Positions 1 to 20,402 of a stretch of 20,402 bases of DNA are shown one piece after another (position 1 is the first letter of the stretch; every line of letters starts with the position of its first letter). The position numbers were made by a program, and so were the translations under genes. The notes under the pieces were generated by a model. That model had not been told where the DNA came from and did not search any database. It saw only the letters and a list, made by a program, of their open reading frames with translations. Origin of the DNA: a virus. Location: the IMG/VR virus record IMGVR_UViG_3300017917_001523, positions 1 to 20,402 of that record, one strand, 5' to 3'.

Positions 1-8
1 AATAAGTT

Positions 9-37
9 AAAAAACCCAGGAGTGGAAACTCCCGGGT
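9..37 (-). terminator. Intrinsic terminator, leftward
   Basis: Read on the minus strand, ACCC-GGAGT (with one mismatch between the blocks) pairs with ACTCC-GGGT around a 4-nt loop and is followed directly by six T residues. This is a strong rho-independent terminator. It lies just downstream of the tRNA-like sequence and would end the leftward transcript carrying it. Confidence 0.8.
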
Positions 38-73
38 GGTTAAACTGTGATGATTATGCAATAAAAGGCATAG

Positions 74-193
74 CTACAGAGGTGGGATTTCAACCCACGG
101 CCTCCGGTTTAACCGACCGGTACTCTACTTCTAGACATAAAGGATGACGGATTATCAGTTCCGGTCCTGTGCCTTATCTGAGCTACTCTGTAG
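74..193 (-). tRNA. tRNA-Asn(GUU)-like sequence with a large D-loop insertion
   Basis: On the minus strand CTACAGAG (193-186) pairs perfectly over 8 bp with CTCTGTAG (81-74). It is followed by TAGCTCAG, a typical D-arm beginning. Further on come the D-stem 3' half (AGAGT), an anticodon arm CCGGT-CGGTTAA-ACCGG with anticodon GTT (Asn), and a T arm GTGGG-TTGAAAT-CCCAC. No CCA is encoded. Two oddities are seen. The D loop appears to contain about 46 extra nucleotides, giving 120 nt in place of about 73, and the base before the anticodon is G instead of the near-universal U33. The T loop TTGAAAT also departs from TTCGAAT. The insert contains CTGATAA, which looks like an Ile(GAU) anticodon loop on a poor stem. 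It may be a tRNA with an insertion, a recombinant tRNA pseudogene, or a tRNA-mimicking domain of a larger RNA. Functionality is uncertain. Confidence 0.5.
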
Positions 194-460
194 AGTTACT
201 GGATCGCAGTAACTGTCCGCCATGTTTAAGGTACACGTGGTCCAAACCTATACGTTTAAAAGACTACCCCAGGGACTGCCCTGGTAAACATTGGAGTCTG
301 TTCACTCAAGTTTCATAAATCATAGTATGATCTATTAATCCTCTGTTGTTACTTTGCGTCCGACAGTAAACTACTAACAGGCTCCTGGGATCAGACTTTT
401 TTCATTGAACTACCGTATCAGACCGCTCTCCGGACTTAATGTACTAATACGATCAGTCAA
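194..460 (-). other. Gene-free structured stretch beside the tRNA-like element
   Basis: No credible reading frame is seen here. A perfect 8-bp hairpin, AGTTACTG (194-201) with CAGTAACT (207-214), abuts the 5' end of the tRNA-like sequence and has the loop GATCG. A second nested element pairs AGACT (261-265) with AGTCT (295-299), then CC with GG, and encloses the 6-bp hairpin CCAGGG/CCCTGG (269-284). The stretch lies between the stop of the leftward winged-helix gene and the tRNA-like element, so it is probably the 3' untranslated part of that transcript or a separate RNA. I recognise no known RNA family. Confidence 0.4.
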
Positions 461-751
461 TTATTTTAACAGCATAGTAATCTTTGCTTTACCTCTGCCC
501 CGTGATATACGGGCCAGGATCTTTTTTTCTTCCAGTAATTTCAAAGATCTAATCACTGTTTGTTTGGAAATGTTTAGCTCTGCTGCCATACGGAATACAC
601 TGACATTCATTTGGTTATTCTGACTGTCTGCGTAAGTGCAGAGATAGGCATAGACGGCTTTGTCACGTGTACTGATATCCGGGTTTCTCATTACCGCGTT
701 GGTACACTGACCAAAGCCACCCTTCAATCGGATATTTGGATAGCGTGACAT
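461..751 (-). CDS. Winged-helix DNA-binding protein
   Basis: This 96-residue protein is rich in helix-turn-helix features. The N-terminal half (PDISTRDKAVYAYLCTYAD) resembles the helix that opens HTH_36 and replication-initiator-type winged-helix domains. Residues about 50-85 (MAAELNISKQTVIRSLKLLE) form a classic HTH with recognition helix, and a basic wing (ISRGRGKAK) follows. It probably binds DNA as a regulator or replication-associated factor. It has its own upstream promoter of the Bacteroidetes type at 763-793 and is insulated from the preceding gene by a terminator, so it seems to be transcribed separately, together with the structured stretch and tRNA-like element downstream. Promoter to ATG distance is short. 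The DNA target is unknown. Confidence 0.75.
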   Translation of the reverse strand: MSRYPNIRLKGGFGQCTNAVMRNPDISTRDKAVYAYLCTYADSQNNQMNVSVFRMAAELNISKQTVIRSLKLLEEKKILARISRGRGKAKITMLLK

Positions 752-762
752 AAACTGTAGAA

Positions 763-793
763 CAAAACTATAGAACTTATTAACATCTACAAA
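763..793 (-). promoter_or_regulatory. Bacteroidetes-type promoter for the winged-helix gene
   Basis: On the minus strand TTTG (793-790) is followed after exactly 19 nt by TAGTTTTG (770-763). This matches the Bacteroidetes housekeeping sigma consensus TTTG / TAnnTTTG with normal spacing. The start codon of the winged-helix gene lies 12 nt beyond. It sits immediately downstream of the terminator of the previous leftward gene, as expected for a fresh transcription unit. Confidence 0.75.
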
Positions 794-794
794 A

Positions 795-824
795 TAAAAA
801 AGGGTGACCCGTTACCAGGTCACC
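795..824 (-). terminator. Intrinsic terminator, leftward
   Basis: On the minus strand GGTGACC pairs with GGTCACC (818-824 with 803-809) around an 8-nt loop and is followed by C and six T residues. It lies about 20 nt past the stop of the gene at 844-1458 and should end that transcript. Confidence 0.85.
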
Positions 825-843
825 ACTTTTATACTTACTAACC

Positions 844-1458
844 CTAATCGTCATCCCTTGAGAATAAATTCTTTAGCATGTCATCTATGTCGTTGTGTTT
901 AGATGGATTACTACCACGATTAGCCCAACGCTCTAACATATTCATATAGATGTCAAAGTTGTAATTGGACTTCTTTATAAAACCGATACGTTTGAACAAA
1001 GTCTTACGATCTATTTCATCTATACGGTTCTCTTCGTTATCAGCTTTAGTATCCTCCTCTTCTTCATCTTTTTCATGCTGAGCACGTATTTCTTCTACCA
1101 GCTCCATGATCTTCAGCTTGATAGAGGTTTCTCTATCTTCACCGGCATCTTTCATAGCTTTATACATGGCAAAAGCCTCCATAGCTATACGCTGATAGTT
1201 ATTGAACACCATCAGGGTGTACTCATATTCCAGTGGATCAGTAATAGCTTGTAATACACGCTGAAAGTCTCCAGTAACAGTAGAGAGTTCTTTTGGAGCG
1301 TCATTTGGATCTTCAAAGATCTCTATACGTTGTAAAGCAGCAGATATTGCTGTAAAAAAGATACGCTCTCTTACTTTTGTTCTCATAGCATCAGTAATAC
1401 CGATGGCTCTATGGAACGTTTCACAATGGTGATCGAACTGTTTGCTAGCTAAAATCAT
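844..1458 (-). CDS. Hypothetical protein, acidic linker
   Basis: I do not recognise this 204-residue protein. The first ~110 residues are predicted largely helical with many aromatic and hydrophobic heptad positions. Residues about 115-145 are very acidic (KDEEEEDTKADNEEN) and look disordered. A small, more ordered C-terminal part follows (KRIGFIKKSNYNFDIYMNMLERWANRG) and the tail is again charged (FSRDDD). No signal peptide or membrane segment is seen. It follows the gene at 1470-1880 by 11 nt, probably in one operon, and ends at a strong terminator. The ATG is preceded by the AATCC-type leader found before other leftward genes, which supports this start. Confidence 0.75.
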   Translation of the reverse strand: MILASKQFDHHCETFHRAIGITDAMRTKVRERIFFTAISAALQRIEIFEDPNDAPKELSTVTGDFQRVLQAITDPLEYEYTLMVFNNYQRIAMEAFAMYKAMKDAGEDRETSIKLKIMELVEEIRAQHEKDEEEEDTKADNEENRIDEIDRKTLFKRIGFIKKSNYNFDIYMNMLERWANRGSNPSKHNDIDDMLKNLFSRDDD

Positions 1459-1469
1459 GGTTTAACAGA

Positions 1470-1880
1470 TTAGGATTGTGGATTTAGTATTTTGTTTGTA
1501 ATACGTTCTATCATCTCCTCAGGAGTTTCTGTACCACCGGACATATAGTCTTCTATAAGGATGGTGTCCCTGATAGATTCTAGTGAAACAATAAGTGAGT
1601 TTTCACGAACGCGTAGTTCTGGTGAATGAGTAGAGTAAACACTTACAGAGACGCTTGCTACGTCTGTACTGTACTTTTTCTCAATTTCTGTAGACAGACT
1701 GCTCATTTCATCTGCAATCTTCTTACGTTCTTCATAGAGCTTAACTAGTCTTTTCCATTCCTTAGAGGATTCTGCTGCTTGTCTTACTTGTGTGTCAGCA
1801 CCTACTAACTTAGCTTTCAAATTTGCACGAACTTTCTCTGCCAAAGCTTTGGCAATAGTTGGGGTGAGTTTCTTACTCAT
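1470..1880 (-). CDS. Hypothetical helical protein
   Basis: This 136-residue protein is not recognised. Its N-terminus is Lys/Ala-rich and helical (TIAKALAEKVRANLKAKL). Residues 40-70 have coiled-coil character (KRLVKLYEERKKIADEMSSLSTEIEKKY), then comes a Ser/Val-rich beta-like stretch and a final helix. It could be a small DNA-associated or oligomeric scaffold protein, but nothing shows this directly. It is the first gene after the 219-nt structured gap on the leftward strand. The start is supported by the leader TTTAAATCCAAATC, which also precedes the gene at 2100-2471. Confidence 0.75.
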   Translation of the reverse strand: MSKKLTPTIAKALAEKVRANLKAKLVGADTQVRQAAESSKEWKRLVKLYEERKKIADEMSSLSTEIEKKYSTDVASVSVSVYSTHSPELRVRENSLIVSLESIRDTILIEDYMSGGTETPEEMIERITNKILNPQS

Positions 1881-2099
1881 TGTATAAGATTTGGATTTAA
1901 AACTTAATGAAGGATCAGCTTAACGTACCAATCCATGGCAAGGTCCCCGCTTGTAATAGCGTATATTTTAATACCTACTGCAAGAGATCATTCCTTATTA
2001 CGGCATCCTTACATGCATTAGCTCCTGGTTGATCAGTATCCTGATACCAAGGTTCGGGCAAGAGCGTGCCCCCGCTAGTTAACGCTAGCCTCACCGAGT
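1881..2099 (-). other. Gene-free gap with several hairpins, candidate small RNA or leader
   Basis: There is no frame longer than about ten codons on the leftward strand. Potential stems are GGGCA/TGCCC (2056-2060 with 2067-2071), GCTAG/CTAGC (2074-2078 with 2085-2089), ATCAG/CTGAT (2032-2036 with 2041-2045) extended by TGGT/ACCA, GCAT/ATGC (2003-2006 with 2013-2016) and CAAG/CTTG (1939-1942 with 1950-1953). It may be a structured intergenic RNA or the 5' leader of the gene at 1470-1880. No known riboswitch or tRNA could be matched. Confidence 0.35.
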
Positions 2100-2471
2100 T
2101 TATCCGTTAAGGATATGAAGATTGTTATTCTGATCCACTACCAAACGGGCCATGGCTTTCTTGTGGATCTGTACAGAAAAATCTTTGAAATACACTGTAC
2201 GGTATTCTGCAATAGAAATGTTGGTTTTGTCTTTCTTTACAGATTTAGTTTCAGTTGTTTTACCTTCTTTCTTTTTAGCCCAATACTTAGATATAGCTTC
2301 AGAAAGTTTTGTCTTAGGAAGTTTACCTCTTCTTCTAAGATTACCAGTGGTTTGGTAAAAGTCTTGAATACCATTAAAGTTGTACTTCTTGACTAACTGA
2401 TCGTTAGTATAGTTCTTAGATTTTACGTCAGCAATAAAGCTGTTCAGGATTTCTTTAGATGTAAATTTCAT
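2100..2471 (-). CDS. Hypothetical basic protein
   Basis: This 123-residue protein is very Lys-rich. Residues 1-60 look like a helical DNA-binding segment (MKFTSKEILNSFIADV, then a possible HTH around YTNDQLVKKYNFNGIQDFYQ). A charged linker follows (AKKKEGKTTETKSVKKDKT), and then a beta-rich C-terminal end (YRTVYFKDFSVQIHKKAMARLVVDQNNNLHIL). A nucleic-acid-binding role is plausible but inferred only from charge and the HTH-like pattern. It starts 11 nt after the stop of the upstream methyltransferase-like gene on the same strand. The ATG has the leader TTAAATCCAAATC, shared with the gene at 1470-1880. Confidence 0.75.
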   Translation of the reverse strand: MKFTSKEILNSFIADVKSKNYTNDQLVKKYNFNGIQDFYQTTGNLRRRGKLPKTKLSEAISKYWAKKKEGKTTETKSVKKDKTNISIAEYRTVYFKDFSVQIHKKAMARLVVDQNNNLHILNG

Positions 2472-2482
2472 CTGATTTGGAT

Positions 2483-3085
2483 TTAAGAATTAGTAAATAA
2501 ATAAAGAGACATAGAAGAATTAGTACCCTCATGTGTATACTTCAGTATATCTTTTAACTTGAAGTGTGGATGAAACATCCTGGCCATCTGTGTAAGTTTA
2601 GATGGGAACACTTTAAATCTAAAATGGTTAAGGTCTTTACACTTATAAAGTTTAAGGAAGTCTTTGCTTCTCTGTTCCCTTTTAGATGATAGAGTGAACG
2701 CAAACACACTGTTGGGTTTGATTGACGTCTGAACTGCGGACATAAGATTGTTCATAGTGGTGGTACTTAGATTACCACATAGATCCAGCCATATGACATC
2801 ATATTTACCTGGATTATCATGAAGCTTATCAAATACGTCCCCTTGTTCGTAACGGACATTACAAGGCAGATTATCTTTTACCCGAGAATAAACATCGGGA
2901 TCTATCTCCATACAGTCTATGTCTGCATGATGATAGCGGCTGAGCACCATTTGTTCAAAGATGAAGTTATCTGCCGGCAGGGTAAGCAGCTTGGGCTTAC
3001 GTTTCTTGAGTGCAGGAATCTGCTCCAGGACATATTTCCTGGTTTTGTGCTTTTCCTGTGACTCATGGTAGAGAAACTGTCCCAT
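2483..3085 (-). CDS. Class I methyltransferase-like protein
   Basis: From this ATG the protein has 200 residues with the beta-strand order of a Rossmann-type methyltransferase. LLTLPADNFIFE (33-44) is at the motif I place, DCMEIDP (57-63) offers the acidic residue that usually binds the SAM ribose, YEQGDVFD (79-86) is at motif III, and YDVIWLDLCG (95-104) at motif IV. The canonical glycine-rich G-x-G-x-G is missing from motif I, which instead reads LPADN, so SAM binding is uncertain. The substrate is unknown; a DNA, RNA or nucleotide target would be usual in a phage. A longer version starting with GTG at 3112 is open, but the ATG is favoured and has an AACCC-type leader. The gene sits in the leftward cluster. 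Confidence 0.6.
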   Translation of the reverse strand: MGQFLYHESQEKHKTRKYVLEQIPALKKRKPKLLTLPADNFIFEQMVLSRYHHADIDCMEIDPDVYSRVKDNLPCNVRYEQGDVFDKLHDNPGKYDVIWLDLCGNLSTTTMNNLMSAVQTSIKPNSVFAFTLSSKREQRSKDFLKLYKCKDLNHFRFKVFPSKLTQMARMFHPHFKLKDILKYTHEGTNSSMSLYLFTNS

Positions 3086-3183
3086 GACAATAGGGTTTAG
3101 AGGATGAAACACAAAGGTTTACGGTTTAAGCTTACCGAAAACTCCTGGTTGAGTGAAGTCCAGCCAGTCAAGCCCTTATTTGG

Positions 3184-3354
3184 TTACATGTTACATGGAA
3201 CTCTGCCGTGTAACATAGACACCCTGAATTCTTTTGCCCAATCTTGGAAGTCTGGACGGTTTTCAGGATAGGTGGATTTGAAGCTGATGTGTAGCTTCTG
3301 GTTTTCAAAGGAGGCTGGGGAGGATAGGCCCAGCCAAGTAAGTATAGCTTTCAT
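3184..3354 (-). CDS. Small hypothetical protein, 56 residues
   Basis: This small frame begins with ATG four bases after the TAA of the upstream gene at 3359-3808 (spacing AGCT), which suggests translational coupling. The protein starts MKAILTWLGLSSPASFENQ and is otherwise polar, ending in PCNM. I do not recognise it. Its last codons lie in an 11-bp hairpin (3188-3198 with 3206-3216, one G-T pair) that also precedes the stop codon, so the end of the frame may serve RNA structure as well. It could be spurious, but the tight spacing and codon pattern favour a gene. Confidence 0.5.
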   Translation of the reverse strand: MKAILTWLGLSSPASFENQKLHISFKSTYPENRPDFQDWAKEFRVSMLHGRVPCNM

Positions 3355-3358
3355 AGCT

Positions 3359-3808
3359 TTAAAAGGATTCTATCATGGATAAATGATTAAGTGCATCCTG
3401 GTATGTATCGGCCCAGATTCTATACCCGTTGATCTCCCATACAGATTTACCTGTAGCAGGATCTATTTCTGCAGGTGGAGGATCAAGCTGACCCCACTGA
3501 TCTTCAGGAAGAAGCTCAGCCATGGGTAACCATGCAAAACCTTGTTGAATACCGTATTCTGTAGGTTTTACAATGTTATTTTCTACCAGGAAATCATATA
3601 CACCCGTGTTTTCTGAATAATCCTTGATCAGAATGTGATTGGGTTCTAAAAGAGCATCTGGTACGTTTACAGTGGCAATAGCGTATGGAATACCATCAGA
3701 TGCATCTATGAGATGTAGACAGGTACGTCCGTTAGAATACTTAGATTTGGTCACAAAGACTTCCGTAGTTTCTTTACTCCACGGATTAGAGATAGTAAAT
3801 GTTTTCAT
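3359..3808 (-). CDS. Hypothetical protein, possibly DUF4313-like
   Basis: This 149-residue protein begins MKTFTISNPWSKETTEVFV and then YSNGRTCLHLIDASDG, with 'PYAIATVNVPDA' and 'IKDYSENTGVYDFLVENNIV' following. This layout recalls small Bacteroidetes mobile-element proteins of the DUF4313 type, which I cannot confirm here. The C-terminal third has WEINGYRIWADTYQDALNHLSM, like a short amphipathic helix after a beta hairpin. No membrane segment or signal is seen. It lies 16 nt downstream of the lipoprotein gene and directly upstream of the 56-residue gene. The function is unknown. Confidence 0.7.
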   Translation of the reverse strand: MKTFTISNPWSKETTEVFVTKSKYSNGRTCLHLIDASDGIPYAIATVNVPDALLEPNHILIKDYSENTGVYDFLVENNIVKPTEYGIQQGFAWLPMAELLPEDQWGQLDPPPAEIDPATGKSVWEINGYRIWADTYQDALNHLSMIESF

Positions 3809-3824
3809 TTTGAAATGGTTTTAG

Positions 3825-3944
3825 TTATGGTTTCACTCTTGTCATAATGCGGCTGTTTCCCTTACAACCCCATCCAGATGTGTAGCAACTGGTTAAAGAG
3901 AAAGAAAAACTAATGAGAATGATAGCTAGTGTAAGCTTCTTCAT
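3825..3944 (-). CDS. Very small lipoprotein, 39 residues
   Basis: The peptide starts MKKLTLAIILISFSFSLTSC: two lysines, a hydrophobic stretch, then the lipobox LTSC with Cys at 20. This is a canonical signal-peptidase-II signal. The mature part is only about 19 residues (CYTSGWGCKGNSRIM and a basic tail) with a second Cys. The product would be lipid-anchored in the host envelope. Short lipoproteins with such a tail are common in Bacteroidetes phages and might act in superinfection exclusion or lysis, but that is inference. The ATG follows the leader AAACCAATCC. It lies between a leftward terminator at 3975-4019 and the gene at 3359-3808. Confidence 0.7.
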   Translation of the reverse strand: MKKLTLAIILISFSFSLTSCYTSGWGCKGNSRIMTRVKP

Positions 3945-3974
3945 ATAATAAAGGATTGGTTTACAATGAATTAC

Positions 3975-4019
3975 TAAAAAAGTGGAAGCCCCTTCGTTAT
4001 TTAACTCCGGGGCTTACCA
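3975..4019 (-). terminator. Intrinsic terminator, leftward
   Basis: On the minus strand GGGGCTT and AAGCCCC (4009-4015 with 3986-3992) form a 7-bp stem, extended by CCA/TGG across a bulged base. It is followed, after a few bases, by six T residues. It lies downstream of the membrane-protein gene at 4131-4358 and upstream of the lipoprotein gene. Confidence 0.7.
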
Positions 4020-4037
4020 TCCCTAAATGATGTAAAA

Positions 4038-4117
4038 AAGTGGTAACACTGGTGATACCTATAACATAGTAGATCTATATAGTATACTACTTGGTATGTT
4101 AAGTGGTAACACTGGTG
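4038..4117. repeat. Pair of 17-bp direct repeats flanking a hairpin
   Basis: AAGTGGTAACACTGGTG occurs at 4038-4054 and again at 4101-4117. Each copy contains AGTG-gtaa-CACT, a short inverted repeat. Between them an AT-rich hairpin pairs ACATA and GTAG with CTAC and TATGT (about 4063-4099). On the minus strand the first copy is followed by six T residues, so it may also act as a weak terminator. The arrangement lies in the 3' region of the gene at 4131-4358, before the terminator at 3975-4019. Confidence 0.6.
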
Positions 4118-4130
4118 GTACTACTACTAT

Positions 4131-4358
4131 TTAGAATGTTTTTGGATAATTACGTTTTTGAGCTTTTTCTGCCAGATCCGCACCTACCACAACAGATGGG
4201 ATCCAGCCAAACACGAGCATAAGCATTCCCACTGGTGAATCTGTAGCGGCAGCTTTGAATGTGGTGTAATCACCAAAGAAGAAGAACAGAGTGCTCAGCA
4301 CCATCCAGGTGATGAACAGGGTGGTCAAGATGATGACCATGTTTTTTGTAAGATTCAT
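4131..4358 (-). CDS. Small two-segment membrane protein
   Basis: The 75-residue protein has two hydrophobic segments, roughly residues 7-28 (MVIILTTLFITWMVLSTLFFFF) and 42-58 (VGMLMLVFGWIPSVVVG), and a basic C-terminal tail (LAEKAQKRNYPKTF). It would be an integral inner-membrane protein with both ends probably on the cytoplasmic side. I do not recognise the family. It is one of several adjacent small membrane proteins, a cluster that in phages is often linked to envelope modification, exclusion or lysis. Its ATG has the leader TTTAAATCCC, and the upstream gene ends 4 nt before it. Confidence 0.7.
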   Translation of the reverse strand: MNLTKNMVIILTTLFITWMVLSTLFFFFGDYTTFKAAATDSPVGMLMLVFGWIPSVVVGADLAEKAQKRNYPKTF

Positions 4359-4362
4359 TTCT

Positions 4363-4557
4363 TTACAGGGATTTAAAAGGTTTGAGTTTGATGTTTAGTC
4401 CTTTGTACAGCATGCGTATTACAAAGCTGCGGTAGTTATTAAGGAACTCTTTGATATCTGATGAGTCGTTTACCCACAGGCATCTGCTGCCCAGGATAAT
4501 TGATCCTACAGGTAACGCAACCAGCGTACCCAGGATGAGTTTCAGTATGTACTTCAT
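4363..4557 (-). CDS. Small membrane-anchored protein
   Basis: From ATG at 4557 the 64-residue protein reads MKYILKLILGTLVALPVGSI at its start, a single N-terminal hydrophobic segment that could be an uncleaved signal anchor. A polar region (LWVNDSSDIKEFLNNYRS) and a basic end (KGLNIKLKPFKSL) follow. A start 13 codons upstream (4596) is open but lies within the hairpin that ends the preceding gene, so the inner ATG is chosen. Function is unknown; the context is a run of small membrane proteins. Confidence 0.6.
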   Translation of the reverse strand: MKYILKLILGTLVALPVGSIILGSRCLWVNDSSDIKEFLNNYRSFVIRMLYKGLNIKLKPFKSL

Positions 4558-4586
4558 ACCAGAATTAGTTTTTTGGATGGTTAAGA

Positions 4587-4607
4587 AAGAGCCCATTACA
4601 GGCTCTT
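4587..4607 (-). terminator. Hairpin overlapping the stop of the gene at 4606-4839
   Basis: On the minus strand AAGAGCC pairs with GGCTCTT over 7 bp around the 7-nt loop TGTAATG, followed by TCTTAACC. The stop codon TAA lies at the base of the hairpin. The U-tract is weak, so termination may be partial. Confidence 0.6.
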
Positions 4608-4839
4608 ATTGATTGTAGTCTACTAATAAGCTATCTAGCTGACCCTGTAGTTTTACAGTGCCAATGTGGTTGTTTCCGTCAAATACCTGTAGCATAGAAT
4701 CTTCTACTACGATCTGGTATTCTGACTGGGCTCGGTCTAACCGGTTGTTCACAGCTTGTATAGCTGCGGCAGACTTAAAGGACAGGTAGACAGCCACTAC
4801 TAATAGAGCTGCTACAATGATATTTAGGATTTCTTTCAT
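4606..4839 (-). CDS. Membrane-anchored small protein
   Basis: This 77-residue protein has one N-terminal hydrophobic segment (residues about 5-27, ILNIIVAALLVVAVYLSF followed by an Ala-rich stretch). A short helical part (NNRLDRAQSEYQIVVED) and a beta-rich end (LQVFDGNNHIGTVKLQGQLDSLLVDY) follow. The soluble part probably faces the periplasm or cytoplasm from a single anchor. The arrangement resembles small phage proteins next to lysis or Rz-like genes, but no specific family was recognised. The leader TTTAAATCCACATT precedes the ATG. The gene's end forms a hairpin. Confidence 0.7.
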   Translation of the reverse strand: MKEILNIIVAALLVVAVYLSFKSAAAIQAVNNRLDRAQSEYQIVVEDSMLQVFDGNNHIGTVKLQGQLDSLLVDYNQ

Positions 4840-4852
4840 AATGTGGATTTAA

Positions 4853-4882
4853 ACATAGAGGACTAAAAGATGTCCTCTATGT
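4853..4882 (-). terminator. Perfect 11-bp hairpin containing a stop codon
   Basis: ACATAGAGGAC (4853-4863) pairs perfectly with GTCCTCTATGT (4872-4882), loop of 8 nt. On the minus strand it includes the TAG of the gene at 4863-5216 and is followed by TTTAAATCC, the leader of the next gene. There is no long U-tract, so it could be a weak terminator, a processing site or a structure that protects or couples the two messages. Confidence 0.55.
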
Positions 4883-5216
4883 GTTTTGGAAGTTGTTGTC
4901 TTGTTACAAGATGGTCTGGTATTTCAGGACACTGATGAAGTTCCCACCATTCAGAACCATCGTATTCACCACGTGTAGCCCAGGTGCCGTCTTCAAACCA
5001 TATAGTACCGAACAGTTCTTGGCCTCCGTATCCACCATCATAAGTGAAATTCAGATCTGTTAGAAACTGGCTGAGTTGTTCTTCAGTATGTCCTACTGGT
5101 AGATGTAGTTCTTTACCATCTTCAGGAGCAACCCATACGTGATAAGCTACTGTAGCACACTTTATGGGTTTTGTACCAACAAAGCTGACAAATTCGTGAA
5201 ATGCGTTTGTTTGCAT
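4863..5216 (-). CDS. Hypothetical protein, acidic and aromatic
   Basis: The 117-residue protein is unrecognised. It shows alternating beta-like segments (VAYHVWVAPEDGKELHLPVG) followed by a helix (TEEQLSQFLTDLNF) and a Gly-, Trp- and Asp-rich middle (YDGGYGGQELFGTIWFEDGTWATRGEYDGSEWWELHQCP). That pattern is typical of small compact phage proteins of unknown role. No signal peptide is seen. It is the upstream member of a leftward run; the previous gene ends at a strong terminator (5239-5262), so it probably has its own promoter in the 32 nt between them, or relies on read-through. No promoter is obvious. Confidence 0.7.
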   Translation of the reverse strand: MQTNAFHEFVSFVGTKPIKCATVAYHVWVAPEDGKELHLPVGHTEEQLSQFLTDLNFTYDGGYGGQELFGTIWFEDGTWATRGEYDGSEWWELHQCPEIPDHLVTRQQLPKHIEDIF

Positions 5217-5238
5217 AGAACATTTAGATTAGAATAAA

Positions 5239-5262
5239 TAAAAAAGGGCTATTCCAAGCCCT
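5239..5262 (-). terminator. Intrinsic terminator overlapping a stop codon
   Basis: On the minus strand AGGGCT pairs with AGCCCT around a 6-nt loop, then six T residues follow. The stem contains the last codons and the TAG of the MazG-like gene. A clear rho-independent terminator for the leftward unit that starts further right. Confidence 0.85.
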
Positions 5263-5464
5263 GTTCTTTCTTAAAGCGTTGATATTGGTAGATGAGATCT
5301 ACCATCTCGTCATCGAGTTCTTGCATTCTGGTTTTGGTTTTACCAGGTCTACACTCGTTCCAATTACCACCAAAACGTATAGCTTTAGTGATAACCTGGA
5401 TTACTTCAGCACATTCTTCTGCCAGGGCTAGTGCTGGATCACCCTCGTCTTTATGTAGTCCCAT
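5249..5464 (-). CDS. MazG-like nucleotide pyrophosphohydrolase
   Basis: The 71-residue protein carries the signature of the all-alpha NTP pyrophosphatase (MazG/dUTPase-2) superfamily: AEECAEVIQVITK gives E17-x-x-E20, and DDEMVDLIYQY gives E53-x-x-D56, the four acidic metal ligands. The size fits a minimal single-domain MazG-like protein. Such phage enzymes hydrolyse (d)NTPs or may lower host (p)ppGpp during infection. The ATG at 5464 is chosen; it lies one base beyond the stop of the upstream gene. An alternative ATG at 5479 would add five residues and overlap. The gene ends inside a strong terminator. Confidence 0.7.
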   Translation of the reverse strand: MGLHKDEGDPALALAEECAEVIQVITKAIRFGGNWNECRPGKTKTRMQELDDEMVDLIYQYQRFKKEQGLE

Positions 5465-5465
5465 A

Positions 5466-5720
5466 TTATTCAAAGTCAAATACGTTAAAAGGATTTAGTC
5501 CAGACTCTATGCATTCTTTAAGAAGCATGAGTGTGTCTAGGAAATTATCCTCATCTGGTGGAGCAAGCACAACAGCTTCTGTAGCTGTGCCTTCTATGAC
5601 CCACTTTACAACTTCGTTCTTGTTATCTAGGACAAGAAGAGCATCTGTACCTACCGCTATACGATAGATGTACTCGTTTTCAAAAACATCGGTAACAGGT
5701 TTGGTATACGTTTGTACCAT
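5466..5720 (-). CDS. Hypothetical protein
   Basis: This 84-residue protein is unrecognised. A beta-rich first half (YIYRIAVGTDALLVLDNKNEVVKWVIEG) is followed by an acidic helix (PPDEDNFLDTLMLLKECIESG) and a hydrophobic end (NPFNVFDFE). It is the first gene after the large gene-free structured segment on the leftward strand and is followed by the MazG-like gene with almost no gap, so the two are probably co-transcribed. The ATG has an AATCTAATCC leader. Role unknown. Confidence 0.7.
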   Translation of the reverse strand: MVQTYTKPVTDVFENEYIYRIAVGTDALLVLDNKNEVVKWVIEGTATEAVVLAPPDEDNFLDTLMLLKECIESGLNPFNVFDFE

Positions 5721-5743
5721 ATAGAAAAGGATTAGATTGGTGA

Positions 5744-6690
5744 CAAAATAAAATGGGCCGGTGGATATATCACCGTGATTCCCTTTAGTTTCTTAGCTTA
5801 TATATCAAGCTGTGGCCCACTCGTTAGAGCGTCTTATACCGTATGCATCCGGTTTCCCCTGTACCACTTGGGTTGCGTTAGTTTAGAAAACACACACCGC
5901 CTGTATTGTACACTACAGACATCAGACACCAGCTGCCTATCTTCTCTGATAGGAATATGCTTATGCTGGGTTCGGATTATGCCCTAGTCCTTGGTGTGTG
6001 TTAATGCCCCTCTGCACTCAGTTGTAACTCGACGTGTCTTTTTCGCACTGGTTCGGTTACAACTGCTCACCCTTGGGAAGTGAGAATGGTGCATTAACAT
6101 AAGAGTGGTTTCACTTCGCATTATATCCACTCTTATACCCCGCTTCTAGGGTAGATACAGTTAGCATCTTCAGAAGGCTCTATTTTATATTACGCTCCTA
6201 TTCCTACGATCGAAGCAACCCATTCCAGGGAACTTAAGTTGTATTTCATTAAGACAGTGTATTACAGTAGAACACTGACAGAACTAGATGGTTTCTATGG
6301 TGTACCAACAACCAGTTTATAGCCATCTTATCCGCGGCAAAACTTTGCCGGTTGTAGAAGGAATAAGAGGTTAAAGAAAGGTGGTCTGTACGACTACTGC
6401 ACACACTCACTTGATTATCAATAAGTTATAACCACATGAACTGGGTTATGACCTGGTGAAAACTTCAGATGAGCCAGCTTAAGACTCTGAAATCTGATCT
6501 TCATAGTGTTATACCATGTACGGAATAGTTCCCAGGTTCTGAATAGAAGTGATTTGGATCTTCTCACGAGGATAAAGTTTTAGGTGATGGAATAGATGTA
6601 ACCATAACAGGAAAAGAAACCGCTTCTGTTGCCAGGCTGCGGTAAGCCCCGTCTGTGAAGACAGTAAGATGCTTGTACATTCTACAGCAC
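5744..6690 (-). ncRNA. Candidate large structured non-coding RNA (~950 nt)
   Basis: No plausible gene occurs here, yet the density of possible helices is high. Examples: CACACACC/GGTGTGTG (5891-5898 with 5993-6000), TTAATGC/GCATTAA (6001-6007 with 6091-6097), GTTGTAAC/GTTACAAC (6021-6028 with 6056-6063), CTCAC/GTGAG (6066-6070 with 6080-6084), ATAAGAGTGG/CCACTCTTAT (6099-6108 with 6127-6136), TATTCC/GGAATA and CAAC/GTTG enclosing a multi-branched domain (6199-6204 with 6360-6365; 6216-6219 with 6351-6354), CAGTGT/ACACTG (6255-6260 with 6272-6277), GATGG+CTAT/ATAG+CCATC (6287-6298 with 6319-6327), CGGCAA/TTGCCG (6335-6340 with 6345-6350), GTTATAACC/GGTTATGAC (6425-6433 with 6444-6452, one G-T pair), TCAGAT/ATCTGA (6465-6470 with 6492-6497) and ACCGC/GCGGT (6619-6623 with 6639-6643). 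Genes on both sides are leftward and the left end finishes in GGCCCATTTTATTTT on the minus strand, which favours leftward transcription. Size and phage context recall the ornate RNAs ROOL and GOLLD, but I cannot show homology. Confidence 0.55.
5754..5819 (-). other. Three-way junction with complementary (kissing) hairpin loops
   Basis: TGGGCC (5754-5759) pairs with GGCCCA (5814-5819). Inside are GGTG/CACC (5760-5763 with 5771-5774) with the 7-nt loop GATATAT (5764-5770), and AGCTT/AAGCT (5795-5799 with 5807-5811) with the 7-nt loop ATATATC (5800-5806). The two loops are exact reverse complements, so a 7-bp loop-loop contact is possible. On the minus strand it is followed by ATTTTATTTT and can double as the transcript end. 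It resembles the architecture of purine riboswitches but lacks their core and has a ~20-nt linker between hairpins. Confidence 0.55.
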
Positions 6691-6714
6691 CGGTAGCATT
6701 AAATGCTACGGGTG
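6688..6714 (-). terminator. Long hairpin at the end of the gene at 6699-6941
   Basis: CACC then GTAGCATT pair with AATGCTAC then GGTG, separated by one symmetrical G-G position. The stop codon TAA sits in the loop. There is no U-tract on either strand, so it is more likely an mRNA 3' end, a processing site or the first helix of the structured RNA downstream than a classic terminator. Confidence 0.5.
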
Positions 6715-6941
6715 ATCTGTACTGCAGAGTTTACAAACCAATAGGTGCCGGCTAAAGACTCGCCTGTAGCAGTCTTCAGATCATCAGCAGCTTTAGTTAC
6801 GTACACCTGCTTGTCCCAGTTAATGGTCTTAGCAGCAAACACTGGTCCGATAGGAGTATCTGCATACTCACGGCCTTTGCCTTTCAGTACGTCAATCTTG
6901 GTTAAACCACAAGCTTCTTTGAACATCTGTAATGTCATCAT
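6699..6941 (-). CDS. Small hypothetical phage protein
   Basis: From ATG at 6941 the 80-residue protein begins MMTLQMFKEACGLTKIDVLK and continues KGREYADTPIGPVFAAKTINWDKQVYVTKAADDL, ending TYWFVNSAVQI. It looks like a small soluble beta-rich domain; similar small proteins are familiar from Bacteroidetes phages but carry no function that I know. The frame is open up to 7016, but the extension (WVPTTQQLPGLLVGDIAPF) lies in the control region and contains one of its G-tract repeats, so the inner start is preferred; ATG at 6938 is equally possible. It is the first leftward gene after the divergent region and ends in a hairpin before the structured RNA candidate. Confidence 0.65.
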   Translation of the reverse strand: MMTLQMFKEACGLTKIDVLKGKGREYADTPIGPVFAAKTINWDKQVYVTKAADDLKTATGESLAGTYWFVNSAVQITRSI

Positions 6942-7359
6942 ATGTTTAAGTATTATAAAGGGGGCAATATCGCCTACAAGTAAGCCGGGGAGCTGTTGGG
7001 TAGTAGGCACCCACATCCTCCTATATACTATTCTTCCAACACCGTTTTAAGCCGGGGGGCTATAAATAAGCTTACATTACACCGGGGGCTAGTTGAGTCA
7101 GATGTAACCCCGGGGGTAGTTACCATTTGGTAACTAGGTAACTAATAAAACTAATATGAGCCCTTGGGGGTAAAAGGGCTAAAAAGGGGTTACTACCTTG
7201 TAACCAACTCACCGTAGGAAATTATATGTAGGTCATATAGCTGAAATGCCATATGAATACACTACTAAGTAACCTGCTCACCTGAACATAATTAAGTCAT
7301 TAGGAATTAAAGCTGTTTGGTATGGATGGTATTTTTTTGCACCCTTTAGTAGCAGCACT
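6942..7359. promoter_or_regulatory. Divergent control region with G-tract repeats
   Basis: This 418-nt gene-free region separates leftward and rightward genes. It carries a repeated motif near TAAGCCGGGGGGCTA: TAAGCCGGGGAGCT (6981-6994), TAAGCCGGGGGGCTA (7048-7062), ACCGGGGGCTAG (7081-7092), CCCCGGGGGTAG (7108-7119) and CTTGGGGGTAA (7163-7173). AGCCCTT/AAGGGCT (around 7159-7180) and GTTACCatttGGTAAC (7119-7134) can form hairpins. No full Bacteroidetes promoter was found; TATTTTTTTG (7330-7339) is a possible -7 element for the rightward gene. The repeats could be operators, for instance for the HxlR-type protein encoded next door. Confidence 0.5.
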
Positions 7360-7752
7360 ATGAGCAAGACTATAACCTATGTTCTTAACGTAGGGTCCGA
7401 GCTCTTAGGTAAGAAATGGCGGGCAGTAGTTATTTTCTATCTAAAGGACGGACCCTTGAGATTCTCCCAGATCCGGAATCATGTACCCTCTATATCTGTA
7501 AAGGTGCTCTCAGAAGTACTAAAAGAGATGGAGGATAATAAGCTGGTCGTACGTAAGCAGTATAACACCATTCCTGTAAAGGTGACATATGAGCTCAGCC
7601 CGTCTGCACAACAGATGGCCAACCACAATCTACAGGTGAGCAAAACCCTGGGTAAGTTTATACTGGATAACCACGCAGCATTCAATGTTCCTAAGGAAGT
7701 AGTTAACGACTTGGAAACCTGGTTAGTAGCAAGTGATCAGGACCCACACTAG
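7360..7752 (+). CDS. HxlR-type winged-helix transcription regulator
   Basis: The 130-residue protein matches the HxlR layout: GKKWRAVVIFYLKDGPLRFSQIRNHVP with the family's 'GxKW...I...L..G..RF.eL...' opening, then ISVKVLSEVLKEMEDNKLVVRK (the HTH, with L-x-x-x-L-K-E-M-E) and a wing (NTIPVKVTYELSPSA). The length is usual for the family. HxlR proteins act as dimeric repressors or activators. It stands alone between the divergent control region and a terminator, which fits a regulator of the leftward/rightward switch, possibly self-regulated through the nearby repeats. Host homologues exist, so capture from a bacterium is possible. Target and ligand are unknown. Confidence 0.85.
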   Translation: MSKTITYVLNVGSELLGKKWRAVVIFYLKDGPLRFSQIRNHVPSISVKVLSEVLKEMEDNKLVVRKQYNTIPVKVTYELSPSAQQMANHNLQVSKTLGKFILDNHAAFNVPKEVVNDLETWLVASDQDPH

Positions 7753-7800
7753 TGAACTGATACCCAGAGAGTAATTATATTCCCTGGACATTTTTTACCC

Positions 7801-7832
7801 GCCTGGCTGTATACAACAGCTGGGCTTTTTTA
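7801..7832 (+). terminator. Intrinsic terminator, rightward
   Basis: GCCTGGCTG (7801-7809) pairs with CAGCTGGGC (7817-7825), including two G-T pairs, and is followed by six T residues. It isolates the HxlR-type gene from the long rightward gene string. Confidence 0.85.
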
Positions 7833-7884
7833 TGTTTATACGTTGTTGATAAACTGTAGAGCTTGGTATACTTATAAGATTAAA

Positions 7885-7924
7885 TTTGTAGAGTTTAAAC
7901 TTATTTAGTATATTTTATTGTAGA
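7885..7924 (+). promoter_or_regulatory. Promoter-like element before the rightward gene string
   Basis: TTTG (7885-7888), 20 nt, then TATATTTTATTG (7909-7920) approximates the Bacteroidetes promoter. TAGAGTTTAAA and GTATATTTTATTGTAGA are repeated almost exactly before the scaffold gene at 18788-18819. A further TGTAGAG copy lies at 7855-7861. ATG follows about 24 nt later behind the ACCAAT leader. Whether host or phage RNA polymerase reads it is not known. Confidence 0.6.
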
Positions 7925-7947
7925 CGTTAAACAAACCAATATCCCCT

Positions 7948-8235
7948 ATGATACATACATGTAATGTCCATTGTCACGCTATGGAGCCTGATCAGGTAGA
8001 TATGATGGGCATAAAAGATCCCGGCAAATGGTTACCGTTTGCTTTCCATATGGACATCGTGGTAGCATGCAAACAAACTACAGATGAGTCTGATCATCTG
8101 GCTTACAACTGCACCACCATCTTTGCTGAATACGATAGTTACATTATAGACACTCCTTATAAAGAGTTCATAAAAATCTTTCAGGACTACCATAATAATA
8201 ATGCTCCGTCCCAGGACGAAGATCTTGATTTTTAA
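7948..8235 (+). CDS. Hypothetical protein, first of the rightward string
   Basis: The 95-residue protein contains an early Cys/His cluster (MIHTCNVHCHAMEPD), then a beta-like segment (FAFHMDIVVACKQTTDESDH) and a helical end (DTPYKEFIKIFQDYHNNN) with an acidic tail. The Cys/His run may bind a metal, but no known finger is recognised. It stands 33 nt behind the promoter-like element and 14 nt before the next gene. Both genes have the leader AACCAATAT just before the start, which supports the start codon. Confidence 0.75.
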   Translation: MIHTCNVHCHAMEPDQVDMMGIKDPGKWLPFAFHMDIVVACKQTTDESDHLAYNCTTIFAEYDSYIIDTPYKEFIKIFQDYHNNNAPSQDEDLDF

Positions 8236-8249
8236 AAACCAATATTCCT

Positions 8250-8630
8250 ATGTCAACAGAAAACCTAAACCAAGAAGAACAGAAAGCCCCTTCTAAAGAA
8301 GAAGTGATTGCTTTTTTCCAAGAACAAATTGAAGTGAAGAAGGTACAGCTTGAGCTTCAGCAGCTGAACACAGCCCTTGCTGTAGGAAAAGCTGAAGAGT
8401 TGAAAGCCCTTTCTTTCATAGCCCAGATGACTAGCCCTAAGCCTACAGGAACAGAGTATCAGGGAGACATTCCACACATCCTTACACAAGCTGATTTAGA
8501 TGCCAATCCTGAACTGGCAGAAAACGGTTTCAAGGTGGGTGATGAGGTGGTTATTCCTAAAGATGCTGTAGTTACAGATCCTGAAGAAATTAAGCAGCTG
8601 AAAAAAGAACGCTCTTTAAAGAAGAAATAA
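8250..8630 (+). CDS. Hypothetical coiled-coil protein
   Basis: The 126-residue protein has a charged, helical N-terminal half with coiled-coil character (EEVIAFFQEQIEVKKVQLEL followed by an Ala/Leu-rich helix), a middle that may be a small beta region (NGFKVGDEVVIPKDAVV), and a lysine-rich end. I do not recognise it. It may be a small accessory structural or scaffold protein. The stop TAA is immediately followed by the next ATG, so the GNAT gene is translationally coupled to it. Confidence 0.75.
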   Translation: MSTENLNQEEQKAPSKEEVIAFFQEQIEVKKVQLELQQLNTALAVGKAEELKALSFIAQMTSPKPTGTEYQGDIPHILTQADLDANPELAENGFKVGDEVVIPKDAVVTDPEEIKQLKKERSLKKK

Positions 8631-9065
8631 ATGACCACCCATTACAGATTAAGGGACTACTCCCAGTCTCTGCTGTTTGAAAAAGAACATCCCCGTCAGT
8701 TACGCTGGTCTGACTCACACAAGCTCTGGATGCTACAGGATAATGATAAATGCCAGGGCATCTGGATCAAGGATAAGAATGACCTGGTAGGCGAGATGAT
8801 CGTCACCTGGGATTCCAAGACAGTATTACACGGGGATTCTTTTACCGTTTTGCCTGAACACCGCGGTAAAGGTATTGGAACCACACTGATAGAGAAAACC
8901 CTGGAGTGGGGTGAAGCAGCCGGTTTCAAGCACTTTATTGGAGAGGCTCGGATGAGCAACAGCAGCTGGAAACTATTCCAGGTGATGGGAGCTAAACCCA
9001 TCTGTGTCCATGAGGACTGGGCCGGCACAAAAGAAAACTACATGTTATTTAAAATAGATATTTAA
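8631..9065 (+). CDS. GNAT-family N-acetyltransferase
   Basis: The 144-residue protein shows the GNAT core. A beta strand (LVGEMIVTW) leads into FTVLPEHRGKGIGTTLIEKT (71-90). R78-G79-K80-G81-I82-G83 is the Q/RxxGxG/A acetyl-CoA pyrophosphate-binding loop followed by its helix. Then come a strand (HFIGEAR) and N-S-S-W-K-L-F, as in many N-acetyltransferases. Size is typical. Phage GNAT proteins may modify host proteins (for example RNA polymerase-associated ones), small molecules or virion parts; the substrate is unknown. It lies in the compact string before the terminase block. Confidence 0.85.
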   Translation: MTTHYRLRDYSQSLLFEKEHPRQLRWSDSHKLWMLQDNDKCQGIWIKDKNDLVGEMIVTWDSKTVLHGDSFTVLPEHRGKGIGTTLIEKTLEWGEAAGFKHFIGEARMSNSSWKLFQVMGAKPICVHEDWAGTKENYMLFKIDI

Positions 9066-9066
9066 A

Positions 9067-9438
9067 ATGGCCTTAGTAAACCAAGTAGATAAACGCGTAA
9101 AGATGAGTAACTGGCAGATCGTGAAGTATCAGCTGCTTACGCATTGCTACTTGTATGATATTCAGATTAGTGAGGCTGACCTTAATTGTCTCACCCTTCT
9201 GGCAATAGAAGGGGATCAGGAGCTGACAAGCTTCTGTAATAAGGCATACGAAAGGAAGATATTTTCTTCCACCCAATCCGTAAGGAACTGCTTAACCAAG
9301 GCAGAGAAAAAGAATCTTATTAAGAAAGAGGGTAAGAACAAGAAGAAGATTTATATCAATCCTGATATAAAGGTGTTTGCCAAGGGGAACATATTGTTGG
9401 ACTATAAATTTCTTTCCATTGCGTCCCCGCAAAGCTAA
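9067..9438 (+). CDS. Winged-helix-like DNA-binding protein
   Basis: The 123-residue basic protein has an all-helical first half (NWQIVKYQLLTHCYLYDIQI...DLNCLTLLAIEGDQELTSF). It ends in an HTH plus wing (FSSTQSVRNCLTKAEKKNLI, then KKEGKNKKKIYINPDI). A role as a small DNA-binding protein is likely. In crAss-like gene order such a protein often sits upstream of the IHF-like gene, as here. It overlaps that gene, whose first codons lie in another frame at its 3' end. Confidence 0.7.
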   Translation: MALVNQVDKRVKMSNWQIVKYQLLTHCYLYDIQISEADLNCLTLLAIEGDQELTSFCNKAYERKIFSSTQSVRNCLTKAEKKNLIKKEGKNKKKIYINPDIKVFAKGNILLDYKFLSIASPQS

Positions 9439-9853
9439 AGAATTCATACCGGAAGTAGCTAAAGAAACAGACGTACCCAAAGAAACGGCAGAGGCTATTA
9501 TAAACTTCTACTGGGAACACGTCAGAAAGAGTATGAGCTCCCTGCAGCATGCAAGGATCCATCTCACCAACCTGGGAGATTTTGTAGTGAAGCATTGGAA
9601 GCTTCAGGACAAGATCATTATGCTGGAACAGTTTGAGGAAAAAAGTAAACTCAAAGGGCTGCAGCAGATGACCGCCAGGTATAAAACCGCTGAAACCCTT
9701 TATGATCTAAAAAATCTTCAGAAGATTATGGAGGAAGAACAACAGCGTGCTGATTTTATAAAAATGCATAAGAGAACAGCTTATGAGTCTAAAAGAGAAC
9801 ATAATACAGATATGGAAAGCCAAGGGGCAGATCCTAGAGGGAGTGAAGAATAA
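9419..9853 (+). CDS. HU/IHF-like DNA-binding protein
   Basis: The core AKEFIPEVAKETDVPKETAE matches the first helices of HU/IHF, followed by INFYWEHVRKSMSSL and the sheet entry HARIHLTNLGDFVVKHWKL ('...v.l.glGtF...'). A helical Lys/Glu-rich C-terminal extension of about 75 residues (LKNLQKIMEEEQQRAD and on) is unusual for HU and may be a coiled coil. IHF-like subunits with this type of sequence are conserved in crAss-like phages. The start is unclear. TTG at 9419 gives a good N-terminus (LRPRKAKEF); ATG at 9377 would overlap the previous gene by 62 nt. It probably bends or packages phage DNA. Confidence 0.75.
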   Translation: MRPRKAKEFIPEVAKETDVPKETAEAIINFYWEHVRKSMSSLQHARIHLTNLGDFVVKHWKLQDKIIMLEQFEEKSKLKGLQQMTARYKTAETLYDLKNLQKIMEEEQQRADFIKMHKRTAYESKREHNTDMESQGADPRGSEE

Positions 9854-10112
9854 CATCTTTAAGAGAGAAGATGTAGAAGCTATCGCTAAAACCCGTATGG
9901 ACATCTGTGTTCAATGTTCTTTATATGACACATTGGGAACCGGATGTTTGGTTCCAGGTACAGAACCCTGTTGTAATCAGGACAAAGGGGGCTGTGGGTG
10001 TTCACTAAAACTTAAAACAAGATCCCTGTCTTCTGATTGTCCAAAGGGACATTGGAAGGCTGAACTTTCTCAAGACGAGGAAGATATGTTAAACCAGAAA
10101 TTAGGACTCTGA
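9783..10112 (+). CDS. Conserved Cys-rich protein, probable zinc-binding
   Basis: The 109-residue protein has eight cysteines (42, 45, 55, 63, 64, 71, 73, 86) in the arrangement C-x2-C ... C ... CC ... C-x-C ... C, typical of a zinc- or cluster-binding fold. The N-terminal helix (NIIQIWKAKGQILEGVKNN) is amphipathic. I believe homologues are found at this place in crAss-like phages, but the function is unknown. It overlaps the end of the IHF-like gene by 71 nt in another frame; the long overlap makes the start less certain, but the sequence reads well from residue 1. The next gene begins two bases after its stop. Confidence 0.75.
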   Translation: MSLKENIIQIWKAKGQILEGVKNNIFKREDVEAIAKTRMDICVQCSLYDTLGTGCLVPGTEPCCNQDKGGCGCSLKLKTRSLSSDCPKGHWKAELSQDEEDMLNQKLGL

Positions 10113-10114
10113 TT

Positions 10115-10495
10115 ATGACACCAAACGAGTGCGTGCAGTTAGATGTAGTGCATTCCATCTACAAGACCAAGACGGTCTATCAAAAACTTGGGGATGACCT
10201 CATCCCAGAAAGAAAGGAAGTGCTGGCTAAACAGATCCGCGTAAAGAAGTGGTTCAAGAAAGAAGCCATTAGTTCTGTAGAAGAATACGTCACCTCTAAG
10301 AACAAAGTTTCTAAGAGTAGGAGTGTAGTGTTTGATAAATACTCCGGACGATTCTATGCTACGTTTCACAGCCCGGAAGAAGTAATTCAACATATATCAT
10401 CCACACCTATAAAAACACCCATTGGATTCACCCATGATACTAACATTCACCCCTCAGCATCACAAGTACAGCAGCATAGAACCAGACGGTATTGA
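10115..10495 (+). CDS. Hypothetical protein of the crAss-like block
   Basis: The 126-residue basic protein (MTPNECVQLDVVHSIYKTKT...) has beta-like segments, a Lys-rich middle (KQIRVKKWFKKEAISSVEEYVTS) and the stretch VVFDKYSGRFYATFHSPEEVIQHI. The last residues (SASQVQQHRTRRY) look unstructured. I know of no function. Position between the Cys-rich protein and the nuclease gene suggests it is part of the same conserved operon. The nuclease gene starts 62 nt inside its 3' end. Confidence 0.7.
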   Translation: MTPNECVQLDVVHSIYKTKTVYQKLGDDLIPERKEVLAKQIRVKKWFKKEAISSVEEYVTSKNKVSKSRSVVFDKYSGRFYATFHSPEEVIQHISSTPIKTPIGFTHDTNIHPSASQVQQHRTRRY

Positions 10496-11267
10496 TTGGT
10501 TAAGTGTAACGTCATTCATTTCTCAGTTCAAACAACCGTTTGATGCAGATACTATTTCTGTAAAGAGTTCCAAGAACAAGAAGAGTAAATGGTACGGGAT
10601 GACCCCGGAGGAAATTAAAGAAGCCTGGAGAGCAGAAGCTAACCGGGCTACAAGTCTTGGTACCTGGTATCACAACTGCAGGGAAAGAGACATATGTGAA
10701 CTGGAAACCATGGAGCGTCATGGCTTCACTGTACCTGTTTTTAAACCGATAGAAAAGAACGGTGTGAAACTTTCTCCCAATCAGAAACTTAAAGATGGTG
10801 TCTATCCTGAACACATGGTCTATCTGAAGTCTGCCGGCCTATGTGGGCAGTCAGATCTGGTAGAGGTGATAGACGGTCATGTTCATATAACCGACTATAA
10901 GACCAATAAAGAAATCAAGACAGAGGGATATACTAATTGGGAGGGTATTACACAGAAGATGTCTGCTCCTGTGCAGCATCTGGATGATTGTAACCTGAAT
11001 CATTATGCTTTACAGCTGAGCCTGTACATGTTCATCATCCTTAAACATAATCCAAGACTTAAACCAGGTACGCTGACCATTCATCACATACAGTTTGAAA
11101 CAGTGGGAGAGGACAAGTTTGGTAATCCCATCACTGCCTTGGATAGTAACGGAGATCCCATTGTAAAAGATATAGTGCCTTACGAGTTACCGTATTTAAA
11201 GCAAGAAGTGATCTCATGCTTGCATTGGCTGGAGGACAACAGGTCTAAGCTAAAACCAAAACACTAA
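10434..11267 (+). CDS. PD-(D/E)XK nuclease of the RecB/Cas4-like type
   Basis: From ATG at 10434 the protein has 277 residues. The motifs are in order: GTWYH (76-80), as in the 'G-x-x-x-H' motif of RecB-type nucleases; PEHMV (125-129) with E126; GQSDLVEV (138-145) with D141; and HITDYKTNK (151-159) giving D154 and K156. These fit the D...(D/E)-x-K metal centre. A C-terminal helix with HYALQLSLYMFI resembles the 'Q-x-x-x-Y' motif of the family. Likely an exonuclease or end-processing nuclease in recombination or replication. It lies directly upstream of the PhoH-like gene, with one-base stop/start overlap. Confidence 0.8.
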   Translation: MILTFTPQHHKYSSIEPDGIDWLSVTSFISQFKQPFDADTISVKSSKNKKSKWYGMTPEEIKEAWRAEANRATSLGTWYHNCRERDICELETMERHGFTVPVFKPIEKNGVKLSPNQKLKDGVYPEHMVYLKSAGLCGQSDLVEVIDGHVHITDYKTNKEIKTEGYTNWEGITQKMSAPVQHLDDCNLNHYALQLSLYMFIILKHNPRLKPGTLTIHHIQFETVGEDKFGNPITALDSNGDPIVKDIVPYELPYLKQEVISCLHWLEDNRSKLKPKH

Positions 11268-11914
11268 TGAAAGAACCAAATAGAGTTAGGAAAAACGATA
11301 TAAAGTTTAGTGTACAGCTCAATGATGAGCAAAAGGAAGCTAAACAGCTGATCAGGGAAAACCAGGTGGTCATCATTACAGGAAGAGCAGGTTGCGGTAA
11401 GAGTTTAGTATCTGCCCAGGCTGCTATGGATTTTCTCTCTCAGAAAATGATAGACGAGATCCTGGTGACCAGGGCTACGATAGAGGTGGGTAATTCTCTT
11501 GGACTTCTTCCCGGGACATTGGATGAGAAATTCAATCCCTATCTGGAAGCATTCATAGAGAACCTGGAAAAACTTGCTGATAAGAAGAAGATAGCCGAAC
11601 TGGTTAGTGAGAAAAAGATAGTGGCTATGCCGGTACAGTTTATACGTGGTAAAACCATAGACGATGTTCTTGTTGTAGAGGAGGCACAGAATCTGACCAA
11701 GGCTCAGATGCTTGCTATACTTACGAGATTGGGAAAGACCGGGAAGATCATCATCAACGGAGATAATGAGCAGAAGGATATTAAAGATGAGTTTAATGGG
11801 TTGTCATATGCCATAGAGCTGAGTAAGAAGATCCCTGACATCAAGTGGATTAAGTTAAAAGAGAACCACCGCTCAGACTTAGTAGGTAAAATATTAGAGT
11901 ACGAGTATAAATGA
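11267..11914 (+). CDS. PhoH-like P-loop ATPase
   Basis: The 215-residue protein has Walker A TGRAGCGKS (38-46) and Walker B DDVLVVEEAQNL (132-143). The PhoH-specific stretches VTRATIEVG and LGLLPGTLDEKFNPYL (78-93) lie between, and a sensor-like IIINGDNEQKDI (161-172) follows. The C-terminus (LKENHRSDLVGKILEYEYK) also fits: 'L-x-x-x-H-R-S' is conserved in PhoH. Note E-E-A-Q in place of D-E-A-Q. PhoH proteins are ATPases with RNA helicase or RNase-linked roles, very common in phages. It is tightly coupled to the nuclease gene upstream and the transferase-like gene downstream (4-nt overlap). Confidence 0.85.
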   Translation: MKEPNRVRKNDIKFSVQLNDEQKEAKQLIRENQVVIITGRAGCGKSLVSAQAAMDFLSQKMIDEILVTRATIEVGNSLGLLPGTLDEKFNPYLEAFIENLEKLADKKKIAELVSEKKIVAMPVQFIRGKTIDDVLVVEEAQNLTKAQMLAILTRLGKTGKIIINGDNEQKDIKDEFNGLSYAIELSKKIPDIKWIKLKENHRSDLVGKILEYEYK

Positions 11915-12585
11915 GAGTAGTATTTGATCATATCAATGGTTGGGGTAAGGTGAAAGATCAAGACTTCATCTACTCAGAACCGCATGGTTATTTAGAAGAA
12001 GGAGAGAGTCCTTCTAAAGCTTTGTCTCAAGGATGGATACCATGGGACGGTTATTGGTTTAACATACGATCTGTACGAATAGATCTGACTAATTATAAGC
12101 CACATGAAACTACACGTAAGCAGGCCAGATATGTAGACTTTTTATATCAGAAGTTTGAAGATAAGCCGCTTTATCGTGAGCTGTATGAGAAATACCTGGC
12201 TCATCATGACTTTATGAGAACCATCACCTGGGATCAACTATTCACTGGTCATATGATAGAGTATAGTGTGGCAGGAGAGGTGATAGGTTATTCCTGTATA
12301 GAGCAATATGAGGATGCATTGGTAGCTACACAGTTTGTGTGGGACTATGCTAACCCAAAACTATCTCTTGGAAAGGTGGCACAGCTCTATGAATGTGAGG
12401 TGGCCAAGATGTTAGGTTGTAAACATGTATACATCCTGGGCGGATATGAGTCATGCTGTTTATACAAGAGTGATTTCTACGGGTTCCAGTGGTGGACCGG
12501 GGCAGAATGGAGTGAGGATAAAGAGTTATATAAATCATTATGTAAAAGAGACGATAAAGCTACACTACTCTATGACCATTTATGA
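11911..12585 (+). CDS. Arginyl/leucyl-tRNA-protein transferase-like protein
   Basis: The 224-residue protein shows features of the ATE/Bpt N-end-rule transferases. ALSQGWIPWDGYWFNIRSVR (37-56) with R-I-D-L-x-x-Y-K-P-x-x-x-x-R-K resembles the N-terminal 'R-x-x-x-x-F-x-P-S-x-x-Q-R-R' block. LSLGKVAQLYECEVAKMLG (151-169) resembles the 'LSLGxxxxxxE' block. YILGGYESCCLYKSDFYGF (174-192) resembles 'YxxGYYIxxCxKMxYKxxFxP'. The cysteines of the usual N-terminal Cys cluster are missing. It could move an amino acid from tRNA to protein N-termini, affecting host protein turnover, or merely be a GNAT-fold relative. Function is inferred; no family search was done. Confidence 0.5.
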   Translation: MRVVFDHINGWGKVKDQDFIYSEPHGYLEEGESPSKALSQGWIPWDGYWFNIRSVRIDLTNYKPHETTRKQARYVDFLYQKFEDKPLYRELYEKYLAHHDFMRTITWDQLFTGHMIEYSVAGEVIGYSCIEQYEDALVATQFVWDYANPKLSLGKVAQLYECEVAKMLGCKHVYILGGYESCCLYKSDFYGFQWWTGAEWSEDKELYKSLCKRDDKATLLYDHL

Positions 12586-12769
12586 ACCTACTAACCGCGT
12601 GGAGGTGAGTACACCTAAAGGAGATGGGGTCATTTGGTTGGTCACAGACTACGGGCATGAAACAGACACTATCTATACAGTGATTATTAATAGCACTGGT
12701 GAGCTCTGGCAGTTTAGACATAAAGAGATCAGGGCTAAACAGAACGTAACATTTGGAAGAACATGGTAA
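12572..12769 (+). CDS. Small hypothetical protein, 65 residues
   Basis: From ATG at 12572 the protein reads MTIYEPTNRVEVSTPKGDGV, then IWLVTDYGHETDTIYTVIIN and a polar end with FRHKEIRAKQNVTFGRTW. This is a compact all-beta domain of a type I associate with crAss-like gene clusters, without assigned function. The frame is open further upstream to 12425, but that would overlap the previous gene by 160 nt, so the inner ATG (14-nt overlap) is preferred. It overlaps the next gene by 7 nt. Confidence 0.7.
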   Translation: MTIYEPTNRVEVSTPKGDGVIWLVTDYGHETDTIYTVIINSTGELWQFRHKEIRAKQNVTFGRTW

Positions 12770-13275
12770 GATTATTTGATATACAGAATGGACAGGTGGT
12801 TCCCAGTGAACACTGCTACACGTTAAAATTTTTAAAGGACATCATGACTGAGTATCCTATGGAATACATGCAGATATACACCTATCTGTTTTACATGACT
12901 TGTCCTAACCCGGATCTAAACCCATTTTTTGATGTACCTGAACAAGATAAAGAAGAACTTATTCTTCAAGAGGTTGAAGCTGACTTTTCTACTGACGATG
13001 ATCTTATTGTTAACGCTCTTAAGATGTGTCGTAAAATGTATGAGACACCTACTTACAGAGCTTACGCTGGTATTAAAAGCATGTTGGATAGGCTTGCAAA
13101 GTACATGGAGACCACGGAGATTGAACATGGAAGAGACGGGAATATTACTGCACTTGTTAATGCAGCTGCCAAGTTTGAAGCTATACGACAGAGTTTCAAG
13201 GGAACTCTTAGAGATTTGGAAGAAGAGCAACAGTCACAAGTGCGAGGTGGGCAGAACTTAGCTTACGATCAATAA
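12763..13275 (+). CDS. Hypothetical protein next to the terminase
   Basis: The 170-residue protein is helical. An N-terminal part has many aromatic residues (LKFLKDIMTEYPMEYMQIYTYLFYMTCPNPDLNPFFDVPEQDK), and a long helical C-terminal half follows (ALKMCRKMYETPTYRAYAGIKSMLDRLAKYMETTEIEH and then NAAAKFEAIRQSFKGTLRDLEEEQQ). It is acidic at its end. The place directly before the terminase genes and the helical build would fit a small terminase subunit or another packaging helper, but no HTH is obvious and this is only inference from position. Confidence 0.7.
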   Translation: MVRLFDIQNGQVVPSEHCYTLKFLKDIMTEYPMEYMQIYTYLFYMTCPNPDLNPFFDVPEQDKEELILQEVEADFSTDDDLIVNALKMCRKMYETPTYRAYAGIKSMLDRLAKYMETTEIEHGRDGNITALVNAAAKFEAIRQSFKGTLRDLEEEQQSQVRGGQNLAYDQ

Positions 13276-13287
13276 AAACTATAACCT

Positions 13288-13506
13288 ATGAAAAACCAAG
13301 ACGTAAAGAACATCCACATGCATGACTGGGTGTTCCATTTTAGTTGTTTTACCAACACCTGGGCTGCTATTCCACGTGAGCTGTATCAGCAATACTGGAA
13401 CAATTTTGACGTGGAAGGTGTATACCATTCTTCTAAGATTGACACGTTGATAGACCTTGTTGGTAAGCTGGCCAAGGATCCTGACTTCCTGAAAAAACTA
13501 GACTAA
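13288..13506 (+). CDS. Small hypothetical protein, 72 residues
   Basis: The protein starts MKNQDVKNIHMHDWVFHFSC, continues FTNTWAAIPRELYQQYWNNF and ends in a helix (SKIDTLIDLVGKLAKDPDFLKKLD). It is aromatic- and His-rich and looks soluble. I do not recognise it. It lies 4 nt before the terminase gene. The leader AAACTATAACCT before the ATG resembles the leaders before other genes here and supports the start. Confidence 0.7.
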   Translation: MKNQDVKNIHMHDWVFHFSCFTNTWAAIPRELYQQYWNNFDVEGVYHSSKIDTLIDLVGKLAKDPDFLKKLD

Positions 13507-13510
13507 CAAC

Positions 13511-15703
13511 GTGTACACCGAGATCCCTACCTATGATAACGGTCAATGGACCGTAACCACCTTTTATTCCCGGGAAGAGTTTAAAGAGTTTGTACTCTCC
13601 TGTTTTAAAGAACCTGGTAAGTATCAGTTCAATGAAACGGCTTTCCTGTTTAATGCTGAAGGACGTAAGTTTCAGCAGCAGGGATTCTATTGTGCTGCCC
13701 CTATAAAGACCAAAGACTTTATTAACTACTGGGATGACCAGAAGAATAAATGTCGTAAAGGGGTCATTTATAAAGACGGTGATCAAAGATGGTATGTCAC
13801 ACGGGACTATTACATGTGGCTGAACTTTCTTCCTATATATGATAAGGAAGAGAAACGGTTTGATTTTGCCAAGGTGAGGGATGCCCAGTATCACATGGCT
13901 CTCTATGAATGCCTGGCTGAGCTACACTACAAGCACAGTGCCATCCTAAAGAAACGTCAGATTGCATCTTCTTATTTCCACGCAGCCAAGCTGATCAACA
14001 TGTGGGTGTTTGAAGATGGTGCTGTACTTAAGATGGGTGCTTCTTTGAAAGACTACATATCTGAAAAGGGTACATGGAGGATGTTAACAGAGTATCGTAC
14101 GTTCTTAAATGAACACACTGCCTGGTACCGTCCTTCTGATCCGGATAAGATATTTTCCTGGCAGCAGCGTATTAAGGTGCGTATTGGAGGCCGGGATACA
14201 TTCAAGGGAAACAAGTCCATCATTACAGGTACATCTTTTGAGAAAGATCCTACCAATGGTGTCGGTGGTCCTTGTACGTATTTCTTCCATGAGGAGGCCG
14301 GTATTGCTCCTAAGATGGACATGACCTACGAGTATATGCGTCCTGCCATGCAGTCTGGTATGGTGACCACAGGTATGTTCATAGCCGCGGGATCTGTTGG
14401 TGACCTAGATCAGTGTGAACCCCTTAAGTTGATGATTCTTCAACCGGATGGTAATGACATCTACGCGGTGGAGTCTAATCTGATAGACGCAGATGGTACC
14501 ATTGGACGCACCGGATTATTTATTCCGGAACAGTGGAGTATGCCTCCGTACATAGATGAGTTTGGTAATTCCCTGGTAGAGGAAGCCCTGGCTGCTATTG
14601 TAGAAGAACGCATCCGTTGGAAGCGTGACCTCACCCCGGAACAATACCAACTTCGTATATCCCAAAAGCCCACTAACATAGAAGAAGCTTTTGCTACGCG
14701 TAAGGCTTCTGTTTTTCCTCCCCACCTGGTGTCTAAGCAGATCCAGCGTATCCAGGATAAAGAGTATCCAGTGGAATACCTGGAGCTAAGTCGTAATGCA
14801 GAAGGAAAGATTGTAGATAAGCCTAGTAGGAAGATCCCCATCATGGAGTTTCCCATCTCTAAAAAGACCGAAGATAAGGAGGGAGTTATCTGTGTGTACG
14901 AGAGACCGATAAAAGATCCTCCGTTTGGAACCTACTACGCCTCCGTGGATCCTGTAGGAGAGGGAAAGACCACCACCTCAGAATCTCTTTGTTCCATCTA
15001 CATCTATAAGAATCCCGTAGAGGTGATCAAGGATGATGGGAACGGTAAGGTGAGCAACACCATAGAACGCGATAAGATCGTGGCTTCCTGGTGTGGCAGG
15101 TTTGATGACCTGAATAAGACCCACGAACGCCTGGAGCTGATGATTGAATGGTATAATGCCTGGACCGTGGTGGAAAACAACGTAGCCCTGTTCATTCAGT
15201 ATATGATCAGCCGTAAGAAACAACGCTACCTGGTGCCCAAGGATATGCTTTTGTTCCTAAAAGACATTGGAGCCAACCGGAATGTGTTCCAGGAATACGG
15301 CTGGAAGAACGTGGGCACTCTCTTTAAAGGAACCATCTTGTCTTACGGTATAGAATTCCTTAAAGAAGAGCTGGATCACGAGACCAAACCGGATGGAGAG
15401 ATCGTAAAAACCATCTATGGTGTGGAGCGGATCCCGGACATCATGCTCTTAAAAGAAATGCAAGCTTACCGGGATGGACTCAACGTGGATAGACTGGTAG
15501 CTTTCTGTGCTTTGGTAGCCTTTGCCAAGGTGCAGCAATCTAATAGAGGTTTGGCTAAACGTGTAGAAGTTAGTCAGGAAAAGTTGGATAACTCCCAAAA
15601 ATTTAGTAAATTAAATTGGGGACCTTTTAGACATATGGGGTCTTCTAGAGGGAGTTCTACAGGTATGAGACCGCCCAGAAACCCCTTTAAAAATATCAGA
15701 TAA
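13511..15703 (+). CDS. terL: Terminase large subunit (crAss-like type)
   Basis: The 730-residue protein packages DNA into the prohead. The ATPase half shows ILKKRQIASSYFH (145-157) at the Walker A position; instead of GxxxxGKS it has K-R-Q-I-A-S-S, a deviant loop known from large terminases. CTYFFHEEA (255-263) is Walker B with the catalytic Glu pair, followed by GIAPKMDMTYEYMRPAM and FIAAGSVGDLDQCEP (coupling motif). The nuclease half has YYASVDPVGEGKTTTSES (475-492; D480), WTVVENN (551-557; E555) and a late Asp (DGLNVDRLVAF). The phrases 'MGASLKDYISEKGTW', 'DPTNGVGGPCTYFFHEEAGI' are those of crAss-like terminases. The start is GTG, four nt after the previous stop. The end overlaps the next start by one base. 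Confidence 0.92.
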   Translation: MYTEIPTYDNGQWTVTTFYSREEFKEFVLSCFKEPGKYQFNETAFLFNAEGRKFQQQGFYCAAPIKTKDFINYWDDQKNKCRKGVIYKDGDQRWYVTRDYYMWLNFLPIYDKEEKRFDFAKVRDAQYHMALYECLAELHYKHSAILKKRQIASSYFHAAKLINMWVFEDGAVLKMGASLKDYISEKGTWRMLTEYRTFLNEHTAWYRPSDPDKIFSWQQRIKVRIGGRDTFKGNKSIITGTSFEKDPTNGVGGPCTYFFHEEAGIAPKMDMTYEYMRPAMQSGMVTTGMFIAAGSVGDLDQCEPLKLMILQPDGNDIYAVESNLIDADGTIGRTGLFIPEQWSMPPYIDEFGNSLVEEALAAIVEERIRWKRDLTPEQYQLRISQKPTNIEEAFATRKASVFPPHLVSKQIQRIQDKEYPVEYLELSRNAEGKIVDKPSRKIPIMEFPISKKTEDKEGVICVYERPIKDPPFGTYYASVDPVGEGKTTTSESLCSIYIYKNPVEVIKDDGNGKVSNTIERDKIVASWCGRFDDLNKTHERLELMIEWYNAWTVVENNVALFIQYMISRKKQRYLVPKDMLLFLKDIGANRNVFQEYGWKNVGTLFKGTILSYGIEFLKEELDHETKPDGEIVKTIYGVERIPDIMLLKEMQAYRDGLNVDRLVAFCALVAFAKVQQSNRGLAKRVEVSQEKLDNSQKFSKLNWGPFRHMGSSRGSSTGMRPPRNPFKNIR

Positions 15704-15972
15704 TGGAAAACACCACTTTATACGCACAGAAAGTAACCATTCTTTCTCGTCTGATTAAAGAAAGCTCTCTCACTTTAGAGGAGGCATTAGTGCTTTTAAA
15801 GGAAGAAGAGACGGAAGTAGTAACACCTCCCACCACCTTTATTCCTGGTACTTCAGACTTCTGGACTGTTCCTTATCCAACAGTGTTTTCCGGAACAATA
15901 TCTAGTTCCGGTATATCAGATACGTCTTTTACAGTTACAAATACAGCGGCTGAACCCGACCTAAATAATTAA
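15703..15972 (+). CDS. Small protein between terminase and portal
   Basis: The 89-residue protein opens with a helix (YAQKVTILSRLIKESSLTLE then EALVLLKEEE) and then turns Thr/Ser/Pro-rich and probably disordered (VVTPPTTFIPGTSDFWTVP through TAAEPDLNN). The position between terminase and portal and the split organisation make it probably a virion-associated or assembly helper, but its function is unknown. Start and stop are tightly coupled: TAATG with the terminase and five nt to the portal. Confidence 0.75.
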   Translation: MENTTLYAQKVTILSRLIKESSLTLEEALVLLKEEETEVVTPPTTFIPGTSDFWTVPYPTVFSGTISSSGISDTSFTVTNTAAEPDLNN

Positions 15973-15977
15973 GAATC

Positions 15978-18716
15978 ATGCAGATATATAACGCTCTAGA
16001 CCTAAAAGCTGGTAAGAAAGTGGAGTATAACAAAATGGGCGTTTTAACGCAACCAGTCCAGTTTTTACCTGAGAAGGAAAAAGATGAAGAATGGAGGGCG
16101 TGGAACCTTGACTGGCTGGAGTTTCAAGGGATGAAACAGCTTAGGCGTAATGCACGCAGGCTGATGAAAAACTACAAGCTGGCCAAAGGTATTATAGATA
16201 AGTCCGACTACATTGTAGAAGAGGATAACGAGATGGCTGACCTGATTGAAACCCTTACTAAAGAGGATGAGTCAGCTTTAGAACTTAAGTTTTATCCCAT
16301 CATTCCTAATGTCATAAATGTTCTGACGAACGAGTTTTCTAAACGTTCATCCCGGATCATGTTCCGTGCGGTGGATGACATTTCCTACAACGAAATGTTG
16401 GATGCTAAACGTCAAATGCTGGAAGATGTACTTCTTCAGCAGGCTCAGATGAAGATGATGACTAAGATGATGGCTCAGGGTATGGAGATGGAAGAAGAGG
16501 AAGTGCAGCAAATGATGAGCCCTGAAAACCTTAAAACTCTTCCTGAGATTGAGGAATTCTTTAGAAAAGACTATAGATCCCTGATTGAAGAATGGGCTAC
16601 CCATCAGATGAGCGTAGATGAGGAACGTTTTAAGCTCCAGGAACTGGAAGAAATGGGATTCCGTGACATGCTCATTACAGACCGTGAGTTCTGGCATTTT
16701 AGGATGATGGAGGATGATTACGAGGTGGAACTATGGAACCCGTTATTGACTTTTTACCATAAAAGTCCAGATGTCCGTTACATTTCCCAGGGTAACTGGG
16801 TGGGTAAAATGGATATGATGACCGTATCGGATGTCATTGACAAGTATGGATGGATGATGAACCAGGAGCAACTAGAAGCCCTGGAAGCTATTTATCCTGT
16901 ACGCTCTGCCGGCTATGCTATCCAGGGGTACCAGAATGACGGAACATACTATGATCCTACCCGTTCACACGAGTGGAATACCCAGATGCCTTCCCTGGCT
17001 TACAGACAGTTCACTTCATTATACGATACCAGGTTTGGAACCGGGGATATCGTGGAGTGGATACTTTCTGATTCAGAAGACACGATTGACTTTGGTAAAA
17101 CCCATATGTTACGCGTATCTACCATCTACTGGAAATCCCAGCGTAAGGTGGGTCATCTTACTAAGATTACAGAAGAGGGAGAAGTGATCCAGGAAATTGT
17201 CTCTGAAGACTACAAGATCACTGAAAAACCTTTATACAACACTGCATTATACAAACAGAAGACTAAAGATAACCTTGTATTTGGTGAGCATATTGACTGG
17301 ATATGGATTAACGAAGTATGGGGTGGTGTTAAGATAGGTCCTAACAGACCTGCTTTCTGGGGTATGAACAACCCTGGTGGCATTAACCCAATCTATCTTG
17401 GTCTTAATGGGGGTAAGCCCGGACGTGTTCCTTTCCAGTTTAAAGGGGACAGCAGCCTTTATGGATGTAAACTTCCTGTAGAGGGTGCCGTGTTCGGGGA
17501 TAGAAATACCCGCAGCATCTCTTTGGTGGATCTAATGAAGCCTTACCAGATAGGTTATAATATCGTGAACAACCAGATCGCGGACATCCTGGTGGATGAA
17601 CTTGGTACGGTGATCATGCTGGACCAGAATGCTTTACCTCGTCACTCTCTCGGAGAAGACTGGGGTAAAAATAACCTGGCCAAAGCCTATGTGGCTATGA
17701 AGAACTTCCAGATGTTACCACTGGATACTTCTATTACCAATACAGAGAATGCCCTGAACTTCCAGCACTACCAGGTGCTGAACCTGGAACAGACCAACCG
17801 TCTGCTTTCCCGTATCAACCTGGCTACATATTTCAAGAACCAGGCGTTTGAAGTGATCGGACTGAACCCTCAGCGTATGGGTCAGCAGCTTTCTGTAGAG
17901 GATTCTGCAAGAAAGATAGAAGTGGCCCAGGCTGCTTCTTATGCCCAGACAGAACAGTATTTTATTCAGCATAGTGATAACCTGATGCCGCGTGTACATC
18001 AAATGCGTACAGACCTGGCTCAGTATTACCATTCTAAGAAACCGTCTATACGTCTTCAGTACATCACTGGTACGGATGAGAAGGTAAACTTTGAAATGAA
18101 CGGTACAGATCTTCTGTTAAGAGACCTGAATATCTTCTGCACTACAAAGACAAACTCTCGTGCTATTATGGAGCAGCTTAAACAGCTTGCTTTGAATAAC
18201 AACACTACAGGTGCTTCTATTTATGACCTGGGTAATGTGATCAAGTCTGAGTCTATTGCTGAGCTTACAGGTGTTCTTAAAGCTGCTGAAGAGAAGACTA
18301 ACTCTCAAAGACAGGCTGAAATGCAGCAGCAACAGGAAATGCAGCAGCAGATGCTTCAGTCTCAGGAACAGCAGAAACAAATGGAGCTTCAGTTTAGAGC
18401 TGAACAGGCAGAGTTGGATAGACAAGCCCAGATCACTGTGGCTCAGATCAGGGCTGCAGGCTATGGGTCAGCTGTAGATATCAACAAGAATGAGCAGTCA
18501 GATTACCTGGATGCCATGGAGAAGATAGAAAAGCAGCAGAACTATCAGGACACTATGAACTTCAAACGTGAGCAGGAGGTAAATAAGAACAACCAGAATG
18601 CTCAGAAGATGAATATAGAACGCGAGAAGCTACAGACTCAGCGTGAGATCGCGGAAAAGCAGCTACAGATTGCCCGCGAGAATAAGAATAAGTACGACAC
18701 TGGAAAGAAGAAATAA
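15978..18716 (+). CDS. Portal protein
   Basis: At 912 residues this is a large portal protein, of the crAss-like size class, set between terminase and scaffold/capsid genes. The first third is acidic and helical (residues 20-230, with a Met/Glu-rich stretch MKMMTKMMAQGMEMEEEEVQ). The middle includes repeated aromatic beta segments (DRNTRSISLVDLMKPYQIGYN... and PRHSLGEDWGKN) typical of the wing and stem. The last ~140 residues form a very Gln/Glu-rich coiled coil (MQQQQEMQQQMLQSQEQQKQ), then a lysine end. It forms the dodecameric DNA channel at one capsid vertex. Family assignment rests mainly on synteny, length and composition; the fold was not computed. Confidence 0.85.
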   Translation: MQIYNALDLKAGKKVEYNKMGVLTQPVQFLPEKEKDEEWRAWNLDWLEFQGMKQLRRNARRLMKNYKLAKGIIDKSDYIVEEDNEMADLIETLTKEDESALELKFYPIIPNVINVLTNEFSKRSSRIMFRAVDDISYNEMLDAKRQMLEDVLLQQAQMKMMTKMMAQGMEMEEEEVQQMMSPENLKTLPEIEEFFRKDYRSLIEEWATHQMSVDEERFKLQELEEMGFRDMLITDREFWHFRMMEDDYEVELWNPLLTFYHKSPDVRYISQGNWVGKMDMMTVSDVIDKYGWMMNQEQLEALEAIYPVRSAGYAIQGYQNDGTYYDPTRSHEWNTQMPSLAYRQFTSLYDTRFGTGDIVEWILSDSEDTIDFGKTHMLRVSTIYWKSQRKVGHLTKITEEGEVIQEIVSEDYKITEKPLYNTALYKQKTKDNLVFGEHIDWIWINEVWGGVKIGPNRPAFWGMNNPGGINPIYLGLNGGKPGRVPFQFKGDSSLYGCKLPVEGAVFGDRNTRSISLVDLMKPYQIGYNIVNNQIADILVDELGTVIMLDQNALPRHSLGEDWGKNNLAKAYVAMKNFQMLPLDTSITNTENALNFQHYQVLNLEQTNRLLSRINLATYFKNQAFEVIGLNPQRMGQQLSVEDSARKIEVAQAASYAQTEQYFIQHSDNLMPRVHQMRTDLAQYYHSKKPSIRLQYITGTDEKVNFEMNGTDLLLRDLNIFCTTKTNSRAIMEQLKQLALNNNTTGASIYDLGNVIKSESIAELTGVLKAAEEKTNSQRQAEMQQQQEMQQQMLQSQEQQKQMELQFRAEQAELDRQAQITVAQIRAAGYGSAVDINKNEQSDYLDAMEKIEKQQNYQDTMNFKREQEVNKNNQNAQKMNIEREKLQTQREIAEKQLQIARENKNKYDTGKKK

Positions 18717-18746
18717 TAGAGAGTTAGAAAAATTATAGCTCTATTA
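18714..18746 (+). terminator. Hairpin containing the portal stop codon
   Basis: TAATAGAG (18714-18721) pairs with CTCTATTA (18739-18746), loop 17 nt. The TAA of the portal gene lies in the stem. No U-tract follows, so termination efficiency is doubtful, but it separates portal from the next promoter-like element and could set the 3' end of the terminase-portal message. Confidence 0.45.
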
Positions 18747-18787
18747 TCCATACTTCAGGTCCTTCTAAGCTCTACAATATAAATTTT

Positions 18788-18819
18788 TAGAGTTTAAAGT
18801 TGTATATTTTTATTGTAGA
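18788..18819 (+). promoter_or_regulatory. Promoter-like element before the scaffold and capsid genes
   Basis: TAGAGTTTAAA (18788-18798) and GTATATTTTTATTGTAGA (18802-18819) repeat the element before 7948 almost exactly, with a shorter spacer (3 nt versus 8 nt). The -33 TTTG is not present here, and the TATATTTT core is shared. CTCTA/TAGAG (18770-18774 with 18788-18792) could form a small hairpin around it. It probably gives extra transcription of scaffold and capsid genes. Confidence 0.55.
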
Positions 18820-18850
18820 ACTACATTCTATAAAAAACCAAATATATCCT

Positions 18851-20131
18851 ATGGAAAACCAATCTAACGTACAGACATCTGTACAACAAGTAGATCTTGA
18901 TATTGATAGCTGGTTAGGAGCCCCTGGTGCGGAAAGCATCGTAACTCCAGCAAGTACAGATACCAAGAAAACTGAAGCTAAGCCTAACATCTTTACACAA
19001 AAGGCTGTAGATCTGAGCTTTATAGACAAGGATGAAGAAGAGGAGAAGGGTGATGAAGGTAAAACTGATCTCACCTCTTTAGATAAAGAAGACACAGAAG
19101 GCGGTGTTTCTCGTGGAACAGATGTGTTTGACGAATTAGATGAAGAAGATCTAACAGAAACAAAGTCTACAAAAGGAGGCCGTCCTAGGACAGAAAAGTC
19201 TGGACTGGTGGAATTCCTAAAAAAACGCATAGAGTCAAAGGAGATGTTTGCCTTTGATGACTATGATGAAAGTAAACAATCTCTTGATGAGTACTTAAGT
19301 ACGCTTGGAGAGAAAGATATAGAGGAGCTCTGGCAGGCTAATATGGATAACCTCAAGAACGAGGTGGCTGCCAAAACTCCAAAAGAGTTCTTTGAGTCTT
19401 TACCAGAAGAGTTGCAGTATGCAGCTAAGTACGTAATGGACGGTGGACAAGATCTTAAAGGTCTTTTCCAAGCTCTTGCTCAAGTGGAGCAAGTACGTTC
19501 TCTGGATCCTACTGATGAAAATGACCAGGAAGGTATAGTGAGATCTTATCTACAGGCTACCGGATTTGGTACTGAAGATGAGATAGAAGAAGAGCTTACC
19601 ACATGGAAAGATCTTGGAGTGCTGGAAAAGAAAGCCAAGCAGTTCAAGCCTAAGTTGGATCAGATGCAGGAAGAATACGTGCAGTCTCAGTTAGCTGAGC
19701 AGGAAGCCCGTAAACGTCAGCAACAAGAAGCTGCAGAAGCTTATACCCAGAACGTGTTTGAAGCTTTACGTCCTGCAGAAATTAACGGACTTAAGCTGGA
19801 CAAAAAGACCCAGGCTATGTTGTATAGCGGTCTTGTACAGCCTCAATACCCTTCTATCAGTGGTCGTCCAACCAACCTCCTGGGACACCTACTGGAAAAA
19901 TATCAGTTCGTAGAACCTAACTACCCTCTGATTGCAGAAGCTCTCTGGTTACTTTCTAATCCTGAAGAATATCGTCAAAGTTTGGCTAAACAAGCTAAGA
20001 ATGCTGCGGTGGAACAAACCGTACGCCAGCTGAAGACAGAGCAAAGTCGTAAGAACTTTTCTTCATACCAGGAGGAAGAAGAACAAAGACCTAGAAAGAT
20101 TGCTAGACCCCAGAATATTTTTAAACGCTAA
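18851..20131 (+). CDS. Putative scaffold or prohead assembly protein
   Basis: The 426-residue protein lies between portal and capsid genes, the usual place of scaffold proteins. It is very acidic at the start (residues 1-120: FIDKDEEEEKGDEGKTDLTS, DELDEEDLTETKS), then helical, with coiled coil at about 260-310 (YVQSQLAEQEARKRQQQEAA), and ends in a basic tail (EQRPRKIARPQNIFKR). Acidic, helical proteins with a basic capsid-binding end fit phage scaffolds well. This is inference from position and composition. The ATG at 18851 follows the leader AAAACCAAATATATCCT; the frame is open 17 codons upstream, within the promoter-like element, so that start is rejected. Confidence 0.7.
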   Translation: MENQSNVQTSVQQVDLDIDSWLGAPGAESIVTPASTDTKKTEAKPNIFTQKAVDLSFIDKDEEEEKGDEGKTDLTSLDKEDTEGGVSRGTDVFDELDEEDLTETKSTKGGRPRTEKSGLVEFLKKRIESKEMFAFDDYDESKQSLDEYLSTLGEKDIEELWQANMDNLKNEVAAKTPKEFFESLPEELQYAAKYVMDGGQDLKGLFQALAQVEQVRSLDPTDENDQEGIVRSYLQATGFGTEDEIEEELTTWKDLGVLEKKAKQFKPKLDQMQEEYVQSQLAEQEARKRQQQEAAEAYTQNVFEALRPAEINGLKLDKKTQAMLYSGLVQPQYPSISGRPTNLLGHLLEKYQFVEPNYPLIAEALWLLSNPEEYRQSLAKQAKNAAVEQTVRQLKTEQSRKNFSSYQEEEEQRPRKIARPQNIFKR

Positions 20132-20162
20132 TATTTTATTAACCCCCTAAATCCGATGCCCT

Positions 20163-20402
20163 ATGGCAACTCCTGTTTTGAACAATGGTATATTTCTACG
20201 GGATACCAGCTATACTACTAGCTCACACGTAGATTCTTACCACCTTTCAAACCTCCTAAAGAGTGCAGAGCCAACTGATCTCGGACCAGTTGACTTGTGG
20301 GCTATGGCTCAAAAGGTAGAAATGCCTTTGTACCAGATGTCCAGCTTTGGAGGAAAGAACGTTATCTCTGTAGATAACGCACGTGGTGAGTACAAATGGC
20401 AG
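20163..20402 (+). CDS. Major capsid protein, N-terminal fragment
   Basis: The window ends after 80 codons. The protein begins MATPVLNNGIFLRDTSYTTS and continues DSYHLSNLLKSAEPTDLGPV, KVEMPLYQMSSFGGKNVISV. The beginning fits the N-terminal arm of crAss-like major capsid proteins, and the place next to the scaffold gene supports this. The leader CCTAAATCC lies a few bases before the start. The protein continues beyond the window, so domain structure cannot be judged. Confidence 0.8.
   Translation, partial: MATPVLNNGIFLRDTSYTTSSHVDSYHLSNLLKSAEPTDLGPVDLWAMAQKVEMPLYQMSSFGGKNVISVDNARGEYKWQ

Follow-up and report, generated by a model that had tools for sequence, protein, structure and literature searches.

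Exchangeable, pseudoknotted RNA domains encoded on the minus strand of a crAss-like phage contig

The stretch of DNA analyzed here (hereafter the window), a viral contig of 20.4 kb (IMG/VR record IMGVR_UViG_3300017917_001523, 20,402 nt), carries genes for a PhoH-like protein (11267–11914), a terminase (13511–15703) and a portal protein (15978–18716). In an annotated phage collection, the terminase was matched at ~22–27% identity by those of crAss-like, Flavobacterium and Cellulophaga phages, and the phage was therefore considered crAss-like in a broad sense. No match to the window was found in Rfam 15 at gathering thresholds, in line with the new RNA class suggested by an earlier reading of the letters alone (the sequence-only reading), while the tRNA-like element mentioned there was not recovered, as ARAGORN detected no tRNA in the window.

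Segment 5744–6690, previously described as a single gene-free RNA of ~950 nt, contains three things: the 3′ tail of an 81-aa gene, a 49-aa gene and the predicted RNA unit, all on the minus strand. The 81-aa gene (6699–6944), located immediately upstream, is conserved at the protein level with relatives L062 and L064, and its product had no Pfam match. The 49-aa protein-coding gene (6418–6567, GTG start) has protein homologues in three relatives (L062, L064, and L084); its presence contradicts the statement that the segment holds no credible gene and rules out one RNA spanning the whole segment. An 84-aa ORF (5466–5720, minus strand), with neither a Pfam nor a PHROG match, starts about 25 nt past the predicted 3′ end of the RNA. 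The stretch without coding evidence thus comprises 5744–6415, to which 6618–6698 is added as the 3′ element of the 81-aa gene. A coding reading of 5744–6415 was rejected, since relative L062 has an in-frame stop near promoter position 6335 and domains A, C, and F, described below, covary as RNA. Upstream of the 81-aa gene, a short noncoding region (7017–7350) harbors repeated CCGGGGG-type blocks, and one part of its leader (GGCTTAC..TAGGCGATATTGCCCCCT) shows strong conservation in L062 and L064.

Element E (6618–6678, minus strand), 3′ of the 81-aa gene, is a pseudoknot (CGGGG..ACCGC-AGCCTGGCAACAGAA-GCGGT) that is 90–93% identical to its counterparts in L062 and L064, with compensatory changes in the stem. 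The CGGGG..CCTGGCAACAGAA pseudoknot follows the tag in the tmRNAs of L053 and L043, and L062, L064, and L150 have it 3′ of genes; its stem covaries. Element E shares both the CGGGG ... CCTGGCAACAGAA pattern and the covarying stem with the alphaproteobacterial type of tmRNA pseudoknot, but it stands after an ordinary gene, without a tRNA-like part and outside the main RNA. Its identification as a tmRNA was discarded in favor of a shared pseudoknot, as ARAGORN found no tmRNA and the weak alpha_tmRNA match scored far below the cut-off. A transfer of RNA domains between tmRNA and mRNA 3′ ends is possible.

The minus strand of 5744–6700 was more stable than its shuffled versions (z = −3.5, 20 shuffles), and for 5744–6310 none of 100 shuffles was equally stable (z = −3.70); with the main helices covarying in relatives, the proposal of a large structured phage RNA was borne out, including in the shuffle test attached to it. 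Stability does not by itself decide between the strands, since the plus strand likewise gives a good fold (z = −2.9). When the pairs of domain A were written on the plus strand, 161 A.C mismatches (equivalent to G.U on the minus strand) vs. 36 G.T were counted, an asymmetry that assigns the domain A RNA to the minus strand, and the gene downstream of domain A was co-oriented with the RNA in 126 of the 142 cases having genes on both sides; both results agree with the leftward transcription previously proposed.

A motif of the form GGAT-N6-GCTATAA (GCGGATAAGATGGCTATAAACTG, 6313–6335, minus strand) resembles a −10 promoter region plus an upstream extension and is a putative promoter, with a predicted start at about 6308. 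In the fetched DNA, the pattern was matched exactly at 44 sites and its reversed version at 5; of the 44, 11 were followed within 1.5 kb by an RNA domain on the same strand, while none was preceded by such a domain or had one on the opposite strand. In L233, domain A comes directly after the motif. Just upstream of the motif in the window, and overlapping it by one base, lies a hairpin (CCGGCAAAGTTTTGCCG, 6335–6351, minus strand) that may end the upstream transcript as a terminator. At the other side, a U-run (5744–5753) closes domain F 25 nt ahead of the next ORF, and the T-rich, terminator-like stretch at 5744–5758 fits the 3′ end that had been expected near 5744. Judging from these predicted ends, one transcript of about 565 nt, running from ~6308 to the U-rich terminator at ~5745, is likely. 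The same motif, as GGAT-N6-GCTATAAT, was also observed at window position 18751 between the portal gene and the next gene, on the minus strand and thus opposite to the structural genes; it recurs at the corresponding position in many relatives and would send antisense transcripts into the portal gene, unless it marks some other feature.

The minus strand between ~6310 and 5745 encodes a structured RNA made up of a chain of separately conserved, pseudoknotted domains, arranged 5′ to 3′ in the order D, C, A, F and reused in other orders elsewhere. Domain A (6007–6097) is a pseudoknotted three-way junction supported by covariation and by a covariance model (R1), which scores the window copy at 89 bits. 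It became apparent as two islands of near-perfect identity (6008–6027 and 6057–6097) when the region was compared by BLAST with 82 relatives retrieved with neighboring proteins, and pattern scans with each island recovered at least 185 distinct copies in at least about 160 viral-contig regions. The minus-strand RNA consensus starts with UUAA-UGCAC-CAUAA-CUCAC-UUCCCAAGG-GUGAG-CAGUUGUAAUA, followed by a variable part of 9 to about 300 nt and by UAUUACAACUG-A-GUGCA-GA-GGGR. In the window (all minus strand), it consists of helices P1 (6089–6093/6013–6017) and P3 (6080–6084/6066–6070), helix P2 (6056–6065/6019–6028) topped by a variable apical hairpin, referred to as the cargo, and a pseudoknot between the P3 loop (6075–6078) and the 3′ flank (6007–6010). 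RNAalifold recovered P1, P2, and P3 unaided from an alignment of 34 copies. For the full structure, pseudoknot included, 97.3% of the cells in this alignment were paired, and double changes were seen at 13 pairs and in 58 cells, vs. 10.8 cells in shuffles; the covariation signal vanished when the pairing partners were slid. Among 134 unique copies, the pseudoknot covaries as CCC/GGG, CCA/UGG, and CAC/GUG, and P3 takes many forms (e.g., CUAGC/GCUAG, UCUAC/GUAGA). The cargo is mildly structured (mean z of −0.78 vs. −0.27 for random 70-mers) and hence gives no strong hint of function. Nucleotide searches of INPHARED with the 43-nt domain A core and with the gene-poor region yielded nothing beyond chance. 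A third type of domain A, in which the outer helix is extended and an AACC-NNNN-GGTT hairpin serves as P3 in place of the pseudoknot hairpin, was observed in RNA-sense relatives (L091 at ~424, L215 at ~1102, L227 at ~6385, L265, and L267).

Upstream of domain A in the RNA, domain C (6101–6152, minus strand) is formed by a hairpin (ACCCTAGAAGCGGGGT) followed by a stem with an internal loop (AAGAGTGG-ATATAATGCGAAGTGAAA-CCACTCTT). Its exact 18-nt core was found in 32 viral stretches, and its closing stem occurs with 14 distinct arm pairs that are 99% paired vs. 65% after shuffling. Domain D (6160–6313, minus strand), with the conserved core TTCCCTGGAAtGGGTTG ... GTAGG ... CCTTCTGA.GATGCTAA, is 70–79% identical to sequences in L053, L076, L086, L119, and L143, and variants of its stem were observed. 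The 3′ domain F (5744–5878, minus strand) consists of the hairpin CCC-AAGTGGTACA-GGG, a GTGG/CCAC pseudoknot, two variable hairpins, a 7-bp kissing loop (5800–5806 with 5764–5770) and a U-rich 3′ end. A search with its 19-nt core retrieved only five other viral stretches (L086 and L291–L294), and in three of them (L086, L291, and L294) domain F lies directly 3′ of a stop codon. In the alignment of these six sequences (A2), the hairpin (CCC-AAGUGGUACA-GGG) and the GUGG/CCAC pseudoknot are invariant, 87.6% of the pair counts are paired vs. 75.0% in shuffles, and the kissing loop is 100% paired with three double changes, reading GAUAUAU/AUAUAUC in the window, GACAUAU/AUAUGUC in three relatives and GACUAAU/AUUAGUC in two. 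The stem-loop region between A and F (5889–6002, minus strand), closed by AACACACACC/GGTGTGTGTT (5993–6002 with 5889–5898), has a fold predicted from a single sequence only and no conserved counterpart in the relatives. Thus, out of the approximately fifteen helices listed by the sequence-only reading, those corresponding to P1, P2, P3, and the pseudoknot of domain A and to domains C, D, and F stood, while others, such as AACACACACC/GGTGTGTGTT, remain single-sequence predictions.

The same domains recur in other arrangements. The order promoter-D-C-A-F of the window is replaced by F-D-A in L086, A-F-D in L293, A-D-C in L119, and B-A-B in L141, while L302 has promoter-D-C with domain A further away, and a C-like stem (M) is inserted in the P3 loop of some domain A copies. 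Module B (ACTCTCATCCAAGCAGG-[variable]-CAAGGGTTGCAACCTTGTGAGAGT), absent from the window, was observed in about 30 copies upstream or downstream of domain A (L112, L116, L117, L141, and others); the arms of B and M are too invariant or too noisy to count as covariation evidence. Among 175 domain A copies, 27 pairs from different contigs had a cargo that was 85–100% identical between unrelated 60-nt flanks on both sides, and 8 pairs shared both flanks and differed in the hairpin.

Domain A is usually present in one copy per genome. It was found in 10 of the 50 PhoH-matched relatives, a patchy distribution indicating that it is not essential in all of them, and an R1 search of the PhoH relatives devoid of it returned chance-level scores only. 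A terminase match was obtained in 33 of 36 tested carrier records, with identities to the window terminase ranging from 83% down to about 25%. The gut setting assumed by the sequence-only reading was not supported, as the close relatives found are contigs from uncultured environmental viruses, and in the eight relatives tested that were cultured or came from the gut no domain A scored above chance. Domain A was also located in two bacterial genome bins, one alphaproteobacterial (L277) and one assigned to Neisseriaceae (L278); it probably sits there on phage contigs that were binned with bacteria, in which case the bins could hint at hosts.

Hatchet ribozymes (RF02678) were found in five carriers of domain A, each roughly 1 kb 5′ of A and always on the RNA strand (L039, 5871–6012; L053 contig, 23954–24088; L084, 5635–5767; L097, 46–208; L148, 3088–3239). 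In L039, L089 (same contig as L053), L135, and L217, the hatchet starts a few nucleotides after GGAT-N6-GCTATAA, so that it shares with the window domains both its occurrence in the same RNAs of relatives and, in several cases, a position directly after the same promoter-like motif. The topology of domain A, a three-way junction with a loop-to-3′-flank pseudoknot, differs from that of the hatchet. RF02678 gave no hit in the window at gathering or E ≤ 10, and domain D was ruled out as a hatchet equivalent since L053 has both.

ROOL and GOLLD are large structured phage ncRNAs with pseudoknots, kissing loops and conserved cores joined to variable linkers or arms, and their function is unknown (PMC12286853). 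The covariance models of GOLLD, ROOL, and HEARO, families to which the sequence-only reading had looked, matched neither the window (gathering or E ≤ 10) nor any of 38 related loci (gathering). GOLLD has a universal 3′ region and a less conserved 5′ region, whereas domain F is present in five other stretches and the domain order varies; ROOL lies near tRNA islands, whereas the window has no tRNA and some relatives have scattered ones; HEARO is linked to an HNH endonuclease ORF, and no HNH was detected among the window proteins searched. As no testable defining feature of ROOL or GOLLD was found, the window RNA is not a member of either; it resembles them in being a large, ornate RNA of phages, yet consists of short reusable domains strung in a chain, with an order and a content that vary from phage to phage. 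To our knowledge, no function has been assigned to the large ornate RNAs of phages, and every class described keeps to a single fixed architecture. In flaviviral exoribonuclease-resistant RNAs, which are also built around a three-way junction, a hairpin loop pairs with the segment immediately 3′ of the closing helix. Domain A has the same loop-to-3′ pairing, but its pseudoknot hairpin is the 5′ and not the 3′ one, and the likeness is one of topology alone, with no sequence relation. In full-text searches of open-access papers, no description of crAss-like noncoding RNAs, of hatchet ribozymes in phages or of modular phage RNAs was encountered.

One far-reaching reading is that of a domain-shuffling RNA system, in which a shared pseudoknotted repertoire is arranged in many orders behind phage promoters and a hypervariable hairpin cassette within domain A is recombined between otherwise unrelated phages at conserved helices, in the manner of protein modules, perhaps evading or engaging host factors; we consider this close to an even call, though not quite reaching one. 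As a mechanism, we tentatively prefer that the domains shape and protect RNA ends, acting as folded, nuclease-resistant end and junction elements. The 5′ elements would lie at transcript starts or close to them, as the hatchet does in some relatives, where it immediately follows the promoter, and as domain A does in other cases. The 3′ elements, E and F (the latter with its kissing loop), would lie behind stop codons or ahead of U-runs. Strung together, the domains would yield an RNA that is compact and persists during infection, or transcript ends that persist; the helices conserved in domain A may provide the short homologies where phages swap the variable hairpin. The protective role is suggested by the positions of single domains, i.e., the hatchet at the presumed start, A before start codons, and F or E after stops. 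Against it count the domains located far from transcript ends, the fact that only 11 of 44 promoter motifs precede known domains, the patchy distribution of domain A, and the lack of resemblance by sequence between any domain and a proven protective element.

A trans-acting ornate RNA in the manner of ROOL and GOLLD, which would self-assemble or bind host factors through kissing loops and pseudoknots as contacts and swapped hairpins as variable outward arms, is a serious rival but in our view unlikely. It would account for a unit that stands by itself, has promoter-like and terminator-like ends and no ORF, and is rich in pseudoknots, with a kissing loop that covaries. It would also account for the variable linker or arm that separates conserved cores, a trait described in ROOL and GOLLD (PMC12286853), but there is no universal full-length architecture, the changing domain order and content are hard to fit to one cage-like assembly, and several domains also stand alone beside genes. 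A rival just as serious, and just as unlikely, is a cluster of cis-acting mRNA leaders or trailers, regulatory or self-cleaving, in which domain A could be a new ribozyme or a ligand-binding leader. Domain A precedes an ATG ORF by 30–40 nt in 24 of 166 cases, and both the co-orientation of the downstream genes and the hatchet ribozymes within the same RNAs point the same way; however, these genes are diverse (the largest cluster comprises 13 of 166), which does not resemble a riboswitch, and the window unit looks insulated by the terminator-like hairpin that precedes its promoter and by the U-rich end lying ahead of the following gene. Mobile or recombination elements acting at the DNA level, whose inverted repeats would mimic RNA structure, with the arms as recombinase sites and the cargo as the exchanged cassette, could produce the exchange between unrelated flanks and the patchy distribution, but this is very improbable and largely refuted by the GU asymmetry, which, like the consistent gene orientation, denotes selection on RNA; moreover, the pseudoknot is not a simple inverted repeat and no recombinase was found among the neighboring window proteins searched. 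That the RNA is a divergent GOLLD, ROOL, HEARO, or tmRNA is hardly credible, since, despite a similar setting and size and the CCTGGCAACAGAA that element E has in common with tmRNA, the family models gave no gathering-level match in the window, those of ROOL, GOLLD, and HEARO none in the 38 related loci, and element E lies outside the main RNA.

What the exchangeable domains form is a structured RNA family that is visibly modular, its domains standing alone beside genes as well as strung together, and each domain can consequently be tested by itself. Within this family, RNA domains are reordered and a cassette is exchanged between diverse phages, and a new pseudoknotted junction is linked to hatchet ribozymes and tmRNA-like pseudoknots.
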